From positions 1,550,001-1,614,000 of the forward strand of contig NZ_CP018863.1 of NCBI RefSeq assembly GCF_002849715.1: a DNA stretch of 64,000 nucleotides, written 5' to 3'. The DNA is from Arthrobacter crystallopoietes (GTDB lineage Bacteria > Actinomycetota > Actinomycetes > Actinomycetales > Micrococcaceae). Shown in pieces: positions 1-64,000 of the stretch. A model generated the notes under the pieces. The model saw nothing but the letters and a program-made list of their open reading frames with translations. It made no database searches and was not told where the DNA came from. Both the position numbers and the translations under genes were made by a program. Position 1 is the stretch's first letter; the number at the start of each line of letters is the position of its first letter.

Positions 1-436
1 GGAGAACCACACTCCATCGAGGGATAACTACAGGGTCGCCTGTGGATGCCAATAATCACAAGGATTTTTGTCCACACGAGCCCACAGACCCCAACGGAAG
101 AACTACACATCTTGTGAACAGGCAAATTTCGCCAGCACCCGGGGCGAGAGGCAGTTATCCACAGTATCCACAGACGTTATTAACACTACGAATCCCCTTC
201 AAACAGGCTTTTCCAAATAACATCTGACACTCCTGGTCCAAGCTCGCCGATCCCAGATCCTCTGATCCACTGAAATCACCCTCCGGTGTGAGAATGCCTG
301 TCTGGCGGCTAAGCTTGCACAGAGAATTGTTGTCATTGGACGACAGCAGCCGCCGGTTCTTTCTGCCGGGAAGAGCGGCACAGCTGTAACCACTGGCATT
401 CCCCGGCATGTACGTTGTGAAAGGCGGCACACTTCA
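1..436. other. oriC: dnaA-dnaN intergenic region, partial oriC
   Basis: The stretch before dnaN has no convincing gene. It carries DnaA boxes: TTATCCACA at 155-163, followed directly by GTATCCACA at 164-172 (one mismatch), and TTGTCCACA at 68-76. An AT-richer stretch lies at about 175-225 and could serve as an unwinding element. In actinobacteria oriC usually lies between dnaA and dnaN, so this is probably the dnaN-proximal part of it. dnaA and the rest of the gap lie beyond the left edge, so the full box count is unknown. Confidence 0.65.
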
Positions 437-1561
437 GTGAAGTTCAGAGTTGATCGGGATGTCCTGGCCGAGGCCGTAACCTGGACAGCCCGCTCGCTGT
501 CGCCGAGGCCTCCTGTACCCGTGCTGTCAGGCCTGCTCATCAAAGCCGAAGCCGGCATGGTCAGCATCGCCAGCTTCGATTACGAGATATCCGCCCGTCT
601 TCAGATTCCTGCGGACGTGAGTGAAGAAGGCACTATCCTCGTTTCCGGCCGGCTCCTCGCGGACATCTCCCGGAGCCTGCCCTCGGCCCCCGTTGATGTC
701 GCCACCGATGGAACGAAGGTAACCCTGACCTGCCGCAGTAGCCGGTTCAACCTGGCAACCATGCCGGTGGGCGACTACCCCGAACTGCCTGCACTGCCCG
801 ATATCAGCGGTGTTGTTGACGGAGAAGCTTTTGCGGAAGCCGTTAGCCAGGTGATCATCGCGGCGAGCCGGGACGACACTCTGCCGATCCTGACCGGTGT
901 CCGCATGGAGATCGAAGACGACCTCATCACCTTGCTCTCCACAGACCGGTACCGTCTGGCGCTGCGCGAGGTAGCCTGGCGGCCGGCCACACCCGGTATC
1001 TCCACCAGCGCACTGGTCAAGGCAAAAACCTTGAACGAAGTTGCCAAGACTCTTGGTGGTTCCGGCGATCTGAGCATTGCGCTTTCGGACAATAGTGAAC
1101 TGATCGGCTTCGAAAGCGGCGGTCGCCGAACCACTTCGCTGCTCGTCGACGGTGATTACCCCAAGATCCGTTCATTGTTCCCGGAGAACACACCCATCCA
1201 CGCCACGGTCGAAACCTCGGTGCTGGTTGAGGCAGTACGCCGCGTATCCTTGGTGGCCGAGCGCAACACGCCCGTGCGCTTGGCCTTCACCGACGGGCAG
1301 CTCTCGCTGGACGCTGGCACCGGCGAAGACGCCCAGGCTTCCGAAGCAATCGAAGCAGCCTTGTCCGGAGATGAAATTACGGTCGCTTTCAACCCGCATT
1401 ACCTGTCGGAAGGCCTCAACGCCTTCAGCAGCAAGTACGTGCGGTTCTCCTTCACGACTCCGCCGAAGCCGGCAGTTATGTCAGCGCAGGACGACCTCGA
1501 AGGTGAAGACAAAGAAGACTACCGCTACCTGCTGATGCCGGTACGGTTGCCCAACCAATAA
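437..1561 (+). CDS. dnaN: DNA polymerase III sliding clamp (beta subunit)
   Basis: This 374-residue protein has the usual length of the bacterial beta clamp. The dimeric ring encircles DNA and tethers DNA polymerase III and other clamp-binding proteins. The start is GTG at 437, preceded by AAGGCGG, and the N-terminus MKFRVDRDVLAEAV is typical. The C-terminus ends YRYLLMPVRLPNQ, matching the conserved Y-x-(L/I)-M-P-(V/M)-R-L ending of the family. It lies just downstream of the partial origin and upstream of gnd and recF, the standard actinobacterial order. A 73-bp gap separates it from gnd. Assignment is secure. Confidence 0.97.
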   Translation: MKFRVDRDVLAEAVTWTARSLSPRPPVPVLSGLLIKAEAGMVSIASFDYEISARLQIPADVSEEGTILVSGRLLADISRSLPSAPVDVATDGTKVTLTCRSSRFNLATMPVGDYPELPALPDISGVVDGEAFAEAVSQVIIAASRDDTLPILTGVRMEIEDDLITLLSTDRYRLALREVAWRPATPGISTSALVKAKTLNEVAKTLGGSGDLSIALSDNSELIGFESGGRRTTSLLVDGDYPKIRSLFPENTPIHATVETSVLVEAVRRVSLVAERNTPVRLAFTDGQLSLDAGTGEDAQASEAIEAALSGDEITVAFNPHYLSEGLNAFSSKYVRFSFTTPPKPAVMSAQDDLEGEDKEDYRYLLMPVRLPNQ

Positions 1562-1634
1562 GCCGAAAGTAGCAAGAACCTCAGTTCAGACCCGCGCCAC
1601 TAGTCTCAACCACAACCGGGAAAGAGTGATCGTT

Positions 1635-2558
1635 ATGCACATCGGCCTCATTGGACTTGGGAAAATGGGCTTCAACATGCGCCAACGCCTCCGTGACGCG
1701 GAAATCGAGGTTACCGGTTACGACCGCAATCCCGAGCGGACGGATGTTGAATCGGTCGATGCGCTGGTGGCAAAGGTTCCGGCTCCGCGGATTATCTGGG
1801 TGATGGTCCCCGCAGGGGAAATCACGGATTCGGTTATCACCGATCTGGCCGGAAAGCTTGAACCCGGAGACCTTGTGATCGATGGCGGGAACTCCAAGTT
1901 CACGGAGGACCAGAAACATGAGGCACTGCTGGCCGAGAAGGGCATCGGTTTTGTTGACGTCGGTGTCTCCGGCGGTGTGTGGGGGCTGGCCAACGGTTAT
2001 GGACTGATGGCCGGCGGAGATCCGGACCGCGTCCAGGCAGCCATGCCGCTGTTTGATGCACTGCGACCCGAGGGACCGCGGGAAGAAAGCTTCGTTCACG
2101 TAGGCGATGTCGGTGCCGGCCACTACGCAAAAATGGTGCACAACGGCGTCGAATACGGACTCATGCAGGCCTACGCCGAAGGGTACGAACTGCTCGAAGC
2201 CAAGGACATCATCAAGGATGTGCATGGAACATTCCGCGCTTGGCAAAAAGGCACGGTCGTCCGCTCGTGGCTGCTGGATCTCATGGTCAAGGCGCTCGAA
2301 GAAGATCCGGGCCTGAGCAAGATCGCCGGCTACGTCGAGGATTCGGGCGAAGGCCGCTGGACGGTGGAAGAAGCCATAGCCCACGCCGTCCCCGCACCCG
2401 CCATTACCGCCGCACTCTTCGCCCGGTTCGCTTCCCGGCAAGACGATGCCCCGGCCATGAAAATGGTCGCGGCCCTGCGCAACCAGTTCGGCGGACATGC
2501 CGTCCGCGCACCCGGCGCCCGCGACGCCGGAGAACAGCCCAATGACAACCAGAAGTAG
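1635..2558 (+). CDS. gnd: 6-phosphogluconate dehydrogenase, decarboxylating
   Basis: The 307-residue protein is the short form of 6-phosphogluconate dehydrogenase. It oxidises 6-phosphogluconate to ribulose 5-phosphate and CO2 in the pentose phosphate pathway. The N-terminal dinucleotide-binding loop GLIGLGKMG is followed by DGGNS and by KMVHNGVEYG, which carries the catalytic lysine and the substrate-binding His-Asn. I prefer ATG at 1635 because GGGAAAGAG lies 8 bp upstream; an in-frame GTG at 1626 is the alternative. The gene sits between dnaN and recF, a placement also known in Streptomyces and other actinobacteria. NAD versus NADP preference cannot be read by eye. Confidence 0.93.
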   Translation: MHIGLIGLGKMGFNMRQRLRDAEIEVTGYDRNPERTDVESVDALVAKVPAPRIIWVMVPAGEITDSVITDLAGKLEPGDLVIDGGNSKFTEDQKHEALLAEKGIGFVDVGVSGGVWGLANGYGLMAGGDPDRVQAAMPLFDALRPEGPREESFVHVGDVGAGHYAKMVHNGVEYGLMQAYAEGYELLEAKDIIKDVHGTFRAWQKGTVVRSWLLDLMVKALEEDPGLSKIAGYVEDSGEGRWTVEEAIAHAVPAPAITAALFARFASRQDDAPAMKMVAALRNQFGGHAVRAPGARDAGEQPNDNQK

Positions 2559-2568
2559 CCGCTGCTAG

Positions 2569-3750
2569 GTGTTTGTAGAGTATTTATCCCTGACTGATTT
2601 CCGGACCTATACGCAACTGGATATCCCCTTTACGCCCGGAACCACTGTATTTGTAGGCTCAAACGGCGTCGGCAAAACCAATATTGTGGAGGCGATCGGC
2701 TACCTGGCGTCCCTGTCCTCGCACCGCGTCAGCACCGACGGCCCGCTTATCCGCTTCGGCGCAGAGCGGGCTCTTGTACGTGCCCGGATTGTCCGCGGCG
2801 GTCAGTCCACTTCCCTGGAACTGGAGATCAACCCCGGCAAGGCCAACCGCGTCCGGATCAACCGCGCGAACCCGGTCCGTGCCCGCGACGTCCTGGGCAT
2901 CCTTCGGACAGTTCTTTTCGCCCCGGAAGACTTGGCACTGGTCAAGGGCGATCCGTCCAATCGGCGTCGTTTCCTCGATGAACTCCTCGCGAGCCTGGTT
3001 CCGCACCATGCCGCCACCCGCAGCGACTACGACCGCGTATTGAAGCAGCGCAACGCGTTGTTGAAATCGGCACGTGCCAGCGGCCGGTTCACGTCTACTC
3101 ATGAATCAACCCTTGATGTCTGGGACCAGCACATGGCGCAGGCCGGCGCCGCTCTGCTCAAGGCGCGGCTCGAACTGGTCGAACTGCTGCAGCCACATGT
3201 AGCCGCCGCGTATGCATCCTTGACCGATGGGTCGAAAAAAGCCGCCGCCATTTACCGTTCCACTATCGACCTGCAGCTTTCGGACGAGGGGGAAATAGAG
3301 AACGACGGCGGGGCGCAGGATCTCCCGTTGAGTTCCTTGAGCGTTCAGGAACTGGCGGCCAAGTACCTGGAGGCTTTCCGGGCGCAGCGCAAAAAGGAAG
3401 TGGAGCGCGGTATTTCCCTGGTCGGTCCGCACCGCGACGAACTGGAACTCGTGCTCGGCCCGACGCCGGCCAAGGGCTACGCATCCCACGGCGAAACCTG
3501 GTCGCTTGCTTTGTCGCTGCGGCTGGCTTCCTACTACGTGCTTCGCGAAGATGACCAGACTCCGGGGGCTACCCCGATACTGATCCTTGACGATGTTTTC
3601 GCCGAACTCGATACCCAGCGCCGCGATAAACTGGCCGGGATCGTGGCGGGAGCAGAGCAAGTCATCGTCACGGCGGCAGTAGTGGAAGATATCCCTGCTG
3701 CCCTCAGCGGCGAGAAACTGACGGTCATTCCGGGAGGGGTGGATCAGTGA
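2569..3750 (+). CDS. recF: DNA replication/repair ATPase RecF
   Basis: RecF (393 residues) is an SMC-like ATPase that helps load RecA at single-strand gaps and stalled forks. The Walker A motif GSNGVGKTN is at residues 30-38 and the Walker B segment ILILDDVFAELD is near residues 337-348. The N-terminus YLSLTDFRTY is the classic RecF beginning. Translation likely starts at GTG 2569, 10 bp after gnd; no strong ribosome site is visible, so coupling to gnd is possible. The stop TGA overlaps the start of the next gene, indicating a transcription unit with it. Confidence 0.96.
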   Translation: MFVEYLSLTDFRTYTQLDIPFTPGTTVFVGSNGVGKTNIVEAIGYLASLSSHRVSTDGPLIRFGAERALVRARIVRGGQSTSLELEINPGKANRVRINRANPVRARDVLGILRTVLFAPEDLALVKGDPSNRRRFLDELLASLVPHHAATRSDYDRVLKQRNALLKSARASGRFTSTHESTLDVWDQHMAQAGAALLKARLELVELLQPHVAAAYASLTDGSKKAAAIYRSTIDLQLSDEGEIENDGGAQDLPLSSLSVQELAAKYLEAFRAQRKKEVERGISLVGPHRDELELVLGPTPAKGYASHGETWSLALSLRLASYYVLREDDQTPGATPILILDDVFAELDTQRRDKLAGIVAGAEQVIVTAAVVEDIPAALSGEKLTVIPGGVDQ

Positions 3751-4355
3751 TGGCAACTGGAAAACGTCCCGCTTCCGCACCCCGGGACAACCAAGGGGAA
3801 CAAGCCGGTCTGCCGGCACCCCGGACCGGCCCCGCCCAGCCGGAGACAACACATCACGACGAAATTGATGCCGCCAAAGCAATGCTTAGCCGGGTTCGTC
3901 AAGCGGCCGCAGGCCGTGGCGAGATCCGCACCCGGTCAGCCACACGCCGTCGTACGCCGTCGCCGCATCCTGTCAGCGCAACGTCGAAACAGGATACCGG
4001 CCGGGATCCGAGGGGCCTCGGATCGGTCTTCGGCCGGCTGGTTCAGGACCGCGGATGGTCTTCGCCCGTGGCGGTCGGATCAGTCATTTCCCGCTGGGAC
4101 GAACTGGTGGGTGCAGAGATTGCGGCCCATTGCCGGCCGGAGAGCTTCCAAGACACAACGGTCCAGGTGCGCTGCGATTCCACCGCGTGGGCGACGCAGT
4201 TGCGGTTGATGAGCCACGCGTTGCTCAAACGCTTCGATGAAGCGCTCGGTGCAGGCGTGGTCACCAAAATCCAGGTCCTCGCTCCGTCCGCGCCGAATTG
4301 GCGCAAGGGCTATCGGACCGTCAGCGGGCGTGGCCCGCGCGATACCTACGGATAA
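3747..4355 (+). CDS. DUF721 family protein, DciA-type helicase loader candidate
   Basis: This 202-residue protein has a low-complexity N-terminus rich in Pro, Arg and Thr (about residues 1-85) and a C-terminal DUF721 domain. The domain starts near GLGSVFGRLVQDRGW and includes a WDELVGAEIAAHC stretch. DUF721 proteins include DciA, which works with the replicative helicase DnaB in bacteria lacking DnaC or DnaI. Its place between recF and gyrB is standard in actinobacteria. GTG at 3747 overlaps the recF stop, and ATG at 3750 is an equally good start; GGGAGGGG at 3733-3740 serves either. The helicase-operator role is inferred from the family. Confidence 0.85.
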   Translation: MMATGKRPASAPRDNQGEQAGLPAPRTGPAQPETTHHDEIDAAKAMLSRVRQAAAGRGEIRTRSATRRRTPSPHPVSATSKQDTGRDPRGLGSVFGRLVQDRGWSSPVAVGSVISRWDELVGAEIAAHCRPESFQDTTVQVRCDSTAWATQLRLMSHALLKRFDEALGAGVVTKIQVLAPSAPNWRKGYRTVSGRGPRDTYG

Positions 4356-4412
4356 TCTCCACAGCATCGAAGCGGGCTCTTGCGAAATGCGCAGGAGCCG
4401 AGTAGAGCACTC

Positions 4413-4453
4413 AGGGGGCCGCCGCCTATACACCGACCCATAACAGGCCCCCT
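4413..4453 (+). terminator. Possible terminator downstream of the DUF721 gene
   Basis: AGGGGGCC at 4413-4420 pairs with GGCCCCCT at 4446-4453, giving an 8-bp GC stem with a 25-nt loop. No T-tract follows. It lies between the DUF721 gene and gyrB and may separate their transcripts. It could also be a structured leader. Confidence 0.35.
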
Positions 4454-4475
4454 CAATGCGGGAAAAGGCAGTTTC

Positions 4476-4505
4476 TTGCCCGTCCAGGGCCTGTTCATGC
4501 ATAAT
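4476..4505 (+). promoter_or_regulatory. Candidate gyrB promoter
   Basis: TTGCCC at 4476-4481 and CATAAT at 4500-4505 are separated by 18 bp and resemble a sigma-70-type promoter. They lie about 95 bp before the likely gyrB start. TAGAAT at 4523-4528 is a second possible -10 without a good -35. Pattern match only. Confidence 0.35.
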
Positions 4506-4531
4506 TCGACGCCGCGACACGCTAGAATTAG

Positions 4532-6667
<2,136 letters not shown>

Positions 6668-6728
6668 CGGTGTCCGGCCGGCAACCCTTTCCTGGTAACA
6701 CGATGACTTTGACAGAAGGAACGCAACG

Positions 6729-9410
6729 ATGAGCGACGAAGAGAATCCGGACCTCCCCGAGGGTGTTGCCGGGGACATTCCGTTGGAAGGCGATATTCTG
6801 ACGGACCGGGTCGAGCAGGTCGACCTGCAGACCGAGATGCAGCGGTCGTACCTGGATTACGCCATGGCGGTCATTGTCGGGCGTGCTCTGCCGGACGTCC
6901 GGGACGGGCTCAAGCCGGTCCACCGCCGCGTGCTGTATGCGATGTTCGACGGCGGCTACCGCCCGGACCGCTCCTTCAACAAGTGTGCGCGCGTGGTCGG
7001 CGAGGTCATGGGCCAGTACCACCCGCACGGCGACTCCGCGATCTACGATGCGTTGGTGCGCCTGATCCAGGATTGGACCATGCGTTACCCCCTCGCACTG
7101 GGGCAGGGGAACTTCGGATCCCCGGGTAACGACGGCGCGGCGGCCCCGCGGTACACCGAGACCAAAATGGCCCCGCTCGCCATGGAGATGGTGCGCGACA
7201 TCGACGAGGAAACCGTCGATTTCCAGGACAACTACGACGGCAAGAACCAGGAACCAACCATCCTGCCGTCGCGTTTCCCCAACCTGCTGGTGAACGGCTC
7301 GTCCGGCATCGCCGTCGGTATGGCAACCAACATCCCGCCGCACAACCTGCGTGAAGTCGCCGACGGCGTGCAGTGGTACCTGCAGAACCCTACGGCTTCC
7401 CGCGAGGAATTGCTGGAAGCACTCATGCAGCGCATCAAGGGACCGGATTTCCCGACCGGCGCACAGATCCTGGGCCACAAGGGCATTGAAGATGCCTACC
7501 GGACCGGCCGCGGATCCATTCCGATGCGGGCAGTGGTCAATGTGGAAGAAATCCAGAACCGCACCTGCCTGGTGGTGACGGAACTTCCCTATCAGGCCAA
7601 TCCGGACAACCTTGCGATCAAAATCGCCGACCTGGTCAAGGACGGCAAGATCAGCGGCATTGCGGACATGCGCGATGAGACCTCCGGCCGTACCGGCCAG
7701 CGCCTGGTGATTGTGCTCAAGCGCGATGCCGTTGCCAAGGTGGTGCTGAACAACCTTTACAAGCACACCGAACTGCAGAGCAATTTCGCTGCGAACATGC
7801 TCGCGATCGTCGACGGCGTCCCGCGCACGCTGACGCTCGATGCATTTATCCGGCATTGGGTCGCCCACCAGTTGGAAGTCATTGTCCGGCGGACACGCTA
7901 CCGGCTGCGCAAGGCGGAGGAAGAAGCCCACATCCTGCGTGGCCTGCTCAAGGCGCTCGACGCACTGGACGAGGTAATCGCGCTCATCCGCGCCTCTGCC
8001 ACCACGGAAGAAGCGCGCGATGGCCTCATGGGCTTGCTGGAGATCGACGAGCTCCAGGCCAGGGCCATCCTCGATATGCAGCTGCGCCGGCTTGCCGCTT
8101 TGGAACGCCAGAAGATCCAGGACCGCCATGCTGAACTTGAGCGGATGATCACCGAGTTCAACCGGATCCTCGCGTCCGAGGAAGTCCAGCGCGGGATCGT
8201 CAGCGAAGAGCTGCAGGAACTCACCGACAAGTACGGCGATGACCGCCGCACTCAGATCGCTATGGGTTACGACGGCGACATGAGTATGGAAGACCTCATT
8301 CCTGAAGAGGAGATGGTGGTCACCATCACCCGCGGCGGCTACGTCAAGCGGACCCGCATCGACAACTACCGTTCGCAGCAGCGCGGCGGCAAGGGCATCA
8401 AGGGCGCACAGCTGCGCGGTGACGACGTTGTCGAACACTTCTTTGTCACCACGACGCACCACTGGCTGTTGTTCTTCACCAACCTTGGCCGTGTCTACCG
8501 GGCGAAGACCTACGAACTCGCAGAAGCCGGACGGGACGCGAAGGGCCAGCATGTGGCCAACCTGATGGCCTTCCAGCCGGACGAGCACATTGCCCAGGTC
8601 CTGGAGCTGCGCGATTATGAGCAGTCCCCCTATCTGGTGCTGGCAACTAAGCGCGGCCTGATCAAGAAAACCCGGCTTGAGGACTATGACACGAACCGCT
8701 CGGCCGGCGTCATCGCCATCAACCTGCGCGACGAAGACGAACTGGTTTCCGCACAGCTTGTTTCCGAGACCGATGACCTGATGCTTGTGTCCCGAAAGGG
8801 CCAGTCCTTGCGCTTCACGGCTACGGACGAGGCCCTGCGGCCGATGGGCCGCGCAACGTCCGGTGTGACTGGAATGAAGTTCCGCGAGGAAGACGAACTG
8901 CTGACGGCCGACGTCGTCACGGATAACTCCTTTGTCTTCATCGTCACCGAGGGCGGCTACGCCAAGCGGACGAGCGTTGAGGAATATCGGGTTCAGGGAC
9001 GCGGTGGCCTGGGCATTAAGGTCGGCAAGTATGCCGAGGACCGCGGAAACCTGGTTGGCGCGTTTGTCGTCCAGGAAGAGGACGAGGTCCTGGTTGTCAT
9101 GGCCAGTGGAAAGGTAGTCCGTTCCTCGGTCACCGGCGTGCCTGCCAAGGGACGGGACACCATGGGCGTTATCTTTGCCAAACCGGACAAGAAGGACCGC
9201 ATCATCGCCGTCGCCAAGAACTCCGAACGGGGTCTGGGCGCGGGTCCGGAGGAAGACGCCGGGAATGATGAGGCTGAAGTTCCAGGTGAGGCTGTCGAAG
9301 CAGCGGAATCTGCGCAGCAGCCTGCTGATGAAGTACCGTTGAATGCAGACCAAATGCCATCAGTTGCCGACGAGGCAGCAGAGGCGCCGGAAAACGGAGG
9401 TAACGAGTGA
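6729..9410 (+). CDS. gyrA: DNA gyrase subunit A
   Basis: GyrA (893 residues) cuts and rejoins DNA in the gyrase heterotetramer. The catalytic tyrosine lies in AAAPRYTE near residue 142. The quinolone-determining region [12 protein letters not shown] (residues 97-108) keeps the Ser and Asp associated with drug sensitivity. The GyrA box QRGGKGIKG, needed for DNA wrapping, is near residue 550 and is followed by the beta-pinwheel repeats. The last 75 or so residues are acidic and probably disordered. The start is ATG 6729 with AGAAGGA upstream. The stop overlaps the next gene by 4 bp. Confidence 0.98.
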
Positions 9411-10000
9411 GCACACCCAATACGCCCCGGCCGGGTACCCGGCCGGCTAATGCACCGCGCGTAGGGGCTCCTCGCAACCCGCCGGCGAAGCCATCGCAGC
9501 GTCCGTCGGGCGGGACAGGGCAAAAGCCGGCGGCGGGAGCCCGCTCAAGCGGAAATTCCGGCGCACGTCCTGCCGGCACGCGTCCGGCGGGCCAGGCGGC
9601 ACGCCCCGGGTTGGTGCGTCCTGCTCCCAAGGCCAAGGCCCGCCGCGCCCGCCTGCTTGTCAGCAAGGTGGATCCCTGGTCGGTACTGAAGATGGCATTC
9701 CTGCTCTCCGTGGCACTGGGGATCGTGACCGTTGTCGCGTCCATCGTTTTGTGGACCACGCTGGACATCACCGGGATCTTCGACCGCGTCAATGACCTGC
9801 TGACGGAAATCGCCGGCAGCGGGGGCGGAGCCTTCGACCTGCGGGCCTATGCCTCGCTGGGCCAGGTGGCGTCATTCGCGACCATCATCGCGGTAGTCAA
9901 CGTGGTCCTCCTAACGGCGCTGGCCATGCTTTCGGCCGTGCTCTACAACATCTCTGCGACTCTGGTCGGCGGCATCGGCGTTACCCTCACCGACGACTGA
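9407..10000 (+). CDS. DUF3566 membrane protein
   Basis: A 197-residue protein with a long, basic, Pro/Gly/Ala-rich N-terminus (about residues 1-80) and a hydrophobic C-terminal half. The latter holds two membrane segments near residues 100-122 and 160-190. The family (DUF3566) is found next to gyrA across actinobacteria, and its function is unknown. The start GTG at 9407 overlaps the gyrA stop in a GTGA arrangement, and ACGGAGG lies just upstream, so it is translationally coupled to gyrA. A strong terminator follows. Confidence 0.85.
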
Positions 10001-10016
10001 GACCTGTACGGGACAG

Positions 10017-10058
10017 CCCTCCTCGACCACGGATATCCGTCGGTAGAGGAGGGTTTTT
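10017..10058 (+). terminator. Rho-independent terminator of the gyrase operon
   Basis: CCCTCCTC at 10017-10024 pairs with GAGGAGGG at 10046-10053, with an inner ACGGATATCCGT stem, and TTTTT follows. It lies 16 bp after the DUF3566 stop. Confidence 0.85.
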
Positions 10059-10156
10059 CCGTACCGGCAGACGCGTTCCGCAGGCACCGTGTGGGCCGAT
10101 TTGGAGTTGCGTCGGGATGTGCTGTAAAGTCATATCTCGGCCCGACGGGGCAAAGG

Positions 10157-10230
10157 GGGCGTATAGCTCAGGCGGTTAGAGCGCTTCGCTGATAACGAAG
10201 AGGTCCCAGGTTCAAGTCCTGGTACGCCCA
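10157..10230 (+). tRNA. tRNA-Ile (anticodon GAT)
   Basis: The 74-nt sequence folds as a cloverleaf. Acceptor strands are GGGCGTA and TACGCCC with discriminator A. The anticodon loop CTGATAA is closed by CTTCG/CGAAG, and the T-loop TTCAAGT is normal. CCA is not encoded. A tRNA-Ile at this place after gyrA matches the actinobacterial order. Confidence 0.97.
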
Positions 10231-10261
10231 CGGAAAACTGTTCCGACTTATGGAGGACACT

Positions 10262-10378
10262 GTGAAGAAGTTGCTGGTTCTGGCAGCTGCAGTCGCAGGT
10301 GCGGTCGTCTACAAGAAGTGGCAGGAATCCGAAGCGGAGAAATCCGCGTGGAGCAAGTCGACTGACAAGGTTGATTAG
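10262..10378 (+). CDS. DLW-39 family small protein
   Basis: A 38-residue protein beginning MKKLLVLAAAVAGAVVYKKW, with a short hydrophobic segment at residues 3-16 and a charged tail that ends KSTDKVD. GTG at 10262 is preceded by TGGAGGA. Small proteins of this form, named DLW-39 after a Streptomyces 39-residue member, are encoded beside the gyrase genes and tRNAs in actinobacteria. Here it lies exactly between tRNA-Ile and tRNA-Ala. The defining Asp-Leu-Trp is not conserved as such (SAWSKS in its place). Function is poorly understood; a single-pass or peripheral membrane peptide is likely. Confidence 0.75.
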   Translation: MKKLLVLAAAVAGAVVYKKWQESEAEKSAWSKSTDKVD

Positions 10379-10417
10379 CTCCGAAGCCCACTAGGTTATA
10401 CTGGTGAGGTTCCTTTC

Positions 10418-10490
10418 GGGGGCATGGCGCAATTGGTAGCGCACCTGCTTTGCAAGCAGGGGGTTAGGGGTTCGAGTCCCCTTGCCTCCA
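10418..10490 (+). tRNA. tRNA-Ala (anticodon TGC)
   Basis: The 73-nt cloverleaf has acceptor strands GGGGGCA and TGCCTCC (one G-U pair) and discriminator A. The loop TTTGCAA gives anticodon TGC, and the T-loop is TTCGAGT. CCA is not encoded. It forms the usual Ile/Ala pair downstream of gyrA. Confidence 0.97.
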
Positions 10491-10498
10491 CCGAATAG

Positions 10499-10533
10499 AA
10501 AGATCCCGGTCCGTCAGGACCGGGATCTTTTGT
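10499..10533 (+). terminator. Terminator after tRNA-Ala
   Basis: AAGATCCCGGTCC (10499-10511) pairs perfectly with GGACCGGGATCTT (10516-10528) across a GTCA loop and runs into further Ts. It ends the tRNA transcript. Confidence 0.88.
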
Positions 10534-10595
10534 ATCTACGCCCTTGCCTCAAGAACAACTGGGAGTTTTCCGCCCGCACACCTTACGGTGAGGAC

Positions 10596-11513
10596 GTGAC
10601 TTTCTTCCTCGCAGCGCTGGGTGTCCTGGGCGTCGCCGCTTCGGGCCCCATCATGGCCGCCACGGCCGCGCCTGCGCTGGCCATCGCGTTTTGGCGCAAC
10701 TTCCTCGGCGGCGTAGTCATGGGTGTGCCCGCTGGCCTTACGCGGCGGCAGGAATTCCGCCGGCTAACGACGTCGGACGTGAAGTGGTGTGCCATTGCCG
10801 GCCTTGCGCTGGCCCTCCATTTCGCCTGTTTCATCACGGCACTGCAGCTGACCTCCGTTGCTGCTGCTACTGCCTTGGTATGTCTCCAGTCGGCTTGGAT
10901 CGCGGTTTTCAACCTGTTGCGGGGCATCCGCAGCGCTCCGCAGGTACTGGTAGGCCTGGGGTTGGCCCTGAGCGGCGTCGTCGTGATTTCGGGATTCGAT
11001 CTCCAGCTTTCCGCGGAGGCGATCACGGGAGACGTGCTTGCGGTCATTGGCGGGGCCACGGCGGCCATCTACACGCTCGCCGGAGGCAAAGTGCGCCGAA
11101 CACTCTCGACGGGAACCTACACCACGCTGTGCTACGGGATCTGTTCGGGCGTTCTGCTGGTGATGTGCCTCGTGTCCGGGCAGTCCCTCGTGGCGTTCCC
11201 TCCGGAAGCGTGGATTGGCATTGTGGCGGTGACAGCCGTCGCGCAGTTGATGGGCCACACCGTCTTCAATTACCTGCTCGCCACATTGAGTCCACTGGTG
11301 GTCTCCATGATCATCCTGCTGGAGATTCCCGGCGCAGCCATTTTGGCAGCTGTGTTCCTCAGTGAGGCTCTGCCCTGGGGTACATACCTAGGCCTTGCCC
11401 TCATTATGGCCGGACTTGCCGTCGTCGTTCTGTTCCAGAACCGCTCCGCTCACGGCCGCATGAAACGAGGAGCGGCCTCTTCCCTCCGACCTTCGGCACC
11501 GCCGCAGGAGTGA
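10596..11513 (+). CDS. DMT superfamily transporter, EamA family
   Basis: A hydrophobic protein of 305 residues with about ten predicted membrane segments and an internal duplication of two five-helix halves, the pattern of EamA-type drug/metabolite transporters. Substrate cannot be told from sequence. I start at GTG 10596, preceded by GGTGAGG, because the open frame upstream crosses the tRNA-Ala terminator and reads as non-membrane sequence. The C-terminus is basic and cytoplasmic. It converges with the next gene with no gap, the two stop codons abutting at 11513/11514. Confidence 0.82.
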   Translation: MTFFLAALGVLGVAASGPIMAATAAPALAIAFWRNFLGGVVMGVPAGLTRRQEFRRLTTSDVKWCAIAGLALALHFACFITALQLTSVAAATALVCLQSAWIAVFNLLRGIRSAPQVLVGLGLALSGVVVISGFDLQLSAEAITGDVLAVIGGATAAIYTLAGGKVRRTLSTGTYTTLCYGICSGVLLVMCLVSGQSLVAFPPEAWIGIVAVTAVAQLMGHTVFNYLLATLSPLVVSMIILLEIPGAAILAAVFLSEALPWGTYLGLALIMAGLAVVVLFQNRSAHGRMKRGAASSLRPSAPPQE

Positions 11514-12353
11514 TCAGATTCCGCCGCGTGCGACGATCTGTTTCGTTCGGGCCTGATGGACCCGGCGCAGGATTTTCGCAGGGTAGTAGACGCTCATGAA
11601 GATCAGCGTGGGCACCCTCAGCACACGGCGTTTGATCTTGTGGTTCTTGTAGGTCCGATCGAACCGCGTCACGTAATACCGGTAGTCCTTGGGCGAATCC
11701 TCCAGCCGGCGGGCTGACATCCCGCTGATCATTTCGGGAACGTACAGGATGCGCAACGCATGCTCGGCGAGGTGGACGGAGATATCGATATCCTCATGCA
11801 TCTCGTCGTCTTCATCGAGGCACACTTCATTGCGGATGATCTCCCAGGCTCCTCTGCGGATGGCCATGTTGGATCCGAAGAGAAAGTGATACTGCTTCTT
11901 CGCCAGCTTCAGCACGAACCTGCGCATCCGGTCATCGGCTTGGAGGCCGAAGCGGCGCAGCGGCATGTCGTAGTAGAGTACCGGGCCGGTGGAGGCCATG
12001 ACTTCGGGATCCAGAAACGCATTCTGGAGATGCTCCACCCAGTCCGGCTCCAGGATGGAATCGGCATCGATCCGCCCCAGCACTTCGCCGGTGGCATGAT
12101 CCAGGCCGAAGTTACGGGTCGGGATAAGACCTTGGGCCTGGTCCTGGGAGAGCAGCACGAGAGGCGCGTCCGGATATTCGTCCTGCATCTGCCGTACGAG
12201 TTCGACTGTCCGATCGGTGGATTTGTTGTCCACAACGATGATTTCGGCAGGAGGCTCCGACTGGGATATGGCCGCGAAAAGACATTGTCGAATCACTGAC
12301 TCTTCATTGAAAGCGGGAATTATAATCGAAACGCTTGGCTTCGCTGTCTGCAT
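11514..12353 (-). CDS. Glycosyltransferase family 2
   Basis: The 279-residue protein starts MQTAKPSVSIIIPAFNEE, the standard GT-A fold opening of family 2 glycosyltransferases. Further motifs are IIVVDNKSTDRT (nucleotide-sugar binding) and the DxD-containing GRIDADSILEPDW. No long membrane domain is seen, only a basic C-terminal region, so it probably acts at the inner face of the membrane. ATG at 12353 is chosen because the family starts there, though no clear ribosome site precedes it. Donor and acceptor are unknown. Transfer to a cell-envelope glycan or lipid is a reasonable guess. Confidence 0.82.
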   Translation of the reverse strand: MQTAKPSVSIIIPAFNEESVIRQCLFAAISQSEPPAEIIVVDNKSTDRTVELVRQMQDEYPDAPLVLLSQDQAQGLIPTRNFGLDHATGEVLGRIDADSILEPDWVEHLQNAFLDPEVMASTGPVLYYDMPLRRFGLQADDRMRRFVLKLAKKQYHFLFGSNMAIRRGAWEIIRNEVCLDEDDEMHEDIDISVHLAEHALRILYVPEMISGMSARRLEDSPKDYRYYVTRFDRTYKNHKIKRRVLRVPTLIFMSVYYPAKILRRVHQARTKQIVARGGI

Positions 12354-12400
12354 GGGACTGAATCTATCAGCACCAGGGGGCGGAAATATCAGGAGTGAAA

Positions 12401-12432
12401 AATGAGGCCCCCGCCGAAGCAGGGGCCTCATT
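12401..12432 (-). terminator. Terminator of the repeat-rich membrane protein gene
   Basis: AATGAGGCCCC (12401-12411) pairs with AGGGGCCTCATT up to 12432. On the minus strand the hairpin runs into TTTTTC, so it ends transcription of the gene at 12453-13439. It lies inside the leader of the glycosyltransferase gene. Confidence 0.75.
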
Positions 12433-12452
12433 CACCATCTGTGGAAGATGCG

Positions 12453-13439
12453 TTACTTGTTGCTGTCCTTAGCCGCGTCCTGGGCCGCTGAATTGGCGAC
12501 GCGTGCTGCTCCCTCCGCGGCGGAGGTGGTCTTGGCTGCGGAAGCATCCGCAGCGTTCTTGGCGGCCGCAGCGGACTGATCTACTGAATCCTTGGCAGCT
12601 TCGGCGGCTTTGTCCGTGTCTGCCTTTGACGCTGTGGCAGCGTGCTTAGCGGTACCGGAAACGCTTGCTGCGGCGTCGGCAGTTTTGTCAGCCAACGTTG
12701 CTGAAGCGGCTGCGGCAGCTTGCTTTCCTGTGTCTGCTGCTTCGGCTGTCGATGCAGTCGGAGCGGCCGAAGTGTTGGGAACCGGCGTAGGGGTCGGAGT
12801 GACCGGAGTCTTCCACGGATCTTCCACCGGCCGGGAGGCACGCCACGCGGCGACACCGGCAGCCGCAGCGGCACCGATAACACCGGCAATGAGCCAGCCC
12901 TTGCCCTTGCCGGACTTCTGCTGCTTCTTCAGTTCCTTGGCTGCTTCCTTGGCGGATGCAGCAGCCGCCTTCTGGGCCTTGCGGATCATTTTCTTCGACC
13001 CCACGACCTTTACCGCAGCCGACTTGTCGAGGGAACGTGAAAGGTTCTCCCCCGCACTGCCGACCCGCTCGGACAGAGTCGGTATGTACTCGCCGACGAC
13101 CTTGTCCCGGGCGTGGATGATGGCCGGGGATGCCTTGTCCAAGGTGCCTTGGATACGCGGAGTGGCGTCATCGACAATCTGGGCAATTTTTGGGGCAACC
13201 TTTTCGAGCTCTGCCTGAATCTTGGGTGTCACTGTTGAGACGCCCTGCGACAGGTCATGAGCGGCCCGCTGGAGGCCTTCCTGGATTCTGGGAGAAGCTG
13301 TTCCGATGCCTTTTTCGATACGCGGCACCGCCCAGTTCAACGCAGCCTCTACCCGAGGAGTGGCCCAATCACGGGCATTTTCCACACCGACGGTGACAGT
13401 GCCCTCTAGATCACGGGCTAAACGTTCGGTTTTCTTCAC
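12453..13439 (-). CDS. Membrane protein with 11-residue helical repeats, cwsA-position
   Basis: I do not recognise a named family. The 328-residue protein has three parts. Residues 26-113 are eight consecutive 11-residue units, most beginning (A/V)-x-P-(R/K)-(I/V), for example ATPRVEAALNW and AVPRIEKGIGT. A basic stretch (about 148-181) precedes one membrane segment (about 182-198, WLIAGVIGAAAAAGVAAW). A Pro/Thr linker and an Ala/Lys/Asp-rich tail resembling LEA-type helices follow. The start GTG 13439 has GGGAGG 8 bp upstream. The gene lies on the opposite strand between tRNA-Ala and the cyclophilin gene, where mycobacteria carry cwsA, a cell-division/wall gene. A matching role is inference only. 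Confidence 0.7.
   Translation of the reverse strand: MKKTERLARDLEGTVTVGVENARDWATPRVEAALNWAVPRIEKGIGTASPRIQEGLQRAAHDLSQGVSTVTPKIQAELEKVAPKIAQIVDDATPRIQGTLDKASPAIIHARDKVVGEYIPTLSERVGSAGENLSRSLDKSAAVKVVGSKKMIRKAQKAAAASAKEAAKELKKQQKSGKGKGWLIAGVIGAAAAAGVAAWRASRPVEDPWKTPVTPTPTPVPNTSAAPTASTAEAADTGKQAAAAASATLADKTADAAASVSGTAKHAATASKADTDKAAEAAKDSVDQSAAAAKNAADASAAKTTSAAEGAARVANSAAQDAAKDSNK
13101..13364 (-). repeat. Coding hendecad repeats (eight 11-residue units)
   Basis: Codons for residues 26-113 of the membrane protein encode eight 33-bp units in register with no insertions. Seven keep a hydrophobic-x-Pro-basic-like start; the fourth, AAHDLSQGVST, is degenerate. An 11-residue period suits amphipathic 11/3 helices that lie on membranes. 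Confidence 0.8.
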
Positions 13440-13592
13440 TACTACCTCCCGGAGATGGTGACGGTCCACACTCAGACTACTTCGTGCTTGCGACAAGGTG
13501 CTATGCCGGTCCTTGAATAACAGGTATTTTCACTGAACGCGGAACCCGGCGCAGCTGGCAATTTCCTTGCAACCGCATGGAAGAATGACTCT

Positions 13593-14135
13593 ATGACTGC
13601 TATTCCTACAGCTAAAGCAACCATTCACACCAACCATGGCGACATCGTGGTCAACCTCTTCGGCAACCATGCCCCGAAGACGGTCAAGAACTTCATCGGC
13701 CTCGCCACGGGCGAAATCACGTGGAAGCATCCGGCGACCGGCGAGGAAACGAACGCCCCCCTTTACGACGGCGTCATCTTCCACCGCATCATTAAGGACT
13801 TCATGCTGCAGGGCGGAGATCCGCTCGGACAGGGCGTAGGCGGCCCGGGCTACCAGTTCGATGACGAGATCAACCCCGATCTGGACTTCACCGAGCCGTA
13901 CAAGCTCGCGATGGCCAATGCCGGCATCCAGGGCGGCCGCGGAACGAACGGCTCGCAATTCTTCATCACGACGACCCCCACCACTTGGCTGCAAGGCAAG
14001 CACACCATCTTCGGTGACGTGACCGATGAGTCCTCGCGCGCGGTTGTGGACAAGCTGAACACTGTGGCTACGGACATGCGGGACAAACCGCTGGAAGACG
14101 TTGTCATCAACAACATCACGGTCGAGCAACTCTAA
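13593..14135 (+). CDS. ppiA: Peptidyl-prolyl cis-trans isomerase, cyclophilin type
   Basis: This 180-residue cytoplasmic cyclophilin catalyses isomerisation of peptide bonds before proline and assists folding. The active-site segments are FHRIIKDFMLQGGDP, with the catalytic Arg, and GSQFFITT. No signal peptide is present. ATG at 13593 fits; the annotated N-terminus TAKATIHTNHGDIVVNLF is the first beta strand. The order repeat-protein, cyclophilin, rhomboid matches the actinobacterial region downstream of gyrA. A strong terminator follows. Confidence 0.95.
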   Translation: MTAIPTAKATIHTNHGDIVVNLFGNHAPKTVKNFIGLATGEITWKHPATGEETNAPLYDGVIFHRIIKDFMLQGGDPLGQGVGGPGYQFDDEINPDLDFTEPYKLAMANAGIQGGRGTNGSQFFITTTPTTWLQGKHTIFGDVTDESSRAVVDKLNTVATDMRDKPLEDVVINNITVEQL

Positions 14136-14144
14136 GACCCTAAC

Positions 14145-14182
14145 CGTCCCCGTCCGGCCGAGCCCGGGCGGGGACGTTTTTC
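14145..14182 (+). terminator. Terminator of the cyclophilin gene
   Basis: CGTCCCCG near 14145-14152 pairs with CGGGGACG up to 14176 through a GC-rich loop and is followed by TTTTTCTT. Confidence 0.85.
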
Positions 14183-14213
14183 TTAACCAGCTTTCTCCAG
14201 GAGACGCCCCCTC

Positions 14214-15086
14214 ATGTCCTATGGGATGCCAGCGGAACAGCCGCAATCCGAAGTTCCTGTCTGTCCGCGCCATCCGGACCGCATTTCCTATGTCCGGTGC
14301 CAGCGTTGCGGGCGACCGACTTGCCCCGAGTGCCAGCGGACGGCCGCCGTCGGTGTCCAGTGTGTGGACTGCGTCAAGGAACAGGCGCGCAATCTCCCGA
14401 CCCATCGCACGGCCTACGGAGGTGCGGTGACAACCGGCAGGCCGGTGGTGACGCTCACCATCATCGCGCTCTGTGTTGCCATCTATATTCTGCAGTGGGT
14501 GTTGCCCGGCGTTGTCCAGGCGAACCTTGTTTATGCTCCTCTTTACACTGCCCAGATCCCAGGACTGCCCTTCGAACCATGGCGGATGATCACTGCAGGC
14601 TTCCTGCATTCAACGGGTCTCCTCCTGCACATCGCTTTTAACATGTATGCGCTCTGGATCTTCGGGCAACACCTTGAACCGTTGCTGGGACGTCTGAAAT
14701 TCGTGGCGCTGTACCTCCTATCAATCTGGGGCGGTTCGGTCGCCGTGCTCCTTCTCGGGGAAATAAACCAAGGCGTCGTGGGTGCCTCCGGCGGCGTCTT
14801 CGGGCTTTTCACAACCCTGTTGATCGTCCAGTTGCAGCGCAAACAGGACGTCCGTGGCATTCTGGTTCTGATCGGCATCAATATCGTCATCAGCTTCTTC
14901 CCGGGCATCTCGTGGCAAGCGCATATCGGTGGAATGGTCACCGGGGCGCTGGCTGCTGCTGCCATTGCCTTCGTTCCCCGAGGCGAGAACCAGCAGCGGT
15001 TGCAATGGGCAGGTCTTGCGGGCATTGCCGTGCTGCTGGTCGTCCTGACATGGCTTGGGTCATCACTGGTGACGTTGCCCCAATAA
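14214..15086 (+). CDS. Rhomboid family intramembrane serine protease
   Basis: A 290-residue membrane protein. The N-terminus holds a small zinc-finger-like module with paired cysteines (CPRHPDR, CQRCGRPTCPEC, CVDC; about residues 17-62). Six or seven membrane segments follow. The catalytic serine lies in GASGGVFGLF near residue 190 and the histidine in AHIGGMVTG near residue 234, a complete dyad. Rhomboids cleave membrane proteins within the bilayer; the substrate here is unknown. ATG 14214 is preceded by CAGGAGA. Orthologues lie downstream of the cyclophilin gene in many actinobacteria. Confidence 0.92.
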   Translation: MSYGMPAEQPQSEVPVCPRHPDRISYVRCQRCGRPTCPECQRTAAVGVQCVDCVKEQARNLPTHRTAYGGAVTTGRPVVTLTIIALCVAIYILQWVLPGVVQANLVYAPLYTAQIPGLPFEPWRMITAGFLHSTGLLLHIAFNMYALWIFGQHLEPLLGRLKFVALYLLSIWGGSVAVLLLGEINQGVVGASGGVFGLFTTLLIVQLQRKQDVRGILVLIGINIVISFFPGISWQAHIGGMVTGALAAAAIAFVPRGENQQRLQWAGLAGIAVLLVVLTWLGSSLVTLPQ

Positions 15087-15170
15087 TTCATAGGCCAGAC
15101 GGCCGGTACTGCTGCAACCGCGGCGGTGCCGGCCGTTCCTGTTTAAACACATTCTGGCCGTCAGAAGCTT

Positions 15171-15926
15171 CGTCCACACCTGTGGAAAGATCCGGCCGGA
15201 TGACTTGGCAGAAGGCAGCAGATCGTCTCTGAGTATTGCCCGCAAGTTGTTCACAGTTGTGCACAGAGTTTTCCACAGGCGTGCATAACTCTTTGTCGTG
15301 GTCCGGCTTAAACTTTACGATCACTGTCAGGGCAGTATCCACAGCTGTGGAATTACATGTGTGTAAGTTATCCCCGTTGTGTATAACCTCTGTGGATAAC
15401 TCCACAAGGATCATCGAATAGACAGTAGAACATATATTTGAACGTGTATCCCCACAAAAAGTACGACCTGTGGATAACTAACCGGGGAGACTGTCTTCCG
15501 TCCATACTCCACATCGATGTGTTCAGAGGAGTCCTGGCAAGCGGGCTGAAACTGCGAACCGGCTAGGTGCTGACGGGAATGTTGCAGTTTCCGCGCTGCC
15601 CGTCGACCTGACCTGAAGTCAACGCTCAGACCGCTTCGCCAATCTTGGGCGCTGCCGAATGCCGGGCATAGCTGGCAGGCGAACAACATTCCCTCCGGCC
15701 AGCTGCTAATTCCCGATCGGGACGACCAGCTCGTACCTTATTTTCACATCTGATCGGCGGTTATCCACAGGAGTTATGCACAGCGTGGATAACTTACACA
15801 TCTGTGATTAAGAGGAAACGGCATGTTCGCGGTGGCTCAACGGCGGCAACTATTGGGATACCAAGGCAAAGTTTCCCCCAAAGTTATACACGCCTGTGGA
15901 TAACTCCGTGCACAACTTGTGCAAAC
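15171..15926. other. Dense DnaA-box cluster, candidate origin or DnaA-binding locus
   Basis: This 0.75-kb gene-free stretch contains nine 9-mers that fit TTNTNCACA exactly. Their starts are 15247, 15257, 15269, 15378 (minus), 15391 (minus), 15469 (minus), 15761, 15774 and 15895 (minus); four of these are the perfect TTATCCACA. At least nine more have one mismatch (15181, 15280, 15335, 15346, 15740, 15784, 15884, 15907, 15918). A palindrome CCACAGCTGTGG is at 15339-15350, and an AT-rich patch lies at about 15415-15460 between boxes. The density is that of a replication origin, yet dnaN is 14 kb away. It may be the working oriC, a second part of it, or a titration site. Confidence 0.75.
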
Positions 15927-16830
15927 TACAAATTTTGGTACTTTCGAAACACGATTTACAGCAATTGAGCGCTCCCGACGTGCGAGACTCATCGAATGGC
16001 AGGCAGCGCATGTGCTGACTCCACCGATCCCACACTCGCAGGCGGCGCGGTACAGCACACTGCTGTCGGCAAGCCGTGGGCGCCGCTGCATGCTGCTGCA
16101 CGGCGCAAAGCAGGACAGTGCTGAGATGTCCTGCCGTTCGGGTCGCTTCCCGCCTCCCTCACGGCGGGTGCCGACACCTCAAGCTTCAACGCCATCCTCC
16201 TGCTGGCCGACGAGGAAGTCATTGCAAAGTGCCGGCACAGGGAGAGCGTCCTCGCCGGCTGTAGCTCAGCGCTTACGGTCCATTGAGGATGTGTCTGATT
16301 TCTTGCCCCGCTTGGGAGACCTGGACGTTCCAACGCTGTGGCTGCTCGGCCAGAACGACGAGCTGTTGGGCGCTGGAGAAATGCAGGCTGCGGCTGCGGT
16401 ATCCATACCCGACCAACCGCAATACTTTGCCGCCCTGGCAGGGAAATTCCTCCATGGTCCGTGAGCCCGTAGGGCGGGCAGGCACGGAAAGCACACACTT
16501 GGCCGGCTCGCCCGGGATGGCGCGTAACACTAACGGCAGGGCCGCAGATTGCGAAATATTGGGAAATTTTGGGGAAACATGCCCGCTCCAGCGGTGCCCT
16601 ATCCGGTAACGTAATGAAACCAGTGTCGGCTCGACCAGCCGAAACTAAGACTGTCGCCGACAGGCCCGGCGACGTTGAGCAAGATTTGCCGTGTAATACC
16701 GCCCACCGGCGTCGCCGCGCACAGCCCGACGGCCCGCCGGTAGAGGATCCGCCTCCTGTATGCATGTGCTGTGATGCCCGACCACCATGCGTTCTTCCGG
16801 ACCGCCGGATGCTCAGAAAAGGACATACAA
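15927..16830. pseudogene. Gene-free stretch with possible decayed coding remnants
   Basis: No intact gene is convincing here. From about 16280 to 16464 a plus-strand frame reads like the C-terminal part of an alpha/beta hydrolase, with DFLPRLGDLDVPTLWLLGQ followed by NDELL. A different plus frame just upstream (about 16130-16285) reads PASLTAGADTSSFNAILLL and stops. The two could be frame-shifted remnants of one or two genes, but no start, ribosome site or catalytic nucleophile is present. From 16465 to 16830 I see only the malic enzyme leader. Confidence that this is true decay, not chance, is low. Confidence 0.35.
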
Positions 16831-18012
16831 GTGACTGCTGAAACCGTGAACTCGACGCCGATCGAACTGACTACCGAAGAGATTTTCGCTGCCCATGAGG
16901 GCGGCAAGCTCTCGGTCGGACTGACCGCACCGCTCAATGACAAGCGCGATCTCTCCATCGCCTACACGCCGGGTGTGGCACAGGTCAGCCGTGCCATCCA
17001 CGCGGAGCCGGCGCTGGCCCAAAAGTACACCTGGGCTTCCCGTCTCGTCGCAGTGGTCAGCGACGGCACGGCCGTCCTCGGGCTCGGCAACATCGGTGCC
17101 AGCGCGTCCCTGCCGGTAATGGAGGGCAAGGCGGCGCTGTTCCAGAAGTTCGCGGGCCTGGATTCCATTCCGCTGGTCATCGAGTCCACCGATGTGGACG
17201 AGATCGTCGAAACCGTTGTCCGGCTGCGTTCGAGCTTCGGCGCCGTCAACCTCGAGGACATTTCCGCGCCCCGCTGCTTCGAGATCGAAGAGCGCCTCAT
17301 CGAAGCCCTGGACATGCCGGTGATGCACGATGACCAGCACGGCACCGCCGTCGTCGTTCTGGCGGCCCTGACCAACGCCGCCAAGTTCGTCCAGCGCGAG
17401 CTCTCTTCCCTGAAGGTTGTCGTTTCCGGAGCCGGCGCGGCGGGCATCGCCGTGGCCGAGATCCTGATGACCGCCGGCATCGCGGATGTGACCATTCTGG
17501 ATTCCAAGGGCATCATCCATTCCGGCCGCGAGGACCTCTCCGGAATCAAGGCCGCGTACGCCGAGCGCACCAATCCGCGCGGCACCACCGGCGGCAGCGC
17601 CGAGGCGCTTAATGGCGCGGACGTGTTCGTCGGTGTTTCGGCCGGAACGATTCCGGAAGAGCAGCTCGCCGGCATGTCCGAGGACGCCATCGTTTTCGCA
17701 CTGTCCAACCCGGACCCGGAGGTGCACCCAGAGATCGCCAGCCGGTACGCCAAGGTAGTGGCCACCGGGCGCAGCGATTTCCCGAACCAGATCAATAACG
17801 TGCTGGCCTTCCCCGGCATCTTCCGCGGCGCGCTGGACTCCGGCGCCAAGAAGATCACCCCGGAAATGAAGGTAGCCGCCGCCCAGGCCATCGCCGACAT
17901 TGCCGCCAGCGACCTCAGCGCCGACTACATCGTCCCCAGCCCGCTGGACCCGCGGGTAGCACCCGCCGTCACGGCTGCGGTGAGCGCCGTCGCCGAGGCG
18001 AGCAAGGCGTAA
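16831..18012 (+). CDS. NAD(P)-dependent malic enzyme
   Basis: The 393-residue protein decarboxylates malate to pyruvate, generating NAD(P)H. The catalytic tyrosine lies in SIAYTPGVA near residue 43 and the lysine in MEGKAALF. DDQHGTAVV forms the metal/substrate region near residue 168, and VVSGAGAAGIAVAEI (about 195-209) is the dinucleotide-binding loop. The start is GTG 16831, with AAAAGGA 8 bp upstream; the open frame continues to 16771 but lacks a site. It is the short prokaryotic form without a phosphotransacetylase domain. Malic enzyme here separates the rhomboid gene from crgA, which are near neighbours in mycobacteria. Confidence 0.94.
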   Translation: MTAETVNSTPIELTTEEIFAAHEGGKLSVGLTAPLNDKRDLSIAYTPGVAQVSRAIHAEPALAQKYTWASRLVAVVSDGTAVLGLGNIGASASLPVMEGKAALFQKFAGLDSIPLVIESTDVDEIVETVVRLRSSFGAVNLEDISAPRCFEIEERLIEALDMPVMHDDQHGTAVVVLAALTNAAKFVQRELSSLKVVVSGAGAAGIAVAEILMTAGIADVTILDSKGIIHSGREDLSGIKAAYAERTNPRGTTGGSAEALNGADVFVGVSAGTIPEEQLAGMSEDAIVFALSNPDPEVHPEIASRYAKVVATGRSDFPNQINNVLAFPGIFRGALDSGAKKITPEMKVAAAQAIADIAASDLSADYIVPSPLDPRVAPAVTAAVSAVAEASKA

Positions 18013-18023
18013 CAAAACCAAAA

Positions 18024-18062
18024 AGAGCGGCCGCCGGAAAATTTCTCCGGCGGCCGCTCTTA
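18024..18062. terminator. Bidirectional terminator between malic enzyme and crgA
   Basis: AGAGCGGCCGCCGG (18024-18037) pairs with CCGGCGGCCGCTCT across AAAATTTCT. A-rich sequence on the left and T-rich sequence on the right suit termination from both sides. Confidence 0.85.
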
Positions 18063-18085
18063 TCATCTCGCGGTCTGGAATGGCT

Positions 18086-18337
18086 CTACGAACGCCACTT
18101 CGTGGTCATCAGGAAGCCTGCGATCGCGATGCCGAATCCGATCATGATGTTCCAGGAGCCGGCCGCGGCGATCGGCCACTGTGCCTCGGTGATGTAGAAG
18201 ACGATGATCCACAGCAGGCCGATGATCATCAGGCCGAACATCACCGGCTTGAACCACACCGGGTTCGGCTTGTATTCGGGCGCCGCCGTCGTCTGCGGCC
18301 TGCGTTCGCTTCTTTTGCGGGGCTTCGACTCTGGCAT
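18086..18337 (-). CDS. crgA: Cell division protein CrgA
   Basis: CrgA (83 residues) is a small actinobacterial membrane protein that helps coordinate septation and recruits wall-synthesis proteins. It has a basic N-terminus (MPESKPRKRSERRP) and two membrane helices at about residues 31-50 and 60-77, joined by a short extracytoplasmic loop. ATG 18337 is preceded by GAAGGAGG, which decides against an in-frame ATG 21 codons upstream. The conserved ending FLMTTKWR is typical. It lies divergently from the sortase gene, the usual order next to trpG and the pkn operon. Confidence 0.93.
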   Translation of the reverse strand: MPESKPRKRSERRPQTTAAPEYKPNPVWFKPVMFGLMIIGLLWIIVFYITEAQWPIAAAGSWNIMIGFGIAIAGFLMTTKWRS

Positions 18338-18544
18338 GGGTCCTCCTTCACCGGCCTGGAGCATCAGCAGAAACCGGCGGTTGTCATCAGTAGCGGACAT
18401 TCTCTGCCGACTATAGAAGGTATTCTGCTTGAGAGACCTTTAATCAGCATGTTCTAGCTGTTTAGTCTACTAATACTGTTCTGCGGTTGTGACCACGCCG
18501 CTCCTACTGGGAGTGCGCGGCCGCAACACCAACCTGGAGGTGCC

Positions 18545-19372
18545 GTGGCGGACGCTGTGGATTCTGCTGTGCCGGGCCGCCGGCGACGGCGAAAGGCCAG
18601 CGGGCGCAGGTCCCCGGTGCAGGTTGTCGTTCAGGTGATCGGCGAGCTGCTGATCACCTTGGGCCTGGTGGCTCTGCTGTTTGTGGGCTGGGAATTGTGG
18701 TGGACCAATATCGAGTCCAACCAGAAGCAGGAAGAGGCCCTCACCTCGCTCTTCGAGGAGTTCGAGGTGCCCGCCGCTGCTGCCCCGTCCGCCAGTCCGG
18801 AAGCGACGAGCGCGGAAGAAAACAACGACGACGCCGAGCCGCCGGTGCTGGACAAGCCCGAATACGGCGAGACTTTCGCCGTCGTCTACGTGCCGCGCTT
18901 CGGCAAGGACCATGCCCGGCCGGTAACCAGCGGCGTCGGGGTCGACGTGCTGGACTCACTGGGCCTCGGCCATTACCCGGGCACCCAGATGCCGGGCGAG
19001 GTGGGCAACTTCGCGGTTGCCGGACACCGGCAGACCCACGGGCAGGTACTGGACCTGATCCACACCCTGGTTCCCGGCGACAAGATCTATGTGCAGACCA
19101 AGGACGGCTACTACACATACACCTTCCGCAACAACCATATTGTGATGCCGGACCGCGTAGACGTCATTGCGCCGGTGCCTACCAAGCCCGAGGCCGAACC
19201 GACGGAACGGTATCTGACTATGACTGCATGTAACCCACGCTTCGGTGCCACGGAACGCATCATTGCCTACGCCGTGATGGAGAGCTGGCAGCCCATGTCC
19301 GAGGGACCGCCGGCTGAGATCGCCGAGCGCGTGGCCGAGTATGCCGCCGCTCCGGCAGGAAGCGGGAGCTGA
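18545..19372 (+). CDS. Class E sortase
   Basis: This 275-residue transpeptidase-like enzyme is anchored by one N-terminal membrane helix (about residues 27-55). An acidic linker and the extracytoplasmic sortase domain follow. The catalytic histidine is in AVAGHRQTHG (about 157-166), the cysteine in TMTACNPRF (about 226) and the arginine in ATERIIAYA. Class E sortases of high-GC Gram-positives attach proteins bearing LAxTG-type signals to the cell wall. The start is GTG 18545 behind CTGGAGG. No obvious substrate with a sorting signal is in the window. The next small gene starts 2 bp after the stop. Confidence 0.9.
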   Translation: MADAVDSAVPGRRRRRKASGRRSPVQVVVQVIGELLITLGLVALLFVGWELWWTNIESNQKQEEALTSLFEEFEVPAAAAPSASPEATSAEENNDDAEPPVLDKPEYGETFAVVYVPRFGKDHARPVTSGVGVDVLDSLGLGHYPGTQMPGEVGNFAVAGHRQTHGQVLDLIHTLVPGDKIYVQTKDGYYTYTFRNNHIVMPDRVDVIAPVPTKPEAEPTERYLTMTACNPRFGATERIIAYAVMESWQPMSEGPPAEIAERVAEYAAAPAGSGS

Positions 19373-19374
19373 TT

Positions 19375-19539
19375 ATGTACGGCTGGATTTTCCGCCATTT
19401 GCCCGGGCCGCTCTGGGTGCGGATCATTGTATCCATCCTGTTGATTGCCGGGGCAGTCCTGCTGCTTCTGCAGTTCGTCTTCCCCTGGCTTTCGCAATTC
19501 AACCCGCTCACCGATTCCACGATTGGCACGATCGAATAA
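19375..19539 (+). CDS. Small membrane protein between sortase and trpG
   Basis: A 54-residue protein with MYGWIFRHLPGPLWVR at the start, one hydrophobic helix (about residues 17-40) and a short polar tail ending STIGTIE. It starts at ATG 19375, only 2 bp after the sortase stop; GGAAGCGGGAG lies just upstream, and trpG starts 2 bp after its own stop. Tight packing and the clean membrane-helix pattern argue that it is translated. I do not recognise a named family. A function linked to the sortase is possible but unsupported. Confidence 0.72.
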   Translation: MYGWIFRHLPGPLWVRIIVSILLIAGAVLLLLQFVFPWLSQFNPLTDSTIGTIE

Positions 19540-19541
19540 TC

Positions 19542-20186
19542 ATGACCACCACTCCCCGCATCCTGGTTGTCGATAACTACGACAGCTTTGTCTACACTCT
19601 CGTGGGCTACCTGCAGCAGCTTGGAGCCGAGACGACCGTTGTCCGGAACGACGACGTGACGCTGGCCGAAGCAATCGAGCTGGCCGGAGCACGGGACGGC
19701 GTGCTGGTCTCCCCCGGGCCCGGGAACCCTGCTGAGGCGGGTGTGTGCGTGGAGCTGATCCGCTGGTGCGGCGAGAACCGCAAACCGATGCTCGGCGTCT
19801 GCCTAGGCCATCAGGCGCTGGCCGAGGCCTACGGCGGCGTGGTGACCCATGCGGCGGAGCTGATGCACGGGAAGACGTCCCAAGTGCTGCACCGCGGCCA
19901 GAATGTCTTTGCAGGCGTCCCAAGCCCTTTCACCGCCACGCGCTACCACTCGCTGGCCGCGGTCCGGGAGACCATCCCCGCGCAGCTTGAGATCACTGCC
20001 GAAACCGAGGGCGGCGTCATCATGGGACTGGCGCACCGCGAGGCCCCGCTGTGGGGGGTCCAGTTCCACCCGGAGTCCGTTCTGACCGAGGGCGGCTACC
20101 TTATGCTGGGCAACTGGCTGGAATCGTTGGGCATGGAAGGCGCAGCGGAGCGTGCAGCGACCCTGAGCCCGCTGATCACCAAATAG
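19542..20186 (+). CDS. trpG: Glutamine amidotransferase, anthranilate/aminodeoxychorismate synthase component II
   Basis: The 214-residue class I glutamine amidotransferase hydrolyses glutamine to give ammonia to an anthranilate or para-aminobenzoate synthase partner. The nucleophilic cysteine is in GVCLGHQAL near residue 87, and His-Pro-Glu of the triad lies in FHPESV near residue 175. The N-terminus ILVVDNYDSFVYTL is diagnostic. ATG 19542 follows the small membrane gene by 2 bp. This gene sits next to pknB across actinobacteria, apart from the trp genes, and may serve folate as well as tryptophan synthesis. Which partner it uses cannot be read here. Confidence 0.92.
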   Translation: MTTTPRILVVDNYDSFVYTLVGYLQQLGAETTVVRNDDVTLAEAIELAGARDGVLVSPGPGNPAEAGVCVELIRWCGENRKPMLGVCLGHQALAEAYGGVVTHAAELMHGKTSQVLHRGQNVFAGVPSPFTATRYHSLAAVRETIPAQLEITAETEGGVIMGLAHREAPLWGVQFHPESVLTEGGYLMLGNWLESLGMEGAAERAATLSPLITK

Positions 20187-20223
20187 CCGCTACCCGGCTC
20201 CTCTAGACCGACGTAACTTCGGC

Positions 20224-22266
20224 CTAGAGTAACGGGAGGTCTGAGTCGTCGTAGGCGCGGCTATCGCTGTCGTCGCGACCGTCGTTGCCGCTGTCGTCCC
20301 GGCCACTGTCGTCATTTCCCCGGCCACGGTCATCGCTGTTGTTGCCGTTGTTTTCGTCCGGCCCAGTAGGCGGAGCCGTGGGCTCCGGTTCCGTCGGTTC
20401 GGGAGCCGGCTCCGGCGCGACTGCGACCGTAATGACAATCTCGGTGCCTTGCGGGACGTTGCTGCCGGCGTCGTGGCTCTGCGCTGTTACGGTGCCGGGA
20501 TCGACAACCTCGTTCTCTACCTGCTCCACCCGGTAGGGCAGCGCGACGGCGGGGTCATCCTGGAGCAGGCTGATGGCCTCTTCCTCTGTCTTGCCGAGGA
20601 GCGCGGGGACGGTCACCATGCCATTAGAAATCACCAAGTCCACGGTGGAACCTGTGCGGACCTTTTCGCCGGCCTTGGGGTCGGTGGCGATGACATTCCC
20701 GCTGGGGATTACGGCGCTGTTGGCCGAGACGTTCTCCCCCGGTTCCAAACCGAGTTGGCGGAGTTTGTCCCGGACTTCGCCTTCTGTTCGCCCGCTGAAG
20801 TCATCCGGAATAGTGGCGAACTCTTTGCCCTGCGAGACATAGACGATGACTTCGCTGTCCGGCAGGGCCGCCGTGCCGCCCTCCGGATCGGTGCTAATGA
20901 CTTCGCCCTCAGCCACTTCATCACTGAACTTGGACTCGATCCGCGGCACGAAGCCGTGGTTGAAAATGGTGTTAGAGGCCTCGGTCTGTTCCATGCCGGC
21001 CACCTGAGGTACGGCGACCATGTCGGGTTCGGCGTTGCGCAGATAGTTAAAGAGGTAGAAACCGCCGCCGGCCAGCAGGAGTACCAGCGCGATCACCAGC
21101 ACGGTTGTCCAGGCGCGGCGTCGCTTACGGCGGCTCGGATCGACTTCTTCGGATTCGTTGCCGACCTGCAGCGCCATCGGGATGGCGGCTGTGTGGGGCG
21201 ACGCGTTAATGGGACCGGTCTGGTCCAGCCCGTCGGTGTCGTACTGCTCGTCGGGAGATTCCCCGGCTTCGGGGGTAGTGGGGCCGTTACTGCCCGGTGT
21301 TCCTACCGGGACAGGGAAAGGAGCGGCTGTGAAGGCAGCGGTAGGAGCGTTCTGCGCGGGCATCGCTTCGGTCCGAGCCTCGTCGGAAGCGACCACGATG
21401 CCGTCGCGGGCACCTTGGAGGGCCGCGCTGAAGGAGGCGGCGTCCTGGAAACGGTCTGCTTTGTCTTTCTGTAGCGCGCGCGCCAACACCGAATCCAGTG
21501 CAGGTGTGACGTCCCGGTTGAAGCTGCTGGGTGGTTCCGGGAGTTCCCTGACATGCTGGTAGGCCACCGAAACCGGGCTGTCCCCGATGAACGGAGGGCG
21601 GCTGGCCAACATTTCATAGAGCAGGCAGGCGGCAGAGTACAGATCGCTCCGGGCGTCTACCGTTTCACCGCGTGCCTGCTCCGGAGAGAGGTACTGCGCG
21701 GTACCGAGGACGGCCTGGGTCTGCGTCATTGTGGCGGCGGAATCCGCGAGGGCACGCGCGATGCCGAAGTCCATGACCTTCACGTGGTCGTCCGGTGTCA
21801 CCATGACGTTGGCGGGCTTGATGTCCCGGTGCACTATGCCGGAGCGGTGGCTGTACTGCAGAGCTGCCAGCACACCGAGGGCATAATCGACCGACTTTTC
21901 GATGGTCAGTTCGCCCGACCGGATCAGGTCCCTCAGGGTTCGGCCGCGTACGTACTCCATGACGATGAAGGGTGCTTTGACATCATGGGCTGCCGAACCG
22001 GGGAGCTCCTGCTCGCCCGTGTCGTACACCGCGACGATCGCCGGATGGTTCAGCCCGGCGACGGCCTGCGCTTCACGGCGGAAACGCGACTGGAACGAGG
22101 GGTCGCGGGCCAGATCAGGACGCAACTGTTTGATCGCCACAGTGCGCCCCAGACGGACGTCACGACCGAGGTGCACATCGGCCATGCCTCCACGGCCAAT
22201 GAGCTCACCTACCTCGTAACGTCCGTTCAGGACCTGGGACGCTTCCACTGGGTACTTACCTTCCAT
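20224..22266 (-). CDS. pknB: PASTA-domain serine/threonine protein kinase PknB
   Basis: A 680-residue transmembrane kinase. The kinase domain (about residues 14-275) has VAIK, the catalytic HRDIKPANV (about 139-147), DFG and APE-like (SPEQARG) motifs. One membrane helix lies near 387-410, followed by three extracellular PASTA repeats, which in this family bind peptidoglycan fragments or lipid II. The C-terminus is a Pro/Glu then Asp/Asn/Gly/Arg-rich low-complexity tail. It is the last gene of the fhaA-to-pknB operon and starts 27 bp after pknA. It converges with trpG; the hairpin 20201-20229 overlaps its stop codon. Confidence 0.95.
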   Translation of the reverse strand: MEGKYPVEASQVLNGRYEVGELIGRGGMADVHLGRDVRLGRTVAIKQLRPDLARDPSFQSRFRREAQAVAGLNHPAIVAVYDTGEQELPGSAAHDVKAPFIVMEYVRGRTLRDLIRSGELTIEKSVDYALGVLAALQYSHRSGIVHRDIKPANVMVTPDDHVKVMDFGIARALADSAATMTQTQAVLGTAQYLSPEQARGETVDARSDLYSAACLLYEMLASRPPFIGDSPVSVAYQHVRELPEPPSSFNRDVTPALDSVLARALQKDKADRFQDAASFSAALQGARDGIVVASDEARTEAMPAQNAPTAAFTAAPFPVPVGTPGSNGPTTPEAGESPDEQYDTDGLDQTGPINASPHTAAIPMALQVGNESEEVDPSRRKRRRAWTTVLVIALVLLLAGGGFYLFNYLRNAEPDMVAVPQVAGMEQTEASNTIFNHGFVPRIESKFSDEVAEGEVISTDPEGGTAALPDSEVIVYVSQGKEFATIPDDFSGRTEGEVRDKLRQLGLEPGENVSANSAVIPSGNVIATDPKAGEKVRTGSTVDLVISNGMVTVPALLGKTEEEAISLLQDDPAVALPYRVEQVENEVVDPGTVTAQSHDAGSNVPQGTEIVITVAVAPEPAPEPTEPEPTAPPTGPDENNGNNSDDRGRGNDDSGRDDSGNDGRDDSDSRAYDDSDLPLL

Positions 22267-22293
22267 GTTCCAGTCCGCAACTGTTCACAACGC

Positions 22294-24087
22294 TTATCCC
22301 TCGCCGTCCGGGACGGTTGTCGGCAGGGTGAGCGTTTCTTCCGGCTCCTGGGTTTGTTCGGGACCGGAAGAAACGATGTAGGTGACGGTGGAGCCTTCCG
22401 GCACGGCAGTGCCCGGCGGCGGGTCCATGCTGATGACGGTTCCTGCGGGAGCGTCGTTCGCCTCCTCGCCTCCGTTCTGCGGGCTGAGGCCGAGCTGCAG
22501 CAGGGACTCGCGCACCTGCTGCTCCGGCTGCCCTGAGAGTCCGCCCGGGATATCGACGGTGCCGGGTCCCTCGGAGTACGTGACCTGGATGGATTCACCT
22601 TCGGCCACAGAACCGGACGGGCTGATGTCCAGGACCAGACCTTCCGCGGCGTCGTTCTCCACGGGATCGGGGACGACCTGGAAGCCCATGGATTCGAGTT
22701 CGGATCGGACCTGGTCGAAGGGGCGGCCCTGGAAACTCGACGCAACAAGCTGGACCGTGTCCGGCGTCGTGGGTTCATCCGGCGTGTTTGTCGGTGCGTC
22801 TTGGGTCTGGGCGGGTGTAGTCTCGGTGGCTTCCGTAGTGGTGGCGGTAGCCGACCGGCTGGTTGTCGACGACGTCGCGGCCGGAGGCGGCGTGGACTCG
22901 TCATCCGTTGTGGTAAGCAGCGGGACCAGCCAGGCGCCGAGGACTGCGAAGAGGATCAGCGCGATCAAGCCGATCAGCGGCCAGGTCCAGGGACTGCGTC
23001 GCTTACGGGTCTCCTGTGGCGGCACTCCGCCGTCGTCGTCAATATCGGTTTCGGTCCAGGCACGCTCGGCGCCCACGCCGCCGGCCGCGGCAGCACCTGC
23101 TACCCCGCCTGCAGCACCGCCGACGGCAGGCAGCTGGGACGTGCCGGCGTCGACGGCCCGGGTGGGAGCCGTGCCTGCAGACGGGACCGGGGCGGTAACG
23201 GCGCTGGTGGCCGCGTCGCCGCCGTCGAAAAGGAGCATGCCGGGAACGGCAGCCTCGGCCGCGCGGATGTTGCCGGCGCGGATGGCCTCGGCTGCCTCGG
23301 CCAGCTTCTCGGCCGTGGCGGGACGGTCGGCGGGATCCTTGGCCAGCATGGACATCAGCAGCGCGCGGATCGGGCGCGGCAGGTTCTCCTGCAGCGGCGG
23401 CGGCGTGTCGTTGACCTGTGCCAGGGCAATGGCGATCTGCGACTCCCCGGAGAACGGGCGGGCGCCGGACAGGCATTCGTAGCCGATCACGCCCAGCGAA
23501 TAGATATCGCTCTGGCCGGTGGCGGTCTGGCCCGTGGCTTGCTCCGGAGCAAGATACTGTGCCGTACCCATGACCTGGCCTGTGGCGGTCAGCGGAACCT
23601 GGTCGGCGAGGCGGGCGATGCCGAAGTCGGTGATCTTGACCCGGCGGTCCGGCGTGATCAGCAGGTTTCCGGGCTTGATGTCGCGGTGTACGAGGCCCTG
23701 GGCGTGTGCGACGGCGAGGGCACGCGCGGTCTGCGCGATCAGGGACAGGGTACGGTCCGGCGAGAGCACGCGTTCGCGCTCGATGATGGTGGACAGCGGC
23801 TGGCCGGGAACCAGCTCCATGACCAGATACGCGGAGCCCTCCTCTTCGCCGTAGTCGAACACGTTGGCGATGCCCACGTGGTTCAGCAGTGCTGTGTGGC
23901 GTGCTTCGGCCCGAAAACGGTTCAGGAAGCCCGGGTCACCGGTGTACTCCTCTTTGAGGATTTTGATGGCGACAATGCGGCCAAGGACCTTGTCCTGTGC
24001 CTTCCAGACTTCACCCATGCCGCCAATGGCGATACGTTCGGTGAGCTGGTATCTGCCGCCTAAGGTGATACCCGATGTAGGCCTCAC
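22294..24087 (-). CDS. pknA: Serine/threonine protein kinase PknA, with two PASTA repeats
   Basis: A 597-residue transmembrane kinase. [10 protein letters not shown] holds the ATP-anchoring lysine; HRDIKPGNL (about 132-140) and KITDFGIAR (about 147-155) are the catalytic and metal loops. A membrane helix (about 366-391) leads to a Thr/Ser-rich stalk and two PASTA units (about 440-580). Mycobacterial PknA lacks PASTA repeats, so this version resembles a second sensor kinase. The start is GTG 24087, overlapping the pbpA stop by 4 bp, hence coupled translation. It is assigned by operon position between pbpA and pknB. Confidence 0.92.
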
Positions 24088-25532
24088 TTATTTAACACCG
24101 CCTCTAGGAGTTTCTGAGCGTTCGGACTAGTCAGTTGGGAGCCGGTGGCCAGGTTCACGTCTTCAATAACGATGCTGACCACTGCTTCCGGATCATCGGC
24201 GGGAGCGAATCCGGTGAACCAGGAGTTATTGCCCTCGCTGCCGGCCATCAGCTCGGCGGTTCCGGTTTTACCGGCAACCTCGACGCCGGGAATGGCGGCA
24301 CCGTTGGCAATGCCGCGGTCCACGGCGTTGACCATCCACTGCTGGATGAGCTCCGCGTTCTCCGCGGACAGGGAACGCTGCAGCTCCTCGGGCTCGGGGC
24401 TGTCGAGCACCCGCAGGTCCGGAGCGCGGACTGTGCGCACAAGATTCGGCTTCATCAGGACGCCGTCGTTGGCAATCGCAGCGCTCATCATCGCTACCTG
24501 AAGCGGTGTCACACGCACGTCATACTGGCCGATCGCGGCCTGCGCCAGCAGATCGTCGCTCATGCCCGTGGGGAACTGGCTGGCGGTGACGGGAATCGGA
24601 ATTTTGTAGGCTTCGCCGAAGCCGAACTTCTGAGCCTGTTCTGCAATCGCGTCCTCGCCGAGGTCCATGGCGATTTGTGCAAAGGGAGTGTTGCAGGATT
24701 GCTCGAGGGCGAAGGAGAAATCAACGGTGGTGCGGGCCGCGCAGCCGCCGTTGACAAAGTTCGGCAGGGAGATGTTGGTTCCGGGCAGGGGCAGTTCGGC
24801 CGGGTTGTCCAGTTCGCTGTCCGCGTCGTATTCGCCGGACTCGAGGGCGGCCGCGGTGTCCACCAGCTTGAAGACCGAACCGGGTGCCAGGAGGCTCTGC
24901 GTGGCCGGATTGGTGAACGGCGAGAGGCCGGCGACTTCCTCCAGCTCGGCCATGTTGGAAGTGACCTCGTCGGTGTTGTGACCTGCCAGCACGTTGGGGT
25001 CGAAGCTGGGCTTGGAGGCCATGGCCAGGATATTTCCCGTATCCGGCTCCATCACCACAATGGAACCCTTCATTCCGTCAGGGATCATGTCGAAGGCCAT
25101 CTGCTGAAGCTCCGGATCCAGCGTTAGTTCCACCGAAGCACCTTCGACCTGGGACCCCGAGAACAGTTGCAGAATCCGGTCATAGAAGAAGTCGTTGCTG
25201 TTGCCCGACAGCTCCTCGTTCATGGCCGCTTCCATTTGTGTCGCGCTGTAGACCAGGGAATAGAACCCGGTGATGGGTGCATACAGCTCGGGCTCGTTGT
25301 AGACGCGCTGGTACTCGAACTCGTCGTCGGACGGAACCGACTCCACAATGGGATCTCCGCCGACCAGAATGGCGCCGCGGTTCTTATCGAAGTTCTTGTA
25401 CAGCGTGCGGCTGTTCCAGTCATTGGCATTGAGATCATCCGCCTCAAAGAACTGCACGACGGTCAAGGAGCCGAAGAGCAGCGCGAACATGGCTATCGCG
25501 ACTACCCACGTATTTCTGATGGCCTGGTTCAT
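24084..25532 (-). CDS. pbpA: Class B penicillin-binding protein PbpA
   Basis: The 482-residue D,D-transpeptidase crosslinks peptidoglycan outside the membrane. It has a signal anchor at residues 8-28, a short dimerisation domain, and a transpeptidase domain. The nucleophile is in PGSVFKL (SxxK near residue 217), followed by SCN near 276 and AGKTGTAEL (KTG near 418). The start is ATG 25532, overlapping the rodA stop by 4 bp. Pairing with rodA is the standard SEDS-bPBP elongation couple. Control by the flanking kinases and phosphatase is likely from the operon arrangement. Confidence 0.95.
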
Positions 25533-26977
25533 GGCTTCTTCACCTCCACGGTGCGGTGCGGATCCTGGTTCTTAGCGGGCTTGCTGCCCAGGGCTTTAAT
25601 ACGCGATGTCAGGCCCCGCTGCGGTTGCCGGCCGCTGCTGATCGGACCGGTCATAGCGGGGCGCCGGGCGGCGTCGGAAATCAGCAGCAGTAGCGCGATG
25701 ATCAACCAGTTGGCGAGCAGCGAGGAGCCGCCGGCCGCCATAAAGGGGGTGGTCAAGCCGGTCAGCGGGATCAAGCGGGTGACACCGCCGATGACGACAA
25801 AGCACTGCAGCGCCAGTGTGAAGGACAGGCCTGTGGCGAGCAGTTTGCCGAAGGAATCACGGGTGCCGAGGGCGGCGCGGATGCCGCGGCTGACCAGCAG
25901 CACGTAAAGCATGACAATGGCCGACAAACCAATGAGGCCGAGTTCTTCACCCATCGCGGCGATGATCATGTCGCTGTTGGCGAAGGTAACGAGGTCCGGC
26001 CGTCCCTGGCCCAGCCCGGTGCCGGTCAAACCGCCGCTGGCCAGACCGAACAGGCCTTGGACAATCTGGTGGCTGCCGCCGATACGGTTGTAGACCTCCG
26101 GGTCAAAGGCGTTGAGCCAACCGTCGATCCGGGCAGTCACATGCGGGAAGAGCTTGAAGGCGACAAACCCGCCGAACGCGATCATGGCCAGGCCGATCAG
26201 GATCCAGCTGACCCTGCTGGTGGCAATGTAGATCATCGCCATAAACAGGCCGAAGAAAAGAATGGAAGAGCCGAGATCCCGCTGGAAAATCAAGACGCCG
26301 ATGCTGACCAGCCAGGCGACCACCATGGGACCCATGTCTTTCCAGCGCGGCAGCTGCAGGGGACCCAGCTTCTTGCCGGCCAGCAGGATCAGATCACGGT
26401 TTGTGGATAGATACCCCGCGAAGAATATAGCCAGGGTGATCTTCGCAATTTCGCCTGGCTGGAAGGTGGCGAACCCGAGATTGATCCAGATCCGCGCGCC
26501 GTTGAGTTCCATGCCGATGCCGGGCAGGAGCGGAAGCATCAGCAGGACGGCGCTGACAATCAGGGAAATGTACGTGAAACGGCGCAGGACGCGGTGGTCC
26601 CGGAGCAGCCAGATCAGAGCGATCAGGACACCGATGGCCATGCCGGTCCACAGCAACTGACGATTGGCTGCCTGGTCTCCGGTCGCGATGTCGATGCGGT
26701 GGATCATGGCGAGACCGAGGCCGTTCATTGCGGTCACGACGGGAAGTATGATCGGGTCGGCATGTTTCGCGCGGATGCGCAGCACTATATGCACGGCGAA
26801 GACTAGGAAGATGAGCGTGGAGCCCTGAACGAAGAAATCCGAGTCAAGGGCCTGATCCTGATCCAGCCCGACCAGGAAGTTCGCACCTACGCCGACGGCA
26901 AGGGCAAGAATCAGCAGCAGCAACTCGACGTTGCGGCGGGGCTTGGGGACGGTCGTGATGTCACTCAACTGGACCAC
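25529..26977 (-). CDS. rodA: SEDS family peptidoglycan polymerase RodA/FtsW
   Basis: A 482-residue membrane protein with about twelve helices, of the SEDS family that polymerises glycan strands from lipid II. Characteristic segments include FQPGEIAKI in the middle, QRDLGSS, and PFMAAGGSSLLANW near the C-terminal end. The start GTG 26977 lies within the last codons of pstP (17-bp overlap), and the stop overlaps pbpA. By operon position next to pbpA it is the elongation type, not the division FtsW encoded in the dcw cluster. The N- and C-termini are cytoplasmic and basic. Confidence 0.94.
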   Translation of the reverse strand: MVQLSDITTVPKPRRNVELLLLILALAVGVGANFLVGLDQDQALDSDFFVQGSTLIFLVFAVHIVLRIRAKHADPIILPVVTAMNGLGLAMIHRIDIATGDQAANRQLLWTGMAIGVLIALIWLLRDHRVLRRFTYISLIVSAVLLMLPLLPGIGMELNGARIWINLGFATFQPGEIAKITLAIFFAGYLSTNRDLILLAGKKLGPLQLPRWKDMGPMVVAWLVSIGVLIFQRDLGSSILFFGLFMAMIYIATSRVSWILIGLAMIAFGGFVAFKLFPHVTARIDGWLNAFDPEVYNRIGGSHQIVQGLFGLASGGLTGTGLGQGRPDLVTFANSDMIIAAMGEELGLIGLSAIVMLYVLLVSRGIRAALGTRDSFGKLLATGLSFTLALQCFVVIGGVTRLIPLTGLTTPFMAAGGSSLLANWLIIALLLLISDAARRPAMTGPISSGRQPQRGLTSRIKALGSKPAKNQDPHRTVEVKKP

Positions 26978-28601
26978 CTAGGCATTCGGGCGGAATGGTC
27001 GGCGTCGGCTGGGGCGTTGGGGTCCCGCCGGCGGCGGAAGCGGTTGGCCTGGCCGTCGACTCTGCTGCCTCCGGCGATGGGGATGCCGTTGGGGATGCGG
27101 ACTCGGTGGGCGAGGAAGTCGACCTTTCGCCGCCAGGCGACGGCGTGGGCGTGGGCGCGGGATCAGGACAGTTCCGGCGGCTGGTAACCCGCAGGCTTTC
27201 CACGATTTCTTCGGCATGTTCCAGATCCCGTGCCGGAATGCTGGAGTTCAGCCGCTGCTGCTGGTACACGGGCAGACTCTCCAGCCGGATGTTGTAGGCG
27301 GTGTCCAGATGGGACAACTCGATGGGACCGATGTTCTGCGAGACCCCATTATAGATCGCGACCCGGCCCTCGTACTGGCTGACGAAATACTGGGTCTGGG
27401 TCCAGAGGTAGCCGAACCACAGGACGGCTATCAGGAGTATGGACATCACGGCGAGGAAAGCAGGAACGATCCAGCCGCGGCGCACGGGCTCCTCCGGCTC
27501 ATCGTCAGCCGGGCTTTCGGCCGAAGGAGCCTTGTGGGTGAGCAGAGCTGCGGCACGGCGTTGGGTGGAGTGCTGGGTAACGATCGGGATCTGGCCGGTC
27601 TCCGTGGCTAGGGCAGCGGCACCAACCAGTACGTGCGGCCGGGTGGAGAGCTCGCGGCGGATCAAGTCGGCCCGCACCGCGCCGATCGGATTGCCCGAGA
27701 GGTCTACGGCGTCTTCCGCATTATCGGCGACGGACGCGGCGGCGGCGGTGCCGTCGTCGTTATTTTGCCGCCCGGTGGAAGCGGTGGCAGCGGGAACGGC
27801 AGCAGCATCATCGATCAGGGCGTCGTCGGGCTCCGGCTGCGTATTCAACCGGACGGCTGCGGCGGCAAGATCCGCTTCGGTCGCTTCCGCTACTTCGATC
27901 ATGACAACGGTGACATTGTCCGGTGCCCCGCCTTCGAGCGTGAGCTCCACGAGCCGGTCCACCGTGTCCTGAAGGGAATCCGAATAACGGACTGCGTCTT
28001 CGATCACGTGGTCAGGCACGACGGCGTCAAGGCCGTCCGAGGACAGGAGCCACTTCTCGCCGGCCTCGGCCGGGTGTGAAGCCAGATCGAGTTCCGGGCT
28101 GGCGTCCACATCGCCGAGAACACGCATCAGCACATTGCGGTGCGGATGCACCTCCGCCTCTTCGGGGCGCAGCCGGCCCTCATCGATCAACCGCTGGACG
28201 AAGGTGTGGTCGATGCTGATCTGTTCGAAGGTGCCGTTCTTCAGCCGATAGGCGCGCGAGTCACCGATGTGCGCGAACTCGAGCTGGTCATCGTGGAGCA
28301 GCAGCGCCGTGACCGTGGTGCCCATGCCGGCCAGCTTTGGGCTGGTCTGCACCAGCTCCGAGAGGATGGAGTTGGCCGTCTGGATTTCGTCGGCGAGGAC
28401 GTTCGCTGGATCCTCGTGGTCGCTGCGGTCCAGATGGACCAGGTCCAGGACCGTGGAAGCGGAGGCGACGTCGCCGCCCGCGTGTCCGCCCATGCCATCT
28501 GCCACAACAGCCAGATAGTGCCCGGCGTAGGCCGAATCGTCATTCTTGGAACGGGACTTGCCTACATCCGACCGCGCCGCGTAGCGCAGGATCAACGCCA
28601 T
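26961..28601 (-). CDS. pstP: PP2C-type serine/threonine phosphatase PstP
   Basis: A 546-residue phosphatase that reverses PknA/PknB phosphorylation. The PP2C domain (about residues 4-235) has RSKNDDS, DGMGGHAGG (about 35-43), GDSRAY and the metal-binding GAPDN. A long linker follows, then one membrane helix near 380-400 and an extracytoplasmic region. The C-terminus is strongly Pro/Ser/Thr-rich, ending PECLGGPVE. The start is ATG 28601, 2 bp after fhaB. The extracellular Ser/Pro tail is longer and more repetitive than the core needs and may span the wall. Confidence 0.93.
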   Translation of the reverse strand: MALILRYAARSDVGKSRSKNDDSAYAGHYLAVVADGMGGHAGGDVASASTVLDLVHLDRSDHEDPANVLADEIQTANSILSELVQTSPKLAGMGTTVTALLLHDDQLEFAHIGDSRAYRLKNGTFEQISIDHTFVQRLIDEGRLRPEEAEVHPHRNVLMRVLGDVDASPELDLASHPAEAGEKWLLSSDGLDAVVPDHVIEDAVRYSDSLQDTVDRLVELTLEGGAPDNVTVVMIEVAEATEADLAAAAVRLNTQPEPDDALIDDAAAVPAATASTGRQNNDDGTAAAASVADNAEDAVDLSGNPIGAVRADLIRRELSTRPHVLVGAAALATETGQIPIVTQHSTQRRAAALLTHKAPSAESPADDEPEEPVRRGWIVPAFLAVMSILLIAVLWFGYLWTQTQYFVSQYEGRVAIYNGVSQNIGPIELSHLDTAYNIRLESLPVYQQQRLNSSIPARDLEHAEEIVESLRVTSRRNCPDPAPTPTPSPGGERSTSSPTESASPTASPSPEAAESTARPTASAAGGTPTPQPTPTIPPECLGGPVE

Positions 28602-28603
28602 GG

Positions 28604-29086
28604 CTATGGCCTCAATTCAATGACCGTCTTACCGATCCGGATGGGTGCGCCGGGCTCAACCGGCAGGGCGCGTGTCAGCTGCGTTTCCCCCAAGTAGGTT
28701 CCGTTGGTGGAACCAAGATCCTCGATGAACCAGCGGCTGCCCTGCGGGAACAGCCTGGCGTGGCGGCCGGACGCGTAATCGTCTTCGAGCACGAGCGTTG
28801 CTTCCTGCGCCCTGCCCAGCAGGATCGGGCTGGCGGCGAGGTCAAGCGTCTTGCCCGCCAACGGGCCTTCGACGACGATCAGTTTGCGCGCCTGAACGCG
28901 CGGCGGTGCGGCGTGCTGCTCGGCCAGGTCCGGATTCTTGCGGACCTGTCGTGCCGTCGGGGCGCCGGTCTTGTCCTTTTTGCCGATCATCAGATCCCGG
29001 CGCAGTGCGGAGATGATGCTGATGATCAGGAGCCAGAGCAAGATCAGGAACCCGAAGCGCAGGGCGGTTACTACCAGATCGTCCAT
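28604..29086 (-). CDS. fhaB: FHA-domain membrane protein FhaB (FipA type)
   Basis: A 160-residue protein with one N-terminal membrane helix (about 8-28) and a C-terminal FHA domain (about 85-158) that reads phosphothreonine. The FHA hallmarks are LLGRAQEA, SGRHARL and LGSTNGTYLG. In mycobacteria the equivalent protein links kinase signalling to septation. ATG 29086 overlaps the fhaA stop by 1 bp. It is the second gene of the kinase operon. Confidence 0.92.
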   Translation of the reverse strand: MDDLVVTALRFGFLILLWLLIISIISALRRDLMIGKKDKTGAPTARQVRKNPDLAEQHAAPPRVQARKLIVVEGPLAGKTLDLAASPILLGRAQEATLVLEDDYASGRHARLFPQGSRWFIEDLGSTNGTYLGETQLTRALPVEPGAPIRIGKTVIELRP

Positions 29087-29826
29087 CAGGCCCCGCCGCC
29101 CCGTGCCGGCAGCAGACGGAAGGTAATGCGGGTGCGGCCCATCGTAATCACGGTCCCGTCAGTCAGGTCCTCCTGGCCATGGATGCGCTGGCCGTTGACG
29201 AAGCTGCCGTTGGTGGAGCCGAGATCCACGGCAGTGGCGGATCCACCTTCAGTGCGGATTTCAAGATGCTTGCGTGAGACTCCCGTGTCATCGATGAGGA
29301 TGTCCGCTTCGGATGACCGGCCGAGAACGATGGAGGGCGCGTTCAGTGAATAGCGCTGGCCTTCGATCTCCAGGACAGGCTGGAGCCTAGTGGGTTGGCG
29401 GGCAGGCGCCGCCGGTGTGGCCGGTCTGCGTGGCTGTGAGGCCGGCGCAGCCCCGGACTTCTCCGCAGAGGAGTCGATTTCAAAATCCCCGGGCTTGAGT
29501 TCGTCGTCCTGATTGAAGGAAACGCGTACCGCACCCTGCAGTGTGTACTTTTGGCTGTTCACGTGGTTGATCACCACATCACACAGCTCTTCCGCCAGGG
29601 TGGAGCCCCACTGCTGAGCCATGGCGTAGTCCGAACCGCTGAGGCGGATCTCGAACACGTTGGGGGCAAGCGTGCGTCCCTGGGCCAGGGTGATGGAGCG
29701 GTTGTCGAGCTCGCGGCGCAGTCGGCTCGCGATTTCCACCGGCTGCACCTGGCCTTTTCCGCCCACCGAGAAGGCACCGCGGACCATCTTTTCGATGCCG
29801 CGTTCAACGTTATCCAGTAAGCCCAC
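29086..29826 (-). CDS. fhaA: FHA-domain protein FhaA with DUF3662 N-terminus
   Basis: A 246-residue soluble protein. The N-terminal DUF3662 domain (about residues 1-115) begins MGLLDNVERGIEKMVRGAF. A proline/alanine linker leads to an FHA domain (about 150-240) with VLGRSSEAD, SRKHLEI and LGSTNGSFVNG. It binds phosphorylated partners such as kinase substrates in wall synthesis. The start is GTG 29826 with AGGAGG upstream; the open frame runs 14 codons further without support. It is shorter than the 527-residue mycobacterial protein because the linker is short. It is the first gene of the operon, so its promoter must lie in 29827-30250. Confidence 0.92.
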   Translation of the reverse strand: MGLLDNVERGIEKMVRGAFSVGGKGQVQPVEIASRLRRELDNRSITLAQGRTLAPNVFEIRLSGSDYAMAQQWGSTLAEELCDVVINHVNSQKYTLQGAVRVSFNQDDELKPGDFEIDSSAEKSGAAPASQPRRPATPAAPARQPTRLQPVLEIEGQRYSLNAPSIVLGRSSEADILIDDTGVSRKHLEIRTEGGSATAVDLGSTNGSFVNGQRIHGQEDLTDGTVITMGRTRITFRLLPARGGGA

Positions 29827-30250
29827 TGGCTGCCTCCTCTCCTTGGTATAGCGGTCCGCGCATGCCACAAGGGCACGCCCGTAGGACGATTATCCACTTC
29901 GATACTACTTGCGACTGGTCCAAAAGGCTTTAACGCTAACGTTTCCCCGCCACCGAAAGTTGCCGTGCAGTGGCGAAGGTCACCTTGCGTACTTGTGCTC
30001 CTTTTTCCGTCTTCGGCAGTGTTCCAGAGCGAGCGGCCGCGTTCAACTTGAGGCATGTTCCGCTGCCGTCCCGGCCCGAACCCTTGTGTTTCTGCGGTTG
30101 TTTGGGGGCGCATGCTGTTTCTGCGGGCAGGGAAGCGCGCCTCGGAACCCCCGCATTTGGCGGGTGAAACCGCCGATTGGGAATTTCGGCAGGTTTCAGG
30201 CTAGTATTGATCTCGCTGTTCTTGCAGGAAATGATCTGCAAGGAAGTTGC
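29827..30250. other. Leader region of the fhaA-pknB operon
   Basis: This gap between fhaA and tRNA-Leu must hold the promoters for both. I see the fhaA ribosome site and, on the minus strand, a TGGATAAT box near 29887-29894 without a clear -35. A single near-DnaA box TTATCCACT is at the same place. No convincing gene is present; the open frames have unnatural composition. Confidence 0.4.
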
Positions 30251-30333
30251 GCGCGAGTGGCGGAACGGCAGACGCGCTGGCTTCAGGTGCCAGTGTCCGA
30301 AAGGGCGTGGGGGTTCAAATCCCCCCTCGCGCA
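30251..30333 (+). tRNA. tRNA-Leu (anticodon CAG)
   Basis: The 83-nt class II tRNA has acceptor strands GCGCGAG and CTCGCGC with discriminator A. The anticodon loop TTCAGGT is closed by CTGGC/GCCAG, and a variable arm (GTGTCCGAAAGGGCGT) is present. The T-loop is TTCAAAT. CCA is not encoded. Confidence 0.97.
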
Positions 30334-30341
30334 CGCAAAAC

Positions 30342-30374
30342 ATCAGCCCCGGTCTTCGGATCGGGGCTGATGTG
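30342..30374 (+). terminator. Terminator after tRNA-Leu
   Basis: ATCAGCCCCG (30342-30351) pairs with CGGGGCTGAT (30362-30371), followed by GTGTTT. Confidence 0.8.
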
Positions 30375-30464
30375 TTTAACACGTGCCCGCGGGTTATAGG
30401 GGTTATAGGCGTTGACCCTCCCACGCCTTCCGCGTGACGCTGCGGCCGGGGTAGTCTTCACGGC

Positions 30465-30845
30465 ATGCGTATCAAAATGTGCAGCATCCATGTCCAAAAC
30501 CCCGCCGAGGCGTTCAAGTTCTACACCGAAACACTGGGTTTCGAGGAACTCATGGCAATGCCCGAACACCAGTTATTCATCGTCAAGTCGCCGGACGAGG
30601 GGCAGGGCACCGGCCTCCTCTTGGAACCGAGCGACAACCCTATTGGCGAGGCCTATATGAAAGGCGTTTACGACGCCGGCATGGCCGCCATTGTTTTCGG
30701 CGTTCCTGATGTGCGGGCGGAATACGAGCGGCTCACTGCAAGGGGTGTGAAGTTCACCGGGGAACCGGAGGTGGATCCCAGCGGCGCGATGTCCGCGGTC
30801 TTCGACGACAGCTGCGGAAACCTGATCCAGCTCCACCAGGACTGA
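30465..30845 (+). CDS. VOC family protein (glyoxalase/bleomycin-resistance fold)
   Basis: A 126-residue protein with the two beta-alpha-beta-beta-beta units of the vicinal oxygen chelate fold. The first unit starts KMCSIHVQNPAEAFKFY and the second AAIVFGVPDVRAEYERL. The usual C-terminal signature FDDSCGNLIQLHQ includes the fold's closing strand and likely metal ligand. Members can be lyases, dioxygenases or drug-binding proteins; nothing here decides the substrate. It stands alone between tRNA-Leu and a convergent DUF5997 gene. ATG 30465 is the only sensible start. Confidence 0.85.
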   Translation: MRIKMCSIHVQNPAEAFKFYTETLGFEELMAMPEHQLFIVKSPDEGQGTGLLLEPSDNPIGEAYMKGVYDAGMAAIVFGVPDVRAEYERLTARGVKFTGEPEVDPSGAMSAVFDDSCGNLIQLHQD

Positions 30846-30858
30846 GCCGTCCGCCGCA

Positions 30859-30896
30859 CCCTCCGTCCGCCGCGTGCATGCGGGCCGGACGGAGGG
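30859..30896. terminator. Terminator between VOC gene and DUF5997 gene
   Basis: CCCTCCGTCCG (30859-30869) pairs with CGGACGGAGGG (30886-30896), an 11-bp stem between two convergent genes. No long T-tract is seen. Confidence 0.6.
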
Positions 30897-30909
30897 GAAG
30901 CGGTAAGGA

Positions 30910-31305
30910 CTACTGGGCTTTCTTGGCCTCTTCCTTCTTGGCTTCGTCCCTGAGGCGCAGCTCCTCGGCACGGACGGCGGCGAAGGAAGCACGTTCGGCG
31001 ACCAGCCACTGCGGCGGGTTCTGCAGCAGCTCGGTGATTTCCGCCGTCGTCAGCGGTTCGGTGACCCCGCCGCGGGCGAGGCCGCTGATGGACACGTTGA
31101 GTTTCCGGGCCACCTCGGGGCGGGGATGCGGACCGTTGCGGCGCAGCTCTTCGAGCCACTGCGGCGGATTGGACTGCAGTTCGCTGAACTGCTCGCGCGT
31201 TACCGGGTTGTCCTGGAACTCCTGCGGGGCGGCCGGGAGGTAAATGCCCAGCTTTTTGGCTGCCGTGGCAGGTTTCATGGACTGGGAGGATTTCGCGCTT
31301 GTCAT
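30910..31305 (-). CDS. DUF5997 family protein with internal duplication
   Basis: A 131-residue protein that I place in DUF5997 from its N-terminus KPATAAKKLGIYLPAAP. It contains a duplicated element: VTREQFSELQSNPPQWL near residues 35-51 and LTTAEITELLQNPPQWL near residues 84-100. Both repeats share T-x-x-(Q/E)-x-x-EL-x-x-NPPQWL. The C-terminus is a charged Lys/Glu/Ala helix. Function is unknown. It is divergent from the LysR-like gene at 31431, with 125 bp between them, which suggests shared control. ATG 31305 is the family-like start. Confidence 0.8.
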   Translation of the reverse strand: MTSAKSSQSMKPATAAKKLGIYLPAAPQEFQDNPVTREQFSELQSNPPQWLEELRRNGPHPRPEVARKLNVSISGLARGGVTEPLTTAEITELLQNPPQWLVAERASFAAVRAEELRLRDEAKKEEAKKAQ

Positions 31306-31430
31306 GGCTCAAGCGTAACGGTCTTGGGCTAAGGTGTTGAAGAGCTTGGTGCGGGCCCTCGCGGTGACTGCCTGCGCGGCCGGCGCCGGAAGAGACGAAA
31401 CGTCGGGACAGGCCGGCCAGAAGGAGCCGC

Positions 31431-32228
31431 ATGGATGCACAAGAACCGCCGCTGCCGGCCTTGAGGATCGCGATCGTGCCCGGCGTGACGCCGGGCAAAT
31501 GGGTCCGGCGCTGGGAAGAACGCGTCCCGGACGTACCGCTCACCGTATCCGCCTGTGAAGAAGCCGAGCAGGCCGCCGTCCTGTGGGATGGCCGGGCCGA
31601 TCTGAGCTTTGTGCGCCTCCCCGTGGACCGTGAGGGCCTGAGCGTCATCCCCTTATATACAGAGGTGCCGGTGGTGGTCGCCCCGAAAGACCACGACATA
31701 GAGCTTTACGACAACGACGTGCCGCTGGCCGAGCTGGACGGCCAGAACTTTCTGGACCCGGTGGAAATGGGCGGAGCCAAGTCCGGCGTGGAAGTGGTGG
31801 CCTCCGGAGCCGGACTGATGATCCTGCCGATGTCCGTGGCGAGGCTGCACAACCGCAAAGACGTGGTCTACAAGCCCCTGTCCGGCGCCCCCGAAACGCA
31901 GATCGGGGTGGCATGGATTACCGATAAGACCAACGAAACCATCGAGGAATTCATCGGGATTGTCCGCGGCCGCACCGCCAACAGTTCCCGACAGCCGTCG
32001 GCCCAGCAGGAGGCCGGGCAGAAGGACGCCAAAGCCGGACGCAAGCCTGCAGGCGGAAGCGCCGGCAAAGCCGGGCAGGGAACCCAGGCCAAGGGAGGCC
32101 AAACTGCGGGCAAGGCCAAGGGCGGCTCCGGAAAAGGCGGCGCCGGCAAGAGCGGCTTTACCAAGGGCCGCCAGACAAAGGGCGGGCCGGCGAAGGGCGG
32201 CAAGCCTCGGGGCAAGGGCGGCCGCTGA
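31431..32228 (+). CDS. LysR-type substrate-binding domain protein without HTH, basic tail
   Basis: A 265-residue protein. Residues about 10-185 look like the effector-binding domain of LysR regulators, starting LRIAIVPGVTPGKW and including VVVAPKDHDIELY and GAGLMILPMSVARL. The winged-helix DNA-binding domain normally preceding this is absent; ATG 31431 is preceded by GGAGCC and nothing upstream encodes an HTH. Residues about 186-265 form a Lys/Gly/Ala-rich tail with about ten KGG or GKGG-like units, resembling histone-like tails. DNA or RNA binding through the tail is inference. Its divergent partner encodes DUF5997. Confidence 0.78.
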   Translation: MDAQEPPLPALRIAIVPGVTPGKWVRRWEERVPDVPLTVSACEEAEQAAVLWDGRADLSFVRLPVDREGLSVIPLYTEVPVVVAPKDHDIELYDNDVPLAELDGQNFLDPVEMGGAKSGVEVVASGAGLMILPMSVARLHNRKDVVYKPLSGAPETQIGVAWITDKTNETIEEFIGIVRGRTANSSRQPSAQQEAGQKDAKAGRKPAGGSAGKAGQGTQAKGGQTAGKAKGGSGKGGAGKSGFTKGRQTKGGPAKGGKPRGKGGR

Positions 32229-32293
32229 CCCGCCGATGCCCGGGCGCAGTGCCAGGGCACGGAGGCTGGCCGGCTTCGCATTAGGGTGGAGCT

Positions 32294-33082
32294 ATGACTT
32301 CACCCGAGATCCCCGAACACCTTGACGACGCCGAGCTCGCCGCCTGGCTGGTGCGCTCCGCGGGTACGCTGGCGGCAGGAATGCGCGCCGCCGTGGTGAC
32401 CTTCGAGGAAAAGACGAGCATTTCCGACGTCGTCACCGCAGCGGATCATGCGGCCGAGCAGCTGGTGGTGGAAACCCTGCGCCGGGTCCGTCCCGACGAC
32501 AGCATCCTCGGTGAGGAAGGCTCCAGCCACACGGGCACTTCCGGCCGCACCTGGGTCATCGACCCGGTGGACGGGACCTACAACTTCTTCACCGGCGGCA
32601 CCTACTGGTGTGCGGCCATCGCCCTCAAGAACGACGACGGCGGACTGCTCGGTGCCATCTACCACCCCGCCGAGGATGCGCTGTGGATCGGCGGGGACGG
32701 TCTGCCGACCACCCGCAACGGCGTTCGGACCGGGGAGGCCACGAGCGCACCGTTGGACCAAAGCTGTGCCTCCGCGTACCTCCACCACACGTACCTTCGG
32801 GATGCTGCCGCGGCGGAGCCGTATATGGCCGCCGTGCTGGGAGCGGCTACGTACCGTACCTGGGGGTCGGCGTCCTGCGAACTGGCGGCGACTTCGGCCG
32901 GCATCTTCGGCGTCTGGTTCCAGCAGGGCCTGCCGGAATGGGACTGGCTCCCGGGCAAGGCCCTGGTGGAAGCGGCAGGCGGGGACACCGCCGTCGTGCA
33001 TCTAAATGGTTACCGCTGGTATGTAGCCGGCGGAAAAGCGCAGGTGGCGGACGCCGTCGCGTTGTTGCAGAGCCGGGCTTAG
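32294..33082 (+). CDS. Inositol monophosphatase family phosphatase
   Basis: A 262-residue metal-dependent phosphatase of the IMPase superfamily. GEEGSS, then VIDPVDGTYNF (metal and phosphate binding, about residues 95-106), and EWDWLPGKALVEAAGG near 215-230 match the three active-site motifs. The family includes inositol monophosphatase, histidinol phosphatase HisN and CysQ-type enzymes. The sequence alone does not decide among them, and no inositol or histidine gene is adjacent. ATG 32294 is preceded by GGTGGAG. A crotonase gene follows after 27 bp. Confidence 0.85.
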   Translation: MTSPEIPEHLDDAELAAWLVRSAGTLAAGMRAAVVTFEEKTSISDVVTAADHAAEQLVVETLRRVRPDDSILGEEGSSHTGTSGRTWVIDPVDGTYNFFTGGTYWCAAIALKNDDGGLLGAIYHPAEDALWIGGDGLPTTRNGVRTGEATSAPLDQSCASAYLHHTYLRDAAAAEPYMAAVLGAATYRTWGSASCELAATSAGIFGVWFQQGLPEWDWLPGKALVEAAGGDTAVVHLNGYRWYVAGGKAQVADAVALLQSRA

Positions 33083-33109
33083 CCCGAAAAGATCCGGAAG
33101 GGAATGCCC

Positions 33110-33907
33110 ATGGAAAAGACGTACGAAACCATCCAGCTGGAGTGCCTCGGCGAGCTGGCCACCGTGGTGATCAACCGGCCCGAGGCGCTCAATGCGCTGA
33201 GCACGCAGGTGGTGGCCGACCTGACCCAGTTCGTGGCGGATGTCCAGTCGCCCGAAGGCGCGGAGGTGCGCAGCATCCTGATCACCGGATCGGGCGAGAA
33301 AGCCTTCGCGGCGGGCGCGGATATCAGGCAGATGGCTGACATGACCCCGGCCCAGGCCCGGGATTACAGCGCCGGCATGCAGGAACTGACACGCTCGCTT
33401 GAACAACTGGCCATCCCCGTGATGGCGTGCGTGAACGGTTTCGCGCTTGGCGGCGGACTGGAGCTGGCCATGGGTTGCGACTTCATTTACGCCACGGCCA
33501 ACGCCAAGTTCGGCCAACCCGAAGTGAACCTGGGCCTGATCCCCGGCTTCGGCGCCACGGTGCGCCTGCCGCATCTGGTGGGGCTGGCCCGCGCCAAGGA
33601 ACTGATCTACACCGGGCGGACCATCGGGGCCGAGGAGGCCTACCGGATCGGGTTGGTCAACGCGGTGTTCGACAGCAAAGACGACATGCTCGACGCCGCC
33701 GCGGCCACCTGCCGCGAGATCGCCGGAAAGTCTCCGGCCGCCGTCGCCAATGCCAAGCGCACTGTGGATGCTGCCGCCGGCCTGCCGACCGCCGAGGGGC
33801 TGTTGGTGGAGCGGAAAGCTTTCGGGGCGGCGTTCGGCACCGAGGATGCCCGGATCGGAACCAAGGCTTTCTTGGCCAAGGAAAAGCCCGAATTCACGGG
33901 GAAGTAG
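33110..33907 (+). CDS. Enoyl-CoA hydratase/isomerase family protein
   Basis: A 265-residue crotonase-fold enzyme. INRPEALNALS opens the core. The oxyanion-hole segments are FAAGADIRQM and FALGGGLELAMGCDF, and the two catalytic glutamates of true hydratases appear to be kept (GGGLELAMG and GQPEVNLGLIP). The likely reaction is hydration of trans-2-enoyl-CoA in fatty-acid or related beta-oxidation. ATG 33110 has GGAAGGG 7 bp upstream; ATG 33104 is an in-frame alternative. It is a lone beta-oxidation gene here, 27 bp behind the IMPase gene and probably co-transcribed with it. Confidence 0.9.
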   Translation: MEKTYETIQLECLGELATVVINRPEALNALSTQVVADLTQFVADVQSPEGAEVRSILITGSGEKAFAAGADIRQMADMTPAQARDYSAGMQELTRSLEQLAIPVMACVNGFALGGGLELAMGCDFIYATANAKFGQPEVNLGLIPGFGATVRLPHLVGLARAKELIYTGRTIGAEEAYRIGLVNAVFDSKDDMLDAAAATCREIAGKSPAAVANAKRTVDAAAGLPTAEGLLVERKAFGAAFGTEDARIGTKAFLAKEKPEFTGK

Positions 33908-33947
33908 GCCGTCCGGCTCCCGGCATTCCGAGGTTCGTGCCTAGATA

Positions 33948-33978
33948 AGTTGACACATCAACTAAACCGGGTCATAGT
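33948..33978 (+). promoter_or_regulatory. YceI promoter with overlapping MarR-type palindrome
   Basis: TTGACA (33950-33955) and CATAGT (33973-33978) are 17 bp apart. A perfect inverted repeat AGTTGA-CACA-TCAACT (33948-33963) covers the -35 element. A repressor bound there would block polymerase. MarR-family proteins often use sites of this form; no marR gene is adjacent. Confidence 0.7.
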
Positions 33979-34040
33979 AGATGCAAATGCATGATTATCT
34001 CTGGGAGGCATCCCAGCATCTACGCCTAGGAGGCACCGTT

Positions 34041-34583
34041 ATGGCTTTTGAACTCACCCCCGGAACCTGGAACCTGGATACTTCCCACACTGAGATCGGC
34101 TTTGTGGTCCGCCACGCCGGCATCAGCAAGGTGCGCGGCCAGTTCACCGAGGCCGACGCCACCCTGGTGGTCGGCGAATCCCTGGCTACGTCTTCGGTGG
34201 AGGCCACGGTCAAGACTGCGTCCTTCGACTCGAATGACGACAACCGCGACGGCCATGTCAAGAGCGCCGATTTCTTCGACGTGGAGCAGTTCCCGCACAT
34301 GACCTTCAAGGCCAACCAGGTCCAGGGCAGCCCGGAGGAGTTCAAGCTGGGCGGCGAGCTGACCATCAAGGACACCACTAAGCCGGTGACGTTCGACGTC
34401 GAGTCCGGCGGCATGGCCGTGGATCCGTTCGGCTCCACCCGCGCCGGCTTCTCCGCCACTACGCAGATTTCCCGCAAGGAATTCGGCATCACCTGGAACG
34501 CAGCCCTCGAAGCGGGCGGCGTCCTGGTGGGCGACAAGGTCACCATCACGGTCGACGCCGCGTTCGTACTGCCGGCCAACTGA
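34041..34583 (+). CDS. YceI family lipid-binding protein
   Basis: A 180-residue protein of the YceI family, a lipocalin-like barrel that binds polyisoprenoids. It begins MAFELTPGTWNLDTSHTEIG, includes FVVRHAGISKVRGQF, and ends in TITVDAAFVL. No signal peptide is seen, so it is probably cytoplasmic, unlike the periplasmic E. coli form. ATG 34041 follows TAGGAGG; the open frame begins 20 codons earlier in the leader. A promoter with a palindromic operator lies 60 bp upstream and a terminator follows, so it is a single-gene unit. Confidence 0.92.
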   Translation: MAFELTPGTWNLDTSHTEIGFVVRHAGISKVRGQFTEADATLVVGESLATSSVEATVKTASFDSNDDNRDGHVKSADFFDVEQFPHMTFKANQVQGSPEEFKLGGELTIKDTTKPVTFDVESGGMAVDPFGSTRAGFSATTQISRKEFGITWNAALEAGGVLVGDKVTITVDAAFVLPAN

Positions 34584-34619
34584 TTAGACAGCACCCGCCG
34601 GCGATGCCGGCCCATTGAG

Positions 34620-34660
34620 GCGAACGCCCGCTCCCAGTCCGGGGGCGGGCGTTCGCTTTT
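34620..34660 (+). terminator. Terminator of the YceI gene
   Basis: GCGAACGCCCGC (34620-34631) pairs perfectly with GCGGGCGTTCGC (34645-34656), followed by TTTT. Confidence 0.9.
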
Positions 34661-34798
34661 GCCGTTTACGGGAGCGGACTCTCAGTAGTCTTACTACTTC
34701 ATTGCCGGTACTGGTCATGTTATGTACCGTTGGAAATAGGCGGCCACTCCCTGAAGCCCAACGGTTTCAAGTCAGTTTCCAACTGGAAGAGGATGATC

Positions 34799-35596
34799 AT
34801 GGCAAGTGTCAATGAAACGATCGATGTAGCCGTCCCGGTGTCCATGGCCTATAACCAGTGGACCCAGTTCGAGTCCTTCCCGCAGTTCATGCATGGGATC
34901 CAGTCGGTCCGGCAGCTCAGCGACACCACAAACCACTGGACAATGAAGGTCGCCGGCGTCGAGCGTGAATTCGACACCGAAATCACCGAGCAGCATCCGG
35001 ACCAAAGGATCGCGTGGAAGAGCACCGACGGTACCAGCCACGCGGGGGCGGTTGATTTCCACCGGCTCGACGACGGACACACGCGGGTCACCGTCCAGCT
35101 GGACTGGGATCCGCACACATTTGTCGAAAAGGTCGGAGCGGCTGCCGGAGCCGACAAGATCCAGGTGAAATCCGACCTGAAGCGGTTCAAGGAGTTCATC
35201 GAAACCCAGGGCTCCGAGACCGGAGCCTGGCGTGGCAATGTGGACCGACCCGGTGATGCATCGACAGGACCTGCCGGACCATCCGAAAGTGCGGGGGCCG
35301 CTGCGGCAGCGGGTGCGTCCACGGGCGGGACCGGGGAGAAAGACAACAGCCTGGGAAGCCGGAATTACTACGGCGGCACCGGGGCCGGCGGGTTTCCGCC
35401 GGGAGGCACCAACAAGGACGACCTGCCGATCGAAGATCCCGCCGCCAGGTCGGACAAACCGCTGCTGGACGATCCGGCCCTGGGCGAAACCTCGAAGGTG
35501 CCGCTCCAGGATGTCCCCGGCGGAACGCTGAATGACCCGGACAACGAGCCCGATCCGGACACCGATGAGACGGGGCGGAACGCAGCAGGGCGCTGA
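34799..35596 (+). CDS. SRPBCC family protein with conserved disordered tail
   Basis: A 265-residue protein. Residues about 1-145 are a START/Bet v 1-like SRPBCC domain of the polyketide-cyclase type, starting MASVNETIDVAVPVSMAYNQ, with TQFESFPQFM and TVQLDWDPHTFVEKVG. The rest is Gly/Pro/Asp-rich and probably disordered. The tail contains LGSRNYYGGTGAGGFPPG and DLPIEDPAA, both repeated in the paralogue immediately downstream. ATG 34799 is preceded by GAAGAGG; an upstream frame to 34730 lacks support. The ligand is unknown. The two genes form a tandem duplication, probably in one transcript. Confidence 0.82.
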   Translation: MASVNETIDVAVPVSMAYNQWTQFESFPQFMHGIQSVRQLSDTTNHWTMKVAGVEREFDTEITEQHPDQRIAWKSTDGTSHAGAVDFHRLDDGHTRVTVQLDWDPHTFVEKVGAAAGADKIQVKSDLKRFKEFIETQGSETGAWRGNVDRPGDASTGPAGPSESAGAAAAAGASTGGTGEKDNSLGSRNYYGGTGAGGFPPGGTNKDDLPIEDPAARSDKPLLDDPALGETSKVPLQDVPGGTLNDPDNEPDPDTDETGRNAAGR

Positions 35597-35609
35597 TCTG
35601 CCCCGCGGC

Positions 35610-35637
35610 GGCGACCACCTAAAGGCGACCACCTAAA
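35610..35637 (+). repeat. Tandem 14-bp direct repeat
   Basis: GGCGACCACCTAAA occurs twice back to back (35610-35623 and 35624-35637) in the gap between the two SRPBCC genes, just upstream of the second gene's ribosome site. It could be slippage or a regulatory site. Confidence 0.75.
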
Positions 35638-35663
35638 AGGGGCCACTGGAAGAAGAAGGTTGA

Positions 35664-36269
35664 ATGATGGCCAAGATCGAGCAGACAGTCGACATTGCGG
35701 CCCCGGCTGCCGAAGCCTACCGCGAGTGGACAAGGTTCGAAGCGTTCGGGATCTTCATGCACGGCGTGGTACGGGTCATCCGCGAGGATGACGTGACACA
35801 CCACTGGACCACCAAGGTCGGTGGCGTCCGGCGGGAGTTCGAGACGAAGATTACCGAGGAGCTACCGGGCAAACGCATGGCCTGGGAAACCGCGGAAGGG
35901 GTGCCGCATCAGGGCTCGGTGGAGTTCCTTGAACTCGATCCGGGTCGAACACGGATGGTCGTGCGGATCGACTGGCACCCCGGGTCGGTCGTGGAAAAGG
36001 CCGGAGCCACTTTAGGGTCGGACCACCGCGAGGTACGCAACGAACTCTGGCGGTTCAAGCAGTATGTGGAAACCGGCGGCTCGGAGACCCATCATCCTGC
36101 CTCCGAGCACGGCCTGGGCAGCCGGGATTACTATGGCGGCACCGCTGGCGGCGGATTCCCACCGGGATACACAGAGCAGCACGACATACCGGTGCAGGAC
36201 CCTGCCGCGGGCAAAGACCAGCCGGCAGGCGGCAGTCCGGAGACGGGAGAGTACGGAAGCAGAATCTAG
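35664..36269 (+). CDS. SRPBCC family protein, second paralogue
   Basis: A 201-residue paralogue of the preceding gene. The SRPBCC domain (residues 1-145) starts MAKIEQTVDIAAPAAEAYRE, with TRFEAFGIFM and VRIDWHPGSVVEKAG in the same positions. The shorter tail keeps LGSRDYYGGTAGGGFPPG and DIPVQDPAA. Two adjacent ATG codons (35664, 35667) are possible starts behind GAAGAAGAAGG. The stop overlaps the convergent PstS-like gene by 4 bp. Keeping the tail motif while the rest diverged suggests it has a function, perhaps a binding motif. Confidence 0.82.
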   Translation: MMAKIEQTVDIAAPAAEAYREWTRFEAFGIFMHGVVRVIREDDVTHHWTTKVGGVRREFETKITEELPGKRMAWETAEGVPHQGSVEFLELDPGRTRMVVRIDWHPGSVVEKAGATLGSDHREVRNELWRFKQYVETGGSETHHPASEHGLGSRDYYGGTAGGGFPPGYTEQHDIPVQDPAAGKDQPAGGSPETGEYGSRI

Positions 36270-37405
36270 CGGGCGCTGATTCTTTCTACCGACTCGATAG
36301 CCCGCTCCGAGAGCCGCTCCGAGATCGGGGCGCTCTTGGCCGATTCCGCTGCAGCGGCCTGGCCTTCCGGACTGAGGACATACTCGGCGAAGGTCTTGAT
36401 CAGTTCGATCTTTTCCGGATCATCGTAGGTTGTGCACCAGACGTGGTAGGACACCAGCAGCAGCGGGTAGGCGCCGTCGGCCGTGGTGGTCCGGTCAAGT
36501 TCCAGTGCGAGGTCGTACTCCGGGCGCCCCTCCGCCGGTTCGGCCTCGTCGAGGGCGATGGCCGCGCCCTCGGAGCTGACCGGCACGTAATCGTCGCCGA
36601 CTTTGAGGTTCACTTTGCCCAGTGGAGGTCCGACCGCAGAGTCATCTGCATAGGTCAGGGCGCCTTCGGTGCGGGCGACCATGCTGACCACTCCGGTGTT
36701 ACCTTGGGCGTTTTCCGCAACGAAGTCCGACGGGAAGGCATCGCTGGGTTCGGCCGTCCAGACATCCGGAGCCACGGCATGCAGGTACTCGGTGAAGTTT
36801 TCGGTGGTCCCGGAGTCATCGCCGCGGCTCACCCGCGTGATGCGCAGATCAGGCAGTTCCACACCGGGATTCTGTTCGACGATGGCCCGGTCGTTCCAGT
36901 TCGTGATCTCGCCCTTGAAGATCCCCGCTATCGTGGCGGCATCCATGTTCAGTTCAGTGATGCCGGGCAGGTTGAAGCCGACGGCGATGGGGGAGACGTA
37001 GGCGGGCACGTTGAATGCGCCCCCGGGGCCGCAAACTTCCTTGGCGCGTTCCATTTCCTCGGCGTCAAGGTACGCGTCCGATCCGGCAAATTCCACGGCA
37101 CCGGCCAGGAATGCGGTCCGGCCGGCACCGGAACCATCCGGGGAGTACTGGACCTGCGCCTTGGGATGAAGCAGGTTAAAGCCCGCGCGCCAAGCATCCA
37201 TCGCCGCGTTCTGGGCGGACGAACCGGCACCCGAAAGGGTTCCGGTCAGATCGGATCCGTGCTGGGCCGCTGCTTCCTGCTCCGGCCCCAGGGGGTAGTC
37301 GGAGCCGCAGGCCGTCAGGGCCAGCAGGGCAGCAGAGGTCAGGGCCAAGGTGGGGAAAAGTCGGGGAGCCATCCTCTTTAGGGTAACCGGGAACGAATCG
37401 CGCAC
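36266..37405 (-). CDS. PstS-like phosphate-binding lipoprotein, orphan
   Basis: A 379-residue secreted lipoprotein: signal peptide with lipobox LTACGS near residues 31-36. The mature protein looks like an ABC phosphate-binding protein (PstS), with LSGAGSSAQ, DGSGAGRTAFLAG and VSRGDDSGTTENFTEYL, the phosphate-loop segments. GTG 37405 follows GGAGGGAG; ATG 37369 is a shorter alternative that still gives a signal peptide. No pstC, pstA or pstB is nearby, so it may serve transporter genes elsewhere or act as a sensor. Its 3' end overlaps the SRPBCC gene. Confidence 0.85.
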   Translation of the reverse strand: MRDSFPVTLKRMAPRLFPTLALTSAALLALTACGSDYPLGPEQEAAAQHGSDLTGTLSGAGSSAQNAAMDAWRAGFNLLHPKAQVQYSPDGSGAGRTAFLAGAVEFAGSDAYLDAEEMERAKEVCGPGGAFNVPAYVSPIAVGFNLPGITELNMDAATIAGIFKGEITNWNDRAIVEQNPGVELPDLRITRVSRGDDSGTTENFTEYLHAVAPDVWTAEPSDAFPSDFVAENAQGNTGVVSMVARTEGALTYADDSAVGPPLGKVNLKVGDDYVPVSSEGAAIALDEAEPAEGRPEYDLALELDRTTTADGAYPLLLVSYHVWCTTYDDPEKIELIKTFAEYVLSPEGQAAAAESAKSAPISERLSERAIESVERISAR

Positions 37406-37451
37406 AAAGATGGCTCCCTCCGACGTCGGATAAGGCAGGTGGGTTTCTTGC

Positions 37452-38975
37452 TCACTTCCTGTCCAGATCGCGAGTGGCTGGGCCTTCCAGCACGGCGCCG
37501 TCGGCGCTGAAACGTGAGCCGTGCAACGGACAGTCCCAGGTGCATTCGGCATCGTTCCAGGACAGCACGCCGCCCAGATGTGTGCAGACGGCGCTCACCC
37601 GCCGGGTAGTTCCGTCCACGGTACTCACACCCACCGGCCGGGCGTTGTCCCGGACCACCGTGCCCTGGCCTTCCGGCGGCGCCGTTTCCGAGGTGCGGAC
37701 CAGTCCGCTGAGCCAGCCGCTCACCAGCTCCACCCCGACGGACGCGTTGGTCTGCACTGTGGAGAAGGCATCCTGCGGGGCCACCCGCGTCTTGTACAGC
37801 TCTCTGGCCCAGGGCTTGGCCCCCTCAAGGATCAGTGAGGTCAGCGACAGCGCGGCCGCCACCGAATTGGTCATGCCCCACTTGTTGTAGCCGGTGGCCA
37901 CATAGATGCGGTCCTCCGCGAAGGACAGCTTGCCCACATAGGGCACGGCACCGGCCGGTTCATAGTCCTGCGCGGACCAGCTGTGCGTCAGTTCGGCGCC
38001 GGGGAAGGTGTTCTGTGTCCAGCGGACCAGATCTTCCAGCTGTCCTTTGGTGTGGTGCTGCCGGCCGACACTGTGTCCGTTGCCGCCCACAATCAGGACC
38101 TGCCGGCCGGCATTTTCGGCAGTGCGCAGGGACCTGGCGGGGGAATCGATCGACAGGTACATGCCCTCGGGAATCTGCCCGGGCACTGTGAACGCCGTGG
38201 CATAGGACCGTTGAGGCTTGAGCAAACCGAAATGGCCGCCTCGGTTCAGGATGGGCGTGCCCGTGGCCAGGACGACGTGGTCCGCGGTGACCTGGCCGGC
38301 CTCCGCATGGACGGTCAGTTTGCGGCCCGCGCTGCCGCCGGCACCTTGCTTGGATCCGGACGTTCCCCGGGTGCCGGTGACGTTGGTGACGCGTACCCGT
38401 TCTACCAGAACGCCGCCCCGTTCGCGCAGTTCCATGGCGAGCCCGGCGAGCACCTGAAGCGGGTGGATCTGGGCCTGGTCCGGCAGCCGGATGGCACCGG
38501 CGATCGGAAAGGGCAGCTCCGCGACGGTGTCCACGAACTCGACTCCGAGGCCGGCCTCGGCGCTGGCCTCCAGCTCCTTTTTGAGGTCTTCGATGCCTTT
38601 TCCCGTGTTGGCGTAGGTGTAGGCATCACGGCGCTGGTAGTCGATTCCGTGCTCCTCGCAGAAGCGCAGGAGCCAGGACTGACCTTCGCGCTGGGCGTCC
38701 ACATAGGCGCGCGCCGTCTCGGCGCCGTGGTGGGAAGTAATGCCGGACATCTGGCGGCCCTGCAACAGGGAGACCTTCGCCGTGGTGTTGCCGGTGGTGA
38801 CGGCCCCGGTGCTGCGGGCCTCCAGTACGGCTACCCGGTGCCCGGCCCGCGCCAGCAGGACCGCCGTGGTCAAACCGGTAATGCCGGCACCGACAATCAC
38901 ACTGTCATATTCGGCGCCGGGCTCGTAGGAATCCGAGGCGATGTCCGGCGCCGTGTCTAGCCAAAGGGATTTCAT
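37452..38975 (-). CDS. FAD-dependent oxidoreductase with C-terminal Rieske domain
   Basis: A 507-residue protein. An N-terminal DAO-type FAD domain begins near residue 22 with SVIVGAGITGLTTAVLLARAG. The C-terminal 95 or so residues form a Rieske [2Fe-2S] domain with ligands in CTHLGG and CPLHGSRF. Fusions of this type occur in bacteria, often annotated as FAD-dependent oxidoreductase with Rieske domain; substrate is unknown. ATG 38975 has AAAGGATCACC upstream. The long frame beyond it overlaps the divergent hydrolase gene and is not coding. The last codons are LDRK. Confidence 0.9.
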   Translation of the reverse strand: MKSLWLDTAPDIASDSYEPGAEYDSVIVGAGITGLTTAVLLARAGHRVAVLEARSTGAVTTGNTTAKVSLLQGRQMSGITSHHGAETARAYVDAQREGQSWLLRFCEEHGIDYQRRDAYTYANTGKGIEDLKKELEASAEAGLGVEFVDTVAELPFPIAGAIRLPDQAQIHPLQVLAGLAMELRERGGVLVERVRVTNVTGTRGTSGSKQGAGGSAGRKLTVHAEAGQVTADHVVLATGTPILNRGGHFGLLKPQRSYATAFTVPGQIPEGMYLSIDSPARSLRTAENAGRQVLIVGGNGHSVGRQHHTKGQLEDLVRWTQNTFPGAELTHSWSAQDYEPAGAVPYVGKLSFAEDRIYVATGYNKWGMTNSVAAALSLTSLILEGAKPWARELYKTRVAPQDAFSTVQTNASVGVELVSGWLSGLVRTSETAPPEGQGTVVRDNARPVGVSTVDGTTRRVSAVCTHLGGVLSWNDAECTWDCPLHGSRFSADGAVLEGPATRDLDRK

Positions 38976-39092
38976 GGTGATCCTTTCCGCTGCTAACTCC
39001 ACCCCACCTTGTTGCATGGCTTCCGTCAAGAGATCAGTAAGCTTACTTTCAATACTGACCGCAAAAGAGGTTTCGGGAGGCCGGGCTACGTT

Positions 39093-39656
39093 ATGAATAC
39101 TGCTGTACTGATCATCGATATGCAGAACGCCTACTTCGAGGATCCCGCCCTCGGAGAACGGCGGGGGCAGTTGGTCGATGCCTGCAACCAGCTCATCGGA
39201 CAGGCGGAAAAGGCTTCGGTTCCCGTGTTGATGGTGTGCACCGAACACGAGCGGGATAAATCCACCTGGACCCTGAGCATGCTCGAGGACGACCAAGGCT
39301 TCATCTTCTCCGGCAGTGAGCAGGCCGGATTCCTCCCGGGATTGCGGTACGAGAACCTGCCGCGGATGGTCAAGACACGGGACAGCGCCTTCCAGGGCAC
39401 CGACCTGCTGCTGCGGCTGCGCAATTTCGGAGCCACGCAGTTGGTGCTGGCCGGCGTTTCCATCCACAACTGCGTGGCCCAGACCGCGGCTGATGCCTTT
39501 GCAAACAACTTCAAGGTGGCCTTCGCCGCCGATGCCATGGCCTCGAACAAGGACGACTACGGACACATGGTGCGCAAGGTGCTCAGCGAGGAGTACCGCC
39601 AGCCCATCCTCGATGCGGCAGGAGTGGACCGGCTGCTGGCCGGCGGGGAAGCGTAG
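39093..39656 (+). CDS. Isochorismatase-like cysteine hydrolase
   Basis: A 187-residue hydrolase of the isochorismatase/nicotinamidase fold. The catalytic Asp is in VLIIDMQNAYF (residue 9 or 10), a Lys in KTRDSAF, and the Cys in SIHNCVAQTAADA with the preceding cis-peptide region (VLAGVS). Substrates in the family range from isochorismate to nicotinamide and N-carbamoyl amides. ATG 39093 is chosen because the fold begins there; GGGAGG lies 12 bp upstream. It is divergent from the Rieske-FAD gene. Confidence 0.87.
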   Translation: MNTAVLIIDMQNAYFEDPALGERRGQLVDACNQLIGQAEKASVPVLMVCTEHERDKSTWTLSMLEDDQGFIFSGSEQAGFLPGLRYENLPRMVKTRDSAFQGTDLLLRLRNFGATQLVLAGVSIHNCVAQTAADAFANNFKVAFAADAMASNKDDYGHMVRKVLSEEYRQPILDAAGVDRLLAGGEA

Positions 39657-39736
39657 GTCCGCACCAGACTATGGTCTGCGGCCCAAATGCTCAGTAGCCT
39701 GAGACTCGACGCCAACTACTGCAGGAGGTAACGGAC

Positions 39737-39979
39737 ATGGACCAGGAAATCCACCGACGGATCGAAGAGCTGATCGAAGAGGAGCAGCTGCTCCGCGAGG
39801 GCGGCACCGTGGACAACGAGCAGGCAGAGGCCCGGGCCAGGGAGCTGGCGCGGCTGGAAGAACAGCTGGACCAGTGCTGGGATCTGCTGCGCCAGCGCAG
39901 GGCCAAGCGCCGTGCCGGCGAAGACCCTGATGAGGCCCAGGCTCGCCCGGTTGAGGAAGTGGAGGGTTACCGCCAGTAG
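39737..39979 (+). CDS. DUF2630 family protein
   Basis: An 80-residue, strongly charged, mostly helical protein. IHRRIEELIEEEQLLRE at the start and QCWDLLRQRRAKRRAGED near residues 46-63 match the DUF2630 family of actinobacteria, whose function is not known. It has no membrane segment. ATG 39737 has GGAGG 8-9 bp upstream. It lies between the hydrolase and MBL-fold genes, with 38 bp to the latter. Confidence 0.88.
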   Translation: MDQEIHRRIEELIEEEQLLREGGTVDNEQAEARARELARLEEQLDQCWDLLRQRRAKRRAGEDPDEAQARPVEEVEGYRQ

Positions 39980-40017
39980 CACTGGCCAGGGAACTCACGG
40001 GGCGGCATGGTGGAGGC

Positions 40018-40788
40018 ATGGCTAAATTTGCGCTCACCCACATCGGCGGTCCCACGGCCTTTTTCAAGCTCGGCGGCTGGACCTTCCTGACTGACCCGAC
40101 CTTCGACCCGCCCCGGGAGTATCCCAGCCCGGCCGGAACCTTGGTGAAGACGACCGGCCCCGCCGTCGAACTCGCTGACCTGCCCGGCGTGGATGTCGTC
40201 CTGCTGTCCCATGATGAGCACGCCGACAACCTCGACAATTCCGGCCGCCAATTGGTCGAATCCGGCCCATACCCCGTTTTCGGTACGCCTGAGGCCGCCG
40301 GACGCATACCAACCATCACGGGCTTGTCGCCCTGGCAGGAGACCACCCTGCAGGCCGCCGGCAAGCAGGACCTCACCATTACGGCCGTTCCAGCCCGTCA
40401 CGGTCCGGAAGGCTGCGAACCCGTCACGGGCACGGTGACCGGATTCGTGCTCTCCGGAGCCGACCTGCCCACCGTTTACGTCAGTGGCGACAATGCTTCG
40501 GTGGGCGTGGTGGGCGCCATCGCCGACCGCTTCGCTCCGGTGGACGTGGCCGTGCTCTTCACCGGCGCGGCGCGGGCCGGGATTTTCGACAACGCTCCGC
40601 TGACCCTCACAGCCGAGGCCGCGGCCGAGGCGGCGGCGAAGCTCCGCACGCCGGCGGTCGTGCCGGTCCACGCCGAGGGATGGATGCACTTCAGCGAAGG
40701 CCATGGCGAGCTCCGCAAGGAGTTCGAGGTCAAGGGTCTCGGGGACCAGTTGCGCATCCCGATCCCGGGACAGGAACTCGTTCTCTAA
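40018..40788 (+). CDS. MBL-fold metallo-hydrolase (UlaG-like)
   Basis: A 256-residue protein with the metallo-beta-lactamase fold. It starts MAKFALTHIGGPTAFFKLGG, with WTFLTDPTFDPP following. The metal motif reads LLSHDEHADNLD, that is, H-x-x-H-x-D-x-x-D and not the classic HxHxDH, so the first two ligands are altered. Later segments VPARHGPEG, VSGDN and VPVHAEGW supply the remaining likely ligands. Such lactonase-like proteins hydrolyse varied substrates. ATG 40018 has GTGGAGG upstream. A very strong hairpin follows the stop. Confidence 0.85.
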   Translation: MAKFALTHIGGPTAFFKLGGWTFLTDPTFDPPREYPSPAGTLVKTTGPAVELADLPGVDVVLLSHDEHADNLDNSGRQLVESGPYPVFGTPEAAGRIPTITGLSPWQETTLQAAGKQDLTITAVPARHGPEGCEPVTGTVTGFVLSGADLPTVYVSGDNASVGVVGAIADRFAPVDVAVLFTGAARAGIFDNAPLTLTAEAAAEAAAKLRTPAVVPVHAEGWMHFSEGHGELRKEFEVKGLGDQLRIPIPGQELVL

Positions 40789-40800
40789 GCAAGAAAGTAC

Positions 40801-40848
40801 GACGCCGGCACCTGGGTTCCGCAATAACGGAACCCAGGTGCCGGCGTC
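40801..40848. terminator. Perfect 21-bp stem terminator between MBL and ku genes
   Basis: GACGCCGGCACCTGGGTTCC (40801-40820), plus G at 40821, pairs without mismatch to 40828-40848 around the loop CAATAA. It lies between convergent genes, 12 bp after the MBL stop and 12 bp from the ku stop, and can act in both directions. T-tracts are weak (TCGTTAG). Confidence 0.8.
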
Positions 40849-40860
40849 GTTAGCTTCTCG

Positions 40861-41793
40861 CTAGGCGCCCTTTTTCGCCTTGGTTTTCGACGAGGACGCC
40901 TTGGAAGCGGACTTCGTGGCCGGTTTTTCCTTGGCCTCCTCCGACTTCGCGGAAGACTTGGAGGTGGATTTGGCGGCGGCTTTGGGCTTGGATTCCGCCG
41001 GTTTCTTGCCTTCGCGGTTCTTCTCGACGCTGCGGCGCAGGGCCTCCATCAGGTCCAGGACCTTGCCGCCTTCCGCCTCGCCCTCTTCGCCGAAGGTCGC
41101 CTCGGTGTCCAGGGTTTCGCCCTGCTCGAGCTTGGCCTCGATGAGCGTGCGCAGCTGCTCCTGGTACTCGTCCGTGAAGTCCTCGGGCTTGAAGTCGCTG
41201 GAGAAGGATTCCACCAGGGCCGCGGACATTTCGCGTTCCTTCGCGGAAACGCGCACGTCTTCCTCGAGCGCGGGGAACGCGGCCTCGCGGACCTCGTCTT
41301 CCCAGAGCAGCGTCTGCAGCATCAGCACGTCGCCGCGGACGCGCAGCGCGGCCAGCCGGGTCTTCTGCCGCAGCGCGAACTTCACCACCGCGGTCCGGTC
41401 CGTGTCCTCCAGCGTCCGGCGCAGCAGCACATAGGCCTTGGTCGACTTGGAATCCGGCTCCAGGTAATAGCTGCGGTCGAACATGATCGGATCGATCTGG
41501 TCGCTGGGGACAAACTCCACCACGTCGATCTCGCGGTTCTTCTCCACCGGCAGCGAGTCCAGGTCCTCGTCCGTGAGTACCACGGTCTGCTCGCCGTCGT
41601 CGTACGCCTTGTCGATGTCCTTGTACTCGACAATTTCCCCGCACACCTCGCAGCGGCGCTGGTACCGGATCCGCCCGCCGTCCTTCTCGTGGACCTGGTG
41701 CAGCTTGATGTCATGGTCTTCCGTGGCGCTGTAAAGCTTGACCGGGACGTTGACCAGGCCGAAAGCGACAGCCCCTTTCCAGATGGCTCTCAT
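40861..41793 (-). CDS. ku: Non-homologous end joining protein Ku
   Basis: This 310-residue bacterial Ku homodimer binds DNA ends and recruits LigD. It begins MRAIWKGAVAFGLVNVPVKL, the family signature, with the Ku bridge region in the middle (DVVEFVPSDQIDP, SYYLEPD). The last 55 residues form a Lys/Ala/Ser-rich basic tail, which in other Ku proteins aids DNA binding and end sliding. ATG 41793 is divergent from ligD with a 69-bp shared promoter gap, so the two repair genes are probably co-regulated. The pair is adjacent and complete. Confidence 0.96.
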   Translation of the reverse strand: MRAIWKGAVAFGLVNVPVKLYSATEDHDIKLHQVHEKDGGRIRYQRRCEVCGEIVEYKDIDKAYDDGEQTVVLTDEDLDSLPVEKNREIDVVEFVPSDQIDPIMFDRSYYLEPDSKSTKAYVLLRRTLEDTDRTAVVKFALRQKTRLAALRVRGDVLMLQTLLWEDEVREAAFPALEEDVRVSAKEREMSAALVESFSSDFKPEDFTDEYQEQLRTLIEAKLEQGETLDTEATFGEEGEAEGGKVLDLMEALRRSVEKNREGKKPAESKPKAAAKSTSKSSAKSEEAKEKPATKSASKASSSKTKAKKGA

Positions 41794-41862
41794 GGATCAA
41801 TACAACACCAAGCATGCTGGCAATTACTAGCCATCGGCCACAATATTGGCGAGACTAACCCT

Positions 41863-44406
41863 ATGGCCCAGACAAGCTCCAGCCAGCGCCAGCTGGTCAC
41901 GGTGGACGGACACCGGCTGAAGCTGACGAGCCTGGACAAGGTGATTTACCCCGAAACCGGGACCATCAAGGCCGAAGTGCTGGACTATTACTCGCGGATC
42001 GCCGAGTACCTCATTCCGCATGCCGCGCACCGGCCGGTCACCCGCAAGCGCTGGGTCAACGGGGTGGGCACGGCGGACAAACCCGGGGAGGTGTTCTTCC
42101 AGAAGAACCTGGAGGAACACGCCCCGTCCTGGGTCAAGAGCCACGCGATCGAGCACAAGAGCGGGACCAATGTGTACCCGATGGTCAACGATCTGGCCAC
42201 GCTCACCTGGCTGGCGCAGATCTCGGCGCTGGAGATCCACGTGCCGCAGTGGAAGTTCGGGCCGCGGGGCAAGATGAACAATCCGGACCGGCTGGTACTG
42301 GACCTGGACCCGGGGGAGGGCGCCGGCCTGGCCGAATGCGCCGAGGTGGCACGGCTGGTCCGGGCCGTGCTGACCGGGATGGGGCTGGATCCGCGGCCGG
42401 TCACCAGCGGCTCCAAGGGCATCCATCTGTACGCCGCGCTGGACGGAAAGCAGACCTCGGAGGAGGTGTCCGCCGTCGCGCACGAACTGGCGCGCGTGCT
42501 GGAGGCGGACCACAAGGATCTGGTGGTCAGCGACATGAAAAAGACGCTGCGCCGGGGCAAGGTCCTGCTGGACTGGAGCCAGAACCACTGGAACAAGACC
42601 ACCATCACCCCCTATTCGCTGCGCGGCCGCGCCCATCCGATGGTGGCCGCGCCGCGCACCTGGGAGGAACTCGACGACCCGGACCTGGCGCACCTGGACT
42701 TTCTGCAGGTGCTGGAGCGCGTCGGCGAGCTCGGGGACCTGCTCGAGGGCATGGGTTCCGGGACCGCGGACGAGGAATCGCTGGCCGAGGCCATGGAGGA
42801 AGCCGGGGAGCAGGCAGGGGAGGACCAGACAAACAACGACGGCGGTGCGCGCCGCGGCGGGCCGGCGCACGGTTCCGACCGGTTCACCAAGTACCGGTCC
42901 ATGCGCGACCCGGCCAAAACGGCCGAGCCCGTCCCCGAGGCTCCGCCGGTGGACCGCGGCGGCAACACGTTTGTGATCCAGGAGCACCACGCCCGGCGGC
43001 TGCACTACGATTTCCGGCTGGAGCGCGAAGGGGTGCTGGTGTCGTGGGCCGTGCCGAAGGGGCCGCCCACCAGCCCGGGCAAGAACCATCTGGCCGTCCA
43101 GACCGAGGACCACCCGCTGGAATACGGCAGCTTCGAAGGCACCATCGCCAAGGGCGAGTACGGCGCGGGCGAGGTCTACATCTGGGACTCGGGCACCTAT
43201 GACCTGGAGAAGTGGCGGGACGGCAAAGAGGTCATCGTCACCCTGCACGGCAAGGAGGGCGGCGGGCTCAGCAAGGACGGCGGACCCGAGGCGCCGCGGC
43301 GCTACGCCCTGATCCACACCGGCGGGGAAAAGGGCGAGAACAACTGGCTGATGCACCTGATGAAGGACCAGAAGCCGGGGACCTACCGGAAGGGCACGCC
43401 GCACGAGCGCCAAGGCGATGACCTGGCCAAGGAGGTGGAGCCGGCGTTCATCAAGCCCATGCTGGCAACGCAGGGCTCCGCCGCGGACATCACCGCTGAA
43501 CACCAGTGGGCGTTCGAGATGAAGTGGGACGGCATCCGCGCCATCGCCATCATCGAGGACCGTGGCGTGCGGCTGATCAGCCGCAACGGCAACGACCTTA
43601 CCGCCGGCTACCCGGAACTGGCGGACCTGCCGGACCGGGTGCACGCGGAAACGGCCGTGCTGGACGGGGAAATCGTGGCCCTTAACAAGGCCGGCCGCCC
43701 GGACTTCGGTCTCCTGCAAACCCGGATGAAGCTGACCAAGAAGCGCGAGATCGACCAGGCCGCAGCGCGGACCCCGGTCCACCTGATGCTCTTCGACCTG
43801 CTGCAGCTCGACGGCAAATCGCTGCTGGCGCTGGAATACTGCCAGCGCCGCGAGATACTGGCACAGGCCGTGGATGCCGGCGGCGACGGCCACGTCCAGG
43901 TGCCGCCGGACCTTGACACCTCGCTGCAGGAAGCCGTGGACACCAGCAAGGAACTCGGCCTTGAAGGTGTGATGGCCAAACGGGTAGACAGTACATACGC
44001 GGACGGACAGCGCTCAAGGAGTTGGATCAAGATCAAGAACCAGTTGACGCAGGAAGTGGTCATCGTGGGCTGGCGTCCCGGCAAGGGCAGCCGGGAACGC
44101 AAGATCGGCTCGCTGCTGGTGGCCATTCCGGACGGCGCGGACCTGCGTTACCTGGGCCGCGTCGGCTCCGGCCTGACCGAGCGGGACCTGGCGGCCGTGG
44201 GCGCGCGCCTGAAGAAGATGGCCCGCAAGACCCCGCCGCTGGACGACGTTCCCGCCGCGGACGCCTCGGACGCGCATTGGGTCCGGCCGGCCCTGGTAGG
44301 CGAGGTGCAGTTCAGCGAACGGACCGAGGCCGGCAAGCTCCGCCACCCCGTCTGGCGCGGCTTCCGGCCGGATAAGAAACCGTCCGACGTCGTGGTCGAG
44401 GTCTGA
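41863..44406 (+). CDS. ligD: Multifunctional ATP-dependent DNA ligase LigD
   Basis: LigD (847 residues) repairs double-strand breaks with Ku. The order is polymerase, phosphoesterase, ligase, as in mycobacteria. The primase-polymerase domain (about residues 15-300) has VLDLDPGEG near 146 with the catalytic aspartates. The 3'-phosphoesterase domain shows HHARRLHYDFRLE near 375. The ligase domain has EMKWDGIRA near 552 with the nucleotidyl-accepting lysine, and GVMAKRVDSTY. An acidic linker lies near 300-345. ATG 41863 is taken as the start; the frame extends upstream into ku but reads as non-coding there. Confidence 0.96.
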   Translation: MAQTSSSQRQLVTVDGHRLKLTSLDKVIYPETGTIKAEVLDYYSRIAEYLIPHAAHRPVTRKRWVNGVGTADKPGEVFFQKNLEEHAPSWVKSHAIEHKSGTNVYPMVNDLATLTWLAQISALEIHVPQWKFGPRGKMNNPDRLVLDLDPGEGAGLAECAEVARLVRAVLTGMGLDPRPVTSGSKGIHLYAALDGKQTSEEVSAVAHELARVLEADHKDLVVSDMKKTLRRGKVLLDWSQNHWNKTTITPYSLRGRAHPMVAAPRTWEELDDPDLAHLDFLQVLERVGELGDLLEGMGSGTADEESLAEAMEEAGEQAGEDQTNNDGGARRGGPAHGSDRFTKYRSMRDPAKTAEPVPEAPPVDRGGNTFVIQEHHARRLHYDFRLEREGVLVSWAVPKGPPTSPGKNHLAVQTEDHPLEYGSFEGTIAKGEYGAGEVYIWDSGTYDLEKWRDGKEVIVTLHGKEGGGLSKDGGPEAPRRYALIHTGGEKGENNWLMHLMKDQKPGTYRKGTPHERQGDDLAKEVEPAFIKPMLATQGSAADITAEHQWAFEMKWDGIRAIAIIEDRGVRLISRNGNDLTAGYPELADLPDRVHAETAVLDGEIVALNKAGRPDFGLLQTRMKLTKKREIDQAAARTPVHLMLFDLLQLDGKSLLALEYCQRREILAQAVDAGGDGHVQVPPDLDTSLQEAVDTSKELGLEGVMAKRVDSTYADGQRSRSWIKIKNQLTQEVVIVGWRPGKGSRERKIGSLLVAIPDGADLRYLGRVGSGLTERDLAAVGARLKKMARKTPPLDDVPAADASDAHWVRPALVGEVQFSERTEAGKLRHPVWRGFRPDKKPSDVVVEV

Positions 44407-44412
44407 ATCCGA

Positions 44413-44454
44413 CGCCCCGCACCACCGCGTGACGACACCGCCCCGCACCACCGC
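44413..44454 (+). repeat. 16-bp direct repeat pair between ligD and phosphoketolase
   Basis: CGCCCCGCACCACCGC occurs at 44413-44428 and again at 44439-44454, filling most of the 62-bp gap before the phosphoketolase ribosome site. The cause may be local duplication. Confidence 0.75.
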
Positions 44455-44468
44455 ACCAAGGAGGCTCC

Positions 44469-46874
44469 ATGACTGAGAACAATGCAGTGCTGACCACCAA
44501 CCCGGGCGCGGACCAGCGGAGCCTGGACGGCGTAGACCTGTGGTGGCGCGCGGCCAACTACCTCTCCGCCGGGCAGATCTACCTGCGCGACAATCCGCTG
44601 CTGCGCCGGCCGCTGGAACCGGAGGACGTGAAGGCGCGGCTGCTCGGGCACTGGGGCACGACGCCGGGGCTCAACTTTATCTACGCCCATCTGAACCGGG
44701 TGATCGCCGAACAGGACCAGGACGTCCTTTTCGTCACCGGGCCCGGCCATGGCGGCCCGGCCAACGTGGCCAACGCCTGGCTGGAGGGGACCTACTCGGA
44801 GATCTACACCCACGTGGGGCAGGACGAGGACGGACTGCGGGAACTGTTCAAGCAGTTCTCCTACCCCGGAGGCATCCCCAGCCATGCGGCACCGGAAACC
44901 CCCGGCTCCATCAATGAAGGCGGGGAGCTCGGCTACTCCCTGGCCCACGCCTTCGGCGCCGTGTTCGACAATCCGCAGCTGATCGCGGCCTGCGTCATCG
45001 GCGACGGCGAAGCGGAAACCGGGACGCTGGCCGCCAGCTGGCACTCGAGCTCGTTCCTCGACCCGGTGCAGGACGGCGCGGTGCTGCCCATCCTGCACCT
45101 GAACGGGTACAAGATCGCCAATCCCACCGTGCTGGCGCGGATGCCCGAGGAGCAGCTGGCCGCACTGCTGACCGGCTACGGGTACGAGCCCATCTTCGTC
45201 ACCGTGCAGGATGCGCGGGACACGGTGCGCGCCCACGAGGAATTCGCCCATGCCCTTGAGCGGGCCCTAAGCGGAATCCGGCAGATCCAGGAGAAATCCC
45301 GGTCGGATCAGGCAGCGCCGTCGGAATACGCCCCGCGCTGGCCGATGATCGTGCTGCGGTCGCCCAAGGGCTGGACCGGGCCCGAAGAGGTGGACGGCAA
45401 GCCGGTGGAGGGAACGTGGCGGGCGCATCAGGTGCCGCTGTCCGAGGTCCGGACCAACCCCGATCACCTGGCCCAGCTGCAGAGCTGGCTGCAGTCCTAC
45501 CGGCCGGACGAGCTTTTCGACGGCGAGGGCAGGCTGCGCGCGGAAATCGCCGGCCTCGCCCCGCAGGGCGACAAGCGGATGAGTGCCACGGCCTACGCCA
45601 ACGGAGGCCGGCTCCTGCAGGACCTGAAGCTGCCCGCCTACGGTGGGCACGCCGTCGTCGTTAATCAGCCGGGCACCGAGCGCGTGAGCCCGATGAAGAA
45701 TCTGGGGTCGTGGCTGCGCGAAGTGGTGCGGCTGAACCCGGAGAACTTCCGGATCTTCGGCCCGGACGAGACCGCGTCGAACCGGCTGCAAGACGTCTAC
45801 GAGGCCACGGACAAGGTCTGGCAGCAGCGGCTCGACGAGGTGGACGAGCATCTGGCCCGGGCCGGCCGGGTGATGGAAGTGCTCAGCGAAAACCTCTGCC
45901 AGGGCTGGCTCGAGGGCTACCTGCTGACCGGGCGGCACGGCGTTTTCAACTGCTACGAAGCGTTCGTGCACATTGTCGATTCCATGTTCAACCAGCACTC
46001 CAAGTGGCTGCAGGTGCACCGGGAACTGCCCTGGCGGCAGCCGGTCGCGTCGCTGAACTACCTGCTGTCCTCGCACGTCTGGCAGCAGGACCACAACGGC
46101 TTTTCGCACCAGGACCCGGGCTTCATCGACCACGTCATGAACAAGAAGCCCGAGGTGGTCCGGGTCTACCTGCCGCCGGATGCCAACACGCTGCTCGCCG
46201 TCACCGAGCACTGCCTGCGCTCCCGCGACTACGTCAACGTCATTGTCTGCGGGAAGCAGCCGTCGCTGACCTGGCTGGGCCCGGAGGATGCCCGGAACCA
46301 CTGCGAACGCGGGATTGGGGTCTGGGACTTCGCGGGCAGCGAGCGTCCCGGCGAGGAACCGGATGTGGTCCTCGGCTGCGCCGGCGACGTGCCCACCGTG
46401 GAGGCCGTGGCGGCGGCCGCACTGCTGCGCGAACAGATACCCGAGCTGAAGGTGCGGCTGGTCAACGTGGTGGACCTGATGCGCCTGCAGGACGCCAAGG
46501 AACATCCCCACGGCCTGGAGCACCGGGATTTCGACCGGCTGTTCACTACCGACAAGCCCATCATCTTCGCGTACCACGGCTACCCCTGGCTGCTCCACCG
46601 GCTGACGTACCGGCGAACCAACCATGACAATCTGCACGTCCGCGGCTACGTCGAGGAAGGAACCACCACCACTCCGTTCGACATGGCCATGATGAACCGC
46701 ATCGACCGCTACCAGCTGGCCATCGACGTCATCGACCGCGTGCCTTCCCTGGGTGCCTCGCGCACCGGACTCCGCCAACAGCTGCAGGATCTGCGCCTGC
46801 AGTCGCTGCGCCACACACGCGAATTCGGCGAGGACCCGGATGCTATCACCGAGTGGACGCTGCCGGCCCAATAA
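44469..46874 (+). CDS. Phosphoketolase (xylulose/fructose 6-phosphate)
   Basis: The 801-residue thiamine diphosphate enzyme splits xylulose 5-phosphate (and often fructose 6-phosphate) with phosphate to acetyl phosphate and an aldose phosphate. Signature segments are [17 protein letters not shown], the ThDP-binding region with GPGHGGPA and GDGEAETG, and the phosphoketolase motif [14 protein letters not shown]. The length is that of family members. ATG 44469 follows AAGGAGG. An acetate kinase or Pta gene to use acetyl phosphate is not in the window. Dual or single substrate use cannot be read by eye. The LacI gene follows. Confidence 0.95.
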
Positions 46875-46888
46875 TTGTTAAAGGTTTC

Positions 46889-46942
46889 CGTAGCCTTACC
46901 CCTGTCAAATGAACCATGAATGGCTACGCTGTTAGCCAGGGG
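46889..46942 (+). promoter_or_regulatory. Nested inverted repeats upstream of the LacI gene
   Basis: CGTAGCC (46889-46895) pairs with GGCTACG (46922-46928). CCCCTG (46899-46904) pairs with CAGGGG (46937-46942). GGCTA (46922-46926) can instead pair with TAGCC (46933-46937). The alternatives are mutually exclusive, suggesting a terminator for the phosphoketolase, an operator, or an attenuator. Confidence 0.45.
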
Positions 46943-46976
46943 ATTAAATTCTGTTGGGGGAGAAGGCAGACGGACC

Positions 46977-48044
46977 ATGGGGAGTCTATTTAAGCCGACC
47001 ATCCGCGATGTCGCGGAAAAGGCCGGCGTATCACTGGCGACAGTGTCATATGTGCTGTCCGGCCGCAGCGGCGGATCAACCCGGATCAGCGAACCCACCA
47101 AGGAGCGTGTCCTCGAGGCGGCCAAGGAACTGGGCTATGTGGCCAACAGCGCGGCACGCGGTATGCGCCGCGGACGCACGGACACGGTTGCCGTGGTCAT
47201 CGAGAACATGGAGTCGCCGTGGGACCGTGCCCTGGCGGAGACTGCCAACCGGATCCTGCCGGCCCACGGCTACCGGGTGGTGATCCTGCTGGGGCAGGAG
47301 GCCTGGCGGAACTTCATGCTCTCCGGCGGAGCCGACGGCGTCATTCTCGGTTTCAGCACTGAAACCGAGGATGAAACCCGGACCATCCTGGACCTCGCCA
47401 AACGCGGGGTGGCCCAGGTGATAGTGTCCCAGTTCCTCGAGCCGCAGGGCTTCGATGTGCTCTCGGTGGACGCCGCCGGCGGGATTGCCGAGGCGGCCGA
47501 GTACCTGGGCGGCCGGCATGAACGGATCGGCGTGATCCACCGGGGAACCTCGGCCCCGGGTCCGCGCGGCACGCGGCTGGAACTGTTCCGGGCCGCCCTG
47601 GCACGGAACGGCGTGCAGCTCGATGGCTCGCTGGTCCGTGCCTCGGGCGGGTCCTGGCGCACGGCCTTCCAAAGCGCGCTGGAACTGCTCTCGCTGCCCG
47701 AACCGCCCACCGCATTCTTCACCACGGCAGACCTTGAGGCGCTGTGCGTCTCGGGGGCGGCTACCTGGAAGGGGCTGGAAATCCCGGACCAGCTGGAGAT
47801 TATCGGCGTGGAGAATTCGCAGCTGGGAAAGACCTCGGACCCCGCCCTGAGCACGGTGGGCCCGGATCCCTCCGAGCACCTGGCGGTGGATCTGCTGCTG
47901 GCCCGGCTGAAGGGCGAAGCCGGCGAACAAGGCCGCAAGGTTCCGGTGCCATGGAAGATGCGCTTCCGCGGGACCACGCAGCGCCAGGACGCCGAGTCCG
48001 GCAACGGAGACAACGGAGTTGTGAGCACCACGGCCGCCACTTAG
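46977..48044 (+). CDS. LacI family transcriptional regulator
   Basis: A 355-residue repressor with an N-terminal HTH (IRDVAEKAGVSLATVSYVLS, about residues 8-27) and hinge (VLEAAKELGYVANSAARGMR). A periplasmic-binding-protein-like sugar-sensing domain follows. ATG 46977 has GGAGAAGG 13 bp upstream. An effector sugar or phosphate is expected; the adjacent phosphoketolase and the PfkB kinase downstream are natural target candidates, but this is inferred from position. The 10-bp gap to the hydrolase gene suggests a shared transcript. Confidence 0.9.
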   Translation: MGSLFKPTIRDVAEKAGVSLATVSYVLSGRSGGSTRISEPTKERVLEAAKELGYVANSAARGMRRGRTDTVAVVIENMESPWDRALAETANRILPAHGYRVVILLGQEAWRNFMLSGGADGVILGFSTETEDETRTILDLAKRGVAQVIVSQFLEPQGFDVLSVDAAGGIAEAAEYLGGRHERIGVIHRGTSAPGPRGTRLELFRAALARNGVQLDGSLVRASGGSWRTAFQSALELLSLPEPPTAFFTTADLEALCVSGAATWKGLEIPDQLEIIGVENSQLGKTSDPALSTVGPDPSEHLAVDLLLARLKGEAGEQGRKVPVPWKMRFRGTTQRQDAESGNGDNGVVSTTAAT

Positions 48045-48054
48045 AGTCCTGCCT

Positions 48055-48816
48055 ATGGACTGCACCAGCTACCGCTACGGACCGGATCCCAGCCAGTACG
48101 GCCAGCTGTACCTGCCCGCGCAACGCACACATGACGCCGTCGTGGTTATTATCCACGGGGGCTATTGGCGCTCCCGCTACGGCCTGGACCTGGGCGAGCC
48201 GGCGGCCCGCGACTTTGCCTCGCGCGGCTACGTGTGCTGGAACCTCGAATACCGCCGCGCCGGCAACGGCGGCGGCTGGCCTGCGACGTTCGACGACGTG
48301 GCGGCCGGCATCGATCTGCTTGCCGAACTGGGCGCCCGGCTGGAGCTGGCGGTGGAGAACGTGGTGGCGTTGGGACATTCGGCCGGGGGACACTTGGCCG
48401 CCTGGGCCGGCGGCCGCGCCTCGCTGCCCGCCGGGGTGCCCGGAGCGGATCCGGCGGTCGGAATTTCCGCGGTGCTGAGCCAGGCCGGTGTGCTGGACCT
48501 GCGGCGGGCGTGGGAACTGGGCCTGAGCGACCAGGCAGTGGAAAACTTCCTGGGCTGCGGCCCGGACGATGATCCGCACCGGTTCCGCTGGGCCGATCCC
48601 CTCCAGCAGGCCCCGCTGGCCGTCCCGGTCTACGCGTTCCACTCGGAGGCGGACGACGCGGTGCCGGCGGCCCTGTCCGAAAACTATGTGGCCGCGGCCC
48701 GGGCAGCGGGCGGCCGCGCGGAACTTGTCAGGGTGCCCGGGAACCACTTCGACATCATCGACCCGGCTTCGGCGGCCTTCGAGCAGATCCGCACCGTGCT
48801 TCGGACCTTGGGGTAA
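48055..48816 (+). CDS. Alpha/beta hydrolase, esterase/formamidase-like
   Basis: A 253-residue serine hydrolase of the HSL/carboxylesterase group. The oxyanion-hole motif is VIIHGGYWRSRY, the nucleophile is in ALGHSAGGHLAA, the acid is likely in FHSEADDAVP, and the histidine in VPGNHFDIID. Family relatives include kynurenine formamidase and short-chain esterases. No signal peptide is present. ATG 48055 is 10 bp after the LacI gene. Substrate unknown. Confidence 0.85.
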   Translation: MDCTSYRYGPDPSQYGQLYLPAQRTHDAVVVIIHGGYWRSRYGLDLGEPAARDFASRGYVCWNLEYRRAGNGGGWPATFDDVAAGIDLLAELGARLELAVENVVALGHSAGGHLAAWAGGRASLPAGVPGADPAVGISAVLSQAGVLDLRRAWELGLSDQAVENFLGCGPDDDPHRFRWADPLQQAPLAVPVYAFHSEADDAVPAALSENYVAAARAAGGRAELVRVPGNHFDIIDPASAAFEQIRTVLRTLG

Positions 48817-48867
48817 TGGCTGCCCCTACCCCTGCCGCAGATGAGCATGCTCTGCTACGTTGACACT

Positions 48868-49785
48868 GTGCTGACAGTTATCGGTGAAGCTTTGGTCGAC
48901 GTCGTCTCGAGCGATACCTCTGCCGAGCGTGTGCACGTAGGCGGCAGCCCGATGAACGTCGCGGTGGGCCTCGCGCGGCTGGGCCAGCCGGTGCAGTTCG
49001 TCGGACGGTACGGCCGCGATGACCATGGCGCCCGCATCCTCCACCACCTGCGCGCCAACTCGGTGCTCACGCCGCTGGCCGCCGATGGCCAGCCGACCAG
49101 CGTTGCCAAGGCGACCCTGGACCGGACCGGCGCCGCGCACTACACCTTCGACCTGCTGTGGGAACTGCCGCCGCTTGAGACAGCGTTGCCCCGACTGCTC
49201 GAGGAGACGCTCTGGCTGCACACCGGCTCGATTGCCGCCATGCTCGAGCCCGGGGCACACACCGTGCTGGCCACGGTGCAGCGGGCGCATCCGCGGGCCC
49301 TGATCAGTTATGACCCGAACTGCCGGCCCACGCTGATCACGGACCGGGACTTCGCCCGCCGGCAGGCCGAGAAGTTCGTGGCGCTGGCCGATCTGGTCAA
49401 GGCCTCCGAGGAAGACCTCCGGTGGCTCTACCCGGGCCGTCCGGTGGAGGAATCCGCGCTTGAATGGCTGTCCCGCGGGCCGGGGGTTGTCGTGGTGACC
49501 AAGGGAGCCCGGGGACCGTGGGGCGTGGTGCGCGACGGCGCGGCCGAAGCCCCGGTGCCCGAGGTCGAGGTGGTGGATTCGGTCGGCGCGGGGGACTCCT
49601 TCATGGCGGCGCTGCTGGCGGCCCTGATGGAGCGCGGGCTGGCCGGTTCCCGGAGCCGCGAGCACTTGCAGAACCTGTCTGCCGATGCCCTGCGGGAAAT
49701 CCTGGACTTCGCGGCCAGCGCTGCCGCCGTCACCGTTTCCCGTGCCGGTGCCAATCCTCCCAACCGGAACGAACTTGCCCGCTGA
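48868..49785 (+). CDS. PfkB family carbohydrate kinase
   Basis: A 305-residue ribokinase-fold sugar kinase, probably fructokinase-like. GGSPMNVAVGLARLG near the N-terminus is the PfkB signature 1 and VDSVGAGDSFMAALLAAL carries signature 2 with the catalytic Asp. I prefer GTG 48868 because IGEALVDVV starts right after; an in-frame ATG at 48841 would add nine residues. No good ribosome site precedes either, so it may be leaderless. Substrate (fructose, ribose or other) is not decided. Next to it is an HAD phosphatase. Confidence 0.88.
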   Translation: MLTVIGEALVDVVSSDTSAERVHVGGSPMNVAVGLARLGQPVQFVGRYGRDDHGARILHHLRANSVLTPLAADGQPTSVAKATLDRTGAAHYTFDLLWELPPLETALPRLLEETLWLHTGSIAAMLEPGAHTVLATVQRAHPRALISYDPNCRPTLITDRDFARRQAEKFVALADLVKASEEDLRWLYPGRPVEESALEWLSRGPGVVVVTKGARGPWGVVRDGAAEAPVPEVEVVDSVGAGDSFMAALLAALMERGLAGSRSREHLQNLSADALREILDFAASAAAVTVSRAGANPPNRNELAR

Positions 49786-49814
49786 AACTTCCGGTGACGC
49801 ATAGACTGGGCTGT

Positions 49815-50618
49815 ATGCGCTTGATTGCCAGTGATCTGGACGGGACCATCATTGGCCGGGACGGGAAAATCAGCGCCCGCACAGTCCGGGCGTTCAAGGA
49901 CGCGGCTGCTGCCGGCGTCGAAATTGTCTTTGTCACCGGCCGGCCGCCGCGCTGGCTGGACCCGCTGCGCGAGCAGATCGGCCATGAAGGCACGGTGATC
50001 TGCTCCAACGGCGCGGTGGTCTACGACCTGGTGCGCAGCGAGGTCATCTCGGCCAAAACCCTGCCGCACACCAACATCTTCCAGGCCCGCGAGATCATTC
50101 TGCGGCTGCATCCGCGCGCTACCTTCGCGGCCGAAACCACCTTCGGGTTCCAGCTGGAACCCGGCTTCGTGGAGCAGGGGTCGGTGGAGCTGCTGGACGG
50201 GATCGAGCCGATGCTGTTGGAGCAGTCCCTGACGGAGCGGGACGCGGTGGTGAAGTTCCTGGCGCGCGGCCGGGACCTGGATCCGGATACTTTCCTGGCC
50301 GAGGTGCAGGACGCGGTGTCCCACCTCGTGGCGGTCACCCACTCCGCGCCGACCGTGGCTCTGCTGGAGATGGCGCAGCCGGGCATCAACAAAGCCGTGA
50401 CGCTGGCCGGGTACGCCTCGTCACTGAACATCGACCCGCAGGACGTGGTTGCCTTCGGCGATATGCCCAATGACATCGAGATGCTCGAGTGGGCCGGGCA
50501 CGGGTACGCGATGGCATCGGGCCACCCGGAGGCGATCGGAGCCGCGCGCTACCAGGCCCCGGCTTTCGCGGACGACGGTGTGGCCCAGATTCTCGAAGCC
50601 CGGCTCGCCGAGCTGTAG
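49815..50618 (+). CDS. HAD superfamily Cof-type phosphatase
   Basis: A 267-residue phosphatase of the HAD IIB (Cof) type. Motif I is SDLDGTIIG, motif II FVTGRPPRW, motif III near KAVTL, and motif IV FGDMPNDIEMLEWAG. The large cap domain lies between motifs II and III. Likely substrates are small sugar phosphates or FMN-like compounds. ATG 49815 has no ribosome site, but TAGACT lies 7 bp before it, so a leaderless transcript is possible. GDPD follows 13 bp later. Confidence 0.88.
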   Translation: MRLIASDLDGTIIGRDGKISARTVRAFKDAAAAGVEIVFVTGRPPRWLDPLREQIGHEGTVICSNGAVVYDLVRSEVISAKTLPHTNIFQAREIILRLHPRATFAAETTFGFQLEPGFVEQGSVELLDGIEPMLLEQSLTERDAVVKFLARGRDLDPDTFLAEVQDAVSHLVAVTHSAPTVALLEMAQPGINKAVTLAGYASSLNIDPQDVVAFGDMPNDIEMLEWAGHGYAMASGHPEAIGAARYQAPAFADDGVAQILEARLAEL

Positions 50619-50631
50619 GCGGAGCCGGAAG

Positions 50632-51444
50632 GTGAGCAGGGACTACCCCTATCTGCATAACCCGTTCGGGACTGCAGCCGGTGCCGAACCTTGGCCGGTA
50701 GCCTTCGCACACCGCGGCTTCTCGCCGGCCGGCCATGAGAACTCGCTGGCCGCCTTCCGCGCCGCCGTCGAGCTGGGCTACGGCTATGTGGAAACCGACG
50801 TGCGTACCACCGCCGACGGCGAACTGATGGTCTTCCACGATGAGAGCCTGGACCGGGTCACGGACGGCTCGGGGCCGATCGCCGAGCACACCCTTTCCCA
50901 GCTGCGGCGGGTCCGGATCGGCGGTGCGGAACCGATCCCCACCATGGAGGAACTCCTGCGCGAGTGGCCGGACCTGAAGATCAACGTGGACGTGAAGGAC
51001 CGCGCCGGCGGCCCGCTGCTGGCCCGGCTGATCGAGCAGTACAAGGCCCACGACCGCATCCTCGTCACGTCCTTCTCGGACCGGCGGCGCCTCGGTGTAT
51101 TCCGCGGCTTGACGCTGCCCGCGGCCAGTTCCGGCGGCATCGTGGCCCTGAGCGCACTGGTGGGTTTGGGCCGGGTGGGGCTGACCCGGGCGGTGGGCCG
51201 CGCGGCGCGGATGCATGCCGTGCAGGTCCCGGTGGCCTACGGGCGGGTCCGCGTGGTCACCCCGGCCCTCGTGCGGCGCTGCCATGCGGCCGGGCTGCAC
51301 GTGCACGTGTGGACCATTAATGAGCGTGATGAGATGAACCGGCTGCTGGATCTCGGCGTGGACGGAATCATGACGGACCGGGCCGATGTACTGGCACAGG
51401 TGATGGACGAACGCGGTTTCTGGCCGCAGAGGGAGCAGGCATGA
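50632..51444 (+). CDS. Glycerophosphodiester phosphodiesterase
   Basis: The 270-residue protein cleaves glycerophosphodiesters to sn-glycerol 3-phosphate and an alcohol. AHRGFSPAGHENSLAAF near residues 25-42 holds the first catalytic His and Glu, and VETDVRTTADGELMVFHDE carries the metal-binding Asp and second His. No signal peptide, so cytoplasmic. The start is GTG 50632 with GGAGCCGGAAGG just before. ATG of the glycerate kinase overlaps its stop (ATGA), so the two are translated together. Confidence 0.9.
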   Translation: MSRDYPYLHNPFGTAAGAEPWPVAFAHRGFSPAGHENSLAAFRAAVELGYGYVETDVRTTADGELMVFHDESLDRVTDGSGPIAEHTLSQLRRVRIGGAEPIPTMEELLREWPDLKINVDVKDRAGGPLLARLIEQYKAHDRILVTSFSDRRRLGVFRGLTLPAASSGGIVALSALVGLGRVGLTRAVGRAARMHAVQVPVAYGRVRVVTPALVRRCHAAGLHVHVWTINERDEMNRLLDLGVDGIMTDRADVLAQVMDERGFWPQREQA

Positions 51445-52559
51445 AGGTTTTGGTGGCACCGGATAAGTTCAAGGGCACGCTGTCCGCGGCGGAGGCAGCC
51501 CAGGCGATGGCGGAGGGCGTGCTGCGCGTCTACCCGGACGCCGAGGTACGGACGCTGCCGGTGGCGGACGGCGGCGAGGGGACGCTGGAAGCCGCCTTGG
51601 CCGCCGGCGCCCAGGAGCACACCACTCGGGTCCGCGGGCCATTGGACCGCGAGGTGACCGCCTCCTGGGCGATGCTGGACCGTGCCGGCATCAAAACCGC
51701 GGTGATCGAGACCGCCCGGGCCTCCGGGCTGCTGCTCACCGAGCCCTCCGTGCAGACCGCGCTGGCGGCACATTCCTACGGCAGCGGGCAGCTGATCGCC
51801 GCGGCCCTCGACGCGGGCGCCCAGGAAATTGTGCTCGGGATCGGCGGCTCCGCAATGACCGACGGCGGCTCCGGTGCCTTGTGCGCGCTGGGCCTGAAGA
51901 TTTACGACGGCGGGGCGCAGGTTCCGCTCGGCGGTGCCGGCCTGGCCACGGCGCACCGGATCGATGCCTCCGGCCTGGACGCGCGGCTGGCCTCGGTGAC
52001 TGTGCGGATTGCCGCGGATGTGGACAACCCGCTGCACGGCCCGGAAGGAGCCGCGCATGTCTTCGGCCGGCAGAAGGGCGCGGACGCCACCGGCCGGCAG
52101 CTCCTGGATGAAGGCCTGCAGCGGTGGGCGGAACTGCTGCGGCAGGAGACCGGCGCCGAGGTCAACGTTCCCGGAGCCGGTGCCGCGGGCGGTTTCCCGG
52201 CAGGCTTCCTCGGCCTGACCAAGGCACGGCTGGAGCGCGGCTTTGACCTGGTGGCCGAACTGACCGGTCTCGATGCTGCCCTGGAGGGCACGGACCTGGT
52301 GATCACCGGCGAGGGATCCATGGACGAGCAGTCGGAATATGGCAAGGCGCCCATGGGCATCGCCGACCGTGCGCACGAGAGGGGAATTCCCGCCGTCGTT
52401 GTTGCCGGGAAAATCACCCTGACGCCGGAGCAGCTGGCCGCGCACGGCGTGGAGGCGGCGGTGAGCCTGCTGGACCTTGCCCGCACGCCGGAAGACGCCT
52501 TCGCCCAGGCGGCCAAGTACGTCACGTGGGGTACGCAGCAGGCGCTAGAGGGAGCGTAA
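51441..52559 (+). CDS. Glycerate kinase
   Basis: A 372-residue kinase of the GlxK/GarK family that phosphorylates glycerate. It begins MKVLVAPDKFKGTLSAAEAA, with VLGIGGSAMTDGGSGAL as the glycine-rich central motif and VITGEGSMDEQSEYGKAPMG near the C-terminal region. The start overlaps the GDPD stop, so the gene is cotranscribed with it. Product is 2- or 3-phosphoglycerate, feeding glycolysis from glycerate or glyoxylate. Confidence 0.94.
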   Translation: MKVLVAPDKFKGTLSAAEAAQAMAEGVLRVYPDAEVRTLPVADGGEGTLEAALAAGAQEHTTRVRGPLDREVTASWAMLDRAGIKTAVIETARASGLLLTEPSVQTALAAHSYGSGQLIAAALDAGAQEIVLGIGGSAMTDGGSGALCALGLKIYDGGAQVPLGGAGLATAHRIDASGLDARLASVTVRIAADVDNPLHGPEGAAHVFGRQKGADATGRQLLDEGLQRWAELLRQETGAEVNVPGAGAAGGFPAGFLGLTKARLERGFDLVAELTGLDAALEGTDLVITGEGSMDEQSEYGKAPMGIADRAHERGIPAVVVAGKITLTPEQLAAHGVEAAVSLLDLARTPEDAFAQAAKYVTWGTQQALEGA

Positions 52560-52570
52560 ACGGCAGGGCG

Positions 52571-52822
52571 TCAGTCCTCGGGGACGGGTTCCGGCGGGAG
52601 GAAGCCGTCCTGGCCCGGGTCGTCCTCACGCTCCGGATCCTGCCGGGCCTCGTACTCGCCGTCCGGACTCAGGCCGGGCACCCGCTGGCCGGCGTTGGTC
52701 AGGCCGGAGGTGAAGGTGTCGCCGTCGAACTCGGCAGCGGATTCGCGTTCGGGCTCCGCGGCGTTGATGTCCTGACGCAGGTGCTCGTCCTCGGGGAGGT
52801 TCTCTTCTGGTATCTGGGTCAT
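52571..52822 (-). CDS. Acidic hypothetical protein
   Basis: An 83-residue, strongly acidic, low-complexity protein: MTQIPEENLPEDEHLRQDIN at the start and many Glu, Asp, Pro residues to the end PPEPVPED. No membrane segment or known domain. ATG 52822 has no strong ribosome site. Such short acidic proteins are common in Micrococcaceae. Coding is supported by composition and by its clean fit between glycerate kinase and the hydrolase gene. Function unknown. Confidence 0.6.
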   Translation of the reverse strand: MTQIPEENLPEDEHLRQDINAAEPERESAAEFDGDTFTSGLTNAGQRVPGLSPDGEYEARQDPEREDDPGQDGFLPPEPVPED

Positions 52823-52946
52823 GATTCCAGCCAACCATCGCTGCCGAGAGGGCACAATGGCTTCGGCGTTCCCCGCCGGTGCTTGGGGTAAAAAATTCTG
52901 CGGGTGGACCAGTGTGTCGCAGTCACCGCTTTGGCATGCTGGAGAC

Positions 52947-53615
52947 ATGGACGAACAGATCGTCGTGCTGCCCGGGGGACCGGGGCTGGATGCGGATCTG
53001 CACCTGCCCGCCGGCGCCCGGGGGATGGTGGTTTTCGCGCACGGCAGCGGCAGCAGCCGCCGCAGCGGGCGCAACATCCTGGTGGCCAGGGAGCTGCAGC
53101 AGGCGGGACTGGGTACGCTCCTTTTCGACCTGCTGACTGCGCAGGAGGAGCGGCGCGATGCCGTGGATGCCTCCCTGCGCTTCGACATTGGGTTCCTGAC
53201 GGAGCGGCTGACCGCGGTGGTGGACGAGGTGGCAGCCCGTCCCCAATTTGCAGGCCTGCCAGTGGGATTGTTCGGCGCCAGCACCGGCGCTGCAGCTGCC
53301 CTCGGCACGGCGGCGGCGCGCCCCGGCGTCGTGCGTGCGGTGGTGTCCCGCGGCGGACGGCCGGACCTGGCCGCTTCCGCGCTGCCCGGGGTGCGGGCCC
53401 CGACGCTGCTGCTGGTCGGATCGCTCGATGAGCAGGTCATCGCCTACAACGAACAGGCAGCCGCGCGGCTGCCGGCGGAGCACAAGCTGTCCATCGTCCC
53501 GGGCGCAACGCACCTCTTCTCCGAACCGGGGACGCTGGAGGAAGTCGCCCGCCAGGCCGCTGCCTGGTTCAGCCGGACGCTGCAGACCGGCCCGGCACAG
53601 GCAGCTCCGGCCTAA
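52947..53615 (+). CDS. Alpha/beta hydrolase (dienelactone hydrolase-like)
   Basis: A 222-residue hydrolase. VVFAHGSGSSRRSGRN forms the oxyanion-hole region, the nucleophile lies in LFGASTGAAAAL (GxSxG), the acid in LLLVGSLDEQVI, and the histidine in VPGATHLFSEPG. It is close to the dienelactone-hydrolase-like family. In some genomes such genes accompany phosphoribosyltransferases. ATG 52947 starts the fold; the frame runs upstream without support. It converges on the erythromycin-esterase gene with 6 bp between the stops. Confidence 0.85.
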   Translation: MDEQIVVLPGGPGLDADLHLPAGARGMVVFAHGSGSSRRSGRNILVARELQQAGLGTLLFDLLTAQEERRDAVDASLRFDIGFLTERLTAVVDEVAARPQFAGLPVGLFGASTGAAAALGTAAARPGVVRAVVSRGGRPDLAASALPGVRAPTLLLVGSLDEQVIAYNEQAAARLPAEHKLSIVPGATHLFSEPGTLEEVARQAAAWFSRTLQTGPAQAAPA

Positions 53616-53621
53616 GGCGTT

Positions 53622-54953
53622 TCAGGTATTGGCCGGCCACGTCTCCATTTCGCCGCCGTGCGCGTGGACGCCATGCAACGGGTCAAGCGCCGTCGTTTCA
53701 TCGAGGAACAGAAACGCGTCGTAACGCCGTCCCATCACGGAGGGCACGTAGTTGCCCCACTGCTCCGCCTTCGGGTCGTACACCACGCCGATGGCACGGT
53801 GTTCGAGGGACTGTCCCGCCCAATCGGGGCCGCCGGCGGTGCCGGAATCCGCGGCTTTGGATCCATCGTTGAAGACAAACAAGGCGGAAGGAGTTCCGTC
53901 GAGGGCCGAATGCATCAGGTCTTCGACACTGCCGCGGCGCGCGGGCGGGGTTTGCATCACCTGCGTCGAACCGCCCCAGCGGTCGGAGGCGATAACGCCG
54001 CCGCGGTAACTGCCGAACCCCACCGCCACCACGCCCTCCTCCGAATGCGCTTCGCGCACAAGCTGGCCGACGTTGACCATCCCGGCCGAAGCCATGTCGG
54101 TCCAGCGCGCATCCCCGATGTGCGTGTTGTGCTCCCACACCACGGCCTTCGCGCCATCGCCGTGGTGCGCCATCAGCCGGTCCAGTGTCGAAACCATGTG
54201 TTCGTCGCGCACGTTCCACGATTCGGATCCGCCACGCACCATCGCGCGGTAGTAGGCCTCGGCGCCTGCCGCACTCAGGGCGTTCTGTTCCGCATTGAAG
54301 CGGGCGTCCCGGGGCGCGCCGGTGTCGCTGACTGCAGAGGTGCGCAGCTTGCCGAGCAGTTCGACCACTTCGGGCTCGCAGCCGGAGGGCACCAGACGGG
54401 TGGAAAGCGCGTAGGACTGCGGATCCTCCGCATACGGCTCGAAGCAGCGGACCGCCTCCAGCGCGGAATCGACGTGCTCCGGATAATACTCCTCAAGGAA
54501 TCCAAGGGTGGCCCGGAGCGAATCCCACAGGCTGTAGACATCCAGCCCATAGAAACCGACCCGCCCATCCTCCGGCCTGGACTCATTGAAGGACCGGAGC
54601 CAGCGGGCAAAGTCCGACACATCGCGGTTGGCCCACATCCAGGTGGGCCAGCGGTCGAAACCGTGCAGCACCTCCTCGGGGTCTTCCGGCGCACCGGGTG
54701 CGAGGGTCACCGCGTTGTTGACGGCGTAGCAGTCCGGCCAGTCGCCCTCGACCCCGACAAAGGAAAAGCCCCGCTCCTGGATCAGGCGGCGGGTCAGCGA
54801 AGCACGCCAGGCGTAGTACTCATGGGTGCCGTGTGAGGCTTCGCCGATGAGCACGTAGCGTGCGTCGCCGATCCGCTCCAGCAACGGATCCAGGTCTGCT
54901 TCCGAACTCAGCGGCAGCGCCTGGTTCTGGATCTGTGCGGAATGGTCCGTCAT
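53622..54953 (-). CDS. Erythromycin esterase family protein
   Basis: A 443-residue protein of the erythromycin esterase (Ere) family. VLIGEASHGTHEYY (about residues 34-47) carries the conserved Glu-His, and VGVEGDWPDCYAVN and WEHNTHIGDARW are family motifs. Known Ere enzymes hydrolyse the macrolactone ring, but many chromosomal homologues from soil actinobacteria have other or unknown substrates, so drug resistance must not be assumed. ATG 54953 is clear. No signal peptide. Confidence 0.85.
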   Translation of the reverse strand: MTDHSAQIQNQALPLSSEADLDPLLERIGDARYVLIGEASHGTHEYYAWRASLTRRLIQERGFSFVGVEGDWPDCYAVNNAVTLAPGAPEDPEEVLHGFDRWPTWMWANRDVSDFARWLRSFNESRPEDGRVGFYGLDVYSLWDSLRATLGFLEEYYPEHVDSALEAVRCFEPYAEDPQSYALSTRLVPSGCEPEVVELLGKLRTSAVSDTGAPRDARFNAEQNALSAAGAEAYYRAMVRGGSESWNVRDEHMVSTLDRLMAHHGDGAKAVVWEHNTHIGDARWTDMASAGMVNVGQLVREAHSEEGVVAVGFGSYRGGVIASDRWGGSTQVMQTPPARRGSVEDLMHSALDGTPSALFVFNDGSKAADSGTAGGPDWAGQSLEHRAIGVVYDPKAEQWGNYVPSVMGRRYDAFLFLDETTALDPLHGVHAHGGEMETWPANT

Positions 54954-54996
54954 ATCGAATCCCTAGGGTCCGCCGGTGCTGCCGGCGGATATGGTC

Positions 54997-55206
54997 TCAG
55001 CCTTCGTGCCGGAAGCCCAGTTTGATGGTGACCTGCCAGTCCGCAATGGCGCCGTCCTTCAGGTGGCCGCGTGTTTCCTTGACCTCGAACCAGTCCAGAT
55101 TGCGCAGCGTTTTGGACGCCTCCGCGACGGCATTGGCGACTGCCTTTTCCATGCTGTCCGGGGACGTGCCGACGATTTCGGTGACGTTGTAGACGTGGTT
55201 GGCCAT
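54997..55206 (-). CDS. Dodecin family flavin-binding protein
   Basis: A 69-residue protein that forms hollow dodecamers storing FMN or riboflavin. It begins MANHVYNVTEIVGTSPDSME and has the flavin-stacking LDWFEVKETRGH and the end WQVTIKLGFRHE. ATG 55206 follows AAGGAGG. It lies 43 bp upstream of the erythromycin-esterase gene on the same strand and may be co-transcribed. It may buffer flavins against light or oxidative stress. Confidence 0.93.
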   Translation of the reverse strand: MANHVYNVTEIVGTSPDSMEKAVANAVAEASKTLRNLDWFEVKETRGHLKDGAIADWQVTIKLGFRHEG

Positions 55207-55305
55207 GCTTCCTCCTTGAAGATGGCCCCAGGACCGGACCCTGAGGCGCGATGTCTGCAACGCTAGTCGTCTTGCCGGAATCGGTCTAGGGTACCGGCAG
55301 CATCG

Positions 55306-56634
55306 TCAGCCGAGCTTGGACGGTTTGACCCCGGAATCCTCTGCCGAGTCCAGCGGTTCGGTGCCGCGCCACCGGGCTATCGCGCTCATGCCGTGGAAGA
55401 TCAGCAGCGCGGCGCCCGTGCCCAGGGCAATGCCCTCGAAAGTCAGTTCGCCGATGCTCCAGGTGAAGTTGGCGATGCCGACCACCAGCGAGACTCCGGC
55501 GACGGAAAGGTTGATGGGGTTGGCGAAGTTCACCCGGTTCTGCACCCAGATGCGCACGCCCAGAATGCCGATCATGCCGTAGAGCACGACGCCGGCCCCG
55601 CCCAACACTCCCGGCGGGACGGTGGCGATGGCTGCGCCGAACTTGGGGAACAGGCTCAGCAGCACCGCGATGACGCCGGCCACCCAGTAGGCAGCGGTGG
55701 AGTAGACCTTCGAGGCGGCCATGACGCCGATGTTTTCCGCATACGTGGTGGTTCCGGAACCGCCGCCGGAACCGGCGAGGACCGTGGCCAGGCCGTCGGC
55801 CATCAGCGCCCGCCCGGTGTACGGGTCCAGATCCTGCCCGGTCATCGCGGCCACCGACTTCACATGGCCGATGTTCTCGGCAACCAGCACCAGCACCACG
55901 GGGATGAAGAGCCCGACGACGGAAAGGTGGAACTCGGGTGCGTGGAAGGGCGGCAGGCCGAACCACGCGGCGTCGTTAATCGAGGAGAAGTCCACCTCGC
56001 CGCGGAAGATCGCCGTGACATAGCCCGCCAGGACGCCCATCAGGATGGACAGCCGTCCCAGCAGGCCGCGGAAGAGGACCGTGGTGAGCAGGATGGCGGC
56101 CACCGTGACCAGCCCGGTAACGGCGCCCTGCTCGAAGTTCAGCTTCGCGGTGGGCGCCAGGTTGAGGCCGATGAGCGCCACGATCGAACCGGTGACCACC
56201 GGCGGCATGACCATCTGGATCCAGTGCGTGCCGGCTTTGTGCACAATCAGGCCGACGACGAAGAGCACGGCGCCGGCCATGACGAGACCGCCCAGCGCGC
56301 CGCCCATGCCGTGCTGGTTCATCGCCGCGCCGATCGGGGCGATGAAGGCGAAGCTTGAGCCGAGGTAGCTCGGGACGCGGCCGGCGGTGATGAGCAGGAA
56401 AAGGATGGTGCCGACGCCGGAGAACAGCAGGGTGGTCGACGGCGGAAAACCGGTGAGCAGCGGAACCAGGAACGTCGCGCCGAACATCGCCACCACATGC
56501 TGGGCGCCGATGCCGATGGTCCGCGGCCAGCTCAACCGCTCCTGCGGAGAGACCACAGACCCCGGTCCGATGCGCTTGCCATCGCCGTGCGTCGTCCAGC
56601 CGAGGCCGAGTTTGGTGGAACCGAGCGTACCCAT
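55306..56634 (-). CDS. NCS2 family uracil/xanthine permease
   Basis: A 442-residue transporter with about 14 membrane helices. QHVVAMFGATFLVPLLTG at the start and GSGGGSGTTTYAENIGVMA are NCS2 family signatures, closest in type to uracil permease UraA/RutG. It takes up uracil or related bases by proton symport. ATG 56634 starts it. It is divergent from a RutE-like nitroreductase, so a pyrimidine-use link is plausible. No pyr genes or attenuator are seen upstream. Confidence 0.9.
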   Translation of the reverse strand: MGTLGSTKLGLGWTTHGDGKRIGPGSVVSPQERLSWPRTIGIGAQHVVAMFGATFLVPLLTGFPPSTTLLFSGVGTILFLLITAGRVPSYLGSSFAFIAPIGAAMNQHGMGGALGGLVMAGAVLFVVGLIVHKAGTHWIQMVMPPVVTGSIVALIGLNLAPTAKLNFEQGAVTGLVTVAAILLTTVLFRGLLGRLSILMGVLAGYVTAIFRGEVDFSSINDAAWFGLPPFHAPEFHLSVVGLFIPVVLVLVAENIGHVKSVAAMTGQDLDPYTGRALMADGLATVLAGSGGGSGTTTYAENIGVMAASKVYSTAAYWVAGVIAVLLSLFPKFGAAIATVPPGVLGGAGVVLYGMIGILGVRIWVQNRVNFANPINLSVAGVSLVVGIANFTWSIGELTFEGIALGTGAALLIFHGMSAIARWRGTEPLDSAEDSGVKPSKLG

Positions 56635-56846
56635 GGCGAGTCTCCTGCAGATAAGGGGATTTTCTGAGCAAACTTTACCGCCAGCGGTGGTGCCGGGGCT
56701 TCCGCGGCGCAGCTGCTCAAGCGGGTTTGCTGACGCCTCGGCGGCAGTATGGCGGCGATCGTGACGCAGATCATGCTCTGTGGCGGACGGTTTGGCGCCG
56801 AAAAAGCGTTGGCACCTTTGAACGCCGTAGCTACCGAAAGGTCCCC

Positions 56847-57476
56847 ATGACAGCCCAGAGCACCGCTGAAATCAACCTCCAGGACGAACTGGTCCTCGAT
56901 GCCGCAGCCGCCGACACACTGTTCCTCGAGGGGCGCTCGGCCAACACCTTCACCGACGAACCGGTCACCGAAGAGCAGCTGCGCGCCATCTATGAGCTGG
57001 CGAAAATGGGCCCCACGTCCATGAACATCCAGCCGCTGCGCATCACCTGGGTCCGCTCCGCCGAAGCCCGCGAGCGGTTGGTTGGGCACATGGCGGAAGG
57101 CAACCGGGCCAAGACGGCCGCGGCTCCGCTGGTGGCCGTGCTGAGCTTCGACACCGAGTGGCACGAGCAGTTCCCCACCTTCTTCCCGCACGCCGCCGAG
57201 CGCAAGGCCATGTTCGACGGCAACGAAGAACTCCGTGCGGTGATGGGCAACAACAACGGCCACATACAGGCCGCCTACTTCATCATGGCCGTCCGCGCCG
57301 TCGGTCTGGCCGCCGGTCCCATGGGCGCCTTCGATGCCGCCGGTATCGACGCCGAATTCCACGAAGGCCTGAACCGCAAGACCTTCATGGTGGTCAACGT
57401 CGGCAAGCCCGGCGAGGACGCCTGGTTCCCGCGGCTGCCCCGCCTGGACTACGACTTCGCTACCACCACGGTTTAA
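56847..57476 (+). CDS. Malonic semialdehyde reductase (RutE-like nitroreductase)
   Basis: A 209-residue flavin-dependent nitroreductase-family protein. EGRSANTFTDEPVTEEQL, KMGPTSMNIQPLRITW and GHIQAAYFIMAVRAVGL are typical of the RutE type, which reduces malonic semialdehyde to 3-hydroxypropionate in uracil breakdown. ATG 56847 has GAAAGG upstream, about 6 bp away. A uracil-type permease is divergent, but rutA, rutB and rutD are absent from the window. So a general role in detoxifying malonic semialdehyde is equally possible. Confidence 0.87.
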   Translation: MTAQSTAEINLQDELVLDAAAADTLFLEGRSANTFTDEPVTEEQLRAIYELAKMGPTSMNIQPLRITWVRSAEARERLVGHMAEGNRAKTAAAPLVAVLSFDTEWHEQFPTFFPHAAERKAMFDGNEELRAVMGNNNGHIQAAYFIMAVRAVGLAAGPMGAFDAAGIDAEFHEGLNRKTFMVVNVGKPGEDAWFPRLPRLDYDFATTTV

Positions 57477-57541
57477 ACGTCCGCCTGAGGCCGCCCCCTA
57501 TCCACCGGGGAAGGGCCCGAGAGGACCCTTACTCATCGACG

Positions 57542-57599
57542 ACGGGCCCCGCCTGCAATAACGGTGCTGCCCAGCACCGTTATTGCAGACGAGGCCCGT
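57542..57599. terminator. Terminator hairpin between nitroreductase and phosphoglucomutase
   Basis: CTGCAATAACGGTGCTG (57553-57569) pairs perfectly with CAGCACCGTTATTGCAG (57572-57588) around two bases, and outer ACGGGCC/GGCCCGT arms extend the stem. It lies between convergent genes. The run GTTTC follows. Confidence 0.75.
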
Positions 57600-57668
57600 T
57601 TCGGTTCCCCGGAAGACCGTCGGCGCCACGGGTAATCGGGTTCGAGGTTTGTCTTCCCGGGCCCCGGG

Positions 57669-59315
<1,647 letters not shown>

Positions 59316-59490
59316 GGCACCAGCATGCCAAACATCGGGCCGGCCTAGTGACTTGGGTTACCGGAAATTCATCAGATTACGACGGCGGCAGCTCACCTCC
59401 GCGTTATCCACAACAAAATTCTAAACTAGTAGCGGCAGGCGGCCCGCAGGTAGGCTGTTCTGAGCGGAGCGGATCAAGGGGAGCAGCACC

Positions 59491-59955
59491 ATGTCAGGTA
59501 CGGACCACGGGCAGCAGCCACCGTTCAACGATCCCAAACACCCGAGCTGGTACACGGAGCCGGGCGCCGCAGGCAACAAGCCGGTTCCGCCGCCGTCGCC
59601 TGAGGTCGCCCCGAATCCCTACGCTTTCCAGCCCGGCCCGGGTGCCCAGCCCACACCGCAGTACAACCCGTACGGCGGTCCCGGCTACAACCAGCAGATG
59701 TACTACCAGCCGCAGCCTCAACCCAAGGGTCTGAGCATCGGCGCCCTGGTCTGCGGGATCGTCGGCGTGGTGACCTTTGGCTTCCTTTTCCTGCCCCAGA
59801 TTGCCGCCATCGTGCTGGGCCACATCGGCCTGTCCAAAGAGCCGGCCGGGCGGGGACTGGCCATCGGCGGCCTGGTGATGGGTTATCTGGTGGCCGGACT
59901 CTGGGCCATCCTGCTGTTCTTCGGGTTCATCGGCGCGGCCAGCAGCGGTTTCTGA
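59491..59955 (+). CDS. DUF4190 domain membrane protein
   Basis: A 154-residue protein. The first half (about residues 1-78) is Pro/Gln/Tyr/Gly-rich and likely disordered. The second half has a DUF4190-type pair of membrane helices (about 82-108 and 124-150), with the connecting loop LGHIGLSKEPAGRGLAIGG. Function unknown; the family is often associated with the cell envelope. ATG 59491 has AAGGGGAG 8 bp upstream. An isolated perfect DnaA box TTATCCACA is at 59404-59412, just upstream. Confidence 0.82.
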   Translation: MSGTDHGQQPPFNDPKHPSWYTEPGAAGNKPVPPPSPEVAPNPYAFQPGPGAQPTPQYNPYGGPGYNQQMYYQPQPQPKGLSIGALVCGIVGVVTFGFLFLPQIAAIVLGHIGLSKEPAGRGLAIGGLVMGYLVAGLWAILLFFGFIGAASSGF

Positions 59956-60034
59956 CGCGTCCCGCACCGGCCTTCAGGGCGTCCGCCCGTGACTGCTCAC
60001 TCCTGCTGCGGCCATCTCCTGCTGCCGGCCGTTG

Positions 60035-60409
60035 CTACTTGGGTTCGGCCAGCACTCCGGCCAGGTTGTCCAACGCTCCCGGCACTAGCGAGAAGTAGGC
60101 CCAGACGCCGCGCTTCTCCCGGCGCAGGATGCCCGCGTCGACCAGGACCTTCAGGTGGTGGGACACCGTGGGCTGGCCAAGGTCCAGCGGCTCGATCAGG
60201 TCGCAGACGCAGGCTTCCGCCCCTTCGCTGGCCGAGATGATGGAGATCAGGCGCAGCCGGTTGGGATCCGCCACTGCTTTGAACTGCGCGGCCAGCGCGG
60301 CGGCGCGCTCGGCACTCATGACCGGCGCTCCGGTCGGGGTGCAGCAGGTAGCCTCTGGCTCGACCGGGCCGCTTGCCGGAGCGGCCGGCAGTTCGGTAAT
60401 GGACGTCAT
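60035..60409 (-). CDS. arsR: ArsR family arsenic-responsive repressor
   Basis: A 124-residue repressor of the ArsR/SmtB family. The winged helix is around residues 75-100 (DLGQPTVSHHLKVLVDAG). Metal/arsenite ligands are probably C67 and C69 in EACVCDL and the N-terminal pair C22-C23 (TCCTP). The divergent acr3 operon is its target. ATG 60409 lies 8 bases after CATAAT on the minus strand, so it may be leaderless; ATG 60418 is an alternative. Inverted repeat ATCGAT-AAAC-ATCGAT is a likely operator in the divergent promoter. Confidence 0.92.
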   Translation of the reverse strand: MTSITELPAAPASGPVEPEATCCTPTGAPVMSAERAAALAAQFKAVADPNRLRLISIISASEGAEACVCDLIEPLDLGQPTVSHHLKVLVDAGILRREKRGVWAYFSLVPGALDNLAGVLAEPK

Positions 60410-60430
60410 GCCATCCATTATGCACAGAGA

Positions 60431-60480
60431 TTGACACTCGTCGATATGTCCCGCCATACTCGGAATCGATAAACATCGAT
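60431..60480 (+). promoter_or_regulatory. Promoter and ArsR operator of the arsenic operon
   Basis: TTGACA (60431-60436) and CATACT (60455-60460) are 18 bp apart. ATCGAT-AAAC-ATCGAT (60465-60480) follows just after the -10 region, where a bound repressor would block transcription start. Further TCGAT copies lie at 60441 and 60486. Confidence 0.68.
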
Positions 60481-60549
60481 TTCCTTCGATGTCTGCGTGC
60501 CCGCAAGGCTGGCGCGCCGCAGTCATCCGCAGCCATGCCGAGGAGCTAC

Positions 60550-61662
60550 GTGAGCACCCCCGTCGCAACACCCGAAACCGGTCAGGTCAGCGCCCGGCTC
60601 TCCACGCTGGACCGCTTCCTGCCCGTGTGGATCATCGCGGCCATGGCGGCCGGCCTGCTGCTGGGCCGCTTCATCCCCGGTCTGGCCGGCGCGCTGGATT
60701 CGGTCCAGGTAGCGGATGTCTCGCTCCCGATCGCTATCGGACTGCTGGTGATGATGTATCCGGTGCTGGCCAAGGTCCGCTACGACGAAACCCACCGTGT
60801 GATGGCCGACAAGAAGCTCATGATCAGTTCGCTGGTGATCAACTGGCTCGCGGCCCCGGCCTTCATGTTCGCCCTGGCCTGGACCTTCCTGCCGGACCTG
60901 CCCGAGTACCGGACGGGCCTGATCATCGTGGGGCTCGCCCGCTGCATCGCCATGGTCATGATCTGGAACGACCTGGCCTGCGGCGATCGCGAAGCTGCGG
61001 CAGTGCTGGTAGCGATCAACTCGGTCTTCCAGGTCATCGCGTTCGGCGCGCTGGGCTGGTTCTACCTGCAGCTGCTGCCCTCCTGGTTGGGGCTGCCCAC
61101 CACCAGCGCGGAATTCTCATTCTGGGCGATCACCGCCAGCGTCCTGGTCTTCCTCGGGATCCCGCTGCTCGCCGGATTCCTGACCCGCACCATCGGTGAA
61201 AAGGCCAAGGGCCGCGACTGGTACGAGAACAAGTTCCTGCCCAAGCTCGGCCCCTGGGCCCTCTACGGACTGCTGTTCACGATCGTGCTGCTGTTCGCCC
61301 TGCAGGGGGATGAAATCACCTCCAACCCGCTGGACGTCGCCCGGATCGCGCTGCCGCTGCTGGTCTACTTCTCCGTGGTCTTCGGGGCCGGCATGGTGAT
61401 CGGCAAACTCCTGAACATGGGCTATGCCCGGACCACCACGCTGGCGTTCACCGCAGCCGGGAACAACTTCGAGCTGGCCATTGCCGTGGCGATCGGCACC
61501 TACGGCGTCACCTCCGGGCAGGCGCTGGCTGGCGTGGTCGGTCCGCTGATCGAGGTCCCGGTCCTGGTGGCCCTGGTCTACGTAGCGCTCTGGGCCCAGA
61601 AGAAATACTGGCCCGCCGCCACCCCCGTACTGTCCATACCTACCGAGGGAAAGACGAAGTAA
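60550..61662 (+). CDS. acr3: Arsenite efflux transporter Acr3
   Basis: A 370-residue membrane protein of the Acr3 family, with about ten helices, that expels arsenite. The conserved cysteine is in GLARCIAMVMIWNDLACGD near residues 131-145, and TAAGNNFELAIAVAIG near the C-terminal part is diagnostic. GTG 60550 has GAGGAG 6 bp upstream; ATG 60535 is the alternative. Its stop overlaps arsC by 1 bp (TAATG), so the two are translationally coupled. This is Acr3, not the ArsB type. Confidence 0.95.
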   Translation: MSTPVATPETGQVSARLSTLDRFLPVWIIAAMAAGLLLGRFIPGLAGALDSVQVADVSLPIAIGLLVMMYPVLAKVRYDETHRVMADKKLMISSLVINWLAAPAFMFALAWTFLPDLPEYRTGLIIVGLARCIAMVMIWNDLACGDREAAAVLVAINSVFQVIAFGALGWFYLQLLPSWLGLPTTSAEFSFWAITASVLVFLGIPLLAGFLTRTIGEKAKGRDWYENKFLPKLGPWALYGLLFTIVLLFALQGDEITSNPLDVARIALPLLVYFSVVFGAGMVIGKLLNMGYARTTTLAFTAAGNNFELAIAVAIGTYGVTSGQALAGVVGPLIEVPVLVALVYVALWAQKKYWPAATPVLSIPTEGKTK

Positions 61663-62105
61663 TGAGCGCAGCCACCGGAAGCACCGCTGGGAAACCGTCC
61701 GTCCTGTTCGTCTGCGTCCACAACGCGGGACGTTCGCAGATGGCCGCGGCCTACCTGACCCATCTGGCTCAGGGCGCCATCGAGGTCCGGTCTGCCGGCT
61801 CCCAGCCCGCGGACCAGGTGAACCCCGCAGCGGTCGAGGCGATGCGTGAAGAGGGCATCGACATCTCGGCTGAGCTGCCCAAGATCCTCACCACCGAGGC
61901 CGTCAAGGATTCCGACGTCGTTGTCACCATGGGCTGCGGCGACGAGTGCCCCTACTTCCCGGGCAAGCGCTACGAGGACTGGGTGCTGGAGGATCCGGCC
62001 GGCAAGGGCGTGGACTCCGTCCGCCCCATCCGGGACGACATCAAGGGCCGCATCGAAAAACTGATTTCCGAGCTGCTGCCCGCCGCTCATCCGGACGCCA
62101 GCTAG
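61662..62105 (+). CDS. arsC: Arsenate reductase, low-MW phosphatase type
   Basis: The 147-residue protein has the low-molecular-weight phosphatase fold that reduces arsenate to arsenite. The P-loop VCVHNAGRS has C18 and R24 (CX5R). MGCGDECPYFPGKRYEDW near residues 90-107 holds two further cysteines used in thioredoxin-type mechanisms. ATG 61662 overlaps the acr3 stop. Whether it uses thioredoxin or mycothiol is not certain from sequence; the pair of extra cysteines favours thioredoxin. Confidence 0.92.
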   Translation: MSAATGSTAGKPSVLFVCVHNAGRSQMAAAYLTHLAQGAIEVRSAGSQPADQVNPAAVEAMREEGIDISAELPKILTTEAVKDSDVVVTMGCGDECPYFPGKRYEDWVLEDPAGKGVDSVRPIRDDIKGRIEKLISELLPAAHPDAS

Positions 62106-62176
62106 CCCAATACGCCAACCACCCGCAAGCCGTGCGGAGGAAACCGCACCATGGTCCGCTCGAGGAAGAGGAAGCC

Positions 62177-63601
62177 ATGCCTGACAATGCCGTTCCCGCC
62201 GACACCGCGGAACTTCCCGTCGTCGTCATCGGGGCCGGGCCGGTAGGCCTGGCCGCCGCGGCCCACCTGCTGGAACGCGGACTGCGGCCGGTCATCTTCG
62301 AAGCCGGGCCCGCGCCGGGTGCAGCCATCCGTGCCTGGGGCCATATCCGGCTCTTCTCGCCGTGGCGGTTCAACATTGACGCCGCCTCCCGCCGGCTGCT
62401 CGAGGGGACCGGCTGGGAGGAACCGCGGCTGACCTCGCTGCCTTACGGCACGGACCTTCTCGAGCGGTACATCGAGCCGCTGGCAGCGGTCCCGGCCATC
62501 CGGGACGCCCTGCAAACGTCCTCCCGTGTGGTCGCCGTCAGCCGGGCAGGCCTGGACAAAACCCATTCCCGCCGCAGGGACGAGACTCCGTTCCTGGTCC
62601 GGGTCCAGGATGCTTCCGGCACGGTGGCAGACCATTACGCCCGCGCGGTGATCGATGCCTCCGGCACCTGGGACCGGCCCAATCCGCTCGGCCAGGCCGG
62701 GCTCCCCGCACGGGGCGAAGCGGAGGCCATCGCTACCGGACACATCACGGAACCGCTGCCCGACGTGACCGGCCGCGGCAGTGCCAGGTTCGCCGGCAAA
62801 CATGTCCTCGTGGTCGGGGCCGGACATTCGGCCGCCAACACCCTGCTCAACCTCGGACAGCTGGCCAGGAACGAACCCGGCACCCGGATCAGCTGGGCCG
62901 TCCGCGGCGCGGACGTAACCGGGCTCTACGGCGGCGGCGATCTGGACGGCCTCCCCGCCCGCGGCCAGCTCGGCACCAGGCTGCGCAAGCTGGTGGAAGA
63001 CGGCCGGATCGAGCTGCAGACCTCCTTCAGCATTACGGGCTTCAAGACCGCGGACACCCTCGCTGTTTTCGGGACGACACCCGACGGTGATGTGCAGCTG
63101 GACGTGGACCTGCTGATCCCGGCCACGGGCTTCCGCCCCGACCTGGACATGCTGCGCGAACTCCGACTCGAGCTGGATCCCGCCGTGGAGGCGCCCCGTC
63201 AGCTGGGCCCGCTGATCGATCCGGAATTCCACAGCTGCGGTACGGTGCCGCCGCACGGGGCCAAGCTGCTGGCCCATCCCGACAAGGACTTTTACCTTGC
63301 CGGAATGAAGTCCTACGGCCGCGCCCCAACCTTCCTGCTGGCCACCGGCTACGAACAGGTCCGATCCATCGCGGCCGCCATCGCCGGGGACCACGAAGCT
63401 GCCGACAAGCTGCAGCTGGAACTGCCCGAAACCGGTGTCTGCTCCACCGACCTCGCCGGCAGCTGCGACGCACCCGCGGCCGGTACCACTGCAGACCTGG
63501 AACAAGCGGAAGAAGCGGCCTGCTGCGCGGCTCCGGAACCGGCCTTCCTCGGAATTCCTACCGGCCTGGCCCACGGGCGGTCCGGAGTGTCCGCGCGCTG
63601 A
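62177..63601 (+). CDS. Flavin-dependent monooxygenase-like protein of the ars operon (ArsO-type)
   Basis: A 474-residue FAD/NAD(P)-binding protein. VVVIGAGPVGLAAAAHLLER near residue 14 is the FAD loop, HVLVVGAGHSAANTLLNL near 212 the NAD(P) loop, and LIPATGFRPD a family motif. It is the third gene of the arsenic operon, 71 bp after arsC. Such proteins are annotated ArsO in some arsenic clusters; their exact job is unclear. The last 55 residues carry single and paired cysteines (about 421, 430, 448-449), an uncommon tail that could bind arsenite. ATG 62177 follows GAGGAAGAGG. Confidence 0.85.
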   Translation: MPDNAVPADTAELPVVVIGAGPVGLAAAAHLLERGLRPVIFEAGPAPGAAIRAWGHIRLFSPWRFNIDAASRRLLEGTGWEEPRLTSLPYGTDLLERYIEPLAAVPAIRDALQTSSRVVAVSRAGLDKTHSRRRDETPFLVRVQDASGTVADHYARAVIDASGTWDRPNPLGQAGLPARGEAEAIATGHITEPLPDVTGRGSARFAGKHVLVVGAGHSAANTLLNLGQLARNEPGTRISWAVRGADVTGLYGGGDLDGLPARGQLGTRLRKLVEDGRIELQTSFSITGFKTADTLAVFGTTPDGDVQLDVDLLIPATGFRPDLDMLRELRLELDPAVEAPRQLGPLIDPEFHSCGTVPPHGAKLLAHPDKDFYLAGMKSYGRAPTFLLATGYEQVRSIAAAIAGDHEAADKLQLELPETGVCSTDLAGSCDAPAAGTTADLEQAEEAACCAAPEPAFLGIPTGLAHGRSGVSAR

Positions 63602-63618
63602 CGTACCCGGCCTTCGGG

Positions 63619-64000
63619 TTATAGGGAGTGGATGGACAGTCCGGTTTCCCCCGGGCAGATGCTCGGTGCCAATTCCCATTGCTCCGTGTAGTCGCCCTGG
63701 AACTGTGGCCGGTAGGGGATCGGCGGCTCCGAGAACAAGCCGTCAAGCCGGTCCAGCAGGCTCCGGAGATGACCGCAGTACGTTGAAGGATCCGTGAAAT
63801 CCGCACTGGGCAGGGCGAACGGTGCCAGGACACCCATCCCGGTGTAGGCCAGCGTCCCGTGCAGGAGTCCGAAGAGGAGTTCCGTGATTTCGCCGCTCTT
63901 GCCCCGCGGGCCGATGGAAGCCTCCCGGTCCCCGAGCGTTGTGACGACCATGGCGCGCTTGCCCACAAAGGGGCCGTTTTCGAAACGCAGCCGCCTTCCG
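63619..64000 (-). CDS. NAD(P)H-dependent oxidoreductase, partial (5' end beyond window)
   Basis: The last 126 or so residues of a flavodoxin-fold NAD(P)H oxidoreductase (NQO/KefF/MdaB type). The visible C-terminal part reads KRAMVVTTLGDREASIGP, EITELLFGLLHGTLAYTGMG and VLAPFALPS. The frame stays open past 64000, so the start and FMN-binding N-terminus lie outside. It converges on the arsenic operon with 17 bp between stops. A link to arsenic or quinone stress is unproven. Confidence 0.75.
   Translation of the reverse strand, partial: GRRLRFENGPFVGKRAMVVTTLGDREASIGPRGKSGEITELLFGLLHGTLAYTGMGVLAPFALPSADFTDPSTYCGHLRSLLDRLDGLFSEPPIPYRPQFQGDYTEQWELAPSICPGETGLSIHSL

Follow-up and report, generated by a model that had tools for sequence, protein, structure and literature searches.

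A dense group of DnaA boxes in gene-free DNA, some 15 kb from the dnaN side of the origin of Arthrobacter crystallopoietes, raises the question of whether this chromosome carries a displaced replication origin, one half of a bipartite origin or a datA/DARS-like site that binds DnaA. The first-pass annotation of the window (the whole stretch of 64,000 nucleotides that was analysed) had listed these three options after reporting nine exact boxes, four of them perfect, and at least nine one-mismatch boxes. In our recount of positions 15171-15926 we found nine exact boxes (TTNTNCACA), four of which correspond to the perfect TTATCCACA, and 13 one-mismatch boxes. For the same 756 bp, a first-order Markov model predicts means of 0.15 exact and 2.40 one-mismatch boxes, with maxima of 2 and 9 respectively over 500 runs, and the box count is thus far above chance. 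Over the whole window 23 exact boxes were counted versus 2.86 expected, and the four copies of TTATCCACA that lie within 513 bp in the cluster form the densest group among the 39 present in the 5.03 Mb genome. The CCACAGCTGTGG palindrome annotated at 15339 is present. The patch at 15415-15460, described as AT-rich, does reach 65% AT in a region of 48% AT, but this enrichment is only mild.

The cluster as a whole (15247..15917, no strand) is located between a rhomboid-family protease gene (PF01694; 14214..15086, + strand), on whose 3' side it is found in most scorable relatives, and a malic enzyme gene (16771..18012, + strand), which separates it from crgA (PF06781; 18086..18400, - strand). The 3' end of crgA points towards the cluster, and in many relatives this gene is the direct right neighbour. 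The end of dnaA lies just left of the window, and the visible part of the gap on the dnaN side contains two exact boxes, at 68 and 155, in agreement with the first count. Four further exact boxes were observed at -2411 to -1624 relative to the window (L001 238-1025), upstream of the conserved part of dnaA, and possibly belong to the dnaA promoter region.

Four units in mirror-image arrangement make up the cluster, two with a palindrome and two that are tri-boxes only; neither the mirror-image arrays nor the palindrome they contain had been remarked upon in the first-pass annotation. Central to the cluster is a composite some 49 bp long (48-50 bp) in which a first box is followed 12-13 bp on by a second box, then by a facing inverted box and finally by an abutting palindrome. 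Composite unit 1 (15351..15399, - strand) carries boxes at 15391-15399 (TTATCCACA) and 15378-15386 (TTATACACA), a weak facing box at 15368-15376 and the palindrome ACTTACACACATGTAATT (15351..15368, no strand). Its mirror image, unit 2 (15761..15809, + strand), carries boxes at 15761-15769 (TTATCCACA) and 15774-15782 (TTATGCACA), a facing box at 15784-15792 and the palindrome ACTTACACATCTGTGATT (15792..15809, no strand). The two tri-boxes without palindrome, also mirror-imaged, lie at 15255..15290 (- strand; boxes at 15257 +, 15269 + and 15280 -) and 15882..15917 (+ strand; boxes at 15884 +, 15895 - and 15907 -). A single perfect box TTATCCACA (15469..15477, - strand) is found outside these units, and an exact box TTGTTCACA (15247..15255, + strand) is situated beside the left tri-box. 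The symmetry takes the form of two inverted-repeat pairs nested one inside the other, 15255-15290/15882-15917 with 92% identity and 15351-15400/15760-15809 with 84% identity. The latter pair carries the palindrome, which by consensus is no DnaA box. In the relatives, sites with up to two mismatches show spacing peaks at ++13, ++12, +-23, +-11 and +-10 (box orientations and offset), and the majority letters of the family, aligned on the palindrome, read TTATCCACA N4 TTATCCACA N TGTGGATAAC TTACANNNNTGTNATT.

Conservation within the Micrococcaceae was assessed in 66 relatives sampled up to 20 kb from dnaN, nine from the same genus and 57 from elsewhere in the family. The scorable loci number 53 (52 relatives and the window); the remaining 14 of the 66 were left uncounted, the rhomboid gene being absent from the stretch or reversed, or the contig too short. 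A second dnaN-like locus (L088) of the same-genus genome G007 was excluded; the second dnaN-like gene of this genome (G007:C7:70659-71747) displays 51% identity. At least three exact boxes were detected within 1 kb 3' of the rhomboid gene in 48 of the 53 loci and fewer than three in the other five, so the conservation in other Micrococcaceae by which the first-pass annotation had proposed to judge the cluster is indeed observed. The 53 stretches of 1 kb that follow the rhomboid gene contain 277 boxes, versus 0.10 per kb from dnaN to rhomboid. Four of the uncounted genomes were sampled again (G010, G016, G026 and G061) and each contained a rhomboid gene with a box cluster: the cluster still follows the gene at 107 kb from dnaN in G010 and at 24 kb in G061, accompanies it on another contig in G026, and in G016 is located further out than the stretch sampled at first. 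At two other uncounted loci (G040 and G053), box groups were seen but no rhomboid match. Of 61 family genomes, 51 carry tandem box pairs, many of which are situated either in the dnaA-dnaN gap or 3' of rhomboid, and a reversed control pattern gave 2 matches in the same 61-genome comparison. The palindrome, written as NTACAN4TGTNA, is present in 49 of the 53 loci and missing in 4, with 71 copies in 58.3 kb of cluster DNA versus 12 in 991 kb of flanking DNA, and the strict composite is found in 25 of the 53.

The right-hand neighbour of the cluster changes across the family while the cluster stays. The malic enzyme gene had been taken as a hint of rearrangement. It was detected in the window and in eight of the nine stretches from the same genus (the contig of the ninth is short), and in no stretch among the 57 from other members of the family, part of which stop short of that place. 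Among the sampled stretches the gene is thus confined to this genus, and we regard it as a side issue rather than a sign of rearrangement. In several genomes of the family, for example G014, G015, G044 and G062, the cluster lies with the rhomboid gene and crgA is located elsewhere. We also considered crgA, and not rhomboid, as the sole anchor of the cluster and rejected it, since the cluster keeps with rhomboid where crgA is elsewhere.

Outside the family, 60 loci from the order and class were collected, of which 17 could be scored and four more lay at an edge. In the 17 scored loci, box-like sites averaged 3.9 per 900 bp after the rhomboid gene versus 0.35 elsewhere; two loci have no such site after rhomboid and two have one. 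A tandem pair was detected in 62 of 148 class genomes and not in the other 86. Twenty-four of the 89 pairs lie within 1 kb downstream of a rhomboid gene, in 21 genomes of 9 families; some of the other 65 are located in the dnaA-dnaN gap and others are unexplained. By eye, seven further genomes (families f14, f16, f19, f20, f35 and f41) have the composite next to crgA or rhomboid, with its boxes in a different order in f20. Two genomes of f29 and two of f31 show a tri-box that no palindrome abuts, and in one genome of f36 the palindrome lies on the other side. Two further motifs were noted in the course of these comparisons. Seven f31 genomes (G135, G163, G200, G208, G216, G234 and G242) contain a second tandem pair, TTATCCACA-N4-TTATCCACA, on the opposite side of rhomboid at a distance of some 90-140 kb, with TTGTCCACA as its first box in two of the seven; this pair is perhaps the known Streptomyces cluster. 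Seven f30 genomes (G150, G191, G199, G215, G233, G241 and G250) carry the 22-mer TTATCCACAACCGTTGTCCACA 3.5-4.8 kb downstream of rhomboid.

The composite pattern was also scanned over 84,980 prokaryote species genomes. In this pattern the first box and some palindrome positions are fixed, and those columns are therefore uninformative on conservation; the family and class genome sets partly overlap with the species set, so that the respective counts are not additive. The matches listed cover at least 120 loci. All 120 are Actinomycetota by title and they span 23 named genera (Mycolicibacterium being counted with Mycobacterium), including Rhodococcus, Gordonia, Amycolatopsis, Microbacterium, Agromyces, Arthrobacter, Janibacter, Aeromicrobium and Planktophila, where about 0.1 chance matches are estimated under uniform base composition. 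Of these 120 matches listed, 116 have crgA and/or rhomboid within 1.5 kb, the composite being always on the 3' side in the 193 gene relations that were scored, and the two genes are convergent in 76 of the 77 matches listed in which both were found. Mycobacterial loci among the matches listed often have crgA without a detected rhomboid gene and, given that crgA lies apart from the cluster in some family genomes, neither gene alone defines the site. One composite situated at the end of its locus (L254) adjoins an apparent peptidyl-prolyl isomerase gene, a neighbour also present at the usual site. Three others (L271, L273 and L289, from Mycolicibacterium iranicum and two Gordonia) occupy other places, between convergent ORFs as judged by eye. 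In 89 of the 120 matches listed the composite has no additional exact box within 500 bp, and 19 of the 20 mycobacterial matches listed have a lone composite (the mycobacterial group and a Nanopelagicales group of 6 were chosen by record title). Two composites at one locus were found in none of the 120 matches listed; the A. crystallopoietes site is expanded, with its two composites and two tri-boxes in mirror image. Within a set of 93 units of 49 bp taken from the matches listed, with an excess of mycobacteria, Microbacterium and Amycolatopsis, the sequence TGGGGATGA is frequent at the third box. Because this is a common departure from the consensus, we suggest that the third box is deliberately weak.

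The palindrome is symmetric with a free centre and could thus be a dimer site. Its strict 18-mer form occurs four times in the 5.03 Mb genome, twice in the cluster. A third copy (G000:C1:3752226-3752243; L159 1327-1344) is located 57 bp upstream of the assumed nrdR start and is flanked by two AAGATGTAGT repeats 31 bp apart, which look like tandem NrdR boxes. The fourth (G000:C1:2972435-2972452; L158 1336-1353) precedes the assumed start of a gene of the WhiB family (PF02467) by 96 bp. In family f19, AAATTACAGGTGTGTAATT and AAATGACACTGATGTGATT were each observed in four genomes of one genus, away from the cluster, and are possibly further sites of the protein that reads the palindrome. Several candidate roles and binders were considered and discarded. 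The NrdR box is ACAC-N8-GTGT, whereas the core of the palindrome is ACAC-N2-GTGT, which argues against NrdR as the binder. FtsR was likewise set aside, as the 25-bp repeat AACCCTAAAGTAAAGGTTGAGGGTA given for it in the consulted part of the source (PMC6683498) differs by eye from the palindrome. An RNA hairpin or terminator does not agree with the pairing: complementarity at palindrome positions 2/17 and 8/11 is no higher than expected and that at 4/15 and 9/10 only slightly above (0.48 vs 0.40 and 0.53 vs 0.40), while a T-run follows the unit in 1 and an A-run precedes it in 2 of the 120 matches listed. A promoter for a neighbouring gene was rejected on the grounds that the right-hand neighbour is variable and the usual neighbours face each other; since rhomboid and crgA point towards each other in the common arrangement, no promoter is expected there for either. 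DnaA itself may be the reader, because the half-site ANTTACA resembles a DnaA box in which CC is replaced by TT.

Could the cluster be the origin? The first-pass annotation had compared it with a dnaA-dnaN gap cut at the edge of the window; counted in full, this gap measures 556 bp and contains 3 exact and 7 one-mismatch boxes, versus nine exact boxes in the 756 bp of the cluster. An origin relocated to the cluster, or having its second half there, would also be consistent with the most AT-rich 40-mer (70% in the cluster vs 65% in the gap). The GC skew is not decisive and does not speak for the control-site reading either. In the 204 kb examined, the nearly equal cumulative minima at 19.6 kb (-1094) and 3.3 kb (-1067) flank the cluster at 15.2-15.9 kb, the former being slightly deeper, so that skew does not favour the dnaA-dnaN gap; in 50 family loci the mean skew stays close to zero on the way from dnaN to rhomboid (-0.003, -0.005), and only past rhomboid does it turn positive (+0.014). 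Against this stands the distribution of the unwinding motif. The gap carries at 155..188 (+ strand) a box-box-TTATTAACACTA motif (boxes at 155 and 164, TTATTAACACTA at 177-188) that is likely to be the oriC unwinding element, and the corresponding combination of a box and TTATTAACACT (CCACA-N4-6-TTATTAACACT) was found in 49 of 67 dnaA-dnaN gaps but in none of the 53 rhomboid clusters, a test that covers this kind of unwinding element. The motif of the gaps looks like the box and DnaA-trio arrangement that the consulted part of a study on Kocuria rhizophila describes in the dnaA-dnaN gap, where it places the origin (PMC12500396), although the strict trio repeat is short here; three consecutive trios were present in no gap or cluster by the strict rule applied. 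For Mycobacterium tuberculosis too, oriC function is reported for the 3' flank of dnaA in the part of the source consulted (PMC2607554). Actinobacterial oriC in the dnaA-dnaN gap shares with the cluster its intergenic and partly tandem DnaA boxes; its tandem spacing is mostly 12 bp (by eye), and many of its boxes have an adjacent TTATTAACACT, of which the cluster has none. Moreover, the cluster accompanies rhomboid and not dnaA, even 107 kb away from dnaN, and the composite stands alone in most of the matches listed. Given that the clusters are devoid of the box-plus-TTATTAACACT motif and track rhomboid rather than dnaN, both a relocated and a bipartite oriC appear most improbable.

The boxes might otherwise serve for plain titration, sequestering DnaA once the origin close by has replicated, a role proposed for box clusters outside oriC in Bacillus subtilis and Streptomyces coelicolor. 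Their number and their proximity to the origin in the family would suit such a role, and there are precedents: in the consulted parts of the sources, removal of six B. subtilis clusters leads to early initiation (PMC5295017) and the B. subtilis and S. coelicolor clusters are called analogous to datA (PMC10950094). However, titration requires no fixed order or spacing and no abutting palindrome, and the distance to dnaN extends to 107 kb in one relative. The 89 of 120 matches listed that have no further exact box within 500 bp would offer too few sites, which suggests that titration is not the whole story, and we consider it unlikely that the boxes do nothing else. The gene arrangement invites yet another explanation, in which DnaA bound between convergent genes would block read-through from both directions. 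Convergence in 76 of the 77 two-gene matches listed and, by eye, around the three composites found at other places would agree with such a transcription stop, and DnaA-dependent termination is reportedly the subject of a published paper. Nevertheless, a terminator would need neither the same gene pair across the class nor a fixed order, T-runs and A-runs are rare and the palindrome shows little covariation, and a convergent gap by itself would shield a binding site from transcription. A bidirectional stop therefore seems improbable, more so than titration.

We conclude that the cluster is probably a conserved chromosomal DnaA-control site, shared across much of the class Actinomycetes, and not an origin. 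Of the three options that had been proposed for it, the datA/DARS-like one is favoured by the ordered tri-box, the conservation at rhomboid and the absence of the origin motif. The order, spacing, palindrome, conservation and location of the units were computed; binding of DnaA is suggested by the identity of the boxes, and a partner protein, an effect on DnaA and a role in timing are likewise predictions from sequence. A site that changes DnaA activity is preferred because titration fits the rich clusters of the family but not the lone units found elsewhere. In such a site, DnaA would load onto the strong first box and a facing pair of DnaA molecules would form on boxes 2 and 3, while a dimeric partner on the 18-bp palindrome would shape or gate the DnaA complex. 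This complex might then alter DnaA activity, either by nucleotide exchange, the mechanism of DARS, or by hydrolysis, that of datA, and thereby help to time initiation at the dnaA-dnaN origin. More tentatively, the rhomboid-crgA gap might hold a class-wide counterpart of DARS or datA whose palindrome is read by a cell-cycle regulator that also acts ahead of nrdR and whiB, or by DnaA itself in one nucleotide state; if this were true, a shared regulator would tie replication timing to nucleotide supply and division.

The on/off switching of actinobacterial DnaA is poorly known and, to our knowledge, no datA or DARS has been described in actinobacteria apart from the Streptomyces cluster. The DnaA-box cluster of S. 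coelicolor was reportedly described by Smulczyk-Krawczyszyn in 2006, and the clusters of this species are named H69, H24 and D78. If one of these clusters corresponds to the rhomboid-crgA gap, the Streptomyces locus is known; even then, our searches would leave the composite and its palindrome as a new element. A partial literature search returned no paper that treats DnaA, crgA and rhomboid together, and crgA was absent from the papers on DnaA boxes, DARS or datA among the matches listed. A short element of fixed order, occupying one gene gap in genera that range from Mycobacterium to Arthrobacter and Planktophila, offers a precise target, in which three boxes and one palindrome can be altered singly. 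The palindrome could also serve as bait for a putative regulator, whose other targets in this genome may include nrdR and the whiB gene.

It is to be noted that the composite resembles several known systems without coinciding with any of them. Two intergenic stretches of Escherichia coli MG1655, which by their position we take to be DARS1 and DARS2, both contain two tandem boxes 12 bp apart and a facing box 14 bp further. The DARS core, according to the consulted part of PMC8682772, consists of three boxes of which I and II lie head-to-head and hold a pair of ADP-DnaA that loses its ADP, and DARS2 needs IHF and Fis beside this core. Three DnaA boxes, two of them head-to-head, are also found in the cluster, and the composite shares with the DARS1 and DARS2 core its tandem and facing boxes in non-coding DNA. 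The spacing is different, with offsets of 12-13 and 23 here versus 12 and 26, and the facing boxes are 1-2 bp apart in the composite versus 5 bp in DARS. The two DnaA molecules would consequently be rotated differently, and with facing boxes 3-4 bp closer the composite is not a DARS by the letter. Where DARS2 has accessory proteins beside its core, the composite has an abutting 18-bp palindrome instead of IHF and Fis sites and, unlike DARS, it is usually less than 20 kb away from dnaN among the family members sampled. E. coli datA is described, in the part of the source consulted, as non-coding DnaA boxes acting with a second DNA-binding protein, IHF (PMC4585315); the datA stretch that we examined has one + box facing one - box, as in the composite, but box order and spacing differ. 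The clusters of B. subtilis and S. coelicolor consist, like this one, of DnaA boxes outside oriC thought to restrain initiation, and the site examined here has several such boxes outside oriC and near it. An ordered composite with a palindrome is not described for them in the parts of the sources consulted, and the review that reports the effect of removing the six B. subtilis clusters states, in its consulted part, that clusters with significant roles were not identified in this species (PMC5295017). Set beside these systems, the composite is best read as a putative DnaA-regulating site of actinobacteria that combines the core topology of E. coli DARS with a candidate palindrome-binding partner.
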